Source: Ignavibacteria bacterium (GTDB lineage: Bacteria > Bacteroidota > Ignavibacteria > Tepidaquicellales > Tepidaquicellaceae). From it: a stretch of DNA of 64,000 nucleotides. The notes below the pieces were generated by a model that was given only the letters and a program-made list of their open reading frames with translations, ran no database searches and was not told the origin of the DNA. Shown here piece by piece: positions 1 to 64,000 of the stretch. How positions within the stretch are numbered: the stretch's first letter is position 1; each line of letters starts with the position of its first letter. The stretch covers positions 62,001 through 126,000 of the forward strand of contig DATAJP010000004.1 in NCBI GenBank assembly GCA_036262055.1, written 5' to 3'. The translations under genes and the position numbers were made by a program.

Positions 1-729
1 GAGTTTTATAAATTCAATATTGTAAATTTAATATTTACTTACATAATATTGATTTTGCTTGCAACAATGAGAAAAGAAAATTTTGTGTTTCGTTTGTCGG
101 TTACGGTAATTTTGTGCGCAGGAATATTTTTAAGTAATTATAATTTTAATAAAACAGAATCAATAACGTTTCTCGATGCCAAAAATGACGATGCTGTTGT
201 GGTCAATGCAGATACTAAAAATCTAATACTATATTCGGATAAAGATAAAAATAGCTTTGATAGAGTTGTTATTCCCTATCTGAAAAAATCAGAAAACGGT
301 AATTCAAACATTTTTATTAATGTGAATAAACCCAATTCTTTATCTGTCGGTACAATTTATAATCTTTCTGATGATTTGAAAATATATATGCTGTCTCCTG
401 CACAAGGTGAAATAAATAATGCTTCAGCCATAATAAAATACCGGAATGAAAATATTCTTTATTTAAATAGCATTAATCCTGCTTCAACGAAATATTTTTT
501 TGTTTCATACAAAGATTTGTTGACTGATAATATTACATATATCTCCAAAAATGATTCTTTGTTTTCATATGACTTAGTGCAAAGCGATATTTATTTTACT
601 TCGAATAATAAATTGAATGGTAAATTAAGTATTGAGGAAAATACAAGTTTTATAAATCTTAATGAAACAGGAGCAGTAGTTTTAAAAATGAATGATGGGG
701 AAATGAAATTCTATGATTGGAGAAATTAG
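1..729 (+). CDS. ComEC/Rec2-like protein, C-terminal part (5' end outside window)
   Basis: The reading frame is open from base 1, so this is the 3' part of a longer gene rather than a gene starting at the TTG at 49. The first ~50 residues form two hydrophobic stretches (around nt 20-70 and 90-140), followed by a soluble domain. That domain begins 'ITFLDAKNDDAVVVNADTKN' and continues with 'VVIPYLKK', the layout of the metallo-beta-lactamase-like C-terminal domain of the DNA-uptake channel ComEC ('FLDVGQGDA...', then 'V.PYL'). The later 'NNASAIIKYRNENILYLN' and 'GAVVLKMNDG' segments also fit ComEC order. The HxHxDH metal motif expected after the PYL segment is missing; 'FINVNKPNS' stands there. 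DNA import is the family role. The family call is by pattern recognition only and depends on the upstream part. Confidence 0.55.
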   Translation, partial: EFYKFNIVNLIFTYIILILLATMRKENFVFRLSVTVILCAGIFLSNYNFNKTESITFLDAKNDDAVVVNADTKNLILYSDKDKNSFDRVVIPYLKKSENGNSNIFINVNKPNSLSVGTIYNLSDDLKIYMLSPAQGEINNASAIIKYRNENILYLNSINPASTKYFFVSYKDLLTDNITYISKNDSLFSYDLVQSDIYFTSNNKLNGKLSIEENTSFINLNETGAVVLKMNDGEMKFYDWRN

Positions 730-751
730 ATGAATCAGTCAAAAAAAGAAA

Positions 752-782
752 AGCCGTTTAATAAAATTAAACGGCTCTTTTT
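752..782. terminator. Bidirectional intrinsic terminator
   Basis: A perfect 10-bp stem (752-761 with 767-776, AGCCGTTTAA/TTAAACGGCT) and a 5-base loop are followed by CTTTTTT on the plus strand and preceded by an A-run serving as the U-tract for the minus strand. It lies between the convergent ComEC-like gene and the secreted protein gene and can end both. Confidence 0.8.
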
Positions 783-804
783 AATATATCAAAGTAATTT
801 TAAT

Positions 805-2625
805 TTAGTTCAAATCTATAGAAACCTGGTAAATATCCTTTCCTCTCTGCCCGAGAAATGAAACTGTATTTGATTCTTTATCATAATTCAGGAAGCTAAG
901 CATCCCATAAACCTGTCCTGTCGGCTTACTATCAATAACAATTTCATTTTCTGAGTAACTTGATTCAGGATTATTGCCATACAAGGAACCTACATAAAGC
1001 AATTTACCGTTTGTTGAATAAAACATATTAGTAATATAATTATAACCTTTTGCATCGGTCGAAATAGTTGTTGCAAAAGGAAGCTTGCCATTATTTGTCA
1101 TTACATAGCTGACATTCGTATATGTTACTGTATCCAATAGTTTATTTTCCGCAAAAGCATAGTCGCCGTTTTTGCCGAAACAAATATAACCTGTAGTCAT
1201 TGCATCACCAAAATATGAAACACTCTGGCATTCATAATTTTTATTATTAACATTCACAATTGTTCTGTTCAGCAAAGGTGCATATGAATCCTGATACTCG
1301 CCGTACTTATCCATTATGTAATAAAATTGTCCATCAGGTGAATAGCCATAATCAAGCAGGTAATTATAAGTTGAGTTGGAATATTTTGTAACTGCTCCGT
1401 TTGAATATTCCATTATATAATATTTTTTCTTTTCAGGTTTATATGTTGACTGATCAACAGCAGAATAAAGATAACCGCCTGAAGAAGTTTTTTTGAACTG
1501 CCCTATGCCGACACCAAGTTCAAGGGCATTATTATTTGTAACATCATAAGTCATATAATCATATCCATATTCGGTTTCCATCGGAGATATTGTAGCAGGA
1601 TAAACTGAAGTTGCACTATATTTTATATCGCCTGAAGCATCGATCCTTAAATCGTAAATATAACCTGTAAAGCCGTCAATGGCAGTTCCGTTCGCCATCG
1701 GAGTCTGTCTTTCACTTCCGATGACCGGATAATATTTATAAATGTACATATCAATAGAATCTGAAACCACATAAACAGGTTTATTATCCGATGTAAATAC
1801 AATCGGAGTAATTATTGTTTTAAATGTACCGTATTGTGTATTGTTAGCTACAACGAACTCGCCTATTCCGGGATTATCATAATCGTAAAATTTTCCGGTG
1901 GTCTTTGCCACGTAAGCTAGATTTCCATTATTATCATAAACAACACTGCTTTCATTTATATCTGAATAATCCGTCATCCCCATCTGCTGGTCGCCAAACC
2001 AAAATCCTGCTTTGCCATCTTTGATAACCACAAACCCCCTTCTTCCCTGAGCATCAGTGAAAAACATATCATTGTAATTCGGCTGAGGGTCACCCGGCGC
2101 AACATAAGGATAAGTCTTTTGAATCGGTTTTATGTTATCGAAACTTTCTGATTGGGTCATATCACCATTAGCATTTATATAACCGAACTTGAAGAATCCA
2201 AACTCTTTGAAAATAAAAACATACTGTCCCTGTTCATTAACATAGGATGAATAAGAATCTATGTAATCATAATTCTTAACATTCTTATTGTTTATGATTA
2301 AAAAATAATTATCGATGCCGTAATCGGAATTATAATTTCCGGCTGTTGTGAAAAAATTTCCCTGCTTGTCAAACTTTGTATCGGAAATGCTTATGAAATC
2401 AAATTGCTCTGAAACAGAACCATCGGCAATCAGAAAATTTTTTGATTGCTCTTCATAATAATACATATAAATATATTTACCTGTAACGGAATCAAGTATA
2501 AGATTGTAGGGGTCGGGATTACCTTTGTAATCGAGATGAAATATTTTTTTCTCGGTTACATTCTGAGCTGATAAAGAAGCAAAAAATACTAAATTTAAAA
2601 ATAAAAAAAGTAATTTTATGTTCAT
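805..2625 (-). CDS. Secreted repeat protein of unknown function (propeller-like)
   Basis: This 606-residue protein starts with a clear signal peptide (MNIKLLFLFLNLVFFASLSAQ, cleavage after SAQ). The mature part is rich in Y, D, N and G and shows recurring beta-strand-like units such as 'YDNNGNLAYVAKTTGKFY', 'SPDGQFYYIMDKYGEY', 'STNGKLLYVGSLYGNN' and 'FGKNGDYAFAENK'. The G-K/N-aromatic hairpins every 40-60 residues resemble WD40-like or TolB-type propeller blades. There is no C-terminal T9SS sorting domain; it ends '...GKDIYQVSIDLN'. It is divergent from pepT across a 60-bp gap. I do not recognise a named family. A periplasmic or outer-membrane-associated location is inferred from the signal peptide. 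Confidence 0.75.
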   Translation of the reverse strand: MNIKLLFLFLNLVFFASLSAQNVTEKKIFHLDYKGNPDPYNLILDSVTGKYIYMYYYEEQSKNFLIADGSVSEQFDFISISDTKFDKQGNFFTTAGNYNSDYGIDNYFLIINNKNVKNYDYIDSYSSYVNEQGQYVFIFKEFGFFKFGYINANGDMTQSESFDNIKPIQKTYPYVAPGDPQPNYNDMFFTDAQGRRGFVVIKDGKAGFWFGDQQMGMTDYSDINESSVVYDNNGNLAYVAKTTGKFYDYDNPGIGEFVVANNTQYGTFKTIITPIVFTSDNKPVYVVSDSIDMYIYKYYPVIGSERQTPMANGTAIDGFTGYIYDLRIDASGDIKYSATSVYPATISPMETEYGYDYMTYDVTNNNALELGVGIGQFKKTSSGGYLYSAVDQSTYKPEKKKYYIMEYSNGAVTKYSNSTYNYLLDYGYSPDGQFYYIMDKYGEYQDSYAPLLNRTIVNVNNKNYECQSVSYFGDAMTTGYICFGKNGDYAFAENKLLDTVTYTNVSYVMTNNGKLPFATTISTDAKGYNYITNMFYSTNGKLLYVGSLYGNNPESSYSENEIVIDSKPTGQVYGMLSFLNYDKESNTVSFLGQRGKDIYQVSIDLN

Positions 2626-2685
2626 TTGGATGATTTTTTAGTTAAAATACTTGTATTTTTTAAGAAATAAAACGCAAACAATTTT

Positions 2686-3927
2686 ATGAATAAAGAATAT
2701 ACCTGCACGGAAAGATTTTTAAGATACGTCCGGATTGATACTCAATCAGACCCCGAGTCGCCTACTTATCCGTCAACCGAGAAGCAAAAAAATCTTGGCA
2801 AAGTGCTGGTCAAAGAACTTAAAGAAATGGGTATTAAAGACGCTGAGTTAGATGAATATGGATACGTCTATGGAACTCTTACTTCAAATGGGGATAGGAA
2901 AGTTCCCGTAATTTGTTTTTGCTCACATATGGACACTTCTCCTGAAATGAGCGGGGCAAATGTAAAGCCCGTAATTCACAAGAATTACCGGGGCGGAGAC
3001 ATAGTTTTGCCGGGTGATGCTTCTCAGGTTTTATCCCCCGAAGATAATCCCGAATTAGACAATCAAATCGGCAACGATATAATAACCTCAGACGGAACAA
3101 CGCTTCTGGGAGCGGACAATAAATCCGGCGTTGCCGAAATTATGGATGCTGTTTATAATCTCATAAAAAATCCTGACATAAAACACGGAACGATAAAAAT
3201 TTTGTTTACGCCCGATGAGGAAATCGGACGCGGAGTCGATAAAGTTGATTTGAAAAAGCTCGGAGCAGACTATGCTTATACGATGGATGGTGAGTCTGTT
3301 GGGAGCATCGAAGATGAAACTTTCTCAGCCGATGAAGTTACGATTAAAATAAACGGCTTTAATACTCATCCCGGATTTGCAAAAGATAAAATGGAAGGCG
3401 CAATAAAAATAGGAGCTGAAATAATTTCTGGTCTGCCGAAAATTATGCTCTCACCGGAGACAACTGACGGCAAGGACGGGTTTATTCATCCAATACATTT
3501 TGACGGAGGCAATGACGTTTCGATTTTGAAATTCATCATCCGTGATTTTGACGATGAAGGTTTAAAGGATAAAGAAAATTTACTGCTTGCAATCACGAAA
3601 GAAGTTTTTGCAAAATACAAACGCGCCAAATATGAGTTCACGGTAAAAGAACAATATAGAAATTTTAAAAAGATTTTAGATGAGCATCCTAAGCTTATTG
3701 AATATGCGATTGAAGCTGTGCGAATGGCAGGACTCGAACCTAAGTTAAACGCTGTTCGCGGCGGTACCGACGGCTCGCGATTATCTTACATGGGACTTCC
3801 CTGCCCAAATATCTTTGCGGGTGAACATGCTTTTCACTCAAAGCTTGAATGGACATCAACTCAGGATATGCAAAAAGCCGTCGATGTAATCATAAATTTA
3901 TGCCAAATTTGGTATGAAAAGGGATGA
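2686..3927 (+). CDS. pepT: Peptidase T (tripeptide aminopeptidase, M20B)
   Basis: A cytosolic di-zinc aminopeptidase that removes N-terminal residues from tripeptides. The 413-residue length is typical of PepT. The N-terminus 'ERFLRYVRIDTQSDP' is the PepT signature. Likely metal ligands and catalytic residues are visible: H81 and D83 (SHMDTSPE), D144 (GADNKSG), E178-E179 (TPDEEIGRG), D201 (TMDGE) and H384 (EHAFHSKLEW). The lid/dimerisation domain spans about residues 215-330. There is no signal peptide. The ATG at 2686 gives the conserved family N-terminus. The gene stands alone between a divergent secreted-protein gene and the glycine-zipper gene. Confidence 0.95.
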   Translation: MNKEYTCTERFLRYVRIDTQSDPESPTYPSTEKQKNLGKVLVKELKEMGIKDAELDEYGYVYGTLTSNGDRKVPVICFCSHMDTSPEMSGANVKPVIHKNYRGGDIVLPGDASQVLSPEDNPELDNQIGNDIITSDGTTLLGADNKSGVAEIMDAVYNLIKNPDIKHGTIKILFTPDEEIGRGVDKVDLKKLGADYAYTMDGESVGSIEDETFSADEVTIKINGFNTHPGFAKDKMEGAIKIGAEIISGLPKIMLSPETTDGKDGFIHPIHFDGGNDVSILKFIIRDFDDEGLKDKENLLLAITKEVFAKYKRAKYEFTVKEQYRNFKKILDEHPKLIEYAIEAVRMAGLEPKLNAVRGGTDGSRLSYMGLPCPNIFAGEHAFHSKLEWTSTQDMQKAVDVIINLCQIWYEKG

Positions 3928-4009
3928 TTTTTGCGCTAAAAATAAGAAACTATTTGATTAAACCAATGTTTAAGTATTATAGTCAAATAAGTAAACATTT
4001 TATAAAGTT

Positions 4010-4636
4010 ATGAAAAATATATTTGTTGTTTTATTCGCAATAGTTGCGATTTCGTTTGCTTCAGGAAATGTATTTGCGCAGAAAAGTTCAAATAGCAACG
4101 GAACCACAAACAGCAGTGAGCAAAGTTCGCAAGACAAAGGTTCTGATAGAGGTTCACAAGATAGAAATTCAGATGACAGAGGTCCTGGCATAGACAATAA
4201 AAACAATAACAGCAGTGAAGCGCCTGGTTATGATAATCATAGGCATCGTTACAGAAGATATTCGTTGTACGATGATTATTACTGGCGCAGATATGGATAT
4301 CGTCGTAATTACAAAAAGTATTCTTATCCAAGCTACGGAAGAAGAGACAGGGATTATAGATTCGGATATTATGATAATTATTATGATGATTATTACTATG
4401 ACCGTTTGTATAACAATGTTGAAGCAAACGGACAGCTTTCCAAGTTTGAAAGTTCAATGATTGGAGTGGGAGTCGGAGCTGTCGGCGGCGGACTTTTGGG
4501 ATTCGGTGTCGGCAATTTAACCGGAACGAATGATGGAGGTCCTGTAAGTCAGAATGGCTCTACAAAAGGATTGATTCTCGGAACAATAAGCGGCGCAGTT
4601 ATTGGTGGCATCACCGGATATTTTATGGGTAAGTAA
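4010..4636 (+). CDS. Exported Tyr/Arg/Asp-rich protein with C-terminal glycine zipper
   Basis: This 208-residue protein has a signal peptide (MKNIFVVLFAIVAISFASGNVFAQ). A low-complexity S/N/Q/D stretch (about 25-75) follows. Residues 76-140 are extremely rich in Tyr, Arg and Asp ('YDNYYDDYYYDRLYNN'). Residues 150-208 alternate glycine with small hydrophobics ('GVGVGAVGGGLLGFGVGN', 'GTISGAVIGGITGYFMGK'), the pattern of glycine-zipper segments that pack as helical hairpins in outer-membrane lipoproteins. There is no lipobox cysteine. The Tyr-rich part may be a disordered surface or matrix segment. No function can be assigned; membrane insertion through the zipper is inferred. It is monocistronic, followed by an imperfect inverted repeat. 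Confidence 0.8.
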   Translation: MKNIFVVLFAIVAISFASGNVFAQKSSNSNGTTNSSEQSSQDKGSDRGSQDRNSDDRGPGIDNKNNNSSEAPGYDNHRHRYRRYSLYDDYYWRRYGYRRNYKKYSYPSYGRRDRDYRFGYYDNYYDDYYYDRLYNNVEANGQLSKFESSMIGVGVGAVGGGLLGFGVGNLTGTNDGGPVSQNGSTKGLILGTISGAVIGGITGYFMGK

Positions 4637-4645
4637 TTCCAATTG

Positions 4646-4701
4646 TTAGTAGGACGGACATTCTTTTCTGTCCCGACAAGCAGGAATGCCTGTCGTACTA
4701 A
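4646..4701. repeat. Imperfect inverted repeat between convergent genes
   Basis: Outer arms TTAGTA (4646-4651) and TACTAA (4696-4701) enclose two related half-elements: 'ACGGACATTC...CTGTCC' (about 4653-4672) and 'CGACAAGCAGGAATGCCTGTCG' (4674-4695, itself a hairpin). The whole can fold as one long imperfect hairpin or as two small ones. It fills the gap between the glycine-zipper gene (+) and the pseudouridine synthase (-), so it may terminate both. It has no long U-tract and resembles a small palindromic mobile repeat. Confidence 0.55.
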
Positions 4702-4706
4702 ATAAT

Positions 4707-5690
4707 TTATCTCTTAACCTTCGCAATCAGCTTTTTCATATCCTCAGGCAAATCGGTTTCAAATTTCATGTACCGGTTTGTGTGAGGATGGATGAAGCCT
4801 AACACTCTCGCATGTAGTGCCTGTCTCGGCATAATCTCCAGTAAATTTTTTACCGTTGCTTTCATCTTTGCTGTTACCTGAACCGAATGCGGTTCTGTTC
4901 CACCGTAAGTCTCATCACCAAATACAGGATGAGCAAGATGAGCAAGATGAACTCTGATTTGATGAGTCCTGCCTGTTTGCAACTTTAATTTCACCAAAGA
5001 TAAAAAATCATATTCTTCGATTACTTCGTAATCGGTAATCGCAATTTTGCCTGCATCATCATCTGATTTATACACTGCAACTTTTTTTCTATCACGTTTA
5101 TCTCGTCCGAGCTTTTCATTAATTGTTCCTGACTTCTTTTTCAAATGTCCCCATATAATAGAATTATATTCTCTTTCAATCGAGTGCTTAAAAAATTGTT
5201 CTGATAATTTTCTATGAGTAACTTCATCTTTTGCTATTACCAGAATCCCAGAAGTATCTTTATCGAGACGATGAACAATTCCCGCGCGCTCAAATCCTCC
5301 GAGGTTTGAAAGCTTATCGTGCTTTTGTTCAGCGTAGTACATTATCGCATTCACGAGCGTACCGCTGTAATTTTTATATGCGGGATGCGTTACCATTCCT
5401 GCGGGCTTATTCACAATCATTAAATACTCATCTTCATAAATTATATCGAGAGGAATATTCTCAGGCAGAACGTCCTGCTTATCGGGAACGGGCATCTCGA
5501 CTTCGATTTCATCGCCCGGCTTTACAATGTAATTTGATTTTATAATCTCACCGTTGACGGTAACGTTGCCGAGATTGATAATTTTTTGAAGCTTTGTGCG
5601 TGAGGCGTTTTCAACGAAGTTGACAATATATTTATCAATACGTTGACGCGTTTTTATATCAGGAACCGTGAATTGATAATTTTTTTCCAT
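4707..5690 (-). CDS. rluD: RluA/RluD-family 23S rRNA pseudouridine synthase
   Basis: Converts uridine to pseudouridine in RNA; RluD proper acts on 23S rRNA helix 69. An N-terminal S4 RNA-binding domain (about residues 14-75, 'RIDKYIVNFVENASRTKLQK...VTVNGEI') precedes the catalytic domain. The catalytic motif 'HRLDKDTSG' places the nucleophilic aspartate at D143. 'KPAGMVTHP' (95-103) and 'LQTGRTHQIRVHLAHLAHPV' further on are family motifs. The 327-residue length matches RluD. The ATG at 5690 begins a standard N-terminus. RluD against RluA/RluC specificity cannot be separated by motifs alone, so the symbol is provisional. Confidence 0.88.
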   Translation of the reverse strand: MEKNYQFTVPDIKTRQRIDKYIVNFVENASRTKLQKIINLGNVTVNGEIIKSNYIVKPGDEIEVEMPVPDKQDVLPENIPLDIIYEDEYLMIVNKPAGMVTHPAYKNYSGTLVNAIMYYAEQKHDKLSNLGGFERAGIVHRLDKDTSGILVIAKDEVTHRKLSEQFFKHSIEREYNSIIWGHLKKKSGTINEKLGRDKRDRKKVAVYKSDDDAGKIAITDYEVIEEYDFLSLVKLKLQTGRTHQIRVHLAHLAHPVFGDETYGGTEPHSVQVTAKMKATVKNLLEIMPRQALHARVLGFIHPHTNRYMKFETDLPEDMKKLIAKVKR

Positions 5691-5703
5691 CGAGAAAATA
5701 AAA

Positions 5704-5724
5704 TGTAAAACGTAAAACGTAAAA
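5704..5724. repeat. Heptamer tandem array (3 x YGTAAAA)
   Basis: TGTAAAA is followed by two copies of CGTAAAA directly upstream of the rluD-like start codon. The array lies in a 210-bp gene-free stretch (5691-5900) whose remainder I cannot interpret beyond AT-rich promoter-type sequence for the divergent genes. It resembles the arrays at 13028, 26490 and 29843 in unit length. Confidence 0.6.
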
Positions 5725-5900
5725 CAAATTCAGAAAACAGCCACGAATTATCACAAATTTTAACGGAAATTTTCTTTGTTAAGAAATTGTAAAGGTGTAA
5801 CTTTTTTTAGAATTATACGAATACATAAATAATTAACATTTCTTGTTACTTCCGAAAATTCCAACAACAAGATAAAACCAAAAAGGGAGATTTTTTAATA

Positions 5901-6254
5901 ATGAAAACATTAAAATACGTGTTTTTAATGGCAGTGTTATGCTTTGTTGTGATGTCAACAAGTGCAAATGCCGAAACAAAATTTGCAGTAAAAGACTTAA
6001 ATTACCAATTGGTAAACGAAATTAAAACCAAACTTACTAATCCGCTTTTAAACTATCGCGATAAAAACTTAAAAGGGAACGTTTCAGTTTTAGTTAGCGT
6101 TGAAGAAAACGGTAAGCTAAGTTTTTCAAACATTACCGGATTAAATGAGTCGCTTAAAGCCAATGTTGAAAAACAGCTAAACGAACTGAATTTGTGGACA
6201 GGAAAAGAATACGCAGGAACGAAATTCAACTACACAATTACATACAAAAACTAA
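5901..6254 (+). CDS. Small exported protein, TonB-C-like fold suspected
   Basis: A 117-residue protein with a signal peptide (MKTLKYVFLMAVLCFVVMSTSANA). The ~93-residue mature part contains 'LKGNVSVLVSVEENGKLSFSNITGLNESLKANVEKQLNEL', a strand-helix pattern like the C-terminal domain of TonB and its relatives ('V.V.F.V..dGkv....'). No transmembrane anchor or proline-rich spacer is present, so it cannot act as a classical TonB. A purine-rich Shine-Dalgarno (AAGGGAGA) sits about 12 bases before the ATG. It is monocistronic with its own terminator at 6313. The fold is suggested only; the function is unknown. Confidence 0.75.
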   Translation: MKTLKYVFLMAVLCFVVMSTSANAETKFAVKDLNYQLVNEIKTKLTNPLLNYRDKNLKGNVSVLVSVEENGKLSFSNITGLNESLKANVEKQLNELNLWTGKEYAGTKFNYTITYKN

Positions 6255-6312
6255 ATCTAAGAGTTTTTTCCAAAGATACTCAACCCTCATCTTAGAGTAT
6301 CCTCCAATGAAA

Positions 6313-6350
6313 GCCCCTTCTCAAGAAATTGAGCGGGGCTTTTTCTTTTG
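6313..6350 (+). terminator. Intrinsic terminator of the small exported protein gene
   Basis: AGCCCC...CTCAA (6313-6325) pairs with TTGAG...GGGGCT (6330-6341) around a GAAA loop with a small internal bulge. TTTTTCTTTT follows immediately. Confidence 0.85.
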
Positions 6351-6433
6351 AAGTGATACTTAAATGAAAGTTATTAATTGCTTTAATTTAAAATATGTTA
6401 CAATGAAAATTTTACTTGCTATTTTTGCTAAAA

Positions 6434-6482
6434 AACCTTAAATTAACCTTAATTTCTAAGGACAAGTCTTTCATAAAAAGAC
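6434..6482 (+). promoter_or_regulatory. Leader of the MltD-like gene: tandem 11-mers and two small hairpins
   Basis: Two adjacent near-identical 11-mers (AACCTTAAATT 6434-6444, AACCTTAATTT 6445-6455) are followed by two perfect short hairpins: CCTTA/TAAGG (6447-6451, 6457-6461) and GTCTTT/AAAGAC (6466-6471, 6477-6482). The last ends 26 bases before the ATG at 6509. The direct repeats could be a regulator site and the hairpins leader structure; both roles are inferred. Confidence 0.35.
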
Positions 6483-6508
6483 ATTTTTTAAATCAAATTA
6501 AGTAAATT

Positions 6509-8866
6509 ATGAAAAAAATTTTTATGTCTTATAAAAGTTTTTTTTACAGTTTATTCTACCTTGCTGTAGCATTAACTTTATTAAACGGATGTTCGGGCAG
6601 TAGTGAAGTTGACCCGAATGCCGGAAGAATTCAGGACTCAATTGAAGTTTACACCCGCCTTGATAAAGCATTTCTTCTCTACGAAAAAGCATTAAGTTAT
6701 AATGAAAGCTTTCAGGATAATGAATCGCGAAGCGCATTCGATAATGCTTTGAAAATGTTAAGCGATGTTGATAATAAAGTTTTGGATGCTCCGGGCAATT
6801 TAAGCTGGAAGAATGATTACAATGAGCTCGCTGTGAGCATTGTTCAGGATTATCTCAGCACGCAATCAAACATTCCTGAAAACAGCCAGGTATTTAAATT
6901 CGCAAAAAAACTTTCAATAGATTATGAAAAAATTAATGAAGTAACACAAGTTGATGACGGCATAGAGCCGCTTCCCGACGGAAAAGATTTACCGTTAATA
7001 AAAAACAGTGTCGTCGAAGAATACATAGATTTCTTTAGCAAGACAGAACGCGGAAAAAATTTCATCGACAAAACAATGTACCGTTCAGGCAAGTTGTTCC
7101 CGATAATGAGGAAGATTTTAAAGCATTACGGCGCGCCTGAGGAATTAATCTATTTATCTGTACAGGAATCAGGATTAAATCCGACAATTGTCTCACGCGC
7201 TGGAGCAGTTGGCTTATGGCAGTTTATGCCTGCAACAGGATATTCTTATGGACTTTATCAGGATGAACACCGCGATGACAGAAGGGATTTTGAAAAATCA
7301 ACCGATGCTGCCGCACGCCACCTGATAGATTTATACAATACTTTCGATGACTGGTATCTTGCATTCGCTGCCTACAATGCAGGACCGGGAAGAGTCAACA
7401 GCGCAATAAGAAAAAGCGGTTCAAGGGATTTCTGGGAGATGCGGAATTATCTGCCCGGAGAAACAAAAAATTATGTTCCATCAATCCTTGCGCTTTCGTT
7501 TATTTATAGAAACCCTGAAGTTTACGGATTTACCGACCTTGAGATGGGTAAGCCGATTTCTTATGACCGAGTGAATATAAAAGCTTCACTTACATTTGAC
7601 CAGATTGTGGAGATGACAGGTTCTGATATTGAGACTATAAGAGAATTAAATCCCGAGCTTACAAATGATGTTACGCCTGTATATGACCAGGCATATCAAA
7701 TAAGAATTCCTCATAATACATACAAAACCTTTGCAGAGAACTATAAAAAAGCAAGCTTTGAAAAAAACGGCATGAGTTCACCTGAGTTTGCCGGAAATGA
7801 AAAATTTAATTTCGGACAGGTCGCAGCAACAAAATTTAAAGTAAAAGGTTACTTCCCTCTTGACACAAGAAAGATTGCGTCATTCAATGCAACAGCTAAA
7901 CAAACTTACGTTGTTCTTGAAAGCGATAAGCTCAGCAGTATTGCAATTAAGCACAGAGTCCGACCTACTGACATAAGAATCTGGAACAAGCTTGGCTATG
8001 GAAAATATCCTAAAAAAGGACAACAGCTTATTATCATTACATCATCAGGTGATAAAGGAAGCCTTGATAATACCAACATTGAGAATGTTAATCTGACCCA
8101 AAACACTGAAACAAACTCAGAAGTCAGCTCAAACGATAACGGTTCTTTCTTTAAAGATTTGGTAAATAGTAAGAACAATACCGGAAATAAAAATTCAACT
8201 ACGACCAAGAAAGACAACACAAGCAACAAAAAGACTGAAACTAAAAAAGAGACCACAAAAAAAGATACTAAGAAAGAAGAACCTTTAAAAACTGAAAAGA
8301 AAAAAGAAGACTTTGTCAAAACGGATACTAAGACAAACACAAAGAAGGATGCTGATGTAAAAGAAATTAGTACTTCTACCCCGAAAGAAACTAAAAAAAC
8401 CGATACAAAGAAAGAAACGGTTAAAGAAACAAAAAAGAATACAGGAAAATCGCAATCATACACAGTTGAAGAAGGCGATTATCTTTCAGTAATAGCAGGT
8501 AAATATGGAGTTTCAATCGACGACATAATGGAATGGAATAATTTGGAAAGTGACATGATTATGGTCGGACAAAAGCTGACAATTTATTCCGATAAAAAAG
8601 TTGCTAACAATGAAGAAACCGATAAGTCAAGCAAATCAAACGAAAAATCAAAAAAACAAAAAACCTATACTGTAGAAAAAGGCGATAATCTTGCAATGAT
8701 TGCCGATAAATTCAATATCAGCATTAACGATTTAGTTGAATGGAATGAAATTGAAGATGGCGATGTTATTCTTATAGGACAGACACTCATAGTATCTGAA
8801 GGAAAAACAACTACTAAAAAGAAAACGACTACTACTAAGCCAAAGAAAACGCGCAAACGCAAGTAG
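6509..8866 (+). CDS. MltD-like membrane-bound lytic transglycosylase with three LysM domains
   Basis: A lipoprotein (lipobox LNGC, lipidated C28) that would cleave peptidoglycan glycan strands. The SLT domain (about 190-320) has the catalytic glutamate E220 in 'YLSVQESGLNP', followed by 'GAVGLWQFMPATG' and 'AYNAGPGRV'. LysM peptidoglycan-binding modules lie at about 469-513 ('YVVLESDKLSSIA'), 649-693 ('SYTVEEGDYLSVIAGKYGVS') and 719-762 ('TYTVEKGDNLAMIADKFNIS'). A ~110-residue K/T/E-rich linker separates the first from the second, and a basic tail (KKTRKRK) ends the protein. At 785 residues it is longer than E. coli MltD because of linker and tail. It may be co-transcribed with the lipoprotein gene 23 bp downstream. 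Confidence 0.92.
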   Translation: MKKIFMSYKSFFYSLFYLAVALTLLNGCSGSSEVDPNAGRIQDSIEVYTRLDKAFLLYEKALSYNESFQDNESRSAFDNALKMLSDVDNKVLDAPGNLSWKNDYNELAVSIVQDYLSTQSNIPENSQVFKFAKKLSIDYEKINEVTQVDDGIEPLPDGKDLPLIKNSVVEEYIDFFSKTERGKNFIDKTMYRSGKLFPIMRKILKHYGAPEELIYLSVQESGLNPTIVSRAGAVGLWQFMPATGYSYGLYQDEHRDDRRDFEKSTDAAARHLIDLYNTFDDWYLAFAAYNAGPGRVNSAIRKSGSRDFWEMRNYLPGETKNYVPSILALSFIYRNPEVYGFTDLEMGKPISYDRVNIKASLTFDQIVEMTGSDIETIRELNPELTNDVTPVYDQAYQIRIPHNTYKTFAENYKKASFEKNGMSSPEFAGNEKFNFGQVAATKFKVKGYFPLDTRKIASFNATAKQTYVVLESDKLSSIAIKHRVRPTDIRIWNKLGYGKYPKKGQQLIIITSSGDKGSLDNTNIENVNLTQNTETNSEVSSNDNGSFFKDLVNSKNNTGNKNSTTTKKDNTSNKKTETKKETTKKDTKKEEPLKTEKKKEDFVKTDTKTNTKKDADVKEISTSTPKETKKTDTKKETVKETKKNTGKSQSYTVEEGDYLSVIAGKYGVSIDDIMEWNNLESDMIMVGQKLTIYSDKKVANNEETDKSSKSNEKSKKQKTYTVEKGDNLAMIADKFNISINDLVEWNEIEDGDVILIGQTLIVSEGKTTTKKKTTTTKPKKTRKRK

Positions 8867-8889
8867 CAGTTAATTAAATTTATAAAGAA

Positions 8890-9306
8890 ATGAAAGCATT
8901 AAAATTATATTTATTATTTTTTCTTATTTCTGGAATAATTATTTCATGCAATAAGAATTCACAAAATACATCTGACAACTCGTCAAATAATTCAAACACA
9001 CAGCAGACAGCTTCAACTGAAGTCATAACCATATCGCTTCCGACTGTTCAGTGCAGAACCTGTAAAAAAAATATTGAAACTGCTTTGAAAAATCAGCCGG
9101 GCATAGTTAAGACGACTGTTGATATAAAAAATCTGAAAGCTGATGTTGAGATTGACAAGAACTTAACTTCTGCGGGAAAGGTCGAAGAGTTAATTGCCAA
9201 GGCAGGTTATGATGCAAACGGCGTTAAAGCAGACCCTGTAGCATATCAAAATCTTGATGATTGCTGCAAGCTTCCCAAAGACCAGAAAGAACCTGCAATG
9301 CATTAA
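8890..9306 (+). CDS. Lipoprotein with heavy-metal-associated (HMA) domain
   Basis: This 138-residue protein has a lipoprotein signal (IIISC, C20) and an S/N/Q-rich linker (21-45). A ferredoxin-like HMA domain (about 46-112) carries metal-binding 'CRTC' (C55, C58) and the typical 'GIVKTTVDIKNLKADVEID...VEELIAKAGYDA' body. A C-terminal 'DDCCKLP' (C125, C126) and a terminal 'AMH' could add thiol and imidazole ligands. HMA domains normally act in cytosolic copper or zinc handling; a lipid-anchored version would trap or relay metal, perhaps copper or mercury, in the periplasm. It lies 23 bp after the MltD-like gene, and no metal ATPase is nearby. The metal is not determinable from sequence. Confidence 0.85.
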   Translation: MKALKLYLLFFLISGIIISCNKNSQNTSDNSSNNSNTQQTASTEVITISLPTVQCRTCKKNIETALKNQPGIVKTTVDIKNLKADVEIDKNLTSAGKVEELIAKAGYDANGVKADPVAYQNLDDCCKLPKDQKEPAMH

Positions 9307-9334
9307 AATTACGAAAAATACTTAATGAGTTTCC

Positions 9335-9366
9335 AAAGGCAAAAGGTTTTTTACTTTTGCCTTTTT
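9335..9366. terminator. Bidirectional intrinsic terminator
   Basis: A perfect 11-bp stem AAAGGCAAAAG (9335-9345) / CTTTTGCCTTT (9354-9364) with an 8-base loop and T-runs on both strands. It lies between the convergent HMA-lipoprotein and DinB-like genes. Confidence 0.8.
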
Positions 9367-9374
9367 AATTTTTG

Positions 9375-9815
9375 CTACTTAATACTTCCCTCTTTACCAA
9401 TCACTCGTCTCATAATTCCCAACTGACCCGCGTGATATGACTCATGAAATCCGAAGAATGCAACATTTTTTCTTTTTTCTTCATCAAGAGACATTTCTAT
9501 TTCGGACTTCAAAACTTCCTGAGTTTTATCGAGAAGCTGCAAAAGAGTTTCAAGCTTTTCTGCATTTTCTGCTGTAACATTTTTTGTGCCTCTCGAATAA
9601 ATGGGTTTAAGACTTTCAGGAAACATTTTATCAACACCGAGAATTTGAAAAATACTGTCACGGGTCAAAATAAGATGTCCGAGAATCCAGTTAATCGATG
9701 TTCCGCCCTCCCCGGATGGTTTAATGCTTTCTTCCTGTGTAATTCCTTTGAGATTAGTATGTATAACTCCGTGATTTAAATTATAAATTGTTTCAAGTTC
9801 AATATTATTGCTCAT
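9375..9815 (-). CDS. DinB-family metal-binding protein
   Basis: A 146-residue four-helix-bundle protein of the DinB/YfiT type. The usual three metal-binding histidines are visible: H47 in 'NWILGHLILTRD' and H124/H128 in 'FFGFHESYHAGQLGIMRR'. Family members include thiol S-transferases and many uncharacterised damage-induced proteins; activity cannot be predicted here. There is no signal peptide, so it is cytosolic. The ATG at 9815 fits the normal N-terminal helix. It is monocistronic, upstream of and divergent from tRNA-Thr. The 165-bp gap 9816-9980 contains only AT-rich sequence with a weak hairpin (AAAATCAT/ATGATTTT). Confidence 0.85.
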   Translation of the reverse strand: MSNNIELETIYNLNHGVIHTNLKGITQEESIKPSGEGGTSINWILGHLILTRDSIFQILGVDKMFPESLKPIYSRGTKNVTAENAEKLETLLQLLDKTQEVLKSEIEMSLDEEKRKNVAFFGFHESYHAGQLGIMRRVIGKEGSIK

Positions 9816-9980
9816 AATATTTTTGGTGAATATACTGATGTAAATTTACGCAAGCAATTAATTAAAGATTCAAATTTGTCGTTATTTAACCTGCTTACAA
9901 TTAATTTCATCTAAAAATCATTTATTTTATGATTTTAATAAAATAAAAAATTGCTTATTTTAATAATCTGAATAAATTAT

Positions 9981-10053
9981 GCTGGTGTAGCTCAGTTGGT
10001 AGAGCAGCTGACTTGTAATCAGCAGGTCGGGGGTTCAAGTCCCTTCACCAGCT
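9981..10053 (+). tRNA. tRNA-Thr (anticodon TGT)
   Basis: A 73-base cloverleaf: acceptor stem GCTGGTG/CACCAGC, D-stem GCTC/GAGC, anticodon stem GCTGA/TCAGC with loop CTTGTAA (anticodon TGT, reading ACA), and T-arm GGGGG-TTCAAGT-CCCTT with two G-U pairs. The discriminator is T and CCA is not encoded. A terminator follows at once, so it is transcribed alone. Confidence 0.97.
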
Positions 10054-10056
10054 CAA

Positions 10057-10092
10057 AAAGGAGATTAGTCTGATGATTAATCTCCTTTGTTA
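10057..10092 (+). terminator. Intrinsic terminator of tRNA-Thr
   Basis: A perfect 11-bp stem AAAGGAGATTA (10057-10067) / TAATCTCCTTT (10078-10088), 10-base loop, with a short T-rich stretch after it (TTTGTTATTT). Confidence 0.8.
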
Positions 10093-10126
10093 TTTAAATT
10101 TAACTCTAAGTTTAAATTTCTAATTA

Positions 10127-12058
10127 GTGGATAATTCCGAGACAATCTTAAGAATCAATTCCCTCTATTACGAAGCGGAAAAAATAAAACACGACGAAAA
10201 CACCCGCGCGCTTCAGCTTGCTGATGAGGCAAAAAAACTTTCCGAAGAAATAAATTACGAAAAAGGGAAATTTCTCCATTTAATAATTTCGGGGTATTCT
10301 CATTTCTTGAAAGAAGAATTGGAAAAATCTCGTGAACAATTTGAAACTGCATTGAATTATTTTACAAATATCAATGATGAGCACAATATTGCTACCACGC
10401 TTAGATACCTCGGACAGATTGATTACAAAACAGGAAGCACAAAAGAAGGACTGAAAAAATACTACAGGGCGCTTGAAATTCAGACTAAGAATAAAAATGA
10501 TTTCGAGATTGCTCACCTGCACTCCAACATAGCAACAATGTTCAAAGAGATTGCTGAATATGGCAAGGCGTTTGAACACTATCAGAAATCTATTTCAATT
10601 TTCAAAAGGTTAAACGATGAAGAAGCATTAATAAAAACTTATGATAATCTTGCTGTTGTTCATTTGAAGCTTCAGAATTTTGAAGAAGCTTTAAAAATCA
10701 GAATGGATGTCCTGAAGGACATTGATTCGGTTAAAAGCACACGGACTAAAATGACGCTTCTTGCAAATATCGCTTTAATATTAAGTTTTATGAAGAGGTT
10801 CGATGAATCTCTTGAATATTACAATCAGGCAATTGCAATCAGTAATGAATTAAATGATATAAATACCCACGCGCGGCTTTTGAACAACATAGCTGCGATG
10901 AAACGAGAGCAGGGCGAAACAGTTAACGCTCTGGCTGCATTTGAGGAAGCAGCGGAAATATTTTTGAGACAGAATGATTATTCCAATTATGCCAATGCAA
11001 TAATGAATCTCGGCAACATCCATAAAGAAGAAGGAAGACATAAGAAAGCTGAAGAATCTTATAAAATCGTTGAAGATATTTCCATAAAAAATGAATACAC
11101 TGACAAGCTCAGAAACCTCTATTATAATTTAGGCGACCTTCATACGCATATGAATTCTCATAAAACTGCGCTTGAGTATTTCAGAAAGTATATGGAGCTG
11201 CAGAATAAGATATATGTCGATAATGTGAAAGCACAGCTCGAGCATTTAGAAACGGTTCATCAAATTGACAACCTTCAGGCGGAGGCAGAGTTCGCAAAGC
11301 AAAAAAATCTTGAACTTACCGCAATTAATAAACAGCTCGAAGATAAAAATAACCAGCTTAACATTTTACTGTCAGAGAAAAATGAGTTTATAAGCATTGC
11401 GACACACGATTTAAGAAATCCACTTAATAACGTGATAGGACTTTCTCAATTATTAAAAGAAGACAATGAAAAAGTTCTCGATTCCGAATCGCTTGAAAAT
11501 CTTGATTACGTAATCGAAAGCTCAAAGCAAATGCTTGAAATCATTGAGAATATCTTAAGTGACCGAAGTTTGAGCAGCGGGACAATAAATCCGAATTTCA
11601 AAAAAATCGACCTAAACGAGATTATAGAAGAAGTAATAAATTTATATCATTTTAAATCCGAACAGAAACGCATAGCACTGATTTATAATAAGCCTGCCGA
11701 ATTGGTTACTTTGAATATGGATTCTTTTATTCTGCATCAGATACTGGATAACATTTTATCAAATGCCATTAAGTTTTCTCCGTGTGACAAGAAGATTCAA
11801 GTTACTCTCGTGTCTGATGAACTGCATATATCAATTTCCATCAAGGATGAAGGACCCGGGTTTTCAAAAGAAGATAAAGAAAAAGTTTTCAAAAAATACG
11901 CAAAGCTTTCAGCAAGACCTACCGGAGGTGAATCCTCTTCAGGACTTGGCTTATCAATCGTAAAAAAACTTTGTGATGTCATTAACGCTGATATTAACCT
12001 TAACAGCGAGAAAGGCAAAGGCGCTGAGTTTATAATAACCATCAAAAAATCGACCTGA
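10127..12058 (+). CDS. Cytosolic TPR sensor histidine kinase
   Basis: This 643-residue protein has no signal peptide or membrane segment. Residues 1-370 are tetratricopeptide repeats (e.g. 'ATTLRYLGQIDYKTGSTKEG', 'AHLHSNIATMFKEIAEYGKA', 'ANAIMNLGNIHKEEGRHKKA'). A coiled coil (about 370-418) leads to the HisKA dimerisation domain with phospho-acceptor H427 in 'SIATHDLRNPLNNVIG'. The ATPase domain shows N ('LDNILSNAIKF'), G1 ('IKDEGPGFSK') and G2 ('GGESSSGLGLSIVKKL') boxes. Start is GTG at 10127. The stop overlaps the ATG of the PAP2-like gene (TGATG). No response regulator is adjacent, so it is an orphan kinase. The TPR part probably senses a protein partner. Confidence 0.93.
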   Translation: MDNSETILRINSLYYEAEKIKHDENTRALQLADEAKKLSEEINYEKGKFLHLIISGYSHFLKEELEKSREQFETALNYFTNINDEHNIATTLRYLGQIDYKTGSTKEGLKKYYRALEIQTKNKNDFEIAHLHSNIATMFKEIAEYGKAFEHYQKSISIFKRLNDEEALIKTYDNLAVVHLKLQNFEEALKIRMDVLKDIDSVKSTRTKMTLLANIALILSFMKRFDESLEYYNQAIAISNELNDINTHARLLNNIAAMKREQGETVNALAAFEEAAEIFLRQNDYSNYANAIMNLGNIHKEEGRHKKAEESYKIVEDISIKNEYTDKLRNLYYNLGDLHTHMNSHKTALEYFRKYMELQNKIYVDNVKAQLEHLETVHQIDNLQAEAEFAKQKNLELTAINKQLEDKNNQLNILLSEKNEFISIATHDLRNPLNNVIGLSQLLKEDNEKVLDSESLENLDYVIESSKQMLEIIENILSDRSLSSGTINPNFKKIDLNEIIEEVINLYHFKSEQKRIALIYNKPAELVTLNMDSFILHQILDNILSNAIKFSPCDKKIQVTLVSDELHISISIKDEGPGFSKEDKEKVFKKYAKLSARPTGGESSSGLGLSIVKKLCDVINADINLNSEKGKGAEFIITIKKST

Positions 12059-12720
12059 TGTGGATTAAAAACTGGAAAGAGTTTTTTTCTGCAAAGAAAA
12101 ATGTTTTTATTTTCATTTTCAATTTTCTTTTTCTGTTTGCCAGTTTAAATATTTTTACGCAGTTCTTAGTTTTTAATGAGAATCGTAATTATACCGTTCA
12201 ACTGAATGACCCTATTCTTGAATTTTTCAATGCTGTTAATCTCGACACCATAGCTTTCGCATTTATCTATATCTCCCTGATTTCTTTTCTTATATATGCT
12301 TCTTTCAGACCTAAACTGCTCATGATGGCAGTCACTTCATATACATTTTTAGTGTGGACGAGATTATTTACGATGTATGTTACCCCTCTTGATGTTCCTG
12401 CTGGAGCAATTGAATTCAATGACCCTTTGGTTTTTCTTTTAGGAACAGGTCAGCCCGTGATGAAAGATTTGTTCTTCTCGGGACATACTTCGACGCTCAC
12501 GTTGATTACTTTGCTGGCTTTTAATGCTCCAAATTTTTCGAACAATGACATAAAGCTTAAAGCCGATAAATATTTTAAATATTTTTTATTGGTGAGCTTA
12601 ATTATAGTTGCCATGTGTGTTATTCTGCAAAAAGCTCATTATACAATCGATGTCTTTGCAGCTCCGTTTTTTGCTTTTGGAGTGTATGCGCTGGCTAAAA
12701 AAATCTATGGTGTAAAATAA
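12058..12720 (+). CDS. PAP2/sphingomyelin-synthase-like integral membrane phosphotransferase
   Basis: A 220-residue protein with about six hydrophobic segments. It carries the PAP2_C/sphingomyelin-synthase motifs: 'FFSGHTSTLTLI' (H143) and 'KAHYTIDVFAAP' (H194, D198), which form the His-His-Asp catalytic triad in this family. Such enzymes remove or transfer phosphate-containing head groups of lipids at the membrane face. The substrate is unknown. It is translationally coupled to the TPR kinase (one-base overlap TGATG), so the two are made together; a functional link is inferred only. A small DUF2007-like gene follows 33 bp later. Confidence 0.8.
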   Translation: MWIKNWKEFFSAKKNVFIFIFNFLFLFASLNIFTQFLVFNENRNYTVQLNDPILEFFNAVNLDTIAFAFIYISLISFLIYASFRPKLLMMAVTSYTFLVWTRLFTMYVTPLDVPAGAIEFNDPLVFLLGTGQPVMKDLFFSGHTSTLTLITLLAFNAPNFSNNDIKLKADKYFKYFLLVSLIIVAMCVILQKAHYTIDVFAAPFFAFGVYALAKKIYGVK

Positions 12721-12753
12721 TTTAAATTTTGTAATTTTACATAAAACAAAATT

Positions 12754-12951
12754 ATGCTTGTAACCGTTTTTACATCGGATAATATCGCTATAATACAAAT
12801 CTGCAAACAGATTTTAGATGAAAACAATATAAGACATATGGTCACGGGAGAGTTTTTAGTGAACCTCGAAAATGGCAGTAACAATATTATGATTAAAGTC
12901 CTCGAAGAAGACGCCGAGAAAGCGAGAGAGGTTTTGAGAGAGATAAAATAA
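12754..12951 (+). CDS. DUF2007-like small protein
   Basis: A 65-residue protein: 'MLVTVFTSDNIAIIQICKQI' starts a beta-alpha-beta unit, and 'IMIKVLEEDAEKAREVLREI' matches the end of DUF2007 (putative signal-transducing, PII-like fold), in which 'v.V...d...A..il' is conserved. It is a stand-alone domain with no zinc ribbon. Function is unknown. It probably ends the TPR kinase - PAP2 operon. Confidence 0.7.
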   Translation: MLVTVFTSDNIAIIQICKQILDENNIRHMVTGEFLVNLENGSNNIMIKVLEEDAEKAREVLREIK

Positions 12952-12965
12952 TATTTTCCAGACTG

Positions 12966-12990
12966 GGATTCCCGCCTTCGCGGGAATGAC
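12966..12990 (+). repeat. REP-like palindromic element, copy 1
   Basis: Arms GGATTCCCGCC and GCGGGAATGAC around a short centre. The same arms and the flanks TGGG/TTCA recur at 40218 and, inverted, at 27048. It lies between the DUF2007-like gene and the convergent DUF5916 gene. Confidence 0.8.
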
Positions 12991-13027
12991 TTCACTTAAT
13001 TGAATTATATTTCTTTTCACATCTTAT

Positions 13028-13055
13028 ATCTCACATCTCACATCTCACGTATCAC
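13028..13055. repeat. Heptamer tandem array (3 x ATCTCAC + GTATCAC)
   Basis: Four consecutive 7-base units lie just downstream of the DUF5916 gene stop (GTGAGAT on the minus strand). A degenerate continuation to about 13076 contains CATCTCGC. The array fills the remaining gene-free sequence here. Confidence 0.7.
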
Positions 13056-13079
13056 GCCTACGTCTGACATCTCGCATTT

Positions 13080-15452
13080 TTACAAGCTCCATAAATACTG
13101 GAACTTCAAAAATATCTGGCGGTAGGATTCTTTGTAGAAGTTATGGTTGTTTGCGCCGCTGAACTCCTCGAAGCTGTGAGTCGAACCGACATATAGTACC
13201 GTGAAGGGATTCCACTTGTAGCTTACAAGCGGGTCAAAGTTAAAACTGTTTGAAAAACTATTGTATTGCGTAACCAATCTGCATGCAAAATGCTTATCAA
13301 TCTGATAAGTAACTTTATTGTTCATAACATAACCTGCATATTCTCTCGCATCGTTTCCGTTCTGTGATACATCTTCATAACTGTATTCAAAATCCATTCT
13401 TATTCTGTCAATTGGGAGAAACGTGAACCAAAAATTCAAAATTTGTCCATTCCCCACGTATGGATTATCCTGCCTCACTATGTATTTACCTTTTTCATAA
13501 TTAAATCCGCCGCGTATAAGCTTGAATGAATTTATATCCGAACCGATTCTCCAGCGGTTAACGTTCCTGTGATTTATTCCTCCATAAACTTCATTGTTAA
13601 CAGCAAGATATGCAGGATAAATATAAATTCCATTTGCAAATGCTACTGTAGTTTGCAATTGCAAAAATTGCTCCCGCGGTGCACCTTTTGTATCCCATCT
13701 CATATAGCCCCAGAAGTTCGGCGTAAAGTCATTGACAACTTTGCCTTCAGGATAAATGCTGTACCCCTGCTCGAAATAAAAATCCATAATGTTGTTGCGG
13801 CTTATGAATCCGTTATCTTTCCGCGCAACCGGAGGAGAGTATGAGGCTTCATTATAAAACCACCAGTTTCTTGCGCGCCTGCTGAATGCAAGAAATCCTC
13901 CAAGACCATTATAGCTCTCACCGTTGAATGCAGCAGTATATTGATTATTATTTCCAAACTTATCCTGCTCATTAAATAACGCAGTATCGTTAAGCTCTTT
14001 TGTTGAATATCCAAGCGCTTGTCCTATTACAAGATAATTGCTTGCGAAGGCATAACGCCAGTTAATTCCGATTATTCTATTATATCCGCTGAAGTCAAAA
14101 GATTTTGTGCTGTCTTTTGTAAATTCCCTGTCCGAATAAATCATTCCCACAAAGCTTTCATTGCCTAAATCATACTTTACTCTCAATATATTTGAAAGCG
14201 ACTTTCTATTAGAAGGAACGATATAGGTTTTTTCTTCAAGTGGAACAAGAAAAGTTGTGTTATGGTCATACGCGTTCATATAACCGAACTCATACTTCCC
14301 GATTCTCCCGGTTATCTTGCTTGCAAACAGCGGATTGTTTATTGCTCTTGTATAAACAATATTTCCCGGCACATTAAAAACCGAAGACCCTTCCAAAAAG
14401 AACGGTCGCTTTTCCTGAAGAAATAATGCGAATGGATTATTAGCATCTATTATCTGAGCATCAGCTTCAATCTGGCTGAAGTCCGGGTTATACGTAAAAT
14501 CTAAAGTTGTTGTTGATGAAATTCCATATTTAAGTGTTCCACCGATATTAAGATTTACCTTATCATGTTCAAGAACAGGAACCTGAGAATTATTAACCGC
14601 GCTCGTTTGATTTCCGGCTATGTAAGGCATTATCTCAAGATTTTTTCCGCGTTTAATATTTTTTATGCCTTTGAAAATTCCTGCCTGCCCGAGAAAATTG
14701 GGGTTATCACGCGATACAGATGCCCAATAAATTCTCTGCCTTGCGCCGCGCACGCGGTTGCGAAGCAAATGCACACGCCAGGTTTGTTCTTCCGTATCAG
14801 GAAATTTTAATGACTTAAAAGGAATGCGAATCTCAGCTGTCCACCTGTCATTATATCTTTGAGTTTCGGATTCATAAATATAATCAGGACTTGAATCTTC
14901 GTTGTTCACTGTCCAGAATAAATCCCCTTGTATGCCCTGAGGGTTCACATAAAATTCAAACGCCTGTTTTTCATCGTTGTATGTATCGATGAACGGTCCG
15001 ACCCAGTCATCCTGATACATAAAATCCCTGTCACACATGCTTCCGCGAACAGTTGACATGTCATCATAACAAATGTATGCGAAATAAATCGCATCGTCGT
15101 CATAAGCGACATATACTTTTGTATCGACTTCGGGCTTCACGTTATCTCCGGGATTTATTTCAGTGAAGTTATCCGCAACGGATGCTTCTTTCCAGATTTC
15201 CTCGATAATTTTTCCATCAATCGTAATGGAGTTATTCGGAATTTTGTTGATATGAAGTTCGGGGGTAATGTTAGGTTTAAATTCAGATTCTTTTATACTT
15301 GAAGTATCACTTGAAATGTTAACAGTCTTCTGTACTTTTTCTCCATCGGTGCTTCTTGTGCTGTCTATGCTTCCTGACTCCTGTGAGAAGCCAACGGAGG
15401 AAAACAGCAATGCCGCGAACAAAATTAACTTTGCAAGTATGAGGGGTTTCAC
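13080..15452 (-). CDS. DUF5916 outer-membrane protein with N-terminal CBM9-like domain
   Basis: A 790-residue exported protein (signal peptide ...LFAALLFSSVGFSQ). Residues about 65-265 form a CBM9-type beta-sandwich ('NKIPNNSITIDGKIIEEIWKE', 'VYVAYDDDAIYFAYICYDD', 'WTAEIRIPFKSLKFPD'). The remainder is DUF5916, with the landmarks 'DFTYNPDFSQIEADAQ' and 'FLQEKRPFFLEGSSVF' and many amphipathic strands expected of a C-terminal beta-barrel. Family members are thought to sit in the outer membrane; the ligand is unknown. The start is GTG at 15452. Monocistronic, divergent from the MFS gene across 132 bp. Confidence 0.85.
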   Translation of the reverse strand: MKPLILAKLILFAALLFSSVGFSQESGSIDSTRSTDGEKVQKTVNISSDTSSIKESEFKPNITPELHINKIPNNSITIDGKIIEEIWKEASVADNFTEINPGDNVKPEVDTKVYVAYDDDAIYFAYICYDDMSTVRGSMCDRDFMYQDDWVGPFIDTYNDEKQAFEFYVNPQGIQGDLFWTVNNEDSSPDYIYESETQRYNDRWTAEIRIPFKSLKFPDTEEQTWRVHLLRNRVRGARQRIYWASVSRDNPNFLGQAGIFKGIKNIKRGKNLEIMPYIAGNQTSAVNNSQVPVLEHDKVNLNIGGTLKYGISSTTTLDFTYNPDFSQIEADAQIIDANNPFALFLQEKRPFFLEGSSVFNVPGNIVYTRAINNPLFASKITGRIGKYEFGYMNAYDHNTTFLVPLEEKTYIVPSNRKSLSNILRVKYDLGNESFVGMIYSDREFTKDSTKSFDFSGYNRIIGINWRYAFASNYLVIGQALGYSTKELNDTALFNEQDKFGNNNQYTAAFNGESYNGLGGFLAFSRRARNWWFYNEASYSPPVARKDNGFISRNNIMDFYFEQGYSIYPEGKVVNDFTPNFWGYMRWDTKGAPREQFLQLQTTVAFANGIYIYPAYLAVNNEVYGGINHRNVNRWRIGSDINSFKLIRGGFNYEKGKYIVRQDNPYVGNGQILNFWFTFLPIDRIRMDFEYSYEDVSQNGNDAREYAGYVMNNKVTYQIDKHFACRLVTQYNSFSNSFNFDPLVSYKWNPFTVLYVGSTHSFEEFSGANNHNFYKESYRQIFLKFQYLWSL

Positions 15453-15584
15453 TCTTTAAATTATAGAAATTATCCGGTAATTGAATTTAATTACGATATA
15501 ATTCATAAACAAGTTTCATAACTTTATAATTCATAGGGTTTATACGCTGAATTTGATTTATAAATAGAATATTTTGCAAAGCAA

Positions 15585-16805
15585 ATGGAAAAAGTTTCTG
15601 CGCTTAAGATTAAGGAATTTAAGTTTTTTCTTCTGACACGTTTATCTATGGTGCTTGCAACACAAATGCAGGCGGTGATTGTCGGATGGCAGGTTTATGA
15701 AATTACCAAAGACCCGTTTTCGCTTGGATTAATCGGGCTTGCAGAGGCGATTCCGTCAATTTTGATTTCTCTTTATGCCGGGCACGTTGTTGACAGAAAC
15801 GACCGGAAAAAAATAATTTTCTGGGCTTCTCTCGGAATGATTTTCTGTTCTGTATCGCTTTTATTTATTTCAACAAACATAAGCTCGCTTCTTGCAGATA
15901 ACCGTCTTGTTCTTATATATAGTGTGATTTTTTTGAGCGGTATTGCGCGGGGTTATCTGAGTCCCGCTAACTTTGCTTTCCTTGCGCAGATTGTTCCGAG
16001 AGAAATATATCCGAATGCAATTTCATGGAATACGTCTAACTGGCAATTCGGAATGGTTGTCGGTCCCGCACTCGGAGGGCTGATTTACGGATTCGCAGGT
16101 GTTACAGCTGCTTATGCAGTCGATGCTTTGCTCACTTTTGCTTCAATTGGTTTTCTTATGATGATTAAAAGTAAGCCTGTTCCTGATTTCAATGAAGAAG
16201 AAAGCTTGAAAGACAGTTTAACTGCAGGTGTTAAATTTGTTTTTAAGAATAAAATAATTCTCGGGGCAATTTCGCTCGATTTATTCGCCGTGCTGTTCGG
16301 CGGAGCGGTTGCAATTCTTCCGATATATGCGGGAGAAATTTTACTTGTCGGACCTGAAGGACTTGGGGCATTGCGGGCAGCTCCGGCAGTCGGCGCAGTA
16401 ATGATGGCTATATATATGACACGTCGTCCATTAACGAAAAACGCAGGAAGAAATTTGCTTGTAACGGTGTTTTTATTCGGACTTAGTATGATGATATTCG
16501 GCATTTCAAAAAGTTTTTATTTATCGTTATTTGCATTAGCTCTCAGCGGAGCATTTGATGCAGTGAGTGTTGTTATCAGGTCGTTGATTATACAATTAAA
16601 AACACCTGATAACATGAAAGGACGTGTTTCTTCAGTGGATTCAATTTTTGTGGGTTCATCAAATGAAATAGGAGCATTTGAATCCGGCTTGATGGCAAAG
16701 CTTATGGGAACGGTCCCTTCGGTTGTTTTTAATTCTGTTATGACATTAATTGTAGTTGTTGTAATAGCGGCGGGCTCGCCAAAATTGAGAAAATTAAAAT
16801 TGTAA
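15585..16805 (+). CDS. MFS exporter (MFS_3/EntS-like)
   Basis: A 406-residue protein with about 12 hydrophobic segments. Typical MFS_3 features are the N-terminal 'FFLLTRLSMVLATQMQAVIVGWQVYEIT', the loop 2-3 motif 'GHVVDRNDRKKIIF' (motif A, D-R-x-D/N-R-K/R) and 'VIRSLIIQLKTPDNMKGRVSSVDSIFVGSSNEIGAF'. Relatives export siderophores and small drugs by proton antiport. It is the first gene of a tight trio: the P450 start lies 1 bp after its stop. That context suggests export of the product of the P450/acyltransferase pair, or tolerance to their substrate; this is inference. Confidence 0.9.
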   Translation: MEKVSALKIKEFKFFLLTRLSMVLATQMQAVIVGWQVYEITKDPFSLGLIGLAEAIPSILISLYAGHVVDRNDRKKIIFWASLGMIFCSVSLLFISTNISSLLADNRLVLIYSVIFLSGIARGYLSPANFAFLAQIVPREIYPNAISWNTSNWQFGMVVGPALGGLIYGFAGVTAAYAVDALLTFASIGFLMMIKSKPVPDFNEEESLKDSLTAGVKFVFKNKIILGAISLDLFAVLFGGAVAILPIYAGEILLVGPEGLGALRAAPAVGAVMMAIYMTRRPLTKNAGRNLLVTVFLFGLSMMIFGISKSFYLSLFALALSGAFDAVSVVIRSLIIQLKTPDNMKGRVSSVDSIFVGSSNEIGAFESGLMAKLMGTVPSVVFNSVMTLIVVVVIAAGSPKLRKLKL

Positions 16806-16806
16806 T

Positions 16807-18165
16807 TTGACAAAACAAGAAACAAAATATATATTCCCTCCCGGACCTGAAGAGAGTTTCTTCGGAGCGAATGCAAGCTACAGTTTTTATTTTAAAATCT
16901 TAGATTATTTAATAGACCTGCATAAAAAATACGGTGATGCGGTTCACTTTAAAGCTATGAAGCATCACATGTATTTAATCAGCGATGTGGATTTAGTTGA
17001 AAAGATTCTTGTAAAACATCCCGATAAATTCCTGAAAGGCACTTCGGTTCAGAGATTAAAAATAATTTTAGGAACAGGACTAATTTCAAGCGAAGGCGAA
17101 GTTCACGACACACACCGTAAGATGATGGCACCTTTTTTTCAAAAGAACAGCGTGTCAAAGTATATGAATAATGTTATCGTGAGCATCGATGATATGTTTA
17201 GCAAATGGGATAAAAAAATTGCACAAGGGAAACACATTGAGATACATGAAGAATCGGGTGATTTATTTGTTGAGATGATTCTTCAAAGTATTTTCTCGGA
17301 TGATTGTTATGAAGAATTAATTACAATCGGACAATATTTAAACAAGCTGTTCTATAATGCAAGTCCTCTGCTTCTTATTGCTCCTGACATATCACTTAAA
17401 CTGCCTATTCCCGAATCAATCCGTTTCAAAAAAATTAAAAAGAAATTTGATGCACAGTTAAAAAAAATAATTAAAGAGAGAATTCAATCGCATAAACGAA
17501 AAGAGGATTTGCTTGATGCTCTGATTCATGCAAAGACAAATTCAGGGTATAAAATGGATGAGGTTGCGATTTACAATGAGGTGATTACTCTATATATAGC
17601 AGCATCTGATACAAGCTCAAAAATTTTAGCGTGGACATTTTATCTTCTTGCAAAGCATCACGACATCAAAGAAAAAGTTTTTGAAGAAATAAATTCTCTT
17701 AGTGAAGAGATAAAATATTCTGATTTAGATAAATTGATTTATACACGATGTCTTATTGCTGAGACATTGAGGTTGTACCCTCCTGTGTGGGCAATTTCGA
17801 GAAATCCAACTGAAGATTTGATTTTAAATAATTATATTTTCAAAAAAAATTCGACGGTTTTATTATTCCCTTTTATTATTCACAGAGATAAAAGATTTTA
17901 CAACGAACCTTTGAAGTGCCGTCCGGAGCGCTGGTTAAACGACGAGAGAAAGCTAGTTGCTAAGTATGCTTACATACCTTTCGGAGCTGGACCGCGGGTT
18001 TGTCTCGGGGATAATTTTGCATGGATGGAATTGTTAATCTCGATTATAAAAATCATGAGACATTATGATTTCAAGCTTGCGCATCAGAAAGAAGTCGAGC
18101 TGTCATCTTCCATTACATTAAAACCAAAAGACGGAATATTTCTGAAAGTTCATCGTAAAAAGTGA
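16807..18165 (+). CDS. Cytochrome P450
   Basis: A soluble 452-residue haem-thiolate monooxygenase. Visible family signatures: I-helix 'YIAASDTSSKILAW' (the A-A/G-x-D-T oxygen-activation motif), K-helix ExxR in 'ETLRLYPPVW', the 'CRPERW' PERF-like motif, and the haem loop 'PFGAGPRVCLGDNFA' with C399 as iron ligand. There is no membrane anchor. The length and 'PPGPEESFFG...' N-terminus suit bacterial fatty-acid or terpenoid/sterol-type P450s (CYP4-like flavour), but the substrate is not deducible. The start is TTG at 16807, chosen because it retains the proline-rich hinge and lies one base after the MFS stop. No ferredoxin or reductase gene is adjacent. Confidence 0.93.
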   Translation: MTKQETKYIFPPGPEESFFGANASYSFYFKILDYLIDLHKKYGDAVHFKAMKHHMYLISDVDLVEKILVKHPDKFLKGTSVQRLKIILGTGLISSEGEVHDTHRKMMAPFFQKNSVSKYMNNVIVSIDDMFSKWDKKIAQGKHIEIHEESGDLFVEMILQSIFSDDCYEELITIGQYLNKLFYNASPLLLIAPDISLKLPIPESIRFKKIKKKFDAQLKKIIKERIQSHKRKEDLLDALIHAKTNSGYKMDEVAIYNEVITLYIAASDTSSKILAWTFYLLAKHHDIKEKVFEEINSLSEEIKYSDLDKLIYTRCLIAETLRLYPPVWAISRNPTEDLILNNYIFKKNSTVLLFPFIIHRDKRFYNEPLKCRPERWLNDERKLVAKYAYIPFGAGPRVCLGDNFAWMELLISIIKIMRHYDFKLAHQKEVELSSSITLKPKDGIFLKVHRKK

Positions 18166-18875
18166 AGAAAAAAAAGATAAATATCCTTCGTTACGCAATT
18201 CAGGATTTGATTACGCTCGGCAAACGAAAAAATAATGCTTATATTTTTGGCAAGCTCGACGTGACTGAGTGCATTTCAAAGCTCGAACAAAAAAAGATTC
18301 CGCTTTATCCTTATCTTTTATATTGCTACAGCAGAACTGTTGCTGATAATAAAAATCCAATAAATACTTATTGGGAAAAACAAAAAAATGTTATTGAGTT
18401 TGATGAAGTTGATGTTGCAATTACAGTCGTGAGAAGAATCGAAGGTGAGATAATCCCGTTATTTTACATAATCCGAAATGCTCATAGTAAGAGTATCGAA
18501 GATTTCGATAATGAAATTAGCATTGCAAAACGCAAACCTGTTTCTGAGCTCCTTGATAAAAATGCAATGTGGTTTTATAAACTTCCTCTGTGGCTGAGAA
18601 ATAAATACTGGCATTATGTAAGCAGAAGACCTGAGCTTATAAAAAAATATTTCGGCACTACAGCAATAACGACGCTTCATAACATGGGTGATTCACCTTT
18701 ACAGGGGATAACCGACAGCATACACACATTTACTTTCGCAATCGGCTCTATACTAAATGAAGATGGGAAAATCTGGTTGAGGTATTCCGCAATGCTTGAC
18801 CATAACATACTTGATGGTTTGCCTGCAGTAAAATTCGTTGAAGAGTTTAAAACAAAATTATTAACTTCAATTTAA
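18162..18875 (+). CDS. Stand-alone E2/CAT-type acyltransferase domain protein
   Basis: A 237-residue protein resembling only the catalytic domain of 2-oxoacid dehydrogenase E2 and chloramphenicol acetyltransferase. 'LYPYLLYCYSRTVADN', 'VDVAITVVRRIEGE' and the C-terminal 'AMLDHNILDGLPAVKFVEEF' carry the catalytic histidine (H214) and aspartate (D218) of the HxxxDG motif. No lipoyl or peripheral-subunit-binding domain is present and no E1/E3 genes are nearby. It is therefore unlikely to work in a dehydrogenase complex; acyl transfer from CoA to a small molecule is more plausible. The GTG start at 18162 overlaps the P450 stop (GTGA). Its 3' end overlaps the opposing kinase gene by 9 bp. Confidence 0.8.
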   Translation: MKKKKINILRYAIQDLITLGKRKNNAYIFGKLDVTECISKLEQKKIPLYPYLLYCYSRTVADNKNPINTYWEKQKNVIEFDEVDVAITVVRRIEGEIIPLFYIIRNAHSKSIEDFDNEISIAKRKPVSELLDKNAMWFYKLPLWLRNKYWHYVSRRPELIKKYFGTTAITTLHNMGDSPLQGITDSIHTFTFAIGSILNEDGKIWLRYSAMLDHNILDGLPAVKFVEEFKTKLLTSI

Positions 18876-19802
18876 AGGAACTGAAAGAGTAACAATAGTT
18901 CCCTTTCCGGGGTTTGAGACAATTTCTAAGCCAGCATTTACCAGCCGCGCCCTTTCTTTAATTCCCATTATCCCGAGACTGTTGAACTCTTTGCTTTCAT
19001 TCATAAAAAATCCTACACCGTTATCAGATACTACAAGATTTAACATGTTATTTTCTTCAAGCAGATAGATTTTCACCTCTGTTGCTTTAGCATGACGCGC
19101 AATGTTGGTCAATGATTCCTGCAAAACCCTGAAAACAACAATTTCTTTTTTCTTATCATATCTGCGTGCTTCATCCTCATAATCCATTTCGAGTTTTACA
19201 GGTATTCCGAATTTCTTTTCAAAATCTTCAGCGTGAGACCTTATCGCATCAAACAATCCGAGCTTCTCAAGTACTTCAGTTCTTAAGTGTGATGAAATTT
19301 TTCGAATGGTTTTAATTGATTCGTCGCTCAGCTTAAGCATATCGGCAAGCTCTGCTTTATATTCATAATATGTTTTCTCATCCATCTTGTCGCTGTTTTT
19401 GTTAATCATGCTTCCGAATGCAGAAATCCCCATTTTCAAAGCAGTCAGCTGCTGTCCAAGCTCATCGTGAATCTCCATAGAAATATTCAATCGTTCTTCT
19501 TCCCTGACTAAATATAAATTCTCAGTCAGCGCAACAAGTTTTTTGTTCGTTTCCTTAATCTGTTTTTCCGTTTCACGCAAATCATATTCAAGCTGATCGC
19601 GTTTAATTGAATAACTTTTCATAAGGAAATATAATGTAGCGCTTGTCAGAAGTATAAAAACCCAGCCCTTGAAAATCTGCAGCTCTTTAATCGTCTCCTG
19701 GTCAGATATTATTGCGAACAATAATGTATCGGAAAAAAAGATCCAGAGAACGCCAAAAATTAAATACACAAGTGAAATTCTTAAATAGGCAGGAAGTTTC
19801 AT
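18867..19802 (-). CDS. NarL-type (HisKA_3) sensor histidine kinase
   Basis: A 311-residue kinase with two N-terminal membrane helices (about 9-32 and 45-63) and almost no loop between them, so it probably senses within the membrane or through a partner. A coiled coil (66-98) leads to the HisKA_3 region with H112 in 'EIHDELGQQLTALK'. The ATPase domain has 'ESLTNIARHAKAT' (N-box), 'VVSDNGVGF' and 'LGIMGIKERARLV', ending in 'GKGTIVTLSVPL'. Such kinases normally pair with a LuxR-type regulator, which is not in this neighbourhood. It overlaps the upstream gene by 4 bp (ATGA), so the two are translationally coupled. Confidence 0.92.
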   Translation of the reverse strand: MKLPAYLRISLVYLIFGVLWIFFSDTLLFAIISDQETIKELQIFKGWVFILLTSATLYFLMKSYSIKRDQLEYDLRETEKQIKETNKKLVALTENLYLVREEERLNISMEIHDELGQQLTALKMGISAFGSMINKNSDKMDEKTYYEYKAELADMLKLSDESIKTIRKISSHLRTEVLEKLGLFDAIRSHAEDFEKKFGIPVKLEMDYEDEARRYDKKKEIVVFRVLQESLTNIARHAKATEVKIYLLEENNMLNLVVSDNGVGFFMNESKEFNSLGIMGIKERARLVNAGLEIVSNPGKGTIVTLSVPLN

Positions 19803-20320
19803 TTAGCAGATAATATTGTTTCTTCTTCTGAGTATGAAACAATAATATACCAATTTAAAAGTATAAGCAAGTATAATTCTTCTTTAGGAACACTTTTATA
19901 GTTAAAATACACAAACCCGTCAGCACCGCGCTTATTATAATTCGGGACAGTTTGCAAAACAATGTTTTCTTTTTCGTCGATAAATCCCCACTCGCCGCGC
20001 CAGAGATTCAAATTTTTTAGAAAATATTTTTTACCGTTTGAAAGTGAAAGCTCGGACTCACCTGCCCAACTGAATTTAAGCACTGCAAAATTTTTTTCAT
20101 CATTCAATTTCCTTATAGTAACAACCGGTCTGAAAAAACCGCTTCTCTTAAATGTCCATTTGCCTTCTGCCGAGCTCCCCTCCGCAAGCGTGCCGTTATC
20201 TTTTGTCCAGATTAATGAAGCAATGACTTTTCTGTCAGCCGAAAGCTCATAGATACGCTTGTCGGCAATTTTTTTATACCAGCTGAATTTTTCGGAAAAC
20301 TCCGATAAAGAATCGCTCAT
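19799..20320 (-). CDS. Conserved hypothetical cytosolic protein
   Basis: A 173-residue protein without signal peptide. It is mostly beta: 'RIYELSADRKVIASLIWTKDNGTLAEGSS', 'GKWTFKRSGFFRPVVTIRKL', 'NLWRGEWGFIDEKENIVLQTVP'. This resembles the antiparallel barrel of LURP-one/Tubby-like scaffolds, but that is a guess. A hydrophobic C-terminal stretch ('EELYLLILLNWYIIVSY') could be a buried helix or membrane contact. It overlaps the sensor kinase downstream by ATGA and probably serves in the same pathway. No function is recognised. Confidence 0.7.
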   Translation of the reverse strand: MSDSLSEFSEKFSWYKKIADKRIYELSADRKVIASLIWTKDNGTLAEGSSAEGKWTFKRSGFFRPVVTIRKLNDEKNFAVLKFSWAGESELSLSNGKKYFLKNLNLWRGEWGFIDEKENIVLQTVPNYNKRGADGFVYFNYKSVPKEELYLLILLNWYIIVSYSEEETILSAK

Positions 20321-20492
20321 TAGATTATGGACTGTGTGTAAGTATTTGTGTATATCCCCATAAAAGCTTTGAGAGGTAATTCAAAATAAAACTAATTTTA
20401 TTAAAATTAAACTAAAAGATTCAGGTTTTTGAAAATTTAACATTGACAAATATGACTATTATATTTAAGTTTAAATTAATCGCCAAAAAGAA

Positions 20493-22643
20493 ATGGTAAG
20501 AAAAGCCATATATTTTCTTATTTTTTTATCATTATTTCTCTCACCGAACAAATCTGCTTATGCCCAAGCCGGCTGGTATTGGCAAAATCCACGTCCTCAA
20601 GGCAATCAATTATTTTCTATTGCATCATTAAATGAAACCAAAGCAATTGCTGTTGGTGGAGGTGGTGCTTACATTGAAACAACAAATTCCGGAGAAAAAT
20701 GGATTAATAAAAATGTTAATAATGTCCTAACTACTAAAAATGTAACTTTTATAAATGGTGAAACAGGATTTTTATTTAGAGATGACAATAAATTATTAAA
20801 AACTACTAATGGCGGTAACAATTGGTATGTTGTATTTGAAAACGGAAATAATATAAGATCAATAAAATTTATTAATAATGATATTGGATTATTTTTAGAT
20901 GGAAATTATTCAATTTATAAGACTACCAGTGGAGGCAATAATTGGTTTTTATTTGCAGCTTTTACGAGCCCACAAATAACTTATCTTTATGATATTGCTT
21001 TTTTAAATGAAAACGTAATAAAGTGTTTAGGAAAACGGGATGCATTTATAGGATATACACAAGGTATAATGCAAACTTCTAATGGTGGATTAAATTGGTC
21101 TTATGTTAGCGCATCTATTCCATCTTCTTATTGGAATAATATTCATTTTGTAAATTCTCAAACAGGATTTATTTCAGGACGAGGAGGTGTAGTATCTAAA
21201 ACAACCAATTCAGGTAACACTTGGGTTACACTAAATACTGGTCTGAATTCTGAGTATGATTTGAAAAAAATATTGTTTTATAATGAAAGAATTGGAATTG
21301 TGAAATCGGATAATACCCGAGGAATTTTGTTTACAACAAATTCAGGTAATAATTGGCAATTTGTAAGCATTGCTATAGATGATTTTTGTTATATGGATTC
21401 GACTACTTTAATAGCAACCGGACATTTAGGTGCAATATATAAATCTACAAATTCAGGTTTAAATTGGATTAGTAAGTTAAACAGTATCACCTCTACTAGA
21501 TTAATTACTTCATATTGTTTTTCAGATAAAATTTTTTATGTAGGTGGAGTTGATGGTGTAATTGTTAAAACAACAAACGGAGGAAGTTCCTGGTTTAAAC
21601 AGGAAAGCGGATTATCAGATAATAGGCTAGGAACTCCAAGCACTGTATGCGGAATACATTTTGTAAATGAAAACACGGGTATGGCATTGACTCATACTCA
21701 CATTTTAAAAACTACAAATGGTGGTTCTAATTGGAACATTATAATAAGTAATGATAGCGCTTCTTTTAAGTCTATTTATATGATTAACGAAAATGATGCT
21801 TTTTTAATTGGAAGTAATGGGGTATTTTCAAAAACTACCAATGGGGGTACTAATTGGACTCAAGTAATACAAAATAATAGAGATTATGTGAGTATTACTT
21901 TTGCAAATAAATCAACCGGATATATTCTGGCTTCTCCTTCAATTATTTACAAAACAACAAATTCAGGCATGCAATGGACAGAACAATCGGGATTTGCAGG
22001 GAATAATATTTATTTTTTAAATGAAAATACGGGATTTATTCTTGATCCATATGGTCCTATTTATAGAACAACTAATGGTAGTATAAATTGGGAAACTATA
22101 CAATTAAACACAGGAAGTATTCTGAACGATTTAACATTTACAAATGAAAAAACAGGCTATATAGTTGGGCATTTATCTACAGTTTTATTAAAAACTACAA
22201 ATGGCGGTTTAAATTGGAATCTAGAACCTACAGGTTTACATTATGATGCTGGTTGGTTATGGGGAATTTCAAGTTATGGCGGGAATGCAATATTTGTTGG
22301 TGAAAATGGAATAATAAAAAGTACTGATTCAAATACTTCTGTTTTCATAAATACTAATTCACATAGCAACACGACATATCACTATTCCCTTCATCAAAAT
22401 TACCCCAATCCGTTTAACCCTACCACAAAGATTAATTTTGAAATTCCGAAATCAGGATATGTCACTCTAATAGTTTACGATTTGCTTGGAAGAGAAATGA
22501 CAAGATTAATAAATAATGAATTTAGAAATTCCGGAGTTTATGAAGCAATATTTGACGGCTCAAATTTTGCCAGTTGTGTATATTTTTATCAACTAATTGC
22601 AGGAGAATCAGTTTATACCAAAAAAATGCTTTTGATAAAATAA
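20493..22643 (+). CDS. T9SS-secreted beta-propeller protein with 'KTTNGGxxW' repeats
   Basis: A 716-residue exported protein (signal peptide ...LFLSPNKSAYAQA). The body contains about 13 repeats of the form (K/R)TTN(G/S)GxxW spaced 35-60 residues apart, as in Ycf48/BNR-type propellers; the last ('KSTDSNTS') is degenerate. Residues about 637-716 are a T9SS type-A sorting domain: 'YPNPFNPTTKINFEIP', 'VYDLLGREM' and the ending 'YTKKMLLIK'. It should cross the outer membrane by T9SS and be surface-bound or released. The DNA looks more AT-rich than the adjacent polA/usp genes. Monocistronic. The ligand is unknown. Confidence 0.9.
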   Translation: MVRKAIYFLIFLSLFLSPNKSAYAQAGWYWQNPRPQGNQLFSIASLNETKAIAVGGGGAYIETTNSGEKWINKNVNNVLTTKNVTFINGETGFLFRDDNKLLKTTNGGNNWYVVFENGNNIRSIKFINNDIGLFLDGNYSIYKTTSGGNNWFLFAAFTSPQITYLYDIAFLNENVIKCLGKRDAFIGYTQGIMQTSNGGLNWSYVSASIPSSYWNNIHFVNSQTGFISGRGGVVSKTTNSGNTWVTLNTGLNSEYDLKKILFYNERIGIVKSDNTRGILFTTNSGNNWQFVSIAIDDFCYMDSTTLIATGHLGAIYKSTNSGLNWISKLNSITSTRLITSYCFSDKIFYVGGVDGVIVKTTNGGSSWFKQESGLSDNRLGTPSTVCGIHFVNENTGMALTHTHILKTTNGGSNWNIIISNDSASFKSIYMINENDAFLIGSNGVFSKTTNGGTNWTQVIQNNRDYVSITFANKSTGYILASPSIIYKTTNSGMQWTEQSGFAGNNIYFLNENTGFILDPYGPIYRTTNGSINWETIQLNTGSILNDLTFTNEKTGYIVGHLSTVLLKTTNGGLNWNLEPTGLHYDAGWLWGISSYGGNAIFVGENGIIKSTDSNTSVFINTNSHSNTTYHYSLHQNYPNPFNPTTKINFEIPKSGYVTLIVYDLLGREMTRLINNEFRNSGVYEAIFDGSNFASCVYFYQLIAGESVYTKKMLLIK

Positions 22644-22739
22644 TTTTCATTTAATAGTCTTTTCCATCCTCTTTTTCATCCCCAAATATTAGATTTAATC
22701 TTTCTATATATATGTTTATTTTAATACATACTCAAAATT

Positions 22740-23582
22740 ATGAAAAAAATACTATTTCCAACGGATTTTTCAGAGGCTTCTTTAAACTCAAAGAGTTATG
22801 CAATAGAAATTGCAAAACGCTCGGGGGCACAGGTTTATCTCTTAAATGTATATAATGTAACCATTTATGACCCAAATATGCCTGCGGAATTGGTTATGGA
22901 AACTATGAACGAAGCTCAGAAATTTGCAAAGGAAAATCTTGATTCATTGAGTAAGGAATTTGTATCCCAAAAGTATTCAAATGGTAAAAATCTTGACGTC
23001 AGCGTTGTTTATAAGCAGGGATTGGTGAGCGATGAAATAGAAGTATTTTGTGAAGAAAATAATATTGATTTGATAGTAATGGGTACAACCGGTGAAAGCG
23101 GATTGCTTGATAAAATTCTCGGAAGCAATACCGCATCAGTTCTTGAAAAAGTTAAATGCCCTGTCCTTGCTGTTCCTGCAAAGGCAAATTTTAAAAATAT
23201 TCAGAATGTTGTTTATGCTTCCAACTTAACTGATGATGACACAAAAGAAGTTATGCAATTAAAAGACTTTCTTCAGTTGTTTGATGCTCAATTGACTTAC
23301 CTTCACGTTTGTGATGAAGATGATAAACCTCTTCAGAATGAAAAAGATACAATATTTGACGGGCTCAAAAAAGAAATCGGTTATGATAAAATAACTCTTC
23401 AGTATACTGACGGAACCGATGTGGAAAAAGGTATTGAAGATTATATAAACTCTCACCCTGTTGACATTCTTGTAATGGCAATTCACAAAAGAAATTTCTT
23501 CGAGAAAATTTTCAAAAGAAGCTTAACAAAGGAAATGGTTTATCATTCTCAAATTCCTCTTTATGCTTTACACATTAAATAA
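22740..23582 (+). CDS. Tandem-domain universal stress protein (UspA family)
   Basis: A 280-residue protein made of two Usp domains. The first (about 1-147) has 'KILFPTDFSEASLNSKSYA' and a full ATP-binding loop 'MGTTGESGLLDKILGSNTAS' (G-2x-G-9x-G-S/T). The second (about 153-280) keeps 'DILVMAIHKRNFFEKIFKRS' but has lost the glycines of the ATP loop, so only the first is likely to bind nucleotide. Such proteins aid survival under stress or energy limitation. It lies 24 bp upstream of polA on the same strand and may share a transcript. Confidence 0.93.
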   Translation: MKKILFPTDFSEASLNSKSYAIEIAKRSGAQVYLLNVYNVTIYDPNMPAELVMETMNEAQKFAKENLDSLSKEFVSQKYSNGKNLDVSVVYKQGLVSDEIEVFCEENNIDLIVMGTTGESGLLDKILGSNTASVLEKVKCPVLAVPAKANFKNIQNVVYASNLTDDDTKEVMQLKDFLQLFDAQLTYLHVCDEDDKPLQNEKDTIFDGLKKEIGYDKITLQYTDGTDVEKGIEDYINSHPVDILVMAIHKRNFFEKIFKRSLTKEMVYHSQIPLYALHIK

Positions 23583-23606
23583 CCTGCCGCAACCATAATA
23601 AATTAG

Positions 23607-26486
23607 ATGACACAAAAATTATTTCTCTTTGATGCTATGGCAATGATTTACAGGGCTTACTTTGCTCTGATTGGCAGTCCTATGATTAACTCAAAGGGAA
23701 AAAACGTTTCCGCAATTTATGGTTTTATAAATTCCATTGTAAAAATCATTGAAGATGAAGACCCTAATTATATTGCAATTTGTTCCGATACCGAAAAGCC
23801 GACATTCAGACACAAAATGTTCCCGCAATATAAAGCGCAGCGGATGGAGATTCCTACCGATATGCCGTGGCAGATTGAAAAAATAAAAGATGTCATCAAA
23901 GCAATGGGCATTCCTCTGCTGACCGTTGACGGATATGAAGCTGATGATATAATCGGAACACTTGTTAAGCGCGCCGAAAAGGAAAAAGTTTTAAGTTATA
24001 TGGTTACACCTGATAAGGATTTTATGCAGCTTGTAACCGACAAAATATTTTTATACAAGCCCGCGCGGGTTGCTTTCGGACAAAGGAAGGATGTTGAGAT
24101 AGTTGATATTGCCGGCGTGAGAACAAAATTTGGGATTACCGATTGCCATCAGGTAATCGATATGTTAGGGTTAATGGGTGATACATCGGATAATGTGCCC
24201 GGCGTGAAAGGCATAGGCGAGAAAACCGCAATGGCATTGATTCAGGAGTTCGGCTCAATTGAGAATATTTATAAGAACATCGACCGGATTTCAAAGCCAA
24301 AGCTGAAAGAAAATCTTCTTGAAAACAAAGAGATGGCTTTTCTTTGCAGAAAGCTTGTAACTATCGACACAAACGCTCCGGTAAAAATCGATTTTCATAC
24401 TCTCAAACGCCGCGATATTGACCAGAATAAGTTTCTTGAGCTTTTGACCGAATTTGAATTTAAGTCACTCATTAAAAAATTCTCGGGACAAACTGCAAAG
24501 GCACAAAAAAAAGCTGCCTCGGAAGAACCTGAAGTTACAATTAAAGGACAGAAAATTGAAAAAGTTGGGACAATAAAAGTTGACATAAAAGAACAGCCAA
24601 AGATTCATAACACGATTAAGAATACCCATCATGATTATTATACGATTAAAAATGTTGATGAATTGAAACGAATGATAAAAAAACTCAGCTCTGAACCGGT
24701 TGTTTGCTTTGATACTGAAACTGATAATCCCGATGCAACACAGGCGAACATCGTTGGAATGTCTTTTGCATACAAAGAACACGAAGCTTATTACGTTCCT
24801 GTTTACGGCAACATAAAACGAAGCAGAACGGAAGCGTCGCTGTTTGATGCACCCGCATCTACAAAAGATAAACCCGTTGAAAAAATCGGAATTGAAATTA
24901 ATGAAGCGCTTAAATTAATCAAGCCGTTCCTTGAAGATAAAAAAATAAAATTCATCGGACAGAATATTAAGTATGACTACATTGCGATGAAGTATTACGG
25001 CATTGAAATCGCAAATATGGATTTTGATACTTTAATCGGAGCATTTATATTGAGACCTGAAGGAGCGCATGATATGGACAGTTTAGCGGAGAAATACCTG
25101 AATTACTCCCCCATTCCGATAACCGATTTAATCGGTAGCGGTAAGAACCAGATTACAATGGACAAGGTTGATGTCGAGAAAGCAAGCGAATATGCCTCCG
25201 AAGATGCCGATGTTACTTTACAGCTCTATCACAGAATAAAATATGAACTTGAAAAAAATAATCTCGTAAAGGTTTGCACCGAAGTCGAATTTCCTCTCAT
25301 AAAAGTTCTTGGTGACATGGAATCCCAAGGTGTAAAAATCGATGAGAAAATTTTAGGGCAGCTTGACAAAGAGATTGTTAAATCTGCAGCGAAATATGAA
25401 GATGAAATTTATAAAGCAGCAGGAGACAGGTTTAATATAAATTCTCCAAAACAATTAGCAGAAATTTTGTATGGAAAGCTGAAATTAAATCCTTCGAGGA
25501 AAACAAAAACAGGATTTTCTACCGATGTAAAGGTTCTTGAAGAGCTGCGGTATCAGCATCCGATTGCAGGACTCCTTGTCGAATACAGAACACTCACAAA
25601 ATTAAAATCCACCTATATAGAAGGATTAACTAAAGCAATCAATCCGAGAACGGGAAAGGTTCATACCTGCTTCAGCCAGACTGTTGCCGCAACAGGACGT
25701 CTCTCAAGTGTTAATCCGAATTTGCAAAATATTCCCATAAGAACAGACATAGGCAGAAGCTTACGAAAAGCATTTGTTCCTTCACAAAAAGGACAAAAAA
25801 TAATGTCAGCTGATTACTCACAGATTGAGCTTCGCATTATGGCTCACTATGCAGATGATGATAACATGATAAATGCTTTCAAGCGTGGACATGACATACA
25901 TACAGAAACATCTATGAGGGTTTTCAATTGCGAAAAGAAAGATGTTACGCCTAACATGCGGCGTAAGGCAAAAGAAGTTAACTTCGGAATTATATACGGC
26001 ATTGGAGCGTTCGGTCTTGCAAGCCGGCTTGAAATTAAAAATACGGAAGCAAAAGATATTATCGAAAGATATTTCAGAGAATATCCGAAAGTTCGTGATT
26101 ACATGGAGCGCACGAAAAAATTCGCGCGTGACCACGGATATGTTGAATCGTTATTGGGAAGACGGCGTTATCTGTCCCAGATAAACAATCAAAATGCAGC
26201 AGCAAGAGCTGAAGACGAGCGCGCAGCAATCAATATGCCTATTCAGGGAACTGCCGCCGATATGATTAAAATGGCGATGATAAAAATAGATGAAGCATTC
26301 GCAAAGCATAAATTAAAATCAAAAATGCTTTTGCAGGTGCATGATGAGCTTGTCTTTGAAGTTTATGACAATGAAATGGAAAAAGTGAAGGACATCGTTA
26401 CACGAAATATGCGGAACGCAATTAAGCTGAACGTTCCGATTGAAGTCGAGGTTGGTGTCGGAGCAAACTGGTACGAAGCACATTAG
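23607..26486 (+). CDS. polA: DNA polymerase I
   Basis: A 959-residue enzyme with all three activities apparently intact. The 5'-3' exonuclease (1-~290) has 'DGYEADDIIGTL' and 'GDTSDNVPGVKGIGEKTA'. The 3'-5' exonuclease (~340-560) keeps its metal ligands: 'CFDTETD' (exo I), 'IGQNIKYDYIAM' (exo II) and 'YASEDADVTLQLY' (exo III). The polymerase domain has 'SADYSQIELRIMAHY' (motif A), 'RRKAKEVNFGIIYG' (motif B) and 'LQVHDELVFEV' (motif C). It acts in Okazaki-fragment maturation and repair. Length is as expected. The octamer array lies between its stop and the Nudix gene. Confidence 0.98.
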   Translation: MTQKLFLFDAMAMIYRAYFALIGSPMINSKGKNVSAIYGFINSIVKIIEDEDPNYIAICSDTEKPTFRHKMFPQYKAQRMEIPTDMPWQIEKIKDVIKAMGIPLLTVDGYEADDIIGTLVKRAEKEKVLSYMVTPDKDFMQLVTDKIFLYKPARVAFGQRKDVEIVDIAGVRTKFGITDCHQVIDMLGLMGDTSDNVPGVKGIGEKTAMALIQEFGSIENIYKNIDRISKPKLKENLLENKEMAFLCRKLVTIDTNAPVKIDFHTLKRRDIDQNKFLELLTEFEFKSLIKKFSGQTAKAQKKAASEEPEVTIKGQKIEKVGTIKVDIKEQPKIHNTIKNTHHDYYTIKNVDELKRMIKKLSSEPVVCFDTETDNPDATQANIVGMSFAYKEHEAYYVPVYGNIKRSRTEASLFDAPASTKDKPVEKIGIEINEALKLIKPFLEDKKIKFIGQNIKYDYIAMKYYGIEIANMDFDTLIGAFILRPEGAHDMDSLAEKYLNYSPIPITDLIGSGKNQITMDKVDVEKASEYASEDADVTLQLYHRIKYELEKNNLVKVCTEVEFPLIKVLGDMESQGVKIDEKILGQLDKEIVKSAAKYEDEIYKAAGDRFNINSPKQLAEILYGKLKLNPSRKTKTGFSTDVKVLEELRYQHPIAGLLVEYRTLTKLKSTYIEGLTKAINPRTGKVHTCFSQTVAATGRLSSVNPNLQNIPIRTDIGRSLRKAFVPSQKGQKIMSADYSQIELRIMAHYADDDNMINAFKRGHDIHTETSMRVFNCEKKDVTPNMRRKAKEVNFGIIYGIGAFGLASRLEIKNTEAKDIIERYFREYPKVRDYMERTKKFARDHGYVESLLGRRRYLSQINNQNAAARAEDERAAINMPIQGTAADMIKMAMIKIDEAFAKHKLKSKMLLQVHDELVFEVYDNEMEKVKDIVTRNMRNAIKLNVPIEVEVGVGANWYEAH

Positions 26487-26489
26487 CAA

Positions 26490-26560
26490 GTTGTGAAGTT
26501 GTGAAATGGTGAAGGGGTGAATTAAAACTTCACAAATTCGCAACTTCACTATTTCACCAT
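26490..26560. repeat. Octamer array: four direct NNNGTGAA units, then four inverted units
   Basis: Units at 26490-26497, 26498-26505, 26506-26513 and 26514-26521 (GTTGTGAA, GTTGTGAA, ATGGTGAA, GGGGTGAA), a 7-base spacer, then TTCACAAA, TTCGCAAC, TTCACTAT and TTCACCAT at 26529-26560. The two halves are imperfectly complementary and can form one long hairpin; it ends 10 bp before the Nudix ATG, which it would affect as RNA structure. Confidence 0.8.
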
Positions 26561-26569
26561 TTAAAATTT

Positions 26570-27037
26570 ATGGCGAAAGTTGAAATAAAATACGTGGAAG
26601 TTTATGTCATCAGAAAGTTTCCTAATAATGAAACAAGATTTTTAGTTTTAAAGCGAAGTGATAACTCTAAAAAACTTCCCGGTAAATGGCAGGTGGTTAC
26701 CGGAAAAATTGACGGAAACGAAAAAGCTTACGAAGCGGCGTTGAGAGAACTAAAAGAAGAAACAGGATTATCACCAATATATTTTGCTTCTTTGCAAAAC
26801 GTTACGACTGTTTATGACCATAATGAAGATTCCGTTTTAGCAATTCCATTGTTCTTAGCGGAAACTGATAGCGACAATGTGCAGTTATCAAATGAGCATT
26901 CGGAATTTGCGTGGCTTTCATTTGAACGCGCAGCAGGAAGAGTTCATTGGCTGAATCAGGGCGAAAACATAATCAAAGCAAACGATTTTCTAAACGATCC
27001 TGATTTGTTCTCAACGTTAGAAGAAATAAAGTTATAA
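26570..27037 (+). CDS. Nudix hydrolase
   Basis: A 155-residue protein with a complete Nudix box from G to L at about residues 43-65 ('GKIDGNEKAYEAALRELKEE' then 'TGL'), matching Gx5Ex7REUxEExGU. 'LPGKWQVVTGKIDG' and 'EFAWLSFERAAGRVHW' are reminiscent of dATP pyrophosphohydrolase (NudB)-type enzymes, which hydrolyse NTP-like substrates. The position after polA is consistent with nucleotide-pool sanitation, but the substrate is not proven. The start codon lies just after the long octamer hairpin, and a REP-like element follows the gene. Confidence 0.9.
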   Translation: MAKVEIKYVEVYVIRKFPNNETRFLVLKRSDNSKKLPGKWQVVTGKIDGNEKAYEAALRELKEETGLSPIYFASLQNVTTVYDHNEDSVLAIPLFLAETDSDNVQLSNEHSEFAWLSFERAAGRVHWLNQGENIIKANDFLNDPDLFSTLEEIKL

Positions 27038-27047
27038 AATTTTTGAA

Positions 27048-27074
27048 GTCATTCCCGCGGAAACGGGAATCCCA
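27048..27074 (-). repeat. REP-like palindromic element, copy 2 (inverted)
   Basis: Reads GTCATTCCCGC...CGGGAATCCCA on the plus strand, the reverse of copies 1 and 3, with the shared GAAGTC flank. It lies between the Nudix gene and hldD. Confidence 0.8.
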
Positions 27075-27106
27075 GTTTTGAAATTATTATTATTAAGGAG
27101 ATATAA

Positions 27107-28087
27107 ATGATTGTAGTTACAGGCGGAGCGGGATTTATTGGAAGCGCTTTAGTATGGCGGTTAAATCAGCTTGGTATAGAAAACATTATTATCGTCGACA
27201 AGTTCGGAAAGGATGAGAAATGGAAAAATCTTGTTTCACTGAATTATATGGACGTGTTTGATGCAGATGAATTCGGACAAATGGTTGCTCACGATTTCCT
27301 GAGTAAGGCTGAAATTAATACTGTTTTTCATCTTGGCGCATGCAGTTCGACAACCGAAACCGATTTTGATTATCTTCTCAGAAATAATTTTGAATACACA
27401 AAATTTCTCTGCGAAAAATCATTGCAGGCTAACATAAGATTCATTTATGCTTCATCTGCGGCTACATATGGAATCGGTGAGCACGGTTACAACGACAACG
27501 AAAACGAAATCAGTAAATTAAGACCTTTGAACGGATATGGTTTTTCAAAGCAGATGTTCGACAAATGGGCAAAGGCAAATAAACTTTTTGATAAGATTGT
27601 GGGTTTAAAGTATTTCAATGTTTATGGTCCTAATGAATACCATAAAGAGGACATGAGAAGCATAATCTGCAAGGGGTTTAACCAAATCAAAGAAACAGGT
27701 AAAATCCGCTTATTTAAGACCACAAAACCCAACCAATATGGTGATGGCGGTCAAAGACGCGACTTTATTTATATAAAAGATGCAGTTGATATGACTCTGT
27801 TTTTTTGGGAAAACAAGATTATAAACGGACTTTATAATGTCGGCACGGGCAATGCAATTACTTGGAAGGAGTTCGTCACCCCTATATTTAAAGCACTTGG
27901 AAAAGATGTAAATATTGAATATTTTGATATGCCTGAGTCATTAATTGAGAAGTATCAGGACTTTACAGAGGCAGATATGAACAAAATCCGAAAAGCCGGA
28001 TATCAGAAAAAAACAATGACAGCTGACGAAGCGGTTTTTGACTACGTTACAAATTATTTAAACACAGATTACCCCTATCTTCAATAA
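27107..28087 (+). CDS. hldD: ADP-L-glycero-D-manno-heptose 6-epimerase
   Basis: Last step of ADP-heptose synthesis for the LPS inner core. A 326-residue extended short-chain dehydrogenase fold: 'MIVVTGGAGFIGSALVWRLN' binds NADP, 'YASSAATYG' and 'NGYGFSKQMFDKW' supply the catalytic Ser/Tyr-Lys region, and 'LKYFNVYGPNEYHKEDMRSI' with 'GQRRDFIYIKDAVDMTLFF' are typical of HldD. A strong Shine-Dalgarno (AAGGAG) stands 7 bases before the ATG. The partner genes hldA and hldC lie 2.4 kb downstream on the same strand, separated by the PAD-like and toxin-antitoxin genes. Confidence 0.95.
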   Translation: MIVVTGGAGFIGSALVWRLNQLGIENIIIVDKFGKDEKWKNLVSLNYMDVFDADEFGQMVAHDFLSKAEINTVFHLGACSSTTETDFDYLLRNNFEYTKFLCEKSLQANIRFIYASSAATYGIGEHGYNDNENEISKLRPLNGYGFSKQMFDKWAKANKLFDKIVGLKYFNVYGPNEYHKEDMRSIICKGFNQIKETGKIRLFKTTKPNQYGDGGQRRDFIYIKDAVDMTLFFWENKIINGLYNVGTGNAITWKEFVTPIFKALGKDVNIEYFDMPESLIEKYQDFTEADMNKIRKAGYQKKTMTADEAVFDYVTNYLNTDYPYLQ

Positions 28088-28118
28088 TATACAAACACAC
28101 TAAATACTTACTTCTAAA

Positions 28119-29843
28119 ATGAAATACCTTCAAATATTATTTATACTTTTTATTGCAAACATTTCTTTTGCGCAGAATTTACCAAATAATCTTCTGCCAA
28201 GCGAGATGAAAGCATATAATGATTTGATTTATAACAGACCTCAATCTTTCTCAGATTTTACTAATCCTCCTTATGGACCCGTGAGAACTATGGCTGAATG
28301 GGAACCGCAGGAAGGATTAATAATCGCATGGATAACATATCAGCCAATCTTAAGACAGATTGTTGATTATGCACAAGATGAGGGATTTGTTTATATTGTT
28401 TGCTCCGATTCAAATTCGGTAAAAACTTATTTAACAAGCGGAAGTGTTCCACTTGTAAATTTAAAATTCGTAATTGCTCCGTTTAATAGTATATGGTGCA
28501 GGGATTACGGTCCATGGATGATTTATAAAAACAATTATGACACTTTACAAATTGCAGATTGGATTTATAACAGACCGAGGCCCAATGATGATGCAGTTCC
28601 GACAGCATTTGCCAATTACTATAACTCAACAATTTTTACTGCAACACAAGCACCATTTGATTTAGTCAATACCGGAGGAAACTTTATGGTTGACGGCAAT
28701 GGGACAGGTTTTGCATCGAAATTAATATTAAATGAAAATCCATCAAAGACTCCTGCGCAGATTGATACCATAATGAAAAAATATCTCGGACTTTCCCGAT
28801 ATATCAAAATGGAAACCCTTCCTTATGATGAGATTCATCACATTGACATGCACATAAAATTACTTGATGAAGAAACATTGTTAGTCGGACAATACCCTAA
28901 CGGTGTTGCAGATGGTCCCCAGATTGAAGCAAACCTGCAATATGTGTTAAATAATTTCCAGACATGTTATGGAAGACCCTATAAAGTTATAAGAATCCCG
29001 ATGCCGCCAAGTGCAAGCGGGCAATATCCTCCAAACTCGAATTATTTTACTTACACCAATTCAGTTTTCGTGAACAAAACTGTTATCGTTCCGATTTACG
29101 GTTTATCACAAGATACAACTGCATTAAGAATTTACCGGGAAGCGTTGCCAGGTTACAGAATCGTCGGCATAAACTGTTCAAGCATGATTTCAGCACTCGG
29201 TGCGATTCACTGTATAACAAAAGAAGTTGGTATTAAAGAAACAATTTTCATTTCTCATCCTTATTTGAGAAACACAACCAACACAACAACTCCTTATGAA
29301 GTTAAAGCATTCATTCAGACCAAAAGCGGTGTGAACAATGCAAAGCTTTACTGGAGAACCGACACAACTCAGGCATATACTCAAGTTAGCATGACTCCTG
29401 CAACAGCTGATACTTTCAAAGCATCTATTCCTGCTCAGCCGGTTGGTAAATATGTTTATTATTATATTTCTGCGGCATCAAATAGCGGAAAAACAATAAC
29501 CAAACCTTTAACCGCTCCTGCAGGATATACAAAATTTTATGTTGATAACCCTTCGGCAATTGGAAACAATGGAGTTATCTCCAGCTTTAAGTTAGAGCAG
29601 AACAGACCGAATCCATTTAATCCTGTCACTAAAATTAGTTTTTCAATTCCGCAAAGCTCACATGTAATTTTGAAGGTTTATGACATAACCGGACGTGAGG
29701 TTGCAAAACTTATTAATGATTTCAGAGTTGCAGGCGAACATAGCCTTGAATTTAACGGAGCATTTCTTTCGAGCGGAGTTTATTTCTATAGATTGGAAAC
29801 TAACGGATTAAGCGCTATCAAGAAAATGATGCTTATCAAATAG
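28119..29843 (+). CDS. T9SS-secreted peptidylarginine/agmatine deiminase-family protein
   Basis: A 574-residue exported protein (signal peptide MKYLQILFILFIANISFAQ). Residues about 45-385 are a PAD_porph-type guanidino-modifying domain with the expected residues: D129 (WCRDYGPW), 'NTGGNFMVDG', H241/D243 (HHIDMH) and C365 (GAIHCITKE). Spacing agrees with the Porphyromonas gingivalis PPAD set as I recall it (D130, H236, D238, C351). An Ig-like domain (about 390-478) and a T9SS type-A sorting domain ('NRPNPFNPVTKISFSIP', 'VYDITGREVAKL') follow. It would convert arginine or agmatine guanidino groups to ureido groups, releasing ammonia, outside the cell. The substrate is undetermined. It is 31 bp after hldD. 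Confidence 0.9.
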   Translation: MKYLQILFILFIANISFAQNLPNNLLPSEMKAYNDLIYNRPQSFSDFTNPPYGPVRTMAEWEPQEGLIIAWITYQPILRQIVDYAQDEGFVYIVCSDSNSVKTYLTSGSVPLVNLKFVIAPFNSIWCRDYGPWMIYKNNYDTLQIADWIYNRPRPNDDAVPTAFANYYNSTIFTATQAPFDLVNTGGNFMVDGNGTGFASKLILNENPSKTPAQIDTIMKKYLGLSRYIKMETLPYDEIHHIDMHIKLLDEETLLVGQYPNGVADGPQIEANLQYVLNNFQTCYGRPYKVIRIPMPPSASGQYPPNSNYFTYTNSVFVNKTVIVPIYGLSQDTTALRIYREALPGYRIVGINCSSMISALGAIHCITKEVGIKETIFISHPYLRNTTNTTTPYEVKAFIQTKSGVNNAKLYWRTDTTQAYTQVSMTPATADTFKASIPAQPVGKYVYYYISAASNSGKTITKPLTAPAGYTKFYVDNPSAIGNNGVISSFKLEQNRPNPFNPVTKISFSIPQSSHVILKVYDITGREVAKLINDFRVAGEHSLEFNGAFLSSGVYFYRLETNGLSAIKKMMLIK

Positions 29844-29876
29844 TTTATAAAGTTATAAGGTTATAAAGTTTATAAG
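29843..29876. repeat. 8/9-base tandem array (GTTATAAR-type, four units)
   Basis: GTTTATAAA, GTTATAAG, GTTATAAA and GTTTATAAG follow without gaps directly from the stop codon of the PAD-like gene. Confidence 0.75.
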
Positions 29877-29880
29877 ATTG

Positions 29881-29905
29881 AAACCCCGATTTATCGGGGT
29901 TTTTG
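29881..29905 (+). terminator. Intrinsic terminator of the PAD-like gene
   Basis: AAACCCCGA (29881-29889) pairs with TCGGGGTTT (29894-29902) around a 4-base loop and runs into a T-stretch. It separates hldD/PAD-like transcription from the toxin-antitoxin genes. Confidence 0.85.
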
Positions 29906-29955
29906 TTATATGCAAATACATTGAAATAAGCTATTATTAGGATTATTTTAAACAT

Positions 29956-30165
29956 ATGGATAAACAGTTAATAAACCAGATTAATAAATTAAATTCTTCC
30001 GAAAAGCTTGAACTTTTATATCAGATTTGGGATAGCTTAAATGATGAAAATTATCAAGTTAATGAAGAAACCCGCGTAATTTTAGATGAACGTCTTGAAA
30101 AAATTGCCGAAGGAAAAGTCAAATATACAAATTGGGATGATGTGAAGAAAAAGTATAACTTCTAA
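29956..30165 (+). CDS. Antitoxin, addiction-module component family
   Basis: A 69-residue protein. 'NQINKLNSSEKLELLYQIWDSL' and 'LDERLEKIAEGKVKYTNWDDVKKKY' match the small antitoxins of the addiction-module component family (Unstab_antitox), which bind ParE/RelE-type toxins. It lies 3 bp before the toxin start, the usual antitoxin-first order. Autorepression is common for such operons; no obvious operator palindrome is visible in the 50-bp upstream gap after the terminator. Confidence 0.88.
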   Translation: MDKQLINQINKLNSSEKLELLYQIWDSLNDENYQVNEETRVILDERLEKIAEGKVKYTNWDDVKKKYNF

Positions 30166-30168
30166 TTA

Positions 30169-30468
30169 ATGTATATAATTAGATTAACTGATAATGCAGA
30201 ATCTGACTTAAATGAATCATATAATTGGTACGAAAATCAAAAAATTAATCTTGGAGTTGAATTTATAAAAACAATAAACAGAACAATTGAGTTAATAAAA
30301 GAAAATCCTTTTTTATATAAATCTGTTTATAAAAATGTAAGAAAAGCAAAAATCAACAAATTCCCTTTCAATATTTATTATTTAATCACTCCTCAATTTA
30401 ACCAAATAGACATTTTCGGAATATTACATGACAGCCGTAACCCTTTAATATGGAAAACAAGAATATAA
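30169..30468 (+). CDS. RelE/ParE-superfamily toxin
   Basis: A 99-residue toxin: 'LTDNAESDLNESYNWYENQK' and 'FIKTINRTIELIKENPFLYKSVYKNVRKA' form the two helices, and the final strands end in 'ILHDSRNPLIWKTRI', typical of ParE-like members. It appears full length. Its 3' end overlaps the start of hldA by 19 bp (30450-30468), so toxin translation and heptose kinase expression are linked. The target (ribosome-dependent mRNA cleavage or gyrase) cannot be told from the sequence. Confidence 0.9.
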   Translation: MYIIRLTDNAESDLNESYNWYENQKINLGVEFIKTINRTIELIKENPFLYKSVYKNVRKAKINKFPFNIYYLITPQFNQIDIFGILHDSRNPLIWKTRI

Positions 30469-31454
30469 ATCGACTACAAGAAATACTTAAAAACGCAAAA
30501 GGAAAAAAAATTTTTGTTATCGGCGATGTTATGCTCGATAAGTACCTGCTTGGTGATGTTAACCGTATTTCCCCCGAAGCGCCCGTGCAGGTTTTTGATA
30601 TTCAGAAAAGCGAGCACAAATTCGGCGGAGCGGCTAATGTGAGTTTAAATATAAAGGAACTCGGAGCTGAGCCGTATTTAATCGGTGTGATTGGTTCTGA
30701 TAATGAAGGCACAATTCTTCTGAGTGAAATGACAAAGCTGAACAAAAATACAAACGGGATGATTACAGAAAACTCGAGACCAACTACAACAAAAACAAGA
30801 GTCATCGCCGATTCCCACCATCTTCTCAGAATAGACAGCGAATCGAAAGAAAATATTTCTGCCGAAACCGAAAATAAAATTTTAGAAACGCTGAAAAATA
30901 ATTCAGGAAAGATTGACATAATCATTCTTCAGGATTATAATAAAGGTGTTTTAACCAAATCACTTATAGGCAAAGTCATACAATTTGCAAACGATAACAA
31001 GATAAAAGTTCTCGTTGACCCTAAGTTTTATAATTTCTTTGAGTACAAAAATGTTTTTTTATTTAAGCCTAACAGAAAAGAACTTGAAGAAGCATTCGGC
31101 AAAAAAGCAAAAGACATGCAAGAAATCGAAAAACTTGCTGATGAGCTAATGGGCAAAATGAATTGCACATATCTCGTATTGACTCTCGGAGATAAAGGAG
31201 TAATGCTTTTCGAAAAAACAAACGGTAAAACAAATATAGAAAAAATCGAAACTGTTGCGCGGGAAGTTGCGGACGTATCGGGTGCAGGAGACACGGTCAT
31301 TTCTACAATTGCAGTATGCCTTGCAGGCGGAGCAACCGTGAGCGAAGCGGTGAAATTTGCGAACTATGCGGCAGGAATCGTAGTTGAAGAAGTAGGCATT
31401 GTTCCCATTACCAAAGATAAATTATTAAATCATCTGAATGAAATTAAAGATTAG
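30450..31454 (+). CDS. hldA: D-glycero-beta-D-manno-heptose-7-phosphate kinase
   Basis: A ribokinase-family (PfkB) enzyme of 334 residues that phosphorylates heptose 7-phosphate at C1 for LPS core. The N-terminal 'FVIGDVMLDKYLLGDVNRIS' and 'PEAPVQVFD' are diagnostic of the HldE kinase domain. The anion hole and catalytic base are in 'DVSGAGDTVISTIAVCLAGG'. In E. coli this is fused to the nucleotidyltransferase; here the two are separate genes 11 bp apart. The ATG at 30450 lies inside the toxin gene. A later start would cut into the conserved GDVMLD strand region, so this one is preferred. Confidence 0.95.
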   Translation: MENKNINRLQEILKNAKGKKIFVIGDVMLDKYLLGDVNRISPEAPVQVFDIQKSEHKFGGAANVSLNIKELGAEPYLIGVIGSDNEGTILLSEMTKLNKNTNGMITENSRPTTTKTRVIADSHHLLRIDSESKENISAETENKILETLKNNSGKIDIIILQDYNKGVLTKSLIGKVIQFANDNKIKVLVDPKFYNFFEYKNVFLFKPNRKELEEAFGKKAKDMQEIEKLADELMGKMNCTYLVLTLGDKGVMLFEKTNGKTNIEKIETVAREVADVSGAGDTVISTIAVCLAGGATVSEAVKFANYAAGIVVEEVGIVPITKDKLLNHLNEIKD

Positions 31455-31465
31455 ATATAAATAAA

Positions 31466-31930
31466 ATGATAACGACCACGGAAGATTTCAAACCTATTAG
31501 AGCCAAAATTAAATCCGAAAACAAGAAACTTGTCTTTACAAACGGTTGTTTTGATATTTTACATAAAGGCCATATTACGTACCTGAATGAAGCCAAAAAA
31601 CTGGGTGATATTTTAATAGTCGGAGTAAATTCTGACTCTTCGGTGAAAAAACTCAAAGGTGATGAAAGACCGGTGACTAATGAACAAGACAGAATGTTTG
31701 CATTAGATAATCTCAAAGCGGTTGATTACGTGATTTTGTTTAAGGAAGATACTCCATATAACTTGATTAAAGCAATCGAGCCTGATGTTCTTGTAAAAGG
31801 CGGTGACTGGAAAGTCGAAGATATAGTTGGTTCCGATGTTGTTTTGGCAAACGGCGGTGAAGTTAAGAGCTTAAATTTTGTTAATGGTTATTCCACTTCG
31901 TCGATTTTAGAAAAGATAAGAAAGCTGTAA
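31466..31930 (+). CDS. hldC: D-glycero-beta-D-manno-heptose 1-phosphate adenylyltransferase
   Basis: A 154-residue nucleotidyltransferase that joins AMP to heptose 1-phosphate. The cytidylyltransferase-like signature 'FTNGCFDILHKGHITYLNEA' (HxGH) is complete, followed by 'ILIVGVNSDSSVKKLKGDER', 'VLVKGGDWKVEDIVG' and the terminal 'YSTSSILEKI', all typical of the C-terminal HldE domain. It follows hldA with 11 bp between them. Together with hldD upstream it covers three steps of ADP-heptose synthesis; gmhA and gmhB are not in this window. Confidence 0.95.
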   Translation: MITTTEDFKPIRAKIKSENKKLVFTNGCFDILHKGHITYLNEAKKLGDILIVGVNSDSSVKKLKGDERPVTNEQDRMFALDNLKAVDYVILFKEDTPYNLIKAIEPDVLVKGGDWKVEDIVGSDVVLANGGEVKSLNFVNGYSTSSILEKIRKL

Positions 31931-31948
31931 CCCGGATATTGAAAATTT

Positions 31949-34900
31949 ATGAGTGAAGGTTTACAAAGAATCGAACAAAATAATGAATCTTCATCCGAAG
32001 CAAAAATTGCTTCCAAGCCCGCAAAGAAAAAACGCGGATGTTTTTTCCGTATCATTTCAATTTTATTTGTTTCATTAATTGCATTTTTAATTCTCCTCGC
32101 GATATTTATTCAGACACAATGGTTCCGGGACATAGTTTTAGACCAGGGTTTAAAATATGTTAACGGAAATCTTGTAAAACCCGGCAGTATGATTTATGCC
32201 GGACGTCTCGAAGGAAACCTGCGCAGTGAAATTTATTTATTAAACGCCGGCATTATAGTAAAGAATGACACGCTTCTTAAACTCGATACTATTCACATTA
32301 ATTACAGTCTCTTCCCTATTTTTAGCAAACAAATAAATGTTTCACTCATTGAATTAATCAACCCGGATATTTTATTTACCCAGGTCAGGAATGAAGATGA
32401 TTCTTTAAGATGGAACTATACACAAATTTTCAAAAGCCAACCCGACACAGCAATAATTGATACGGCAGGTTTCGATTGGGAAATTTCTCTCGGTAAATTA
32501 ATTTTAAAGAACGGAAATTATTCCAGCATTTCTAATCTCCCTGTGAATACGATTTTTTCTCAGCTTGCATTTAAAAATACCGACTCACTCAACGTTGATT
32601 ATCTTCAGCTTCGGGAAATTAACTGGGAGTTGGGAGCTGAATATACTCCTGAGTATAAGATGGTTGACATTAAGAACATAAGCTTTAAATCAAATTCATA
32701 TTTTAATTTATACGAACTCAGCGGAAAAGCAGAATTCAAAACCGAAGAAAATATTTCCGAAGTTACTAATTTTAAAATTATCACTGATAGCTCCTCAATC
32801 GTTATTAATCACTTAAGAATGGAAGATTATAATCCATTCGGCGAAACGATTTATGAAAATTTCGACAGCAACGAAGTGGTAATTGACATGGTTGCAGATA
32901 ATTTTTACGCAAAAGACCTTTTGTATTTCCTACCCCAATTAAATTTTCTCTCAGGAAGAGTTCATCTTGAGCTTATGGCAAGCGGAAACTACGGCAATAT
33001 TCTCATCGATAAACTGATTTTAAATACTCCTTATTCTCATTATGATTTCAAAGGAAGAATTCAGAATTTACAAGAACCTTCAAAATTATATTTTAATATT
33101 ACCGGAAAAGATTTAGTTATAGACCCCCGTGATACGAGATACATCATACCCGGCTTGCCTGTTCCCGATTATTCATATCTCGGCGTTGTGAGGGCTCCAT
33201 ATATTACTTACATAGGTGAACCTACACGGTTTAATTCCGATTTTGATATTAGAACCGAAGTCGGCAATATAAACGGAAACACATATCTTGACCTTACACA
33301 AAGCCAGATAGTTTACCGGACCGATTTTGATGCAACCAATTTAAATCTCGGGAAATTTCTCAGAGATCCTAAACTTGAAAGCAACGTAAACCTGACCGTT
33401 AAAGGTGAAGGAAGAGGATTCGATTTGCAAACAATGGTAGCAAATCTCAATTACGATATTAAAAATTCAAGAATATTAAATACAAATATCTCAGCTTCGG
33501 CAGGTCAGATTAATCTGAATAACGGTATTGCTAATGTTGATTTTTATTTCAACTCAAATACATTAAAATCAAAAGCCAAAGGTCAGGTCAATATACGCAA
33601 TCTCGAAAATCCTTCTTATGACATCAAAGGTGATGTTGCAAATCTCGATATCTATACTTTCACGGGTGACCAGTCTATGAAAAGCAATTTAACATTTGCA
33701 TTTGATTTAAACGGAAGCGGCATTAGTCCCGATGACTTAACCGGAAACTTTGACATAAAAATGCAGCAGTCAACATTCGGGGAATATTTCATTCCTCCTG
33801 CAGATTTAACTGCACAAATTAGTAAATCAGGCGGTGAAACAAATCTTGATTTAAAATCTGATTTTGCCGACATAACCGCAAAAGGAAGATTTGATTTTAT
33901 GGATTTGGGAACCATTGTATCAAATAACATTGATAAGCTTACTTACGAGCTTGAAAAATATGCGCAGTCAAAAGACACTTCCGGCAGCACAACAATGACA
34001 ACAATTGTCAGCAGTCACGTTGTTACATCTACTCCGGATGCAAACTTAATTTACAAGATCGTTCTGAAAGATTTAACCCCCGTTGCATATCTTTATGATA
34101 CTTCATTTACGGTAAAAGGAACTATCGAAGGCACCTTGGTAAATTCAAATAACACTCTGACAATGACTGCCAATGGTGATTTCAGTAATTTTGCATTGAA
34201 AGATACATCAATATATTTTTATCATCCTAAATTAAAATTCGATTTCACAAATAATCCAACCGACCCTGAGCTGGCTAATTTCAAAAGCAACTTAAACCTT
34301 GTTGCAGACAGCATCCGTTATATTACTTCCGACAGTTCAGGCGTTACAAAATTTATTGTGGATTCTTTATACACGGATTTTAAATTTGTCAACTATACAA
34401 ACAATTACGATATATTTGGACGCAGTGATACTTTATACGTTCTGAATACCAAAGGGAGTCTGGATATATTGCCGGGAGGTTATGCAACAAACACGGATTT
34501 GCTTTATGTAAAAATAAACGAATACCGTCTGCATAATAATAATAAATTTACGGTTGCATATATTCAGAATGATACAGATAAATTTATAAGCTTCAAAGAT
34601 TTTGAAATCAGCACAGGCAAATGGATAAGCTCGACAAGCACAATAGGCAACCAGAAAAACGTTAGTGTTGAAACAAATGTTACTACTAACGATACCAATG
34701 CACTTTTTGCCGATGCCGAAACTTGGATAAGCGACAATCAACGTCTTGGTCTTGAAGGATATTATTCACTCGAGAAAAACAGCAATCTTCAGATTTCCGC
34801 TAATAATATTAAGATGACAACTTTACAAAAGTTTATGGACCCGCTGACAAGACCTGAAAATCTTATCGGAGGAGGTTTAAGACGGGTTGAAATATTATAT

Positions 34901-36739
34901 ACAGGACACTTATCAGACCCTAAGTTTTATGTTGAAGTGAACTCAGACCCGCTTATTATGCGAAGAAAAATTTTGGGAAGGTTTGATGCTATACTTGAAT
35001 ATGACAGCACAAATCTAAAAACTGATATAGCATTCTATAACGATAGAAACTTGGGAAATCTGTTAATCAAAGGTAATATGCCTATCTTGATTGTTCTCGA
35101 TGGCGATACTACAAGAGCGCAGGATACCGTATTTGTGAACAGACAGGTTGACTTAAATGTTGAAGCAAATCATTTTAAGATTGATATACTCAGTCCGTTT
35201 ATCCCGCTTGTTTCCGGCTTAAGCGGAAGTTTAAACGGTGACGTAAAAGTCTCGGGTTTATCTGATAATCCGCTTCTCACGGGCGGTCTTAATCTTGATA
35301 GCGCACAGTTTGTTTTTAATATGACAAGAAATACTTATGCGCTTGAAGCAGATTTCAAGACAGAAGGTCAAAAGTTGATATTGGATTATTCTAAGATGAA
35401 CAGCATATTTGAACCCTCGCAATATATGGAAACCAGTGGATTTATTGACTTCACTAATTTAAAGTTGAACAATATGGAGTTTGTGATGGGCGGAACAATT
35501 CAGGCGTTCGATAAAAGCACGGGAATGTCAAAGTTCGGTATTGGTGGTGATTTAATTGTCGGAAGCAGAAATGATAATCCTATAAAAATTACGGGAAATG
35601 CTGATGAGCTTCTTTTGTCAGGAAATGTAATTTTGGTAGATGGAAATGTAACAATGAACCCCGTTACAGGCAAAGAGTATGATATTTATAATGATGACTT
35701 TACTTATACAGTTCTCATTGACTCATCCAGTTTTGGAGATACTTTACAGCAATATCTCGTTTATGAAATTAACACATGGAGCAAGAAAAATTATGCATCA
35801 TTGAATCCGTTTGAAAGAATTTTTGTCCCTTTAGATTCATCACAAATCCCTGTTAACGGAGGTTCAAGTAAGTTTATTTATGATATACGGCTTTTAACAA
35901 ATCCTAACAATTATATTTATCTGAATTTCATTGTCAACGAACAAACCAAAAATGAATTTTTTGGCGAGGTCGCTGTTAATTTGGCAATGAATAACCGTGC
36001 AGGTGATGATAATGTTTACGCAAACGGTGAAGTAACCCTTGGTCCTGCTGCGTATTACAGATTTTATAGAAATTTTGACGCAAGCGGAAATATTACTTTT
36101 AACGGAGAGTTAACTAATCCTAAGCTTGATATTTTAGCTGAATTCGAAACCTCAAGTACAAATCCAAATGACCCTTCTGCAATAGAAGAATATAAAGTAG
36201 AAATGAGAGTAACAGGAACCGCTAAGGATTTAAATCCTATAAATTTCACAGTCTATAAAAATGGCGCAAATATTGGAGGTTCGGACCCGACAAGTGATGC
36301 AATTTCCGTTATTCTTTTTGGCAGAACTCAGATTTCAGGTGCAGAAAGAAGCAGTTTAGTTTCAAATTTAGGACTAAACGTCGGAACTATGTTTGTTTCG
36401 GATTATGTCGGCAACCTTCTTCAAAATATTCTCCCATTCATTAAAACTGCGGGGTTAAATTATCAGGATTCGCAAACAGGTTCGGTTGTTCAGAATACAT
36501 CTTTAAATCTTACCGCGCAGTTCGGTGATGCCGTTGTCCGATTTGGAGGAACGGTCTTTGAAGATGTCTCGAACACAAATGTAATTGTAACCTACCCTAT
36601 CGGTAAATTAATAAGTCCTAAAATTGGAAATAATCTGGTGCTACAATTAGAAAGAATTTATAACATAAACGGCGGAAACACCATTATCAATCCTCAGGAA
36701 AGAGTAGGCGTAATTCTGCAATATAAAATTAAATTTTAA
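31949..36739 (+). CDS. TamB/AsmA-like translocation and assembly module protein
   Basis: A 1596-residue protein with a basic cytosolic N-terminus (KPAKKKRGC) and one membrane helix (about 33-52). A very long periplasmic region of repeating amphipathic strands follows, as in the bridge-like beta-groove of TamB/YhdP proteins. The C-terminal ~350 residues ('GPAAYYRFYRNFDASGNITFNGELTNPKLDI', 'SDAISVILFGRTQISGAERSS', 'ISPKIGNNLVLQLERIYN') are the TamB (DUF490) domain. It should span the periplasm and support outer-membrane lipid or protein traffic. It is 18 bp after hldC. The Omp85 protein at 50513 could be its partner; that is inferred. Confidence 0.88.
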   Translation: MSEGLQRIEQNNESSSEAKIASKPAKKKRGCFFRIISILFVSLIAFLILLAIFIQTQWFRDIVLDQGLKYVNGNLVKPGSMIYAGRLEGNLRSEIYLLNAGIIVKNDTLLKLDTIHINYSLFPIFSKQINVSLIELINPDILFTQVRNEDDSLRWNYTQIFKSQPDTAIIDTAGFDWEISLGKLILKNGNYSSISNLPVNTIFSQLAFKNTDSLNVDYLQLREINWELGAEYTPEYKMVDIKNISFKSNSYFNLYELSGKAEFKTEENISEVTNFKIITDSSSIVINHLRMEDYNPFGETIYENFDSNEVVIDMVADNFYAKDLLYFLPQLNFLSGRVHLELMASGNYGNILIDKLILNTPYSHYDFKGRIQNLQEPSKLYFNITGKDLVIDPRDTRYIIPGLPVPDYSYLGVVRAPYITYIGEPTRFNSDFDIRTEVGNINGNTYLDLTQSQIVYRTDFDATNLNLGKFLRDPKLESNVNLTVKGEGRGFDLQTMVANLNYDIKNSRILNTNISASAGQINLNNGIANVDFYFNSNTLKSKAKGQVNIRNLENPSYDIKGDVANLDIYTFTGDQSMKSNLTFAFDLNGSGISPDDLTGNFDIKMQQSTFGEYFIPPADLTAQISKSGGETNLDLKSDFADITAKGRFDFMDLGTIVSNNIDKLTYELEKYAQSKDTSGSTTMTTIVSSHVVTSTPDANLIYKIVLKDLTPVAYLYDTSFTVKGTIEGTLVNSNNTLTMTANGDFSNFALKDTSIYFYHPKLKFDFTNNPTDPELANFKSNLNLVADSIRYITSDSSGVTKFIVDSLYTDFKFVNYTNNYDIFGRSDTLYVLNTKGSLDILPGGYATNTDLLYVKINEYRLHNNNKFTVAYIQNDTDKFISFKDFEISTGKWISSTSTIGNQKNVSVETNVTTNDTNALFADAETWISDNQRLGLEGYYSLEKNSNLQISANNIKMTTLQKFMDPLTRPENLIGGGLRRVEILYTGHLSDPKFYVEVNSDPLIMRRKILGRFDAILEYDSTNLKTDIAFYNDRNLGNLLIKGNMPILIVLDGDTTRAQDTVFVNRQVDLNVEANHFKIDILSPFIPLVSGLSGSLNGDVKVSGLSDNPLLTGGLNLDSAQFVFNMTRNTYALEADFKTEGQKLILDYSKMNSIFEPSQYMETSGFIDFTNLKLNNMEFVMGGTIQAFDKSTGMSKFGIGGDLIVGSRNDNPIKITGNADELLLSGNVILVDGNVTMNPVTGKEYDIYNDDFTYTVLIDSSSFGDTLQQYLVYEINTWSKKNYASLNPFERIFVPLDSSQIPVNGGSSKFIYDIRLLTNPNNYIYLNFIVNEQTKNEFFGEVAVNLAMNNRAGDDNVYANGEVTLGPAAYYRFYRNFDASGNITFNGELTNPKLDILAEFETSSTNPNDPSAIEEYKVEMRVTGTAKDLNPINFTVYKNGANIGGSDPTSDAISVILFGRTQISGAERSSLVSNLGLNVGTMFVSDYVGNLLQNILPFIKTAGLNYQDSQTGSVVQNTSLNLTAQFGDAVVRFGGTVFEDVSNTNVIVTYPIGKLISPKIGNNLVLQLERIYNINGGNTIINPQERVGVILQYKIKF

Positions 36740-36742
36740 AGA

Positions 36743-38869
36743 TTGGATTTGGAAATATCAGCCGCAGATAAAATAACTTCTTTTCTTAAAAAACATCCGA
36801 AAGATGTTTTTAAGCTTAACACCATAATTAAGAATACAGGGCTGACTCATCTAAAAAAAAGCGCAATCAAAGGTGAGTTAAAAAATTTGCTTACTGATGG
36901 AACTATAATCCGTGACGGAAAGCTTTTTAAAATTGCATCGACCGGCGAGGAACCTGCCCCTAAAGAAACTTCGAATAAAAAAACCAAAATATCCAGGAAA
37001 ACTAAAAACGAATTAACCTCAAAAGACATTCGGCAGAATGAACGAAGAAAAAGAGGACGAGAAAAAGCAAATAAGCGTATAAAAGATTACGAAAGAGCTG
37101 AACAAAGACAAGAAAACCTGAAAACACAGCTAAGTGAAAATCTAAATGCTTTCAAAACCGTTACGGGAAGATATGAGTACGGGCGGAAGCATGGAGTTGT
37201 ATTTGCAGACTGGAAGCTAAGCCGGAAAGAAATATTTATTTCACATAAAGACAATTACGATGCACAAACGGGAGATAAAGTTGTGTGTGAGGTTCTCAAT
37301 CCTGAAGACATTATTTATGAAAGCAATGAACTTTATGGAAATATTATCGAGGTGCTTGGAAGGTCAGGTGATATGGATGCCGAAACTATGTCGGTTATCC
37401 GCAAATATAAACTGATAAAGGAGTTCCCCTCCGACATTGAAAAACAAGTTAAGAAAACGGAGTTTAAGGAAGACCTTGAAGGAAGAATTGATTTAAGAGA
37501 TGAAGATATTTTTACAATTGACCCAGCCGATGCAAAAGATTTCGATGATGCCGTATCGATAAAGAAAAAAGAAAACGGTGAATTCGAAATCGGAGTTCAC
37601 ATTGCTGACGTTTCTCACTACGTAAAAGAAAATACTCCTATAGACAAAGAAGCTCTCAAACGCGGAACAAGTGTTTATCTCGTTGACCAGGTCATTCCTA
37701 TGCTGCCCGAAAAACTTTCTAATGACATCTGCTCCTTAAGGACTGATGTTGAGAGGTTAACTTTTTCAATTTTCATAACACTTAACAAAAGCTATAAGTT
37801 AAAGAAATTTGAAATAACCAAATCTATCATAAACAGCAAACGAAGATTTTCTTATGAAGAAGCGCAGGAAATAATTAAAACTGGAAAGGGTGATTATGCT
37901 GAAGAACTGAAGCTTATGATGTCGGTTGCAAAAAAACTTACTGCTTTGAGATTGAAAGAAGGCGGCTTAGATTTTGAAACCAAGGAAGTAAAGTTTGTTA
38001 CGGATAAGAAAGGCAATGTAAAAGAAATAAAACTTAAAGAACGTCTCGACTCGATGCGCTTGATAGAAGAGTTTATGCTTCTTGCAAATAAATGCGCAAC
38101 GCTTTATGTAACCCGCAGGGCAAAAGAAGAAAAGCGTCATCTGCCTTTTGTTTATAGGGTTCATGATTTTCCTGATGCTGAGAAATTAAATAACCTTTCG
38201 GAATTTGTGAAACAGTTCGGATATGACGTTAAGATTCAATTTCCAAACCCCGATAAAAATCAATTGAAGAAGCTGCTTGATGCAATAAAAGGAAAACCGG
38301 AAGAATATGTTATTAACAACCTTTTGATACGCTCAATGGCAAAAGCGGTTTATACACCAATTAACATCGGACACTATGGATTGGGCTTTGATGACTATAC
38401 GCATTTTACTTCCCCGATAAGACGATATCCGGATTTACAGGTACACAGAATTTTATATGATTATCTTACTAACGAAAAAAATCTTGATAGACGTATTAAT
38501 CATTATAAATTGATTCTTCCGATTGTCTGCAAGCAATCAACCGATATGGAGATAAATGCTGTCAATGCAGAGCGAGAAGTGATAAAGCTCAAACAAATTC
38601 AATATATTTCAAAACATATCGGAGATGAATTTGACGGGTTGATTTCGGGAATTGTTGAGCGCGGAATGTTTATCGAGTTGAACGATATTCTTGTCGAGGG
38701 AATGATTCGCTTTAAAGATATAGCAGATGATTATTATGAATTTGATGAAAAAAAACACGCGGCTATCGGCAGAAGACGCGGAAGGATTTTCCGCGCGGGC
38801 GATATAATTCGCGTGAGAGTAATCCGTGCAAATATGGAATCAAAGAAAATCGACTTCGAACTCGCATAA
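36743..38869 (+). CDS. rnr: Ribonuclease R
   Basis: A 3'-5' processive exoribonuclease of 708 residues. Parts in order: N-terminal winged helix (about 1-60), basic low-complexity linker (70-120, 'KRGREKANKRIKDYERAEQR'), cold-shock domain(s) (130-220), the RNB catalytic domain with 'FTIDPADAKDFDDAVSI' (the magnesium-binding aspartates) and 'HYGLGFDDYTHFTSPIRRYP', and an S1 domain ('DGLISGIVERGMFIELND') near the C-terminus. The start is TTG at 36743, three bases after the TamB stop, and keeps the winged helix complete. It is convergent with pepP, with only 3 bp between the stops. Confidence 0.95.
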   Translation: MDLEISAADKITSFLKKHPKDVFKLNTIIKNTGLTHLKKSAIKGELKNLLTDGTIIRDGKLFKIASTGEEPAPKETSNKKTKISRKTKNELTSKDIRQNERRKRGREKANKRIKDYERAEQRQENLKTQLSENLNAFKTVTGRYEYGRKHGVVFADWKLSRKEIFISHKDNYDAQTGDKVVCEVLNPEDIIYESNELYGNIIEVLGRSGDMDAETMSVIRKYKLIKEFPSDIEKQVKKTEFKEDLEGRIDLRDEDIFTIDPADAKDFDDAVSIKKKENGEFEIGVHIADVSHYVKENTPIDKEALKRGTSVYLVDQVIPMLPEKLSNDICSLRTDVERLTFSIFITLNKSYKLKKFEITKSIINSKRRFSYEEAQEIIKTGKGDYAEELKLMMSVAKKLTALRLKEGGLDFETKEVKFVTDKKGNVKEIKLKERLDSMRLIEEFMLLANKCATLYVTRRAKEEKRHLPFVYRVHDFPDAEKLNNLSEFVKQFGYDVKIQFPNPDKNQLKKLLDAIKGKPEEYVINNLLIRSMAKAVYTPINIGHYGLGFDDYTHFTSPIRRYPDLQVHRILYDYLTNEKNLDRRINHYKLILPIVCKQSTDMEINAVNAEREVIKLKQIQYISKHIGDEFDGLISGIVERGMFIELNDILVEGMIRFKDIADDYYEFDEKKHAAIGRRRGRIFRAGDIIRVRVIRANMESKKIDFELA

Positions 38870-38872
38870 TAC

Positions 38873-40201
38873 TTAACTAATTTCTATCTCGTCTATTTCT
38901 TTCGGAATACCCTTAGATAAATTTCTTCTTCCGTCTCTTGTTACCAAAACATCGTCTTCGATTCTTACACCGATGCCTCTGTATTTAGCAGGAATGTCTT
39001 TACGTTTTTTATCAAGATAAATTCCGGGTTCAATCGTGATAACCATACCCGGTCTTAGTGTATCGTTATCGAACGTGTCACCCTTTCCGTAAGGAACCGC
39101 ATCGTGCGTATCCAATCCAAGATGATGTCCAACTCCATGGAAAAGAAAATTCCTTCCATCTTCGTTTTTCTTAACAAGTTTCAGTTTTCTTAAACCTGCA
39201 ACAATTAAATCATCACAATATTTTCTCAAATAAGAAAGTTTCACTCCGGGCTTTACTTTTGCTATACATTTTTTATTTGCATCAAGAACAATTTCATAAA
39301 TATCTTTTTGGGCATCGGTCAACTTCCCCGAGGCAGGAAAAGTTCTTGTAATATCAGCGCAATAATAACAATACTCGGCACCTGAATCAATCAGCACCAG
39401 CGAATCTTTTTCAATTACATCCTGATTGGTTTCGTAATGCAAGGTATTCGCGTTGTCTCCCGAAGCAACTATTGTCTGGAATGCCATATCGGAAGCTCCG
39501 CGCATTTTATAATTATATTCAAGGAATGCCTGCACCTGATATTCATAAAGATACGGCTTTATCTGCCGCTGTGTATCAATGAACGATTCAGTGGTAATGT
39601 CAACAGCTTTTTGAATCTGCGAGACCTCCCAGCTTGTTTTTATTTTTCTCATCGCTCCGAGAATATGAGCAATATCTATAATCTGAAAATTAAATGAATT
39701 CACTCTTAAGCTTTGCATGAACGGGGTCAAATATTCTTTCACCTTGCCGTCAACATTAAACATCTCGACAACATCAAGATAAAAGTTCTTATATGATTTT
39801 CCCATTATATGCTGCATAAAAACTTCCAAATCTTTAATCGATAATCCTTGTTGAATGCCCAGCTCAGAAGGCACATTCTCCGCACCGAGACGTTTGCCTG
39901 TCCACATTTCTGCTTTCTGATTTTTTGGACGGACAAACAAAACTTCATTTACCTCCTTGAAACCTTTCTTTTTATCGTCAATCGGAACCCTGAATTTATT
40001 CTGTGAAAGGACTAAAAGAGAATCAGGCTCATTAAATCCCGTCAGATAATAAAAATTTTTGTTTTGTTTGAACTTATAATCAGCATCGTATGAGGAACTT
40101 CGCATTGAATTTGAAACAATAATAGCAATGGAATCTTTGCCAATTTTCTCAAGAAGCTTTTCACGACGGGATTTATGAAATTGTTTTTGCTCTTTTGTCA
40201 T
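38873..40201 (-). CDS. pepP: Xaa-Pro aminopeptidase (M24B)
   Basis: A 442-residue metalloaminopeptidase that removes an N-terminal residue preceding proline. The AMP_N domain (about 1-160) includes 'NSMRSSSYDADYKFKQNKNF' and 'YYLTGFNEPD'. The pita-bread catalytic domain keeps the five metal ligands: two Asp in 'LIDSGAEYCYYCADITRTFP', His in 'FHGVGHHLGLDTHD', and Glu in 'VITIEPGIY' and 'GVRIEDDVLV'. Cytosolic. It is last in the minus-strand series after purF, from which a REP-like element separates it. Confidence 0.95.
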   Translation of the reverse strand: MTKEQKQFHKSRREKLLEKIGKDSIAIIVSNSMRSSSYDADYKFKQNKNFYYLTGFNEPDSLLVLSQNKFRVPIDDKKKGFKEVNEVLFVRPKNQKAEMWTGKRLGAENVPSELGIQQGLSIKDLEVFMQHIMGKSYKNFYLDVVEMFNVDGKVKEYLTPFMQSLRVNSFNFQIIDIAHILGAMRKIKTSWEVSQIQKAVDITTESFIDTQRQIKPYLYEYQVQAFLEYNYKMRGASDMAFQTIVASGDNANTLHYETNQDVIEKDSLVLIDSGAEYCYYCADITRTFPASGKLTDAQKDIYEIVLDANKKCIAKVKPGVKLSYLRKYCDDLIVAGLRKLKLVKKNEDGRNFLFHGVGHHLGLDTHDAVPYGKGDTFDNDTLRPGMVITIEPGIYLDKKRKDIPAKYRGIGVRIEDDVLVTRDGRRNLSKGIPKEIDEIEIS

Positions 40202-40217
40202 TATAAAAATAAGTATT

Positions 40218-40243
40218 GGGATTCCCGCCTGCGCGGGAATGAC
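40218..40243 (+). repeat. REP-like palindromic element, copy 3
   Basis: Arms GGGATTCCCGCC and GCGGGAATGAC, flanked by TTCA. It is near-identical to copy 1 at 12966 including flanks. It sits in the 51-bp gap between purF and pepP, so it is probably transcribed within that operon. Confidence 0.85.
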
Positions 40244-40252
40244 TTCAAAATG

Positions 40253-41776
40253 TTAATCGTCAAAGGTTTTTTTGTTATCAGGATTAAATTTTTCTATATG
40301 AATCGGATAATCACCGGTAAAGCAGGCGGTGCAATATCCGGTTTTAGGGTTTTTGTAAGGAACTGTCTTTAACAAATTATCAATCGTAAGATAATCTAAT
40401 TTAGTAAGACCAAGCTCATCTTTTATTCCCTCGATATCGGCATGCTGGTTTGCAATCAATTCATTCTTTGAGGGAAAATCCATCCCGTAATAACACGGCG
40501 AAGTAACAGGGGGCGAAGTTATTTTTAAATGAACTTCTTTAGGGTTTGCTTTCTTAATTAAATCGACAAGCAGCTTTGATGTTGTTCCGCGAACAATCGA
40601 ATCATCAACAACCACAACTTTTCTTTTTTTCAAAACTCCCTTAACAATATTAAATTTCGTTTTTACTTTCATTTCCCGCTGGTCTTGTCCCGGTTGAATA
40701 AACGTTCTTCCTATATAGTGACTTCGTATTAAACCAATTTCATTCTTAATATTTTTATTTTTCTTAACGCTTCGTGAAAAATATCCCAGCGTTGCAGTAT
40801 TCGATGAATCAGGAACGTTTATGACAACGACTTTTTTCTCATCCGAGTTAAGCGGATTGTCTTTATCGGGAGGAGGCGACTGCTCTGCGAGAGCTTTCCC
40901 GATGTCTCTTCTCACTTTGTCAACCTTTTCCTCGAACACAATGCTGTCAGGACGTGAAAAATATATGTATTCAAATATGCAATGTTTATACTGAGGAACT
41001 TTTTCCATATAAATCGACTTCACTTCACCTGTCTCAATTGTATTTCTGTCAAGAATCAAAATCTCAGAAGGCTCGACATCGCGGATATACTCTGCACCGA
41101 TAATATCAAACGCAGTGGTTTCCGATGCTATTACATAAGTATCACCGAGCTTGCCAAAACATAAAGGGCGTACACCATACGGGTCGCGCACTGCATACAT
41201 TTTATCATCTGACATTATCACAATTGAATATGCGCCTGTGACTTTTGAAAAAGCATCAAGAATTTTATTCTCGAGCTCTTTCTCCTTGCTTCGCGCAATC
41301 AGATGCAGAATAATCTCGCTGTCGGTTGTTGTCTGGAAAAGCGTTCCTTCATTCTCAAGCGCATTTCTTAATGATTTCGTATTTGTAAGATTGCCGTTAT
41401 GAGAAAGAGCGAGATGCCCTTCTTTGTAATTTACTTTAAAGGGCTGAATGTTCGAGCGGTTATCCGATGCTCCAGTAGTTGAATACCTGTTGTGACCTAT
41501 TGCCGCATCGCCTTTTAAAGCATCAGTTAAAATTTTATTATTTGCAAAAACAGTATTAACTAATCCAAGTCCCTTATGAATGTTAAAAACTCTTTTGTTT
41601 TTTTCCGGTAAATACTGGCTCGATACAATCCCTGCCGCTTCCTGTCCTCTGTGCTGAAGGGCGTGAAGCGCATAATAAGCCATTATGGATGCTTCAGGAT
41701 GATTGTAAATCCCGACAACACCGCAATTAGATTTTAAAGACGGGTCAATCTTCTTTATATAATTATATTTTGTCAT
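40253..41776 (-). CDS. purF: Amidophosphoribosyltransferase
   Basis: First committed step of purine synthesis: PRPP plus glutamine to phosphoribosylamine. A 507-residue protein with a short propeptide before the N-terminal nucleophile cysteine C18 ('SNCGVVGIYNHPEAS'). The glutaminase domain has 'ALQHRGQEAAGI' and 'GHNRYSTTGASDN', and the PRPP loop is 'VVVVDDSIVRGTTSKLL'. Cysteines at 'KHCIFEYIYF', 'SPCYYGMDF' and 'GYCTACFTGDYP' match the [4Fe-4S] ligand pattern of Bacillus-type PurF. It lies 7 bp downstream of the PHP gene in the same operon; no other purine genes are adjacent. Confidence 0.96.
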   Translation of the reverse strand: MTKYNYIKKIDPSLKSNCGVVGIYNHPEASIMAYYALHALQHRGQEAAGIVSSQYLPEKNKRVFNIHKGLGLVNTVFANNKILTDALKGDAAIGHNRYSTTGASDNRSNIQPFKVNYKEGHLALSHNGNLTNTKSLRNALENEGTLFQTTTDSEIILHLIARSKEKELENKILDAFSKVTGAYSIVIMSDDKMYAVRDPYGVRPLCFGKLGDTYVIASETTAFDIIGAEYIRDVEPSEILILDRNTIETGEVKSIYMEKVPQYKHCIFEYIYFSRPDSIVFEEKVDKVRRDIGKALAEQSPPPDKDNPLNSDEKKVVVINVPDSSNTATLGYFSRSVKKNKNIKNEIGLIRSHYIGRTFIQPGQDQREMKVKTKFNIVKGVLKKRKVVVVDDSIVRGTTSKLLVDLIKKANPKEVHLKITSPPVTSPCYYGMDFPSKNELIANQHADIEGIKDELGLTKLDYLTIDNLLKTVPYKNPKTGYCTACFTGDYPIHIEKFNPDNKKTFDD

Positions 41777-41783
41777 TAAATTT

Positions 41784-42869
41784 TTATACTGTTACTCTAA
41801 TGTTGTTTGAGAAAATCCATCCTTTATTGTTCTGCCATGCTTCAATTCTGTAATTTCCCGGCTCATCCGAGTGCCACATGCAATTAAAACAGGTAAGCTC
41901 ATCTACACAAACACCATTTTTCATTAATCTTATTTTCGCTTCCTTTGGCAAATAAACTTTTAACGTAACTTTTTTGCCCGATGAAGGATTATATTTTATC
42001 TCATCACCGAGATTATAAACTTCACCGTCATACTCTGCAAAAAAACGGAATCCTTTTCCATCGCCATGATAATAATTTACAATAAAACTTCTGCCCTCTC
42101 TTAAAGCTTTTAGAACTTCCTGCTTATCTTTTTCAAAGTTCTGCGGGTTTCCGGGTGATAACTGGCTTTCTGTGAAAACATGTGTCCTTATTGATTTAAA
42201 CAAGACCTTATAAGGAAAAATTTCCATCATCATTCCCATTACATTATATTTCAAAGCATGGGCATCGACACCGCCGACTGCAACAACTTTACGTTTTAAA
42301 TTCAGTTTGTCCCATTTCTTCAACGTTTCTTCCGCAGGAGCAACGATGGAACGAAGCGGATGAACAAACCTGCTCAATTTATTCTTATCAGTCAGCCCTT
42401 CCATCCATTCGCTCATATGGTTCCAGATTTCAATCCCGGTAAAATCTTCGCAATCCCAGGCAGTCCACGGATACGGCGGATGGTCTGCAAGATGGTGCCG
42501 TTTTTCATCCGGATGAGCAATGAAACCAAATCCCCCAAGGTCGTTTATTTCCTTAACATATTCATTTGCAGATTTAATATTTCCTAAATCACCGTCCTGC
42601 AATCTTTCAAAAGTCCCTATTGCATTATCGACACCAAGCACAAGATAATGATTTTTGTTTTTCAAATCGTTCAGTTCATAACCGACAATCATCATTGTCT
42701 TGTCATACCATCTCTCCATTCCCTGTTCACGAGCCTTCATCGTATTATGGTCTGTAAGAATGAAATAATCCAAGCCAACTTCATTTGCAAAAGATGCTAT
42801 TTCGTCAACCGTGCCTGAGCCGTCGGAAAAAACAGAATGTATGTGAATCGCCCCCGAATATTCAAACAT
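41784..42869 (-). CDS. PHP-domain phosphoesterase-like protein
   Basis: A 361-residue protein. The PHP metal motifs are clear: 'YSGAIHIHSVFSDGSGTVDE' (HxH), 'YFILTDHNTMKAREQG' (TDHN), 'FIAHPDEKR' and 'VAVGGVDAHAL' near residue 210. A C-terminal beta-sandwich (about 270-361, 'LKVYLPKEAKIRLMKNGVCV') resembles accessory domains of metal-dependent phosphoesterases. There is no signal peptide, so it is cytosolic. The substrate is unknown; PHP proteins include histidinol phosphatases and nuclease-like enzymes. It is coupled to purF (7-bp gap) and 9 bp after the DUF2752 gene. Confidence 0.88.
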   Translation of the reverse strand: MFEYSGAIHIHSVFSDGSGTVDEIASFANEVGLDYFILTDHNTMKAREQGMERWYDKTMMIVGYELNDLKNKNHYLVLGVDNAIGTFERLQDGDLGNIKSANEYVKEINDLGGFGFIAHPDEKRHHLADHPPYPWTAWDCEDFTGIEIWNHMSEWMEGLTDKNKLSRFVHPLRSIVAPAEETLKKWDKLNLKRKVVAVGGVDAHALKYNVMGMMMEIFPYKVLFKSIRTHVFTESQLSPGNPQNFEKDKQEVLKALREGRSFIVNYYHGDGKGFRFFAEYDGEVYNLGDEIKYNPSSGKKVTLKVYLPKEAKIRLMKNGVCVDELTCFNCMWHSDEPGNYRIEAWQNNKGWIFSNNIRVTV

Positions 42870-42878
42870 TAGATTTTT

Positions 42879-43319
42879 TTATTGCTGATGTCCATACAAA
42901 ATATTTATTAACCACATTAGAATAAACATAGTTATAACTACATATAAAAATGCTTTTTTGTGGACAATTCCGATTTTGTAATTAAAAAAAGATAAAATTA
43001 TTATTAATGATATTATGATAAAACCCAACGGGTATATAACAATCGAAACGGGATTAAAATAAACCGTCGTCCTGAAATCAAGATTTATTAATGCTGCAAA
43101 GCTTCTTGATAAACCGCAGAACGTGCAGGGTATTCCAAAAACATTCAGAACTATGCAGGCACTTTCATAATTGCCATACATTCCCGTGAATCCAAAAACA
43201 TCTCTCAAAAGGTTAAGAACAGGAAAAGTAACATTAAGCAAGCCAAGAATAATGATTAATAAAACTATTCCCCTGATTTTCCATGCTTCTCTATCTGTTA
43301 TTTTTACTAATCTGAACAA
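42879..43319 (-). CDS. DUF2752 membrane protein
   Basis: A 146-residue protein with about three membrane helices. The DUF2752 core is visible: 'FGIPCTFCGLSRSFAALINLDF' (P-C-x-x-C-G-x-S/T-R) followed by 'NPVSIVIYPLGFII'. The two cysteines are conserved in the family, but its function is unknown. The start is TTG at 43319, since no in-frame ATG precedes the first membrane segment. It lies 19 bp after the unknown membrane gene and 9 bp before the PHP gene. Confidence 0.85.
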   Translation of the reverse strand: MFRLVKITDREAWKIRGIVLLIIILGLLNVTFPVLNLLRDVFGFTGMYGNYESACIVLNVFGIPCTFCGLSRSFAALINLDFRTTVYFNPVSIVIYPLGFIIISLIIILSFFNYKIGIVHKKAFLYVVITMFILMWLINILYGHQQ

Positions 43320-43338
43320 AAATTTTTATTTACCTGAA

Positions 43339-43857
43339 TTAATTTACGGGGAATGAATCCGTGTTTCTTTTTTTTCTAATCATTGAAATCGCAATCGCAG
43401 CGCCTATTGAAGCAAATGCGGAATATAAAACCATGCTCCCGATGAGTTGAATAATCGACATTGTCGGGGAAAAACCATATTTGCTGAACTCATCGGAAAA
43501 ATATTGAAGAATTTCATTCATTTCAGGCGTAACCGGCTGGTTCATCTGCTCCAGCATGATGTTCACTTCGCCGATTGGATTTATATTTGAAAAAAGCAGA
43601 ATGATAATATTTATCCCCGTAACGATTATAGACGAAAGCACCCCGGACAAAACACCCATAATCACACCGTCTTTGAACTCAATGTTGATTCCCGTATTCG
43701 CAAGTTCCTTGTTATAAATATTTGCTGCAATCACGCCGCCGAGTATTGCATTTGCACAGCATACAAACTGCAAAAGATTCACGAACGGAAGCACGGCAAG
43801 CAAAGTTATTGTTGCTGTTGAGTAAATAACCGGAGCAAGTCTGTTTGGCTGCCTCAT
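43339..43857 (-). CDS. Integral membrane protein of unknown family
   Basis: A 172-residue protein with about four hydrophobic segments: 'VIYSTATITLLAVLPFVNLL', 'AILGGVIAANIY', 'GVIMGVLSGVLSSIIVTGIN' and 'MVLYSAFASIGAAIAISMI'. The glycine-rich middle segments recall DUF4199-like proteins, but I cannot place it securely. Its start overlaps the DUF2085 stop by 4 bp (ATGA). Its fixed place between DUF2085 and DUF2752 genes suggests a joint membrane function. Confidence 0.75.
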   Translation of the reverse strand: MRQPNRLAPVIYSTATITLLAVLPFVNLLQFVCCANAILGGVIAANIYNKELANTGINIEFKDGVIMGVLSGVLSSIIVTGINIIILLFSNINPIGEVNIMLEQMNQPVTPEMNEILQYFSDEFSKYGFSPTMSIIQLIGSMVLYSAFASIGAAIAISMIRKKRNTDSFPVN

Positions 43858-44372
43858 TTAATATCGGACGTTTGGTTTTTGTATTTAAAGTATGACTGAA
43901 TCTCGTATGAGAAAATTGTAAATCCCGGAATCAGATAAAACGGAAGAACAACCCCAAGTATGAACCCGGTAATTGACCGCGTAATAAAAGTATTATTAAA
44001 TAAATCGAATATATCGAGCAAAGCATCACCGACCATTAAAACAGCTGCGGTTATAATTACCCATATTGCGGGCATCCTGACATTATCAAGTTTATGTATG
44101 AACGGATATAAAATCACTCCAATCAGAAATGCAAAGTAAATAAACGAACACCTTGAACATACACCAAGCGCATGCCCTAAAATATGATAGGAACGGTCAT
44201 CAATCTGATGACAGACATTTGAAAAGAAAATATATAAAACAGTCGAAACAGATTCAGGGAAACCCTGTAAGCTTGCAAGAACGGGAGTAAGAATAATGAG
44301 CGAACACCATATCAAAGAAATGATTAAAATGATAAAATATACTTTCTTTGATAATTTATAAGAGATATTCAA
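43854..44372 (-). CDS. DUF2085 membrane protein
   Basis: A 172-residue protein with about four membrane helices and the DUF2085 signature 'NVCHQIDDRSYHILGHALGV' followed by 'CSRCSFIYFAFLIG' (CHQ...RS...CxRC). The conserved Cys and His residues face one side and might bind metal or form disulphides; the function is unknown. The start is TTG at 44372. It is the first gene of the minus-strand operon reaching purF and divergent from hpf across 195 bp. Confidence 0.88.
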   Translation of the reverse strand: MNISYKLSKKVYFIILIISLIWCSLIILTPVLASLQGFPESVSTVLYIFFSNVCHQIDDRSYHILGHALGVCSRCSFIYFAFLIGVILYPFIHKLDNVRMPAIWVIITAAVLMVGDALLDIFDLFNNTFITRSITGFILGVVLPFYLIPGFTIFSYEIQSYFKYKNQTSDIK

Positions 44373-44495
44373 AAACTTGTTTATTTATACAAAAATACCT
44401 AATTAAATGCAGATTATAAATGTATCAAAAATGCACAAATTACGTATTCAATTTTGATTTAAGTTAATATTTTTACGAAAATTAAATCGCATTTA

Positions 44496-44522
44496 TTGAT
44501 TGATTTTTAGACTATAGTTTTG
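44496..44522 (+). promoter_or_regulatory. Putative hpf promoter (Bacteroidetes-type -7 box)
   Basis: TAGTTTTG at 44515-44522 matches the Bacteroidetes -7 consensus TAnnTTTG, with a TTG at 44496-44498 as a possible -33 element, although the spacing is short. The overlapping TATAGT (44513-44518) would also suit a sigma-70 -10. It is 46 bases before the hpf ATG. The rest of the 195-bp gap is AT-rich without clear structure. Confidence 0.35.
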
Positions 44523-44567
44523 CATATTCGTTAAAAATTCCACTATTTTAAATGTAAGGATAAAATC

Positions 44568-44885
44568 ATGAACATAAACATAACTGCCCGCCACTTCAAA
44601 GCTCACCAAACCCTCATCGATGAAATCAAAGAAAAGATAGAATCCATAAAAACTTATGAAGTAAAAGTTTTGCATACGGATGTAATTCTTTCTTTTGAAA
44701 AAGCTACCAACAGCATTAAGACTGCTGAAATTATTATGAAAATAAATGATAAGAGTATTATGGCTAAGGAAAGCTCCGATGATTATTCTAAGTCACTTGA
44801 TATGGCAATCGAAAAAATTGAAGCTCAGCTTTATAAATATGCTGATAAGCACAAAACCAATAAACACCACGTTAAGCAGGTGTGA
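44568..44885 (+). CDS. hpf: Short ribosome hibernation-promoting factor
   Basis: A 105-residue protein of the HPF/YfiA family, which sits in the 30S mRNA/tRNA channel to inactivate or dimerise ribosomes in slow growth. 'MNINITARHFKAHQTLIDEI' is the standard first strand and helix, and 'AEIIMKINDKSIMAKESSDD' and 'SLDMAIEKIEAQLYKYADKH' complete the beta-alpha-beta-beta-beta-alpha fold. The long-form C-terminal dimerisation domain is absent. An AAGGA Shine-Dalgarno precedes the ATG. hprK follows 26 bp downstream, an order also found in proteobacterial rpoN operons. Confidence 0.93.
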   Translation: MNINITARHFKAHQTLIDEIKEKIESIKTYEVKVLHTDVILSFEKATNSIKTAEIIMKINDKSIMAKESSDDYSKSLDMAIEKIEAQLYKYADKHKTNKHHVKQV

Positions 44886-44911
44886 TGTATACTTATATTA
44901 AATAAAATTGA

Positions 44912-45955
44912 ATGTCGGATAGATTCAGCAATCTGAAAGAAATAAAAAAAGAATCGATAACTGTTGATTCTTTTTACAATAAATGTAAAGAGCGTTTCAG
45001 ATTGTCAAAAGTAACTTCAGGAGAAATTAAGCCTTCAAAAACAATTGTCGATAAGGACATTCATCGTCCCGGACTTGCACTTGCGGGGTATTATGATTTA
45101 TTCACACATAGAAGAATCCAGGTTTTCGGAAATACGGAAATAAGATATTTAAAATCTTTATCCGAAGAAAAGAAGCTTCACACTCTTCAAAAATTTTTCA
45201 AATTTGATATTCCCTGCGTCATAGTTACTAATGAAAATGAAATTCCAAAGATGCTTCTTGAGTTTGCTGAGATTTCAGAAACTCCTGTATTCAGAACTCC
45301 GGTTCCTACGACACGTGTGGCATACTTAATCAGCGATTTTCTTGATGACCAGTTTTCGGTTCAGGTTGTGATGCACGGTTCGTTCATCGACGTATACGGA
45401 ATTGGTGTAATGTTCACCGGTAAATCAGGCATAGGTAAAAGCGAAATTGCCCTTGACCTCATCGAACGCGGTCACCGTCTGGTGGCTGATGATGTTGTTG
45501 TGGTTTCCAAAAAAGCTGAAAGCGTTCTGATGGGTTCGGGAACGAATCTTGTTCAGCATTTTATGGAAATACGGGGTCTTGGAATAATTGACGTGAGAGC
45601 TGTATTCGGGATACGCGCAATTCGTTTTCAAAAAAGAGTTGAAGTAATTGTAGAACTTCTAAATTGGGACCCTGAACGCGAATATGACAGAACAGGTTTG
45701 GATACGCAAACGATTAATCTTCTTGGCGTTGATGTTGAACTTATCCGTCTTCCTATTTTCCCCGGTAAAAATATTACTGTAATTGCAGAAGTTATAGCTC
45801 TTAATTACCTTTGTAAACACTACGGTTACAACCCTGCGGTTGAGTTTGGAAAGAAACTATCCGAGGAGATTAAAAGTAAAACTAAGGATGAAACCACAGA
45901 TGAACAGGAAAAATATGACCGCACAATTGAGTACTTTGAGCACGATTTTGAGTAG
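44912..45955 (+). CDS. hprK: HPr kinase/phosphorylase
   Basis: A bifunctional enzyme that phosphorylates or dephosphorylates a serine of the PTS carrier HPr. A 347-residue protein with an N-terminal domain (1-~135), then 'VVMHGSFIDVYGIGVMFTGK' with the Walker A 'GKSGIGKS' at about 170-177, 'HRLVADDVVVV', and the HprK signature 'MEIRGLGIIDVRAVFGIRAI'. A charged C-terminal tail (about 315-347) is longer than usual. HPr and PTS enzymes are not in this window, so whether it serves sugar uptake or only regulation is open. It ends in a terminator. Confidence 0.95.
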   Translation: MSDRFSNLKEIKKESITVDSFYNKCKERFRLSKVTSGEIKPSKTIVDKDIHRPGLALAGYYDLFTHRRIQVFGNTEIRYLKSLSEEKKLHTLQKFFKFDIPCVIVTNENEIPKMLLEFAEISETPVFRTPVPTTRVAYLISDFLDDQFSVQVVMHGSFIDVYGIGVMFTGKSGIGKSEIALDLIERGHRLVADDVVVVSKKAESVLMGSGTNLVQHFMEIRGLGIIDVRAVFGIRAIRFQKRVEVIVELLNWDPEREYDRTGLDTQTINLLGVDVELIRLPIFPGKNITVIAEVIALNYLCKHYGYNPAVEFGKKLSEEIKSKTKDETTDEQEKYDRTIEYFEHDFE

Positions 45956-45971
45956 TAACAACTAATAGTAA

Positions 45972-45991
45972 AGACGCAATATTTTGCGTCT
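45972..45991. terminator. Hairpin downstream of hprK
   Basis: A perfect 8-bp stem AGACGCAA/TTGCGTCT with a 4-base loop. The following sequence is A-rich before an 8-T run about 14 bases later, so it is a weaker rho-independent terminator or an mRNA 3'-end stabiliser. Confidence 0.6.
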
Positions 45992-46037
45992 CATATAAAA
46001 AAATATTTTTTTTAATTTAAATAAGTAATAAATCAGA

Positions 46038-47840
46038 ATGAAAAAATTCGGATTATTCTTTATTATTATAGTTTCCCTGACAGTATTAATAACAATAGCG
46101 GGCGGCAGAAAAAAGAAGCCCATAATCCAGAGTAATGTAACAAAAATGCTCACACCGCTTCAGGAACCTGATTTAAGCGGCGCAACAGTAGGTGATTGGG
46201 TTATAAAGCAGGAAATGTCGGATGCTGAAAAACTGAACCCTGTTGTAACTAATGATGCAACAGCAGATGAGATTATTTCTTATTATTTGTTCGAGAAGTT
46301 GCTTGAGCAGGACAGAATTACTTACGAACTTTATCCCCAGCTTGCCAAAAATATGCCGACACTTAGCGAAGACCACCTGACTTACACATTTGAGCTTAAA
46401 GATAATGTAAAATTTTCGGATGGAACACCTTTAACCGGCGAGGACATAATCTTCACATTCAAAGCTATAAAAAACCCGTTCACTGACGCCCAGGCATTGA
46501 GAAATTATTTTACCGATTTGGACAGGGTTGAGCTTGTTGATGGAGATAAATATAAAGTTAAGTTTACTTTTAAACAGCCATATTTCAGGGCAATTTATGC
46601 AATCGGAGATATAAAGATTGTTCCTAAAAAGATTCTTGATATAGAAAACATAAACGATAGACTTAGCTGGGAAATGCTGAATGAAGCAAATGAGACTCTT
46701 GACCCTGCAAAATATCCCGAAATGAAAAAGTTTGCTGATTTCCTGAATCAGGAAGACGTTTCAAGAAATCCTAAATATGTGGTCGGAAGCGGTCCATACA
46801 AGCTTGAAAAATGGGTAACAGGACAGCAAATTTCCGTTGTCAGAAATAATGACTATTGGAATAAAGATGAAGGAAAAGTTTATCCTGAGAAAATAATCTG
46901 GAGAACAATTTCCGACCAGAACGCAGCAATTGCTGCTGCAAAAAACAAAGAAACCGATTTGATGTATGTTATACGTCCAATTGACTTTGTTGAGAATGTA
47001 AAAAATCCCGAGCAGTTCGGACTAAAAAAAGCGTTAGTACTTGAACCTGTATATTCATATATCGGATGGAACAACAATAGTCCGTTATTCAATGACCCTA
47101 AAGTAAGGATGGCAATGAGTTATGCAGTTGACCGTAATATGATTATAGATAAGATTTTTTACGGAATGGGAATACCAATCCAGTCTCACATATTTTACAA
47201 AAGCCAATATGTTGATTCAACATTGCCTGTAATACCATTTGATTTGGAAAAATCAAAAGAGCTTCTTGCCGAAGCAGGCTGGAAAGACACTGACGGCGAC
47301 GGAATACTTGATAAAGTAATTAACGGGCAGAAAGTAGATTTTAAGTTTACATTCACAAACAATAATAATCCTACAAGAAAACAGACTGCATTGGTAATTA
47401 TTGACGCTTTAAAACAAATCGGTATTCAGGCAGACATTCAGGATTATGAATGGTCTGTATTCTTAGACAAAGTTAAGAAACATGATTTTGATGCAGCAAT
47501 AATGGCGTGGCAGTTATCTGTAGGTCCTGAAGACCCTTACCAGATATGGCATTCATCCCAGGCAGACGGTGAGGGCAGCAATCACATCAGCTATAAAAAT
47601 CAAAGAAGTGATGAGTTAATCGAATTAAACAGAATTACTTTCGATGACAGCGTAAGAAAAGAAATTCTAAATGAATGGCAGGAAATCATTTACAAAGACC
47701 AGCCATATACATTTTTATGGACACCTACAGGAAGATATTTATATTCAGACAGATTTAAAAACACAAGATGGTATTCATATCCGAACTCTCCGTTAATGAA
47801 AGAGTGGTGGTCATCACGGGATTTAGCAAGATATAAATAA
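46038..47840 (+). CDS. Peptide-type ABC transporter substrate-binding protein (SBP family 5)
   Basis: A 600-residue periplasmic protein with an N-terminal hydrophobic segment (MKKFGLFFIIIVSLTVLITI) but no lipobox cysteine, so it is either cleaved or membrane-anchored. Family 5 landmarks: 'SDGTPLTGEDIIFTFKAI', 'GSGPYKLEKWVTGQQISVVR', 'DPKVRMAMSYAVDRNMII' and 'ELLAEAGWKDTDGDGILDKV', the last with a calcium-loop-like D-x-D-x-D. It binds peptides, nickel or similar solutes; the ligand is unknown. First gene of an operon with two permeases; the two ATPases are missing from the window. Confidence 0.92.
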   Translation: MKKFGLFFIIIVSLTVLITIAGGRKKKPIIQSNVTKMLTPLQEPDLSGATVGDWVIKQEMSDAEKLNPVVTNDATADEIISYYLFEKLLEQDRITYELYPQLAKNMPTLSEDHLTYTFELKDNVKFSDGTPLTGEDIIFTFKAIKNPFTDAQALRNYFTDLDRVELVDGDKYKVKFTFKQPYFRAIYAIGDIKIVPKKILDIENINDRLSWEMLNEANETLDPAKYPEMKKFADFLNQEDVSRNPKYVVGSGPYKLEKWVTGQQISVVRNNDYWNKDEGKVYPEKIIWRTISDQNAAIAAAKNKETDLMYVIRPIDFVENVKNPEQFGLKKALVLEPVYSYIGWNNNSPLFNDPKVRMAMSYAVDRNMIIDKIFYGMGIPIQSHIFYKSQYVDSTLPVIPFDLEKSKELLAEAGWKDTDGDGILDKVINGQKVDFKFTFTNNNNPTRKQTALVIIDALKQIGIQADIQDYEWSVFLDKVKKHDFDAAIMAWQLSVGPEDPYQIWHSSQADGEGSNHISYKNQRSDELIELNRITFDDSVRKEILNEWQEIIYKDQPYTFLWTPTGRYLYSDRFKNTRWYSYPNSPLMKEWWSSRDLARYK

Positions 47841-47858
47841 TATTAAAACAACTAATCA

Positions 47859-48875
47859 ATGACTGATTATATTTTTAAACGGATTTTGCTTTTCTTCCCT
47901 ACCCTGCTTATCATAACAATGATAACGTTCGTAATTTGCCGTATGGCTCCGGGCGACCCGACTGAAATGAGAATCGGCGCTACAGGTGAGGCAATGAAAA
48001 CAGGCGCAAAGAATCAGATTACTCAGGCAACAAAAGAATATTATAAAAAGAAATTCGGACTTGATAAGCCAATATGGCAGCAATATTTTATATGGCTCGG
48101 AAATATAGCGCAGGGTGACTTTGGAAACTCATTTAAAGATGACAGACCTGTTATAAATAAAATCCTTGAACGAATTCCTGTTTCCCTGACAATAAGCTTG
48201 CTATCATTTTTGCTCATATATTCTATTGCCATACCGGTAGGCATATACAGCGCTGCAAGGCAATATTCCTACGGCGATAGAGCAACTACGGTTTTCCTTT
48301 TTATTCTATATTCACTCCCGAATTTCTGGGTAGCAACACTTGCAATTTTCTTCTTATGCAGTCCCGAATTCTGGAATATCTTCCCTACAGGAGGGTTAAC
48401 CTCACTTGACTATGAAACTTACTCTTTCTGGGGACAGCTTTGGGACAGAATACATCACTTAATCTTACCCGTTCTGATTACAAGCCTTGCAAGCTTCGCC
48501 TTCTTATCACGACAGATGAGAAGTTCAATGCTTGAAGTTATCAGGCAGGATTACATAAGAACTGCGCGTGCAAAAGGATTGAACGAAAAAACCGTTATAA
48601 TGAAACACGCTCTGAGAAATTCTCTTATTCCGATTATTACAATATTCGGCGGTCTGCTTCCTGCAATGGTCGGCGGCTCGCTTATTGTCGAGACAATCTT
48701 TACCATTCCGGGAATGGGACAACTTTTTTATCAGGGCATCCTTGACCGTGATTATCCTTTGATTATGGCTGAGCTTCTGCTTGTCGCTGTGCTTACTGTT
48801 GTCGGTGTTCTGATTGTTGATATTATTTATTCAATTGTTGACCCAAGAATTACTTTTTCAAAAAAAGCAGCTTAA
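47859..48875 (+). CDS. ABC transporter permease, DppB-like
   Basis: A 338-residue inner-membrane protein with six expected helices. The N-terminus 'YIFKRILLFFPTLLIITMIT' and 'FVICRMAPGDPTEMRIG' are typical of DppB/OppB. The EAA coupling loop 'EVIRQDYIRTARAKGLNEKT' and 'VIMKHALRNSLIPIITIFGG' would contact the ATPase. A long loop follows helix 1 (about residues 38-95), as usual in this group. It is 18 bp after the binding-protein gene. Confidence 0.94.
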   Translation: MTDYIFKRILLFFPTLLIITMITFVICRMAPGDPTEMRIGATGEAMKTGAKNQITQATKEYYKKKFGLDKPIWQQYFIWLGNIAQGDFGNSFKDDRPVINKILERIPVSLTISLLSFLLIYSIAIPVGIYSAARQYSYGDRATTVFLFILYSLPNFWVATLAIFFLCSPEFWNIFPTGGLTSLDYETYSFWGQLWDRIHHLILPVLITSLASFAFLSRQMRSSMLEVIRQDYIRTARAKGLNEKTVIMKHALRNSLIPIITIFGGLLPAMVGGSLIVETIFTIPGMGQLFYQGILDRDYPLIMAELLLVAVLTVVGVLIVDIIYSIVDPRITFSKKAA

Positions 48876-48881
48876 ACTAAT

Positions 48882-50039
48882 ATGGCAAATAATCCTGACA
48901 TAGATAAATTAGAAAACAAAATTGTAACCGAACCAAAAATTGATATAATAAATGCCCAGCCGATTGAAACTGACGTAGTTCTCGGTGCAGACAGGTTGAC
49001 AAAAGACCAGATTGAAAGCCGTGAGAAAGTCGGTGAATCATATTGGTCTCTGGTAAAACATCAATTCGGAAAGAATCGTCTTGCGATGATTGCTTTGAAC
49101 ATAGTTTTTGTTTTAATTTATATTGCTGTTTTTGCTGATTTTCTTGCTTATAATAAGCCAATATATACACAATATGAAGGTAAAGCCTACTTTCCTATTG
49201 TATATGATTATCTTTCTGCTGTAGGGCTTTATAAATGGGACCCTAACCTGATACTTGCCAATTGGAAAAAGTTAGATGACCAAAACTTGCTTCAGAATAC
49301 AATCTGGCCTGCGGTTCCTTATGCTGCAAACGAAACCGATTTGGCTTCGGCGGTTGTGAAACCCAGCGGCGACCATTATCTGGGGACCGACCCCGCGGGA
49401 AGGGACTTACTTGCAGGAATTATCCATGGCTCAAGAATTTCTCTTTCGGTCGGATTCATAGCCGCAGGAATAGCGCTTCTCATCGGAATATCATTAGGAG
49501 CTTTTGCCGGATTTTACGGAGGCAAAGTTGATATTGTAATAATGCGTCTTGTTGAAATTTTTATGACGCTGCCTACATTTTTCCTGATAGTAACAATTGT
49601 TGCAATTTACGGTTCCAGCATATGGCTTGTGATGGCTGCCATCGGGATAACCACATGGACTGCAGATGCAAAACTTATTCGCGGTGAAGTTTTGAAAGTT
49701 AAAAATATGGAATATGTAACCGCTGCTTCCTCATTAGGTTTTAATAACTTAAGGATAATTTTCAGGCATGTTCTGCCGAATGCAATCGCACCCGTTCTGG
49801 TATCAGGTGCATTTGCAATTGCAGGTGCAATTTTGACAGAAGCCGCATTAAGCTTTTTAGGATTTGGGGTGAAGGCAACAACAGTTACCTGGGGTTCATT
49901 GATTAACGAAGCGAGAAATGCTTCCAACGCCTGGTGGCTAGCAATTTTCCCGGGCTTTATGATATTCATAAGTGTTGTTTCTTATAATCTCATCGGGGAG
50001 GGCTTGAGAGATGCTCTTGACCCGAGATTGAGGGATTAA
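48882..50039 (+). CDS. ABC transporter permease, DppC-like
   Basis: A 385-residue inner-membrane protein, longer than usual DppC because of a ~75-residue hydrophilic N-terminal extension and a ~75-residue insertion between helix 1 and the rest (about 105-170). Core motifs are 'HYLGTDPAGRDLLAGIIHGS', the EAA loop 'EVLKVKNMEYVTAASSLGFN' and 'FRHVLPNAIAPVLVSGAFAI', ending in 'YNLIGEGLRDALDPRL'. It lies 6 bp after the DppB-like gene. The 154 bp after it are AT-rich and hold the promoter candidate for the next gene. Confidence 0.94.
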   Translation: MANNPDIDKLENKIVTEPKIDIINAQPIETDVVLGADRLTKDQIESREKVGESYWSLVKHQFGKNRLAMIALNIVFVLIYIAVFADFLAYNKPIYTQYEGKAYFPIVYDYLSAVGLYKWDPNLILANWKKLDDQNLLQNTIWPAVPYAANETDLASAVVKPSGDHYLGTDPAGRDLLAGIIHGSRISLSVGFIAAGIALLIGISLGAFAGFYGGKVDIVIMRLVEIFMTLPTFFLIVTIVAIYGSSIWLVMAAIGITTWTADAKLIRGEVLKVKNMEYVTAASSLGFNNLRIIFRHVLPNAIAPVLVSGAFAIAGAILTEAALSFLGFGVKATTVTWGSLINEARNASNAWWLAIFPGFMIFISVVSYNLIGEGLRDALDPRLRD

Positions 50040-50135
50040 TTTTAATATAATTACTTCAAAATTCAGAATTTTTTAGAAATATTTATTGTTGCTAAATAGA
50101 ACACTAATTTACTTTAAAAAAGTTTATTTCTGCGT

Positions 50136-50165
50136 TTTGAAGTAATTATTTTTTAGATATATTTG
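50136..50165 (+). promoter_or_regulatory. Putative promoter of the DUF2795 gene (Bacteroidetes-type)
   Basis: TTTG (50136-50139) and TATATTTG (50158-50165, matching TAnnTTTG) are separated by 18 bases, near the Bacteroidetes -33/-7 spacing. A GGAGGA Shine-Dalgarno (50179-50184) precedes the ATG at 50194. Confidence 0.45.
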
Positions 50166-50193
50166 CAAAAAATAATTCGGAGGATTTAAAAAA

Positions 50194-50421
50194 ATGGTTT
50201 GGACGCTGGAATTGGCATCCTATTTAGATGATGCACCCTGGCCTTGCAATAAATCAGAATTGATAGATTATGCAACGAGAACAGGAGCCCCACAGGAAGT
50301 AATCGATAACTTAGCAGAATTGGAGGACACAGATGAACCGTACGAAAGCATGGAAGAGATTTGGCTTGATTATCCTACTGATGAAGACTTCTTTTACGAT
50401 GAGGAGGCTAAAGATTTCTAA
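50194..50421 (+). CDS. DUF2795-family small acidic protein
   Basis: A 75-residue acidic protein: 'MVWTLELASYLDDAPWPCNK', 'ELIDYATRTGAPQEVIDNLAEL' and 'SMEEIWLDYPTDEDFFYDE' match the DUF2795 helical domain found as a short stand-alone protein in Bacteroidota relatives. The function is unknown. It has its own promoter-like sequence, a strong ribosome-binding site (GGAGGA) and a strong terminator, suggesting an abundant independent mRNA. Confidence 0.88.
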   Translation: MVWTLELASYLDDAPWPCNKSELIDYATRTGAPQEVIDNLAELEDTDEPYESMEEIWLDYPTDEDFFYDEEAKDF

Positions 50422-50448
50422 AAATATTTTTCCCTTATAAAGATAAGA

Positions 50449-50485
50449 ACCCAATAATCTTTTTCAGAGGATTATTGGGTTTTTA
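50449..50485 (+). terminator. Intrinsic terminator of the DUF2795 gene
   Basis: A perfect 11-bp stem ACCCAATAATC (50449-50459, first base approximate) / GATTATTGGGT (50470-50480), with a T-rich loop and a TTTTATTTT tail. Confidence 0.88.
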
Positions 50486-50512
50486 TTTTGATTACATATT
50501 AATTACACATTA

Positions 50513-52534
50513 TTGAAGATTATCCATTCTAAATATTTATTTTTATTATTGATGGTTTTTGTACCCGGGTTATTGTATTCTCAAGGTGCCAATACAGAAT
50601 TTGACCATCCCCTATCTGTCGATGAAGTAACTTTCAAATTTAATGACGGAGACGAAGAGTTTGGTGAAAGTGCTCTATCGTCGATCATCTTCACAAAATC
50701 CGGCGATGATTTTAATTATGATGAGCTCGTTCTCGATATGCAGAGAATTGAAAAATTTTATTTTGATAATGGCTATTTTGATGCTGAGGTTGATACAAGT
50801 TTCACTTATAATGATGACACAACTGAAATTTCTGTTGAATTTATTATAACTCAAAATAAACCGTATAAAATAAATAAAATCGAATATTTTGGATTAGATT
50901 CCGTTACAGCAGCACCGAAAAACCAAATATTTACACCAAAGGATTATGTTGTTAAGTCCGGACAAATTTATACTAAAAATAATGTAAACATAGAGGTAAT
51001 AAGGATTTTAACAATTCTCAATAATAATGGTTATGCTTACGCTGAAAAACAGGAAGTTGTGGTGCAAAAAATTATGGATGCAAGTCCTGTCAGAAATAAT
51101 CTTTTGAATATTGAGATATTTATCAATACCGGGGAGATTTATTATTTCGGAAAGACAACCATAACGATAAAAAATAATATTTATGACATTGATGTAAATG
51201 ACTTCTACAGGGATTTGCAATATAAGGAAGGAGAACTTTTCAGTAAGGAAAAGTTAGCAAAGACTGAAAATAAAATTGCATCTGTTTCACTTCTCGAAAG
51301 CAGCGCTTTTGATACTGCAGGCATTGATTACTCCAATAATCGCATTAACTACAAAGTCACATTAATCTTAAGAAATAAATATGAAGTTGCTCCTGAAATA
51401 ATAGGAGATTTCATTCGTCAGAAATTTTACGGTGGTCTGGGTGTTAATTTCACCGATAGGTATTTTTTTGGCGGAGGAAGAGTGTTCACGGGAAGAGTCA
51501 GAGGTTTAGTTCACACTCTTGAAGATAATTTAATTGGAGGGCTGGCTACTGTAAACCAGCCGTATCTATTTAACAACGAGAACATAAACGGGAATATAAG
51601 CGCAGAGGTTAATTTTTATACTGTCGATACCTTCAAAGTAGTTGAGATTAAAAATTCAAACGGTGTTTCGTATGACCTGCCGGCTTTTACATATGTAAAT
51701 AAGTTAGTAGGTGAATGGCAGCTTATAAATACTAATTTTGCGACTAAATATGATATAACCGACGGTACAGATACCCTTCGGGCATTTAGTGTAAATGTCT
51801 TTTCATCAAGAATAAGCTTAACTGCTGTTCATAATGGTCTTGATAATTTACTATATCCGACAAGCGGTTTTTATCAGACGAATAATATTCAGGAAAGCGG
51901 ACTAATAGGCGGACTGATTGAAAAAATTTTTAACACGCATACATTTAAATATTTGAAGTTTCTCACTATCAATAAATTTTTTATGAGTTTATCGAAAGAC
52001 CCTCTTGAATCTGTACTGGCTACAAAATTTATGACAGGTATTCTATATGAATATTCCGACAATAATATTTTTGTCGAAAATGATGTTGAAATACGTACTG
52101 ATGCTCTTCCGACAGATTTCAAATTTACAGAAGGCGGAGCTTCGAGTAACCGCGGATGGCGCTCTCACCAGCTCGGGTTCGTTCCCAATCAGGAAGTCGG
52201 CGGAAATTTCATTATTGAAGGAAGCATAGAATACAGAGGAAGACCATTTCTTGATTCTAAAAATTTTTTATTGAAAGATTTAGGATTTGTAGCTTTTGTT
52301 GATTACGGAAACGTCTGGGAAGGCATCAAAGATTTTAGAATGAATCAAATCGCAATATCTATCGGTCCGGGAATCCGGTATTATACTGTAATAGGAGCGA
52401 TAAGGTTAGATTTAGGGTTAAAGCTTTATGACCCGAATCCGGGTCCTGTTGGAGTAACAAAATGGCTGTTTCAATCCGGGGCTAATTGGAATGATAAATA
52501 TGCGATTCAATTTGGTATCGGAAATACATTTTAA
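50513..52534 (+). CDS. Omp85-superfamily outer-membrane protein (BamA/TamA-like)
   Basis: A 673-residue exported protein (signal peptide ...LFLLLMVFVPGLLYSQ). About three POTRA-like modules (35-300) show 'FDYDELVLDMQRIEKFYFDNGY'-type helices and 'KINKIEYFG' strands. A C-terminal barrel (about 300-673) has the Omp85 signature region 'EGGASSNRGWRSHQLGF' and ends 'YAIQFGIGNTF', with a terminal aromatic as the insertion signal. Such proteins insert or translocate outer-membrane proteins. With only ~3 POTRA domains it may be TamA-like and partner the TamB protein at 31949. The start is TTG at 50513, giving a complete signal peptide. Confidence 0.85.
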   Translation: MKIIHSKYLFLLLMVFVPGLLYSQGANTEFDHPLSVDEVTFKFNDGDEEFGESALSSIIFTKSGDDFNYDELVLDMQRIEKFYFDNGYFDAEVDTSFTYNDDTTEISVEFIITQNKPYKINKIEYFGLDSVTAAPKNQIFTPKDYVVKSGQIYTKNNVNIEVIRILTILNNNGYAYAEKQEVVVQKIMDASPVRNNLLNIEIFINTGEIYYFGKTTITIKNNIYDIDVNDFYRDLQYKEGELFSKEKLAKTENKIASVSLLESSAFDTAGIDYSNNRINYKVTLILRNKYEVAPEIIGDFIRQKFYGGLGVNFTDRYFFGGGRVFTGRVRGLVHTLEDNLIGGLATVNQPYLFNNENINGNISAEVNFYTVDTFKVVEIKNSNGVSYDLPAFTYVNKLVGEWQLINTNFATKYDITDGTDTLRAFSVNVFSSRISLTAVHNGLDNLLYPTSGFYQTNNIQESGLIGGLIEKIFNTHTFKYLKFLTINKFFMSLSKDPLESVLATKFMTGILYEYSDNNIFVENDVEIRTDALPTDFKFTEGGASSNRGWRSHQLGFVPNQEVGGNFIIEGSIEYRGRPFLDSKNFLLKDLGFVAFVDYGNVWEGIKDFRMNQIAISIGPGIRYYTVIGAIRLDLGLKLYDPNPGPVGVTKWLFQSGANWNDKYAIQFGIGNTF

Positions 52535-52546
52535 AATTTCATTTAA

Positions 52547-53665
52547 ATGTGGAATAGAATAATAGGACAGGAACGAGTTAAGAAAATCGTAAATACAGTT
52601 TTTAAAAGCGAAAAAATTGCTCATTCATATATTTTTTACGGCAAAGAAGGCGTAGGAAAAGATGCTGTTGCTCTTGAATTTGCTAAAATGCTAAACTGCG
52701 AAACACCTGTCAACGGTGAAGCATGCGACAAATGTAAAAGCTGTGTTCAAATTAATAACTTCAACTCCCCTTTCGTCAAATTCATAATGCCTCTTCCCAC
52801 AGGAGGGAAGGATACGGATGATGATGATTCTGTTAATGATTTAAAGCAGGAAGATTATGAGACTCTACGTGAAGAAATAAACAATAAAATCGAAGATATT
52901 TATCATAAAATAAGAATTCCGAAGGCAAATTTTATTCGCATAAACAGCATTCGTGACATAAAAAACTCGATTTATCTTAGTGAAGGAAATAAAAAGAAAG
53001 TTTACATAATTTCTGATGCGGATATGATGAATCCGCAATCTGCAAACGCATTACTTAAAATTCTTGAGGAGCCTCCGAAAAATTCGATATTAATTCTCAC
53101 AACATCAAGATTGAATTCTCTGCTGCCGACCATTATCGGAAGATGTCAGAAAATTCAGTTCGATGATCTTTCTCTTGACGAAATAAAAAAATATATACGC
53201 TCAAAAGACTCCTCTTTATCGGAAAAAGACCTTGATATGTATGCAGAGCTTTCCGGCGGAAGCATTTATAATTGCAACAAAATCTTATCGGGATACTTCC
53301 TTGAGGTTAAAGATAAAGTTCTGGATTATCTTATGTTTCTTCTCTCTAACAAATATTTGAGCTTGGGAAATGTAATCGATAACATAAACGATGGAAAAGA
53401 AAAGGAAAAGATGAAACAGTTTCTGCTTTTTTTGATTTACTGGTTCAGGGATTTGGCGCTTTTAAATGCGGGCAACGAAAAAATGATTTTGAATCATGAT
53501 AAGCTTGACCGTCTGAAAAAATTCAATGAAAATTTTAAAACGAATTTTTTCAAAGTTATTTCTGAGATTGAAGATACTTTCAGAGACATCGACCTTAACA
53601 TAAATCCTGAGCTTATTTTCTTCAAATTATCCTTCCGCCTTAAACAAAACATCGTCAGAAAGTAA
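52547..53665 (+). CDS. holB: DNA polymerase III delta' subunit (clamp-loader AAA+)
   Basis: A 372-residue clamp-loader protein. Walker A 'GKEGVGKD' (32-39), a zinc module (C51, C60, C63, C66), then 'VYIISDADMMNPQSANALLK' and 'ILEEPPKNSILILTTS' and 'LLPTIIGRCQKIQF'. The usual SRC arginine-finger motif reads GRC, keeping the arginine. An acidic insert (about 85-120, 'TDDDDSVNDLKQEDYE') is common in Bacteroidota members. The intact P-loop distinguishes it from E. coli delta', which lacks one, so it might still bind ATP. It is 12 bp after the Omp85 gene and convergent with the Ig-like lipoprotein at 4 bp. Confidence 0.9.
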   Translation: MWNRIIGQERVKKIVNTVFKSEKIAHSYIFYGKEGVGKDAVALEFAKMLNCETPVNGEACDKCKSCVQINNFNSPFVKFIMPLPTGGKDTDDDDSVNDLKQEDYETLREEINNKIEDIYHKIRIPKANFIRINSIRDIKNSIYLSEGNKKKVYIISDADMMNPQSANALLKILEEPPKNSILILTTSRLNSLLPTIIGRCQKIQFDDLSLDEIKKYIRSKDSSLSEKDLDMYAELSGGSIYNCNKILSGYFLEVKDKVLDYLMFLLSNKYLSLGNVIDNINDGKEKEKMKQFLLFLIYWFRDLALLNAGNEKMILNHDKLDRLKKFNENFKTNFFKVISEIEDTFRDIDLNINPELIFFKLSFRLKQNIVRK

Positions 53666-53669
53666 CCTG

Positions 53670-55052
53670 TCAGAAGTTTACAAAAACATTATCAATAGTC
53701 CAGTTTGGCTTCACGCTAAGCAGTGGTTCATAATAAACAAATCTTTCACTCGGTGCAAACGGAAAAGCGGAGCCGTAATTAAACCTGTCATCGTTATCCG
53801 TATCAATAAATGCAAATAATCTGTATTCTCCGACAGGAATTGCTCTGAACTCAAATTGTTTCTGGTCAGGGGGTTTACTTTGTTTGAAAATTAAAATCCT
53901 TGAAGAACTTTCAATAAGATTCAAAATAACATTTGAAGCAATCTCTTGTTTGGAATTAATTGTTCCTAAAATTTTACCTGTTCTGGATTCGCTTGCAGTT
54001 TTAAAATTCAAAGTATAGTTATATGTCCCTAAAACTGCATTAAACCTATATATGGTATTGAACCGCAGCGGTTCGGCTGGAATAATCTGAAGCAATGTAT
54101 CGGAATACCAGTTATAAATTATTCTTATAGTGTTACCTGCCGTGTCCTTTAACGTTAATTTATCGGCAATATCAAATCTTGTAAGCGTATTATTCCTGAA
54201 ATAAAAATAAAAGTTTTCAACGTTTGCAATATTTTCCTGATTGTTTTGAATTGAAGAAAAAACTCTTTGAGCGGAATCCGGCTTGAGCAGCTCTAAAAAT
54301 TCTCTCGACCCTATGACCGGCGATAAATCTTCTATCAAAAAATTTGCTCCATCAACTTTCGAAGAATCCGATATAATAAAATCCTGATATGTTACCGCAA
54401 TTTTTTCAAAATCTTTATCATATAAGCTGTTACGGTCTTTATCGATTATCGCAAAAAATCTGAATTCAGAGGATGGAAGATTAGAAAAGATATAAGTTCC
54501 CTCTTTGCCTGTTTGGCTTATGTAATCAGGCGTTACTTTCGAAGGGTCAAGAGAATCCGGATTATGAGTTCTTAAATTATAACAAAATATAGAAACAACA
54601 TCGTTTGAAGGCGGAGAAACCCTGCCTGAAATACTTCCCTTGTCGATACGGCTGCCAGTTGAAAAAGCAATTACTATAGGTTCATTGAGAGAATTATTTC
54701 CACGAACATCTCTTAAATCCTTCGTGATAGTTACATTATACGTCGTGTTCGGTTTGAATCCGCCGGGAAATTCTATCTCAACATCTTTTCCGCCGAAGTT
54801 AAATTTAATTTCCGAATCCGGTTTTGGTGTAATAAAAAAGGCGTCCATAAAACTCCGACGTTCGATATATTCATCAAACTCAATGGTGATTTTATTGTCT
54901 TTGAAGTTCAGCGTTTCATTTGCAGGATAGATTTTTAATACAACCGGAGGCGATTTATCATCGGGACCGCCTGGAGGAGGGTCCTGATTTGCGCATCCGC
55001 AAACCTTGATGAGAAATACAAAAAAAATTATTTTAAGAATTGTTCTTTTCAA
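53670..55052 (-). CDS. Lipoprotein with N-terminal bacterial Ig-like domain
   Basis: A 460-residue lipoprotein (MKRTILKIIFFVFLIKVCGC, lipobox VCGC). Just after the cysteine comes 'NQDPPPGGPDDKSPPVV', the 'PPGGP' opening typical of these Bacteroidota proteins. An SbsA-type Ig domain follows (about 37-135, 'PANETLNFKDNKITIEFDEY' to 'DLRDVRGNNSL...IVIAFSTG'). The rest contains repeated beta-sandwich segments such as 'GSISGRVSPPSNDVVSIF' and 'ILGTINSKQEIASNVILNL'. Function unknown. The start is TTG at 55052, overlapping the upstream kinase stop (TTGA), so it is translationally coupled to the giant kinase and may be an accessory of it. Confidence 0.85.
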   Translation of the reverse strand: MKRTILKIIFFVFLIKVCGCANQDPPPGGPDDKSPPVVLKIYPANETLNFKDNKITIEFDEYIERRSFMDAFFITPKPDSEIKFNFGGKDVEIEFPGGFKPNTTYNVTITKDLRDVRGNNSLNEPIVIAFSTGSRIDKGSISGRVSPPSNDVVSIFCYNLRTHNPDSLDPSKVTPDYISQTGKEGTYIFSNLPSSEFRFFAIIDKDRNSLYDKDFEKIAVTYQDFIISDSSKVDGANFLIEDLSPVIGSREFLELLKPDSAQRVFSSIQNNQENIANVENFYFYFRNNTLTRFDIADKLTLKDTAGNTIRIIYNWYSDTLLQIIPAEPLRFNTIYRFNAVLGTYNYTLNFKTASESRTGKILGTINSKQEIASNVILNLIESSSRILIFKQSKPPDQKQFEFRAIPVGEYRLFAFIDTDNDDRFNYGSAFPFAPSERFVYYEPLLSVKPNWTIDNVFVNF

Positions 55053-58000
55053 TTCTTATATGTCTTAAATTCAAGAATCACTTTAGTTCCTTCGCCTAAT
55101 TTCGATTCAAATTTTATTTTCGCTTTCATGTCATCGAGTGATTTTTTAGTTATTGCAAGTCCAAGCCCCATTCCCGATGATTTCGTTGAAAAATTCGGCT
55201 CAAAAAGCTTCTTTTGAGTATCTTTATCCATCCCGATACCGTCATCGGCAATTTCAATTTTGAATTTTCCGTCGATTCTGACCGAATTTATTTCGATTAC
55301 ACCCTTCTTAATTATTGCCTGAATTGAATTTTTAATCAGGTTCTGAAAAATTCTGTTCAGCTCCTGCTTGTCTGCAACAATTTTTGTGTCGCTGTCATTC
55401 AGTTCGATTTTGAATTTTATGTTCGGATGGTTTGAATATAAAGAAATTACATCTTCAAGAACTTCATTTGCATAAAGCGGCTCATAGTTTCGCTTCGGAA
55501 GCTTTGCAAAATATGAAAACTCGGTTGCAATCCTGTTAAGCTTATCAATTTCATTGGAAATCATTTTCTTGGTCTTATATAGAACCTCATGAAAAGTTTT
55601 TTGGTCGCCAGATTTATAAATTTCCGCAAGATACTGTATCGACAGCTTCATTGGCGTAAGCGGGTTTTTAATTTCATGCGCAACTCTTCGCGCAATGTCA
55701 CGCCACGCTTCTTCCCTTTCTGCTTTTTTCAGCTCAGCTCTCGATTTTTCAAGCTCAACTGTCATTATATTAAATGACCTCACTAAATCCCCCAGCTCAT
55801 CGTTTCGGTTAATGTCTATTGCAACGTTAATATCTCCTTTGGAAACCTTTTCTGTTGCATTCCTTAATGCAAGAATCGGCGAAGAAATTTTTTCGGTTAA
55901 GAAGCTGACGACAATTAGCAAAATTATAATTACAATAAAGTAAATCCCAAAGATAAACGTCAGTGTTTCTGTCAGCTCCTCGTTGATTTCATTCTGCCTG
56001 TAAACAAGCTGTGATGAAATTATTCCAACAAGGTTATTTCGCGCATCCCGTAACGGTTTATAACCCACAAGATACGAGAACCTTCCGATATCCTGATTAT
56101 CAAGAAATAAATCCTTTTTGAGATAAATAAGGTTATATGCTGCTTCAGCGCTTACACGCGTGTCAAGCAAATCTGACTTATAAAGCTCTTCATTTGTTGT
56201 GCTTACAAGGCGGTTCTTTAAATATAAATTAAAATTTTTATCGAACTGTGAAATATTCCGGTTAATAAATTCCTTCTGAATTGTTTTTAAGCTGTCCTGG
56301 TTTGAAATAAAACTTAATGTAAAATTAATTCCTTTCAAGCTCTCATTAAGCAGATTCAAATCTGATACAATCTGATTTTTCTGGTCAACATCGTTTTTGT
56401 CGATGATAAACGACCTTGTATAAATCGCAAGAAAAACAATCGGAATTACCGATACAATCAGAAATGAAACAAATAATTTTTCTCTGAAGTTAAGCCGGAA
56501 CGATTTATTTTTTAACAAATAATATATTGCTAAAATAAAATACAGAGCCAGAAATATTATAAGCGTAAATAAAATAAACTTCAGATAAAAAAACGTTATG
56601 ACTTTGAAGTCATCACGTTTGATGCTGACAGAATAAACTTTTTCACCATTGCCGTTTGTGTTTTCATTCTCGCTCACATTTTCAAAATTGCTCGAAAGTA
56701 TATAAAAAGTTCTATATTTTTCATCGTTTATCGTCTCCATCCTCCACACAGATTTTGTTTCTGAATTTTTAAGATATTCCTTAAAAATGCTGAGTGAATT
56801 GACTGTTGATTTTGAGACATCAGGATCAGTTGAGCTTATAATTTCACCGTTCACATATTCAGTTAAGACAGGGTCGGAAATTAATTTATTAAGTATGTTG
56901 CTTCGATTATAATTCTTAAATAATTCGGCTGATGTCTGCAGAAGAAAATTCCTCGATTCTGAATGAATCGTGATAACCAAATACCCGAGAATACGGGCGA
57001 ATGGCGTTCCTTTTAAATCCTGTTTTTCAATCGGAGCAATGCCGACATAAAATTTTTCTTCCGGATTTTTGAGTATCGCTATATTCTCTATTATGACCGG
57101 TGATTGCTCTTCGTTAAGCGAATCAAGAACAAGTGTTTCATCACTTAAACCCATTTCATCTATAATATTTGCCGTATCCGAAATTTCAAGCGTATCAAGA
57201 TTTTTATATATCTGCTGAAGGGAGATGTTATATCCCTTTTCAAAAAAATTCTTATTAAGGAATGTGATAATATCATTCGTGTTAAGCTTTGCATCGTTGA
57301 TATTAAAATCGCTTAATATTTTTCTGTTTGTATCGAGAATTACTACAGCAGAATTAAAATCTTCGGAATTGAGCTTGCTTTCCGCCCACAAGTAAAATGC
57401 AAGTTTTGGCAGAAGATTTTTATCATTCAAATCATTTTCAAACCTTGTAAGCGAAGAAAGATTCATTAATTCATTTGATATAGTAAAATTAATTCTTTCA
57501 TCTTCATCTTCAGCTAATTTTTGCGCTATAATTTCAACATATCTTGTTTCTTGCGAAGTTATCTTCGTTATTATAATAAACGGAACTATGACTATGCATA
57601 TGAGAATAAAAATGGAAAAGGTTTTAAGATTTAAGACTCTGTAATCCGGCTTTAATAATAAATTTTTCTTTATGTAGAACACAAAAAGAAATATTGAAAC
57701 AATTAAAAATATGCGCTGATAATACTCCAGGTCAAAAGAAGGGATAAACCATTCGATTAGCTGGTTTACAATTAAAAATACAATTAAAAATGTGATGATA
57801 TTGTATCTTTTAAAAAATTCTTTATCCGAGAACAATACTATATTCCTGAATGCAAATGCAATCTGAACAAGAAAAGTTATCAATGAAAATGAAATAAATA
57901 GAATGGATAACTGCACCAAAAAAAGCTCTTTATCGGGAATTATTTGAGACCTGTCAAAAAAATTAAGATTGGAATCGGAAATTATAACTTTTATTATCAG

Positions 58001-59206
58001 CCCTAATGCTTCAAGAACAAAGAAAAATCCTGCAAGATAAACAGCTATCTTAACATTTCTGAACCAAATCCTTTGTTCCTCTATTATCGGTTCGGCGACT
58101 TTATATCTATATTGAATTATAACCGAATATGCACATATAATCAGAAGACAAATTGACGTTAAAAATAATGCTCCTATTGACTTTAGAATTCCAAACCCGA
58201 ACGGTGAAGCGTAAAACGACGGTGAGAAAATATCGCTGTCAAATGACTTAGATGGGAATCCCATCCACAGCAAAAAATATCTTATTAAAATCATAACAAG
58301 AGCAAAAATAAAAATTTGAATACTCTTGTTTTGAATTTTGTTTAAAAGCAGAATTGTTATTGTAATTACAATAAACGCGAGAAAAAACGCGAGAACGGAA
58401 ACATATTTGTTTTTAAATTCAGTTATATTTTGCACGTATTGCTCTTTCTCGAAACTGCTTATGAACAACTTTCCGATTTGAACGTCATTTAAACCAATAA
58501 TATCAACCGGTATATATCCCGAATATTTAATGGAATCATATTCAATTTTTCCGGATATCGAATTTGCAGTAATTAAGTCTGCACTCACATTCATGTTTTC
58601 GCTTATTTCCTGAGTCAACCCGAAGTCAGGAAAAAACTGATTCTTTAACTGAAATTTTATGTCGATTAATTCAGAGGTGAGGCAGACACCTATTACTTTT
58701 CCGCCGGGTACTGTTATGGGAGCATAAATAATGTAATAAGTATAAAATCCGACGTTCTTTAAAACAGAAAACTTTCCGCCTGCAAGAGTTTTTTGTAAAA
58801 GGAAATATTCCGGCTGCAATTGTCTGCCTTTAAATGCAAAAAGCTCAAGCTTTGTGTTGTAAATCTCAACCTGATAACCGGAGTTAAGATTCAGGTCTAT
58901 TAAATATTCAAAAGTTTTTCGGAAATTATTTTCGAGAAGATTGTTAATAACAATTGAGTCTTTTACGATGCGGTTTGATAAATCTCCGATTTCATTTTTA
59001 TAATCATTAAAAATATTCTTTACATCCGAAATATTTTTATTATTTTTTTCCGAGGAAATATCATTCCACCCGGATTCTGATTTATTGATAATAACCGATG
59101 TTATTATATTGATTGCCAGAATCCAACCTATAATGAAAAAAGCGATTAAAATAAGAACTTTTAACCGCTTATCAAAAATATTTGATAAAATATTTTTTAT
59201 TTTAAT
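55049..59206 (-). CDS. Giant NtrY-like sensor histidine kinase (noncanonical start, about 1385 aa)
   Basis: The first ATG/GTG/TTG start in frame is TTG at 58819 (1256 aa), but the frame stays open for 129 more codons up to a stop at 59213-59215. These encode 'RLKVLILIAFFIIGWILAIN', an obvious membrane helix, and a coherent extracytoplasmic region. An ATT at 59206 (overlapping the upstream TAA) or ATA at 59200 is therefore the likely start. Layout: helix 1, sensor region (~40-270), a block of about eight helices, second outer region (~550-830), two helices, third outer region, helix, HAMP ('ISSPILALRNATEKVSKGDI'), HisKA ('RRVAHEIKNPLTPMKLSI') and ATPase ('GIGMDKDTQ', 'SGMGLGLAITKK'). Resembles NtrY; the signal is unknown and no response regulator is adjacent. 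Confidence 0.85.
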   Translation of the reverse strand: MKIKNILSNIFDKRLKVLILIAFFIIGWILAINIITSVIINKSESGWNDISSEKNNKNISDVKNIFNDYKNEIGDLSNRIVKDSIVINNLLENNFRKTFEYLIDLNLNSGYQVEIYNTKLELFAFKGRQLQPEYFLLQKTLAGGKFSVLKNVGFYTYYIIYAPITVPGGKVIGVCLTSELIDIKFQLKNQFFPDFGLTQEISENMNVSADLITANSISGKIEYDSIKYSGYIPVDIIGLNDVQIGKLFISSFEKEQYVQNITEFKNKYVSVLAFFLAFIVITITILLLNKIQNKSIQIFIFALVMILIRYFLLWMGFPSKSFDSDIFSPSFYASPFGFGILKSIGALFLTSICLLIICAYSVIIQYRYKVAEPIIEEQRIWFRNVKIAVYLAGFFFVLEALGLIIKVIISDSNLNFFDRSQIIPDKELFLVQLSILFISFSLITFLVQIAFAFRNIVLFSDKEFFKRYNIITFLIVFLIVNQLIEWFIPSFDLEYYQRIFLIVSIFLFVFYIKKNLLLKPDYRVLNLKTFSIFILICIVIVPFIIITKITSQETRYVEIIAQKLAEDEDERINFTISNELMNLSSLTRFENDLNDKNLLPKLAFYLWAESKLNSEDFNSAVVILDTNRKILSDFNINDAKLNTNDIITFLNKNFFEKGYNISLQQIYKNLDTLEISDTANIIDEMGLSDETLVLDSLNEEQSPVIIENIAILKNPEEKFYVGIAPIEKQDLKGTPFARILGYLVITIHSESRNFLLQTSAELFKNYNRSNILNKLISDPVLTEYVNGEIISSTDPDVSKSTVNSLSIFKEYLKNSETKSVWRMETINDEKYRTFYILSSNFENVSENENTNGNGEKVYSVSIKRDDFKVITFFYLKFILFTLIIFLALYFILAIYYLLKNKSFRLNFREKLFVSFLIVSVIPIVFLAIYTRSFIIDKNDVDQKNQIVSDLNLLNESLKGINFTLSFISNQDSLKTIQKEFINRNISQFDKNFNLYLKNRLVSTTNEELYKSDLLDTRVSAEAAYNLIYLKKDLFLDNQDIGRFSYLVGYKPLRDARNNLVGIISSQLVYRQNEINEELTETLTFIFGIYFIVIIILLIVVSFLTEKISSPILALRNATEKVSKGDINVAIDINRNDELGDLVRSFNIMTVELEKSRAELKKAEREEAWRDIARRVAHEIKNPLTPMKLSIQYLAEIYKSGDQKTFHEVLYKTKKMISNEIDKLNRIATEFSYFAKLPKRNYEPLYANEVLEDVISLYSNHPNIKFKIELNDSDTKIVADKQELNRIFQNLIKNSIQAIIKKGVIEINSVRIDGKFKIEIADDGIGMDKDTQKKLFEPNFSTKSSGMGLGLAITKKSLDDMKAKIKFESKLGEGTKVILEFKTYKN

Positions 59207-59669
59207 TAATGTTTAATTGGTATATATACCACTTATTATTATTATATTTCAGTGAAATCGTGACTCCAAGCTCGACTGTTCCGCTTCCTTTGTTGTATTT
59301 ATAAACACCTGTTGCATATGCAAAATTATTTTTTCTGTGTGAACGCTTATATTTGAATGAATAAATACGAAAAAAATTAAAAAAATCCGTAATAATGAGT
59401 TCTGCTTGCGATGAGCTATAGTATCCTTTATCCGATCCGATTACATTTAAATATACATCTTCATTGAAATAAATACTGATTAAGCTAACATTGTTATCAA
59501 TAAGACCTTTACCTATGTCTTTGAAAGTCTGTTTGCACATACTGCTCTTAAGACGTTCATCCTTTAGCTTATCTTCATCGCCTTTTCTCCAATTTAATTC
59601 AGAAGCTGAAACGCTCTGATATAAAAAACAGACAATAATAAAACTTAAACTGTAAAAGAATCCCTTCAA
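59202..59669 (-). CDS. DUF4783-like exported protein (NTF2-like fold)
   Basis: The open frame extends upstream to a TTG at 59720, but a TTG at 59669 gives a clean signal peptide ('KGFFYSLSFIIVCFLYQSVSA') and is preferred (155 aa). The mature part, 'FKDIGKGLIDNNVSLISIYF', 'SSSQAELIITDFFNFFRIYS' and 'VTISLKYNNNKWYIYQLNIN', matches the helix-strand pattern of DUF4783 (NTF2-like, found across Bacteroidota). Its function is unknown. Its stop codon overlaps the proposed ATT start of the giant kinase, so the kinase may depend on its translation. Confidence 0.75.
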   Translation of the reverse strand: MKGFFYSLSFIIVCFLYQSVSASELNWRKGDEDKLKDERLKSSMCKQTFKDIGKGLIDNNVSLISIYFNEDVYLNVIGSDKGYYSSSQAELIITDFFNFFRIYSFKYKRSHRKNNFAYATGVYKYNKGSGTVELGVTISLKYNNNKWYIYQLNIN

Positions 59670-59763
59670 TACAAACCCTTTGTTTTTCAAAAAATTACTT
59701 AAATTATGATGAGAAATCAACTTTGTTATTTAGCTTTTATGAGCGAAAAACTTAAAAATTATC

Positions 59764-62139
59764 CTAAAAATTATCAGATGAGAACACTATTCTGAAATTT
59801 TCACCCTTTTTAAAATTATTTAATCTCCATGCAAAATCGAGCCGGAATAAGCCCAAAATGCCACCTACTCCAACACCCGCCTCCTGATATATACCGTCAG
59901 TTGCTGAAAATCCTTTATAAATGGAAAGGTCATAGTTTGACTTTCGGATTTCAGACTTTCCTGCATTATAAAAAGCGATAAAATTTAGATTATTTAATAC
60001 CGGAACATTCCCCCAGAAAAATTTACCGAAATTATTTTCAAAATTAATGTAATATAATCTGTCCCCAAGAAATTCCTGATAGTCCATAGCTTTAAAATTA
60101 AGTGCCGCATTTATGCCGCCCGGGTTTGCATTAAAATATGCAAGACTTTGATATGGCACTGTTCCGCTCATGTGTGTAATTCCGGCTTTGTATGTCATAT
60201 TTAAAAAATAAGTCAATTGATTCCTGCCCTGCAGAAGCAAAGAATACTTTCTGAAATCATAAGTGCTTTGAAGTTTCTTCGATGAGTTTTCATATGAAAA
60301 TTGTAGTGTTGGGAAATCCGTCATCCTTATTCTCGACTCGTTGTCATCCCCCCAGTCAATATATTTATATTCATTCGGGTCTATTCTCAGTGAAAATCCT
60401 ACTGCTCTTAAAAATGCATCATTAATAGGCGGGTTTGCTCTTGAAATTTCATCTCTCTTTCTGAAACTATAATCAGTATTTGTAAAAGCTGAAGTTTGCT
60501 TTTCCTGATGATAGCTTATACCCAATCTTAGTTGTGGAATTGTTGAGGCATTCAATGATACACGGTAGCCCGATGCATAATAATAATCATATTCATCTTT
60601 CTTATCAATTAAAGCCCTGAATGAGTTATAAAATCTTGCCATAGAGCCAACATTAAAATTCAAAGGTTCAAGCTCCCTGAATAAACTTATGTTAAGCACA
60701 AGTGATTTATCAGCAAGAAATCTGTTTGTGAAAGACAAACTGTATTTTGTTTTTTTATCCGATAAGCCATAACCAAATTCTCCATTTACAAATGTTCTGA
60801 ATTTTTCCGAAGTATAATTCGCGTTTAATCCAAGATAAGTTCCTTCAACACGGTTAAAATGGAAGTAATTTATAGGAACGCTTGAAATATATTTTCCATA
60901 TGTAAGCGAAAGCGGACTTATATTGATTTGCCCTGCTTTCATTCTTTCATTTCTTTCTATTTCCTTATATGCATAATTTTCTTCAGGTGTATTGGCAATT
61001 ATCTGGTTTTCTCTCCAGTAAGCAGAATCTTTCTTAGCATCAGGAAGAACTTTAATGATATACTTATCAAAAGTTCCGGGAGGCGCAGGAACATTAATCG
61101 TATAATCCGTTACGACAGAAAATACTTCTGCTTTCAATTTCACAACACCTGCCAAAGAACCGTTTCCGTAAATCTGGTTATCTGTGGGAAGCCAGTAAAC
61201 ATTATTATTTGCATCTTTAAACTGTGAAAATTTTTGCTTAAAATTTATTGCATCAAAAAATCTGAGCTTGGCAGCATTGTTAACGTTCAAATCTATTTTC
61301 ATTAAGGAAAAAATGCTGTCAGCTATGTATAATGTTCCGTAAAATTGCGGCACAACCTCGGAATTATTTTTCATTTCAATTTTAAAAATCGGGAGCGAAT
61401 CCATAAATGTCGTTCCGAGCAATCTGTAGTCATAATTATCAAATGCATCATCGCTCAGAGGTCCCGGGACTTTCACCTGCTCTAAATCAATAGTATTCTC
61501 ATAAAAATTTACTATGAACGGCAGTGCTACTCCCTGTCTTGTGTTCGCAGTTTCTTTTTTTGCCTTAATAACTTCTTTATATAAATCAGGTTTTTTAAAA
61601 AATCCTTCCGTTTCGGATTCAAGAATTGCGACAATGCCTAAACCGTTTTTGCTGGTGTCTTTATTTTGAATTAATGTATCTTTAACCGACATTTGGTTCG
61701 ACCAAAGCACCAGCTTGGAATAAGCATTATAATTATATTCTTTCAGATTTTTATTAAATTGATTTTTATACCTGATTGCGTTTCGTATAATTTCATAGGC
61801 GGGGTCTTCACCGCTAACGACTATTTCTTCAGTTAAAATTTCAGATTGACGCAGATAAATGTCTCTCTCAGCATCACTTTCTTCAAGATTAACATAAATT
61901 GAATCCGTAAAATATCCTATGTGCGACACAAATATTTTATAATAACCCGGAGGCAAAACAAACTTGTATTTTCCTTCTTCATCTGAAGTAGTAACAAAAT
62001 TAGATCCATCAACTTTGAGTGTAACAAAAGCTAAAGAAGCATTATAATTATTATCGAAGACTTTGCCTGTAAGCTGGTATGTTTGCGAAAAAACTAATTG
62101 CGGAATTAGAATTAAACAAAACAAGTAAAATTTTATCAT
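59764..62139 (-). CDS. DUF5686 outer-membrane protein with carboxypeptidase-regulatory-like domain
   Basis: A 791-residue exported protein (signal peptide MIKFYLFCLILIPQLVFSQ). Residues about 20-100 are a carboxypeptidase-D regulatory-like sandwich ('YQLTGKVFDNNYNASLAFVT', 'TTSDEEGKYKFVLPPGYYKI'). The rest is DUF5686 ('DPAYEIIRNAIRYKNQFNKN', 'NAYSKLVLW') ending in a predicted outer-membrane barrel ('GVGVGGILGLFRLDFAWRLN'). In this group such proteins resemble the N-terminal part of SusC/TonB-dependent proteins but lack a plug; the function is unknown. The ATG overlaps the rsmG stop by one base (TGATG). The DUF4783 gene is 43 bp downstream. Confidence 0.88.
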   Translation of the reverse strand: MIKFYLFCLILIPQLVFSQTYQLTGKVFDNNYNASLAFVTLKVDGSNFVTTSDEEGKYKFVLPPGYYKIFVSHIGYFTDSIYVNLEESDAERDIYLRQSEILTEEIVVSGEDPAYEIIRNAIRYKNQFNKNLKEYNYNAYSKLVLWSNQMSVKDTLIQNKDTSKNGLGIVAILESETEGFFKKPDLYKEVIKAKKETANTRQGVALPFIVNFYENTIDLEQVKVPGPLSDDAFDNYDYRLLGTTFMDSLPIFKIEMKNNSEVVPQFYGTLYIADSIFSLMKIDLNVNNAAKLRFFDAINFKQKFSQFKDANNNVYWLPTDNQIYGNGSLAGVVKLKAEVFSVVTDYTINVPAPPGTFDKYIIKVLPDAKKDSAYWRENQIIANTPEENYAYKEIERNERMKAGQINISPLSLTYGKYISSVPINYFHFNRVEGTYLGLNANYTSEKFRTFVNGEFGYGLSDKKTKYSLSFTNRFLADKSLVLNISLFRELEPLNFNVGSMARFYNSFRALIDKKDEYDYYYASGYRVSLNASTIPQLRLGISYHQEKQTSAFTNTDYSFRKRDEISRANPPINDAFLRAVGFSLRIDPNEYKYIDWGDDNESRIRMTDFPTLQFSYENSSKKLQSTYDFRKYSLLLQGRNQLTYFLNMTYKAGITHMSGTVPYQSLAYFNANPGGINAALNFKAMDYQEFLGDRLYYINFENNFGKFFWGNVPVLNNLNFIAFYNAGKSEIRKSNYDLSIYKGFSATDGIYQEAGVGVGGILGLFRLDFAWRLNNFKKGENFRIVFSSDNF

Positions 62140-62783
62140 CAGTCTTTTTGTAAAATTACAAGTTTTTTTTCAATTAAACCGTATTTTTCAGGAAAAGAAA
62201 AATCAATTATTTTATGTTGAACTTCAGGATATTTTTTTGAAAGCTCGTTCAGCTCTTCAGCTAAATCGCCACCTTTTAGACACAAAAATTTACCCGAAAG
62301 TTTCAAAAATTTGTGCGAAAATTTATATAAATTCGCCAGAGTTGTCACCGCTTTTGCAGTCACATAATCGAATTTTCCCTCGTACTTCAGAAAATCTGCA
62401 AAATCTTCAGCACGTCCTGTTATTGCATCAATTTTAGTCAAACTGAGACGATTTATCATGTCCCTCACAGCATTAATTTTCTTTGCAATGGAATCTATAA
62501 GCAATAAATCCAATTCAGGATATAATAGTTTCAAAGGAATTCCCGGTAGTCCCCCGCCTGTGCCGACATCGACAATTTTTTCATTACCTTTCAATGGATA
62601 ATCTTTAAGAAAATAAATCGAACCGATAATGTATTTTTCAATAGATTCCGTTTTTCTGCTTACAAGATTTATTTTATCATTCCACTCAAAAACTAATTTT
62701 TCATATTGTTTGAATTGTCCGATTTTGTCATCAACATTATTAAATCCCAATTCATCATTTAAAAAAGAACGAAGAAGCTCCAT
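62139..62783 (-). CDS. rsmG: 16S rRNA (guanine-527 N7) methyltransferase
   Basis: Methylates G527 of 16S rRNA using SAM. The RsmG pattern is clear: 'WNDKINLVSRKTESIEKYII', the SAM loop 'IVDVGTGGGLPGIPLKLLYP', 'LLIDSIAKKINAVRDMI' and 'VTAKAVTTLANLYKF'. An upstream in-frame TTG (62789) exists, but the ATG at 62783 two codons later gives the usual 'MELLRSFL' N-terminus and is chosen (214 aa). First gene of the minus-strand operon, followed by the DUF5686 gene with a one-base overlap; no gidA (mnmG) neighbour is present. Confidence 0.95.
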   Translation of the reverse strand: MELLRSFLNDELGFNNVDDKIGQFKQYEKLVFEWNDKINLVSRKTESIEKYIIGSIYFLKDYPLKGNEKIVDVGTGGGLPGIPLKLLYPELDLLLIDSIAKKINAVRDMINRLSLTKIDAITGRAEDFADFLKYEGKFDYVTAKAVTTLANLYKFSHKFLKLSGKFLCLKGGDLAEELNELSKKYPEVQHKIIDFSFPEKYGLIEKKLVILQKD

Positions 62784-62819
62784 TAACAAAAGTTAATTTT
62801 AAATAAAATTTGAATTTTG

Positions 62820-62849
62820 TATAATAATATAGTTTCAAGCTATATTATT
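62820..62849 (+). promoter_or_regulatory. -10-like TATAAT and overlapping hairpin upstream of the GNAT gene
   Basis: TATAAT at 62820-62825 is overlapped by a perfect 10-bp inverted repeat AATAATATAG (62823-62832) / CTATATTATT (62840-62849) with a 7-base loop, 22 bases before the ATG. No good -35 is visible at 17 bp. The palindrome spans the expected transcription start, which would suit an operator; the role is inferred. Confidence 0.4.
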
Positions 62850-62871
62850 TATTAATCTAATTAAATTCAAA

Positions 62872-63720
62872 ATGCAGGATTATGTAATCAGAAATATGAC
62901 ACGTAAAGACCTTGACATTGCAATAGAATGGGCTGCTCAGGAAGGATGGAATCCCGGCTTGAAAGATGCTGATTGCTTTTATCAGACCGACCCGAATGGA
63001 TTTTTTATCGGTGAACTTGACGGTGAGCCGATTTCAACGATTTCTGCTGTAAAATATGGAAATGAGTTCGGTTTTATTGGTTTTTATATTGTCAAAAACG
63101 AATTCAGAGGTCACGGTTATGGTCATAAAATCTGGCAGGTCGCTTCTGATTATCTGAAAGATATCTGCTCGGGGTTGGACGGTGTGGTTGCACAGCAAGC
63201 AAGCTATGAAAGCCATGGCTACGTAAAAGCATTTAACCAGTTTCGTTTCGAAGAACAAGATGTAAGAGGTGCACGCGAAAGCGAAATACTTGATATAAAA
63301 AATATTCCATTTGAAAAAATTTTTGAATACGATAATCACATTGTGAAATATAATCGTAAAACTTTTTTAAACTGCTGGTTGAACATGGAAGGAACTTATG
63401 CGTGCGGAATTATGCGCAAAGACAAAAATGATAAAGTCGTTGGTTACGGATTAATTCGCCACTGCCGCAACGGATTCAAAATCGGTCCGTTGTTTGCCGA
63501 TGATTTCGTTATTGCAGAAAAAATTTATCTGGCACTCGCAGACTATGCGACGGGAAATACCGTTTATCTCGATGTTCCCGAAGCAAATAAAATGGGATTA
63601 GAGCTTGCAAAAAAATATGTCCGCAAATATGTCTTTGAAACAGCACGAATGTATAAGAATGGTTTTTTAAATCAGGAAACCGGCAAAATTTTCGGAGTAA
63701 CTACGTTTGAGTTAGGGTGA
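62872..63720 (+). CDS. GNAT N-acetyltransferase with C-terminal second GNAT-like domain
   Basis: A 282-residue cytosolic protein. The first GNAT domain (1-~140) shows 'VIRNMTRKDLDIAIEWAAQE' and the acetyl-CoA loop 'KNEFRGHGYGHKIWQVASDY' (R/Q-x-x-G-x-G/A). The C-terminal half ('MRKDKNDKVVGYGLIRHC', 'FKIGPLFADDFVIAEKIYLA', 'LDVPEANKMGLELAKKY') matches the YitH/HolE-type second acetyltransferase-like domain (Acetyltransf_18). The substrate is unknown. It is monocistronic, with its own promoter-like palindrome upstream and REP-like elements downstream. Confidence 0.9.
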   Translation: MQDYVIRNMTRKDLDIAIEWAAQEGWNPGLKDADCFYQTDPNGFFIGELDGEPISTISAVKYGNEFGFIGFYIVKNEFRGHGYGHKIWQVASDYLKDICSGLDGVVAQQASYESHGYVKAFNQFRFEEQDVRGARESEILDIKNIPFEKIFEYDNHIVKYNRKTFLNCWLNMEGTYACGIMRKDKNDKVVGYGLIRHCRNGFKIGPLFADDFVIAEKIYLALADYATGNTVYLDVPEANKMGLELAKKYVRKYVFETARMYKNGFLNQETGKIFGVTTFELG

Positions 63721-63757
63721 TACTGCTTTTTTACACTGATTATAAAATTGCAATTTT

Positions 63758-63783
63758 GTCATTCCCGCGTAGGCGGGAATCCA
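63758..63783 (-). repeat. REP-like palindromic element, copy 4 (inverted)
   Basis: GTCATTCCCGC...GGCGGGAATCC on the plus strand, inverted relative to copies 1, 3 and 5. It begins 38 bp after the GNAT stop. It forms an inverted pair with copy 5. Confidence 0.82.
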
Positions 63784-63828
63784 AAGAATAAAGATTCAAA
63801 AGATTTATTTTAGTCCATCAAGAATTTT

Positions 63829-63884
63829 TATGAGAAATAATACTTTCTCGTCTCGTTTGCATAATAACATTTTTATTTCTCATA
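63829..63884. repeat. 10-bp inverted repeat between the two REP copies
   Basis: TATGAGAAAT (63829-63838) and ATTTCTCATA (63875-63884) are perfect inverted copies 36 bases apart, in the centre of the segment bounded by REP copies 4 and 5. The enclosed sequence has no coding potential that I can see. Confidence 0.55.
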
Positions 63885-63897
63885 TCATCTTTGCCTA

Positions 63898-63922
63898 GAT
63901 TCCCGCCTGCGCGGGAATGACA
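63898..63922 (+). repeat. REP-like palindromic element, copy 5
   Basis: GATTCCCGCC...GCGGGAATGAC, the same orientation as copies 1 and 3. With copy 4 it makes a head-to-head doublet enclosing about 115 bases, a BIME-like arrangement. Confidence 0.82.
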
Positions 63923-63943
63923 AACATTAGTAACTAAAACAAA

Positions 63944-63980
63944 AAAGCCCGTTTTGATTTCTCAAAACGGGCTTTAATTT
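63944..63980. terminator. Strong bidirectional intrinsic terminator
   Basis: A perfect 14-bp stem AAAGCCCGTTTTGA (63944-63957) / TCAAAACGGGCTTT (63962-63975) with loop TTTC, A-run before and T-rich after. It may end the GNAT transcript or an opposite-strand gene beyond the window. Confidence 0.88.
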
Positions 63981-64000
63981 TGTTAAATACCTTATAACCT

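Follow-up and report, generated by a model that had tools for sequence, protein, structure and literature searches.

The ornithine-lipid pathway of planctomycetes includes a GH3-type enzyme, OlsH, which makes a lyso-ornithine lipid, and a separate O-acyltransferase, the alpha/beta-hydrolase OlsI, which converts this intermediate to ornithine lipid (PMC12493201). We propose the reaction of the second step, O-acylation of a hydroxy-acyl chain, for the acyltransferase (AT) of a three-gene operon in an Ignavibacteria genome, where it follows genes for an MFS transporter and a cytochrome P450. The AT differs from OlsI in having an E2/CAT fold, and P450s are not mentioned in that study (PMC12493201). 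Among known proteins, the AT is best compared with the E2 catalytic domain of 2-oxoacid dehydrogenase complexes (PF00198) and with chloramphenicol acetyltransferase (PF00302), the P450 with the CYP102/CYP120/CYP97/CYP170/CYP184 group, and the MFS protein with EntS-type exporters (MFS_3). The operon lies in a 64,000-nucleotide stretch of genomic DNA (the window), to which the gene positions below refer.

The MFS gene (15585-16805, plus strand) begins with ATG at 15585 and encodes 406 aa. It is followed by the P450 gene (16807-18165, plus strand; 452 aa) with a probable TTG start at 16807, and by the AT gene (18162-18875, plus strand; 237 aa) with a probable GTG start at 18162; in each case the last position is the end of the stop codon. 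All three genes are intact and codirectional, with spacings of +1 and -4 bp: at the MFS/P450 junction (16803-16809, plus strand) the TAA stop is separated from the TTG start by one base at 16806, and the P450 and AT genes share the 4-bp overlap GTGA (18162-18165, plus strand). The positions and spacings of the original prediction thus proved exact. It had also called the genes certainly co-translated; co-translation is supported by the near-overlaps kept in both relatives described below, where both junctions are ATGA overlaps instead of the 1-bp gap and GTGA of the window, but "certainly" is too strong for a claim made from sequence alone.

The 3' end of the AT gene overlaps the 3' end of a convergent histidine-kinase gene by 9 bp (18867-18875), so no further plus-strand member of the operon lies downstream. 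A promoter scan gave matches at chance level, and a terminator scan gave four matches against 2.6 expected, all of them within genes. Neither a regulator gene nor a redox partner gene was found within the operon. The base composition of the trio was the same as that of the surrounding DNA and thus gave no sign of recent transfer. On the other side, the trio is flanked by a gene for a DUF5916/CBM9 outer-membrane-type protein (13080-15452), which was considered as a module member and rejected because it occurs in 28 of the 29 family genomes and is a neighbour of these genes only where the trio is present. No scaffold-making gene was seen near the trio, which argues that the operon modifies a compound made elsewhere or taken up; the earlier description of a "minimal pathway" was therefore not established.

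We searched 29 genomes of the window's family for the trio and found it, in the same order, in two genomes of one sister genus, G083 (Ignavibacteria UBA6667) and G185 ('Bacteroidetes' UBA9002), but not in the remaining 26. The possibility that the three genes are scattered in close relatives was thereby checked and did not hold. Close relatives of the P450 (60% identity) were likewise confined, within this family, to G083 and G185; another genus carries a lone P450 in two genomes (36-40% identity), with neither AT nor MFS adjoining. Identity between the window and G083 was 67% for the MFS protein (67-68% across the orthologues in G083 and G185), 60% for the P450 and 43% for the AT. Synonymous divergence from G083 was near saturation (pS 0.74-0.76), while dN was 0.27 for MFS, 0.34 for P450 and 0.54 for AT, indicating purifying selection on all three genes, with the AT changing fastest. 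The AT gene of G185 appeared to be broken; the split is a run of N, that is, an assembly gap. The order kept in three genomes, at these identities and with near-saturated synonymous sites, shows that the arrangement is a real conserved operon and not a chance array. Synteny between the two genera extends to the genes that flank the trio.

The AT matched Pfam 2-oxoacid_dh (E 7e-6) and CAT (E 4e-5), barely over the cut-off in both cases. Its 237 residues form a single catalytic domain with the HxxxDG motif (DHNILDG, H214/D218) and with no lipoyl or subunit-binding domain, as had been predicted. The predicted monomer model (pLDDT 75) was nearest to E2 catalytic domains (3mae, Z about 21, 2.4 A over 199 residues), followed by CAT-III with Z about 16; motif and fold together place the AT in the E2/CAT-fold acyltransferase superfamily, whose members are trimers with the active site between subunits and take the acyl group from a CoA thioester. 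It resembles chloramphenicol acetyltransferase in fold, catalytic histidine and soluble stand-alone size, but its score against the curated CatA profile was very weak (32.8 bits, cut-off 270), so that it does not qualify as a chloramphenicol acetyltransferase. The E2 catalytic domain is alike in fold and in the HxxxDG motif, whereas the AT has neither the accessory domains nor adjoining E1/E3 genes. The genome encodes three other PF00198 proteins. Two are clear E2 proteins that carry lipoyl domains (498 and 468 aa), and the third match is within a 1242-aa frame, which by its looks we take to be a fused E1/E2 of the 2-oxoglutarate type. Phylogenetic analysis of the AT homologues together with E2 domains set the AT and 17 lipoyl-less stand-alone homologues from the phylum apart from all E2s (97/100), although some branches are long and finer placements unsure. 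The original prediction had raised the possibility that the AT groups with true E2 subunits; domain content and this tree rule out an E2 subunit of a dehydrogenase encoded elsewhere. Together with the fold, these results indicate that the AT is a stand-alone E2/CAT-fold acyltransferase rather than a dehydrogenase subunit.

The P450 matched Pfam p450 (PF00067, E 1.5e-82). It contains the helix-I pair D268-T269, E319-x-x-R322 and FGAGPRVCLG with the heme cysteine C399, and the FxxGxxxCxG and ExxR motifs, the helix-I acid-alcohol pair and the fold of the predicted model identify it as a cytochrome P450. The expectation of a P450 complete in its catalytic motifs was thus borne out, and the operon, as noted, lacks a redox partner. 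It was the sole P450 found in the 2.87-Mb genome. The nearest P450s in sequence were 3dbg (which we take to be CYP170A1), CYP97A3, CYP3A4 and CYP102, and those nearest to the model in fold were CYP184A1, CYP102, CYP120 and CYP97. It therefore resembles the CYP102/CYP120/CYP97/CYP170/CYP184 group in sequence and fold, but differs in having no fused reductase and in its low identity to solved P450s (about 19-25% in structural alignments). Identity was at most 40% to each P450 outside the trio among those compared, and none of the solved or plasmid-borne P450s among the matches listed reached 40%, the level of identity to a named CYP that was taken to define membership of a known CYP family. The top curated profiles were terpene oxidases, with scores far under the cut-offs. 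The structure of CYP184A1, one of these fold neighbours, was solved with oleic acid, and CYP102 enzymes are fatty-acid hydroxylases. The neighbours mostly act on fatty acids, terpenoids and carotenoids, which points weakly to a hydrophobic substrate; structural rank itself says little about the substrate, since the fold is common to all P450s.

The MFS protein matched Pfam MFS_3 (PF05977, E 1e-35) and MFS_1 (E 6e-32). With Pfam scores over the cut-off and multiple transmembrane segments it belongs to the MFS_3 exporter family, and its direction of transport would presumably be outward. It matched the EntS profile over its full length with 188 bits, well under the cut-off of 324, and no siderophore genes were seen nearby. 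Matches to plasmid DNA (Burkholderia) covered 4% of the query and were located in the MFS gene.

We then surveyed the neighbourhoods of AT homologues across the phylum (21 loci in 21 genomes). A P450 is the immediate neighbour of the AT not only in the trio genomes but also in G491 and in G320, G304 and G393; together these represent three families of the phylum, and the occurrence of this pair in two further families is new here. The two genes share a strand in G491, with the P450 first and 1 bp between them, and are convergent neighbours in G320, G304 and G393. Fourteen other AT-like loci had no adjoining P450, and elsewhere the AT homologue is mostly a single gene. By a rough estimate, the chance of at least two such adjacencies in 14 other lineages is no more than 6e-5, even on the assumption that all genomes carry a P450. 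The ATs with an adjoining P450 clustered in a single branch of their tree (82/87, which is not strong support), together with those of G183 and G073, each of which encodes a P450 at another place in its genome; no member of the other branch (n = 11) had an adjoining P450. The AT-linked P450s do not form one clade, which means either repeated pairing or loss of linkage, and their substrates may differ. An MFS gene joins the arrangement only in the window's family. The trio postulated as a unit thus stands within the family, but the conserved core across the phylum looks like P450 plus AT, with the exporter as a family-specific addition.

Stand-alone E2-fold homologues were also seen on haloarchaeal plasmids, where they are annotated as '2-oxo acid dehydrogenase subunit E2' and have no dehydrogenase partners nearby (L121-L125); none of these five loci has an adjoining P450, and at L122 an MFS gene and genes for SagB-type oxidases are found in the vicinity of the homologue. 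A search of the open literature, partial in coverage, returned nothing relevant on a P450 paired with an E2-type acyltransferase. All the families involved are known, and within that literature their recurrent pairing seems undescribed.

In G491, a distant member of the phylum, the pair belongs to an apparent four-gene operon (L111, 4871-10782): an 857-aa FA_hydroxylase-GH3 fusion begins 5 bp after the AT gene, and an enolase-superfamily gene follows with a 4-bp overlap. The fusion scored 200 bits against the NCBIfam OlsE profile (cut-off 475) and 73 bits against OlsH (cut-off 620), well under both equivalog cut-offs. The P450 and AT of G491 thus share an operon with an OlsE/OlsH-like protein, and the lyso-ornithine lipid made by OlsH requires a separate O-acyltransferase, which makes the AT a plausible candidate for that role. 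By guilt by association in this one genome, it is plausible that the AT serves as the O-acyltransferase and the P450 as an acyl-chain hydroxylase. The context hints at aminolipid chemistry, and the operon looks like an undescribed aminolipid-type cluster. The OlsH/OlsI pathway has a GH3 enzyme, whereas the 72% of the window's genome that we read yielded no homologue of the G491 GH3 protein, and the aminolipid setting is therefore not directly transferable; a generic FA_hydroxylase-family gene was present in the same portion.

The wider genome offers further context. It encodes two haem-copper oxidases, making oxygen use plausible. Two Fer2 (2Fe-2S) matches were found, one of them a PaaE-like FAD/2Fe-2S reductase (G000:C2, L108 5799-6893) which lies beside SUF iron-sulphur genes, with no paaABC genes nearby, and which is a candidate redox partner for the P450. 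HpnE, HpnD-like and HpnC genes stand in tandem on another contig than the trio (G000:C3, L056 7018-10243) and indicate squalene synthesis. No squalene-hopene cyclase match was found in the genome, which leaves squalene without an obvious use and led us to reject a hopanoid as the substrate.

We propose that the trio is a tailoring operon: a hydrophobic molecule, possibly a lipid, would be hydroxylated by the P450 and O-acylated by the AT, and the MFS protein would move the product. We give this reading roughly even chances. The P450 would receive electrons from a reductase encoded elsewhere, and its target would most probably be a chain of a fatty-acyl group or another lipid; the HxxxDG histidine of the AT may act as general base in the transfer of an acyl group from acyl-CoA to the new hydroxyl; and the MFS protein would carry the product across the inner membrane. 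The P450 and AT probably act in turn on one compound, perhaps lipid-like, and a lipid substrate is favoured by the distant G491 operon with its OlsE/OlsH-like enzymes. Points that weigh against this reading are the lack of a G491-type GH3 homologue in the portion of the genome read, the low OlsE/OlsH scores in G491, the scatter of the linked P450s over more than one clade and the haloarchaeal AT homologues that have no P450 next to them. The main rival, which the original prediction did not consider, is detoxification, in which the P450 (phase I) would oxidise a foreign hydrophobic compound, the CAT-like AT (phase II) acylate it and the MFS protein (phase III) expel it. The MFS protein weakly matched multidrug, macrolide and tetracycline efflux profiles and the AT weakly matched CatA-type profiles, but every resistance profile was far under its cut-off. 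The patchy presence of the trio within the family and the lack of scaffold-synthesis genes around it, with no obvious NRPS/PKS by motif in 72% of the genome, also fit detoxification; however, the operon has no regulator, it keeps its place in a syntenic region and has an unremarkable base composition rather than signs of recent acquisition, and the G491 pair adjoins apparent lipid-synthesis genes and no pump. On balance we consider detoxification rather unlikely.

A terpenoid role, in which squalene, or an isoprenoid derived from it, would be hydroxylated by the P450 and then esterified by the AT, draws on the apparently unused squalene, on the terpene oxidases among the nearest P450 profiles and on the proximity of CYP97 carotene hydroxylases in sequence and fold. 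The separate location of the hpnCDE-type genes and the low profile scores argue against it, and we regard it as doubtful. That the three genes are only co-inherited and share no pathway, with the AT serving, for example, coenzyme-A or amino-acid metabolism, appears very unlikely: the synteny of the flanking genes and the mostly single AT genes elsewhere would suit such an explanation, but the P450 and AT genes are also neighbours in two other families, where synteny is not shared, and the tight junctions are conserved in relatives.

For the tailoring reading, the P450-AT pairing in three lineages provides a concrete, testable reaction proposal: hydroxylation followed by O-acylation. The public annotation '2-oxo acid dehydrogenase subunit E2' for stand-alone E2-fold proteins hides a separate acyltransferase group. 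The G491 operon provides a link to the aminolipids of Bacteroidota-type bacteria, in which genes for many membrane-lipid modifications lack assignment. A more specific and speculative form, which we think unlikely as it stands, is that the P450 and a domesticated dehydrogenase-type O-acyltransferase constitute a hitherto undescribed module for making lipids with acyloxyacyl or other O-acyl groups, served in some Ignavibacteria by a dedicated MFS transporter; the P450 would introduce the hydroxyl into a fatty chain and the acyltransferase would esterify it. If true, aminolipid-like synthesis would have a new type of enzyme for its second step.
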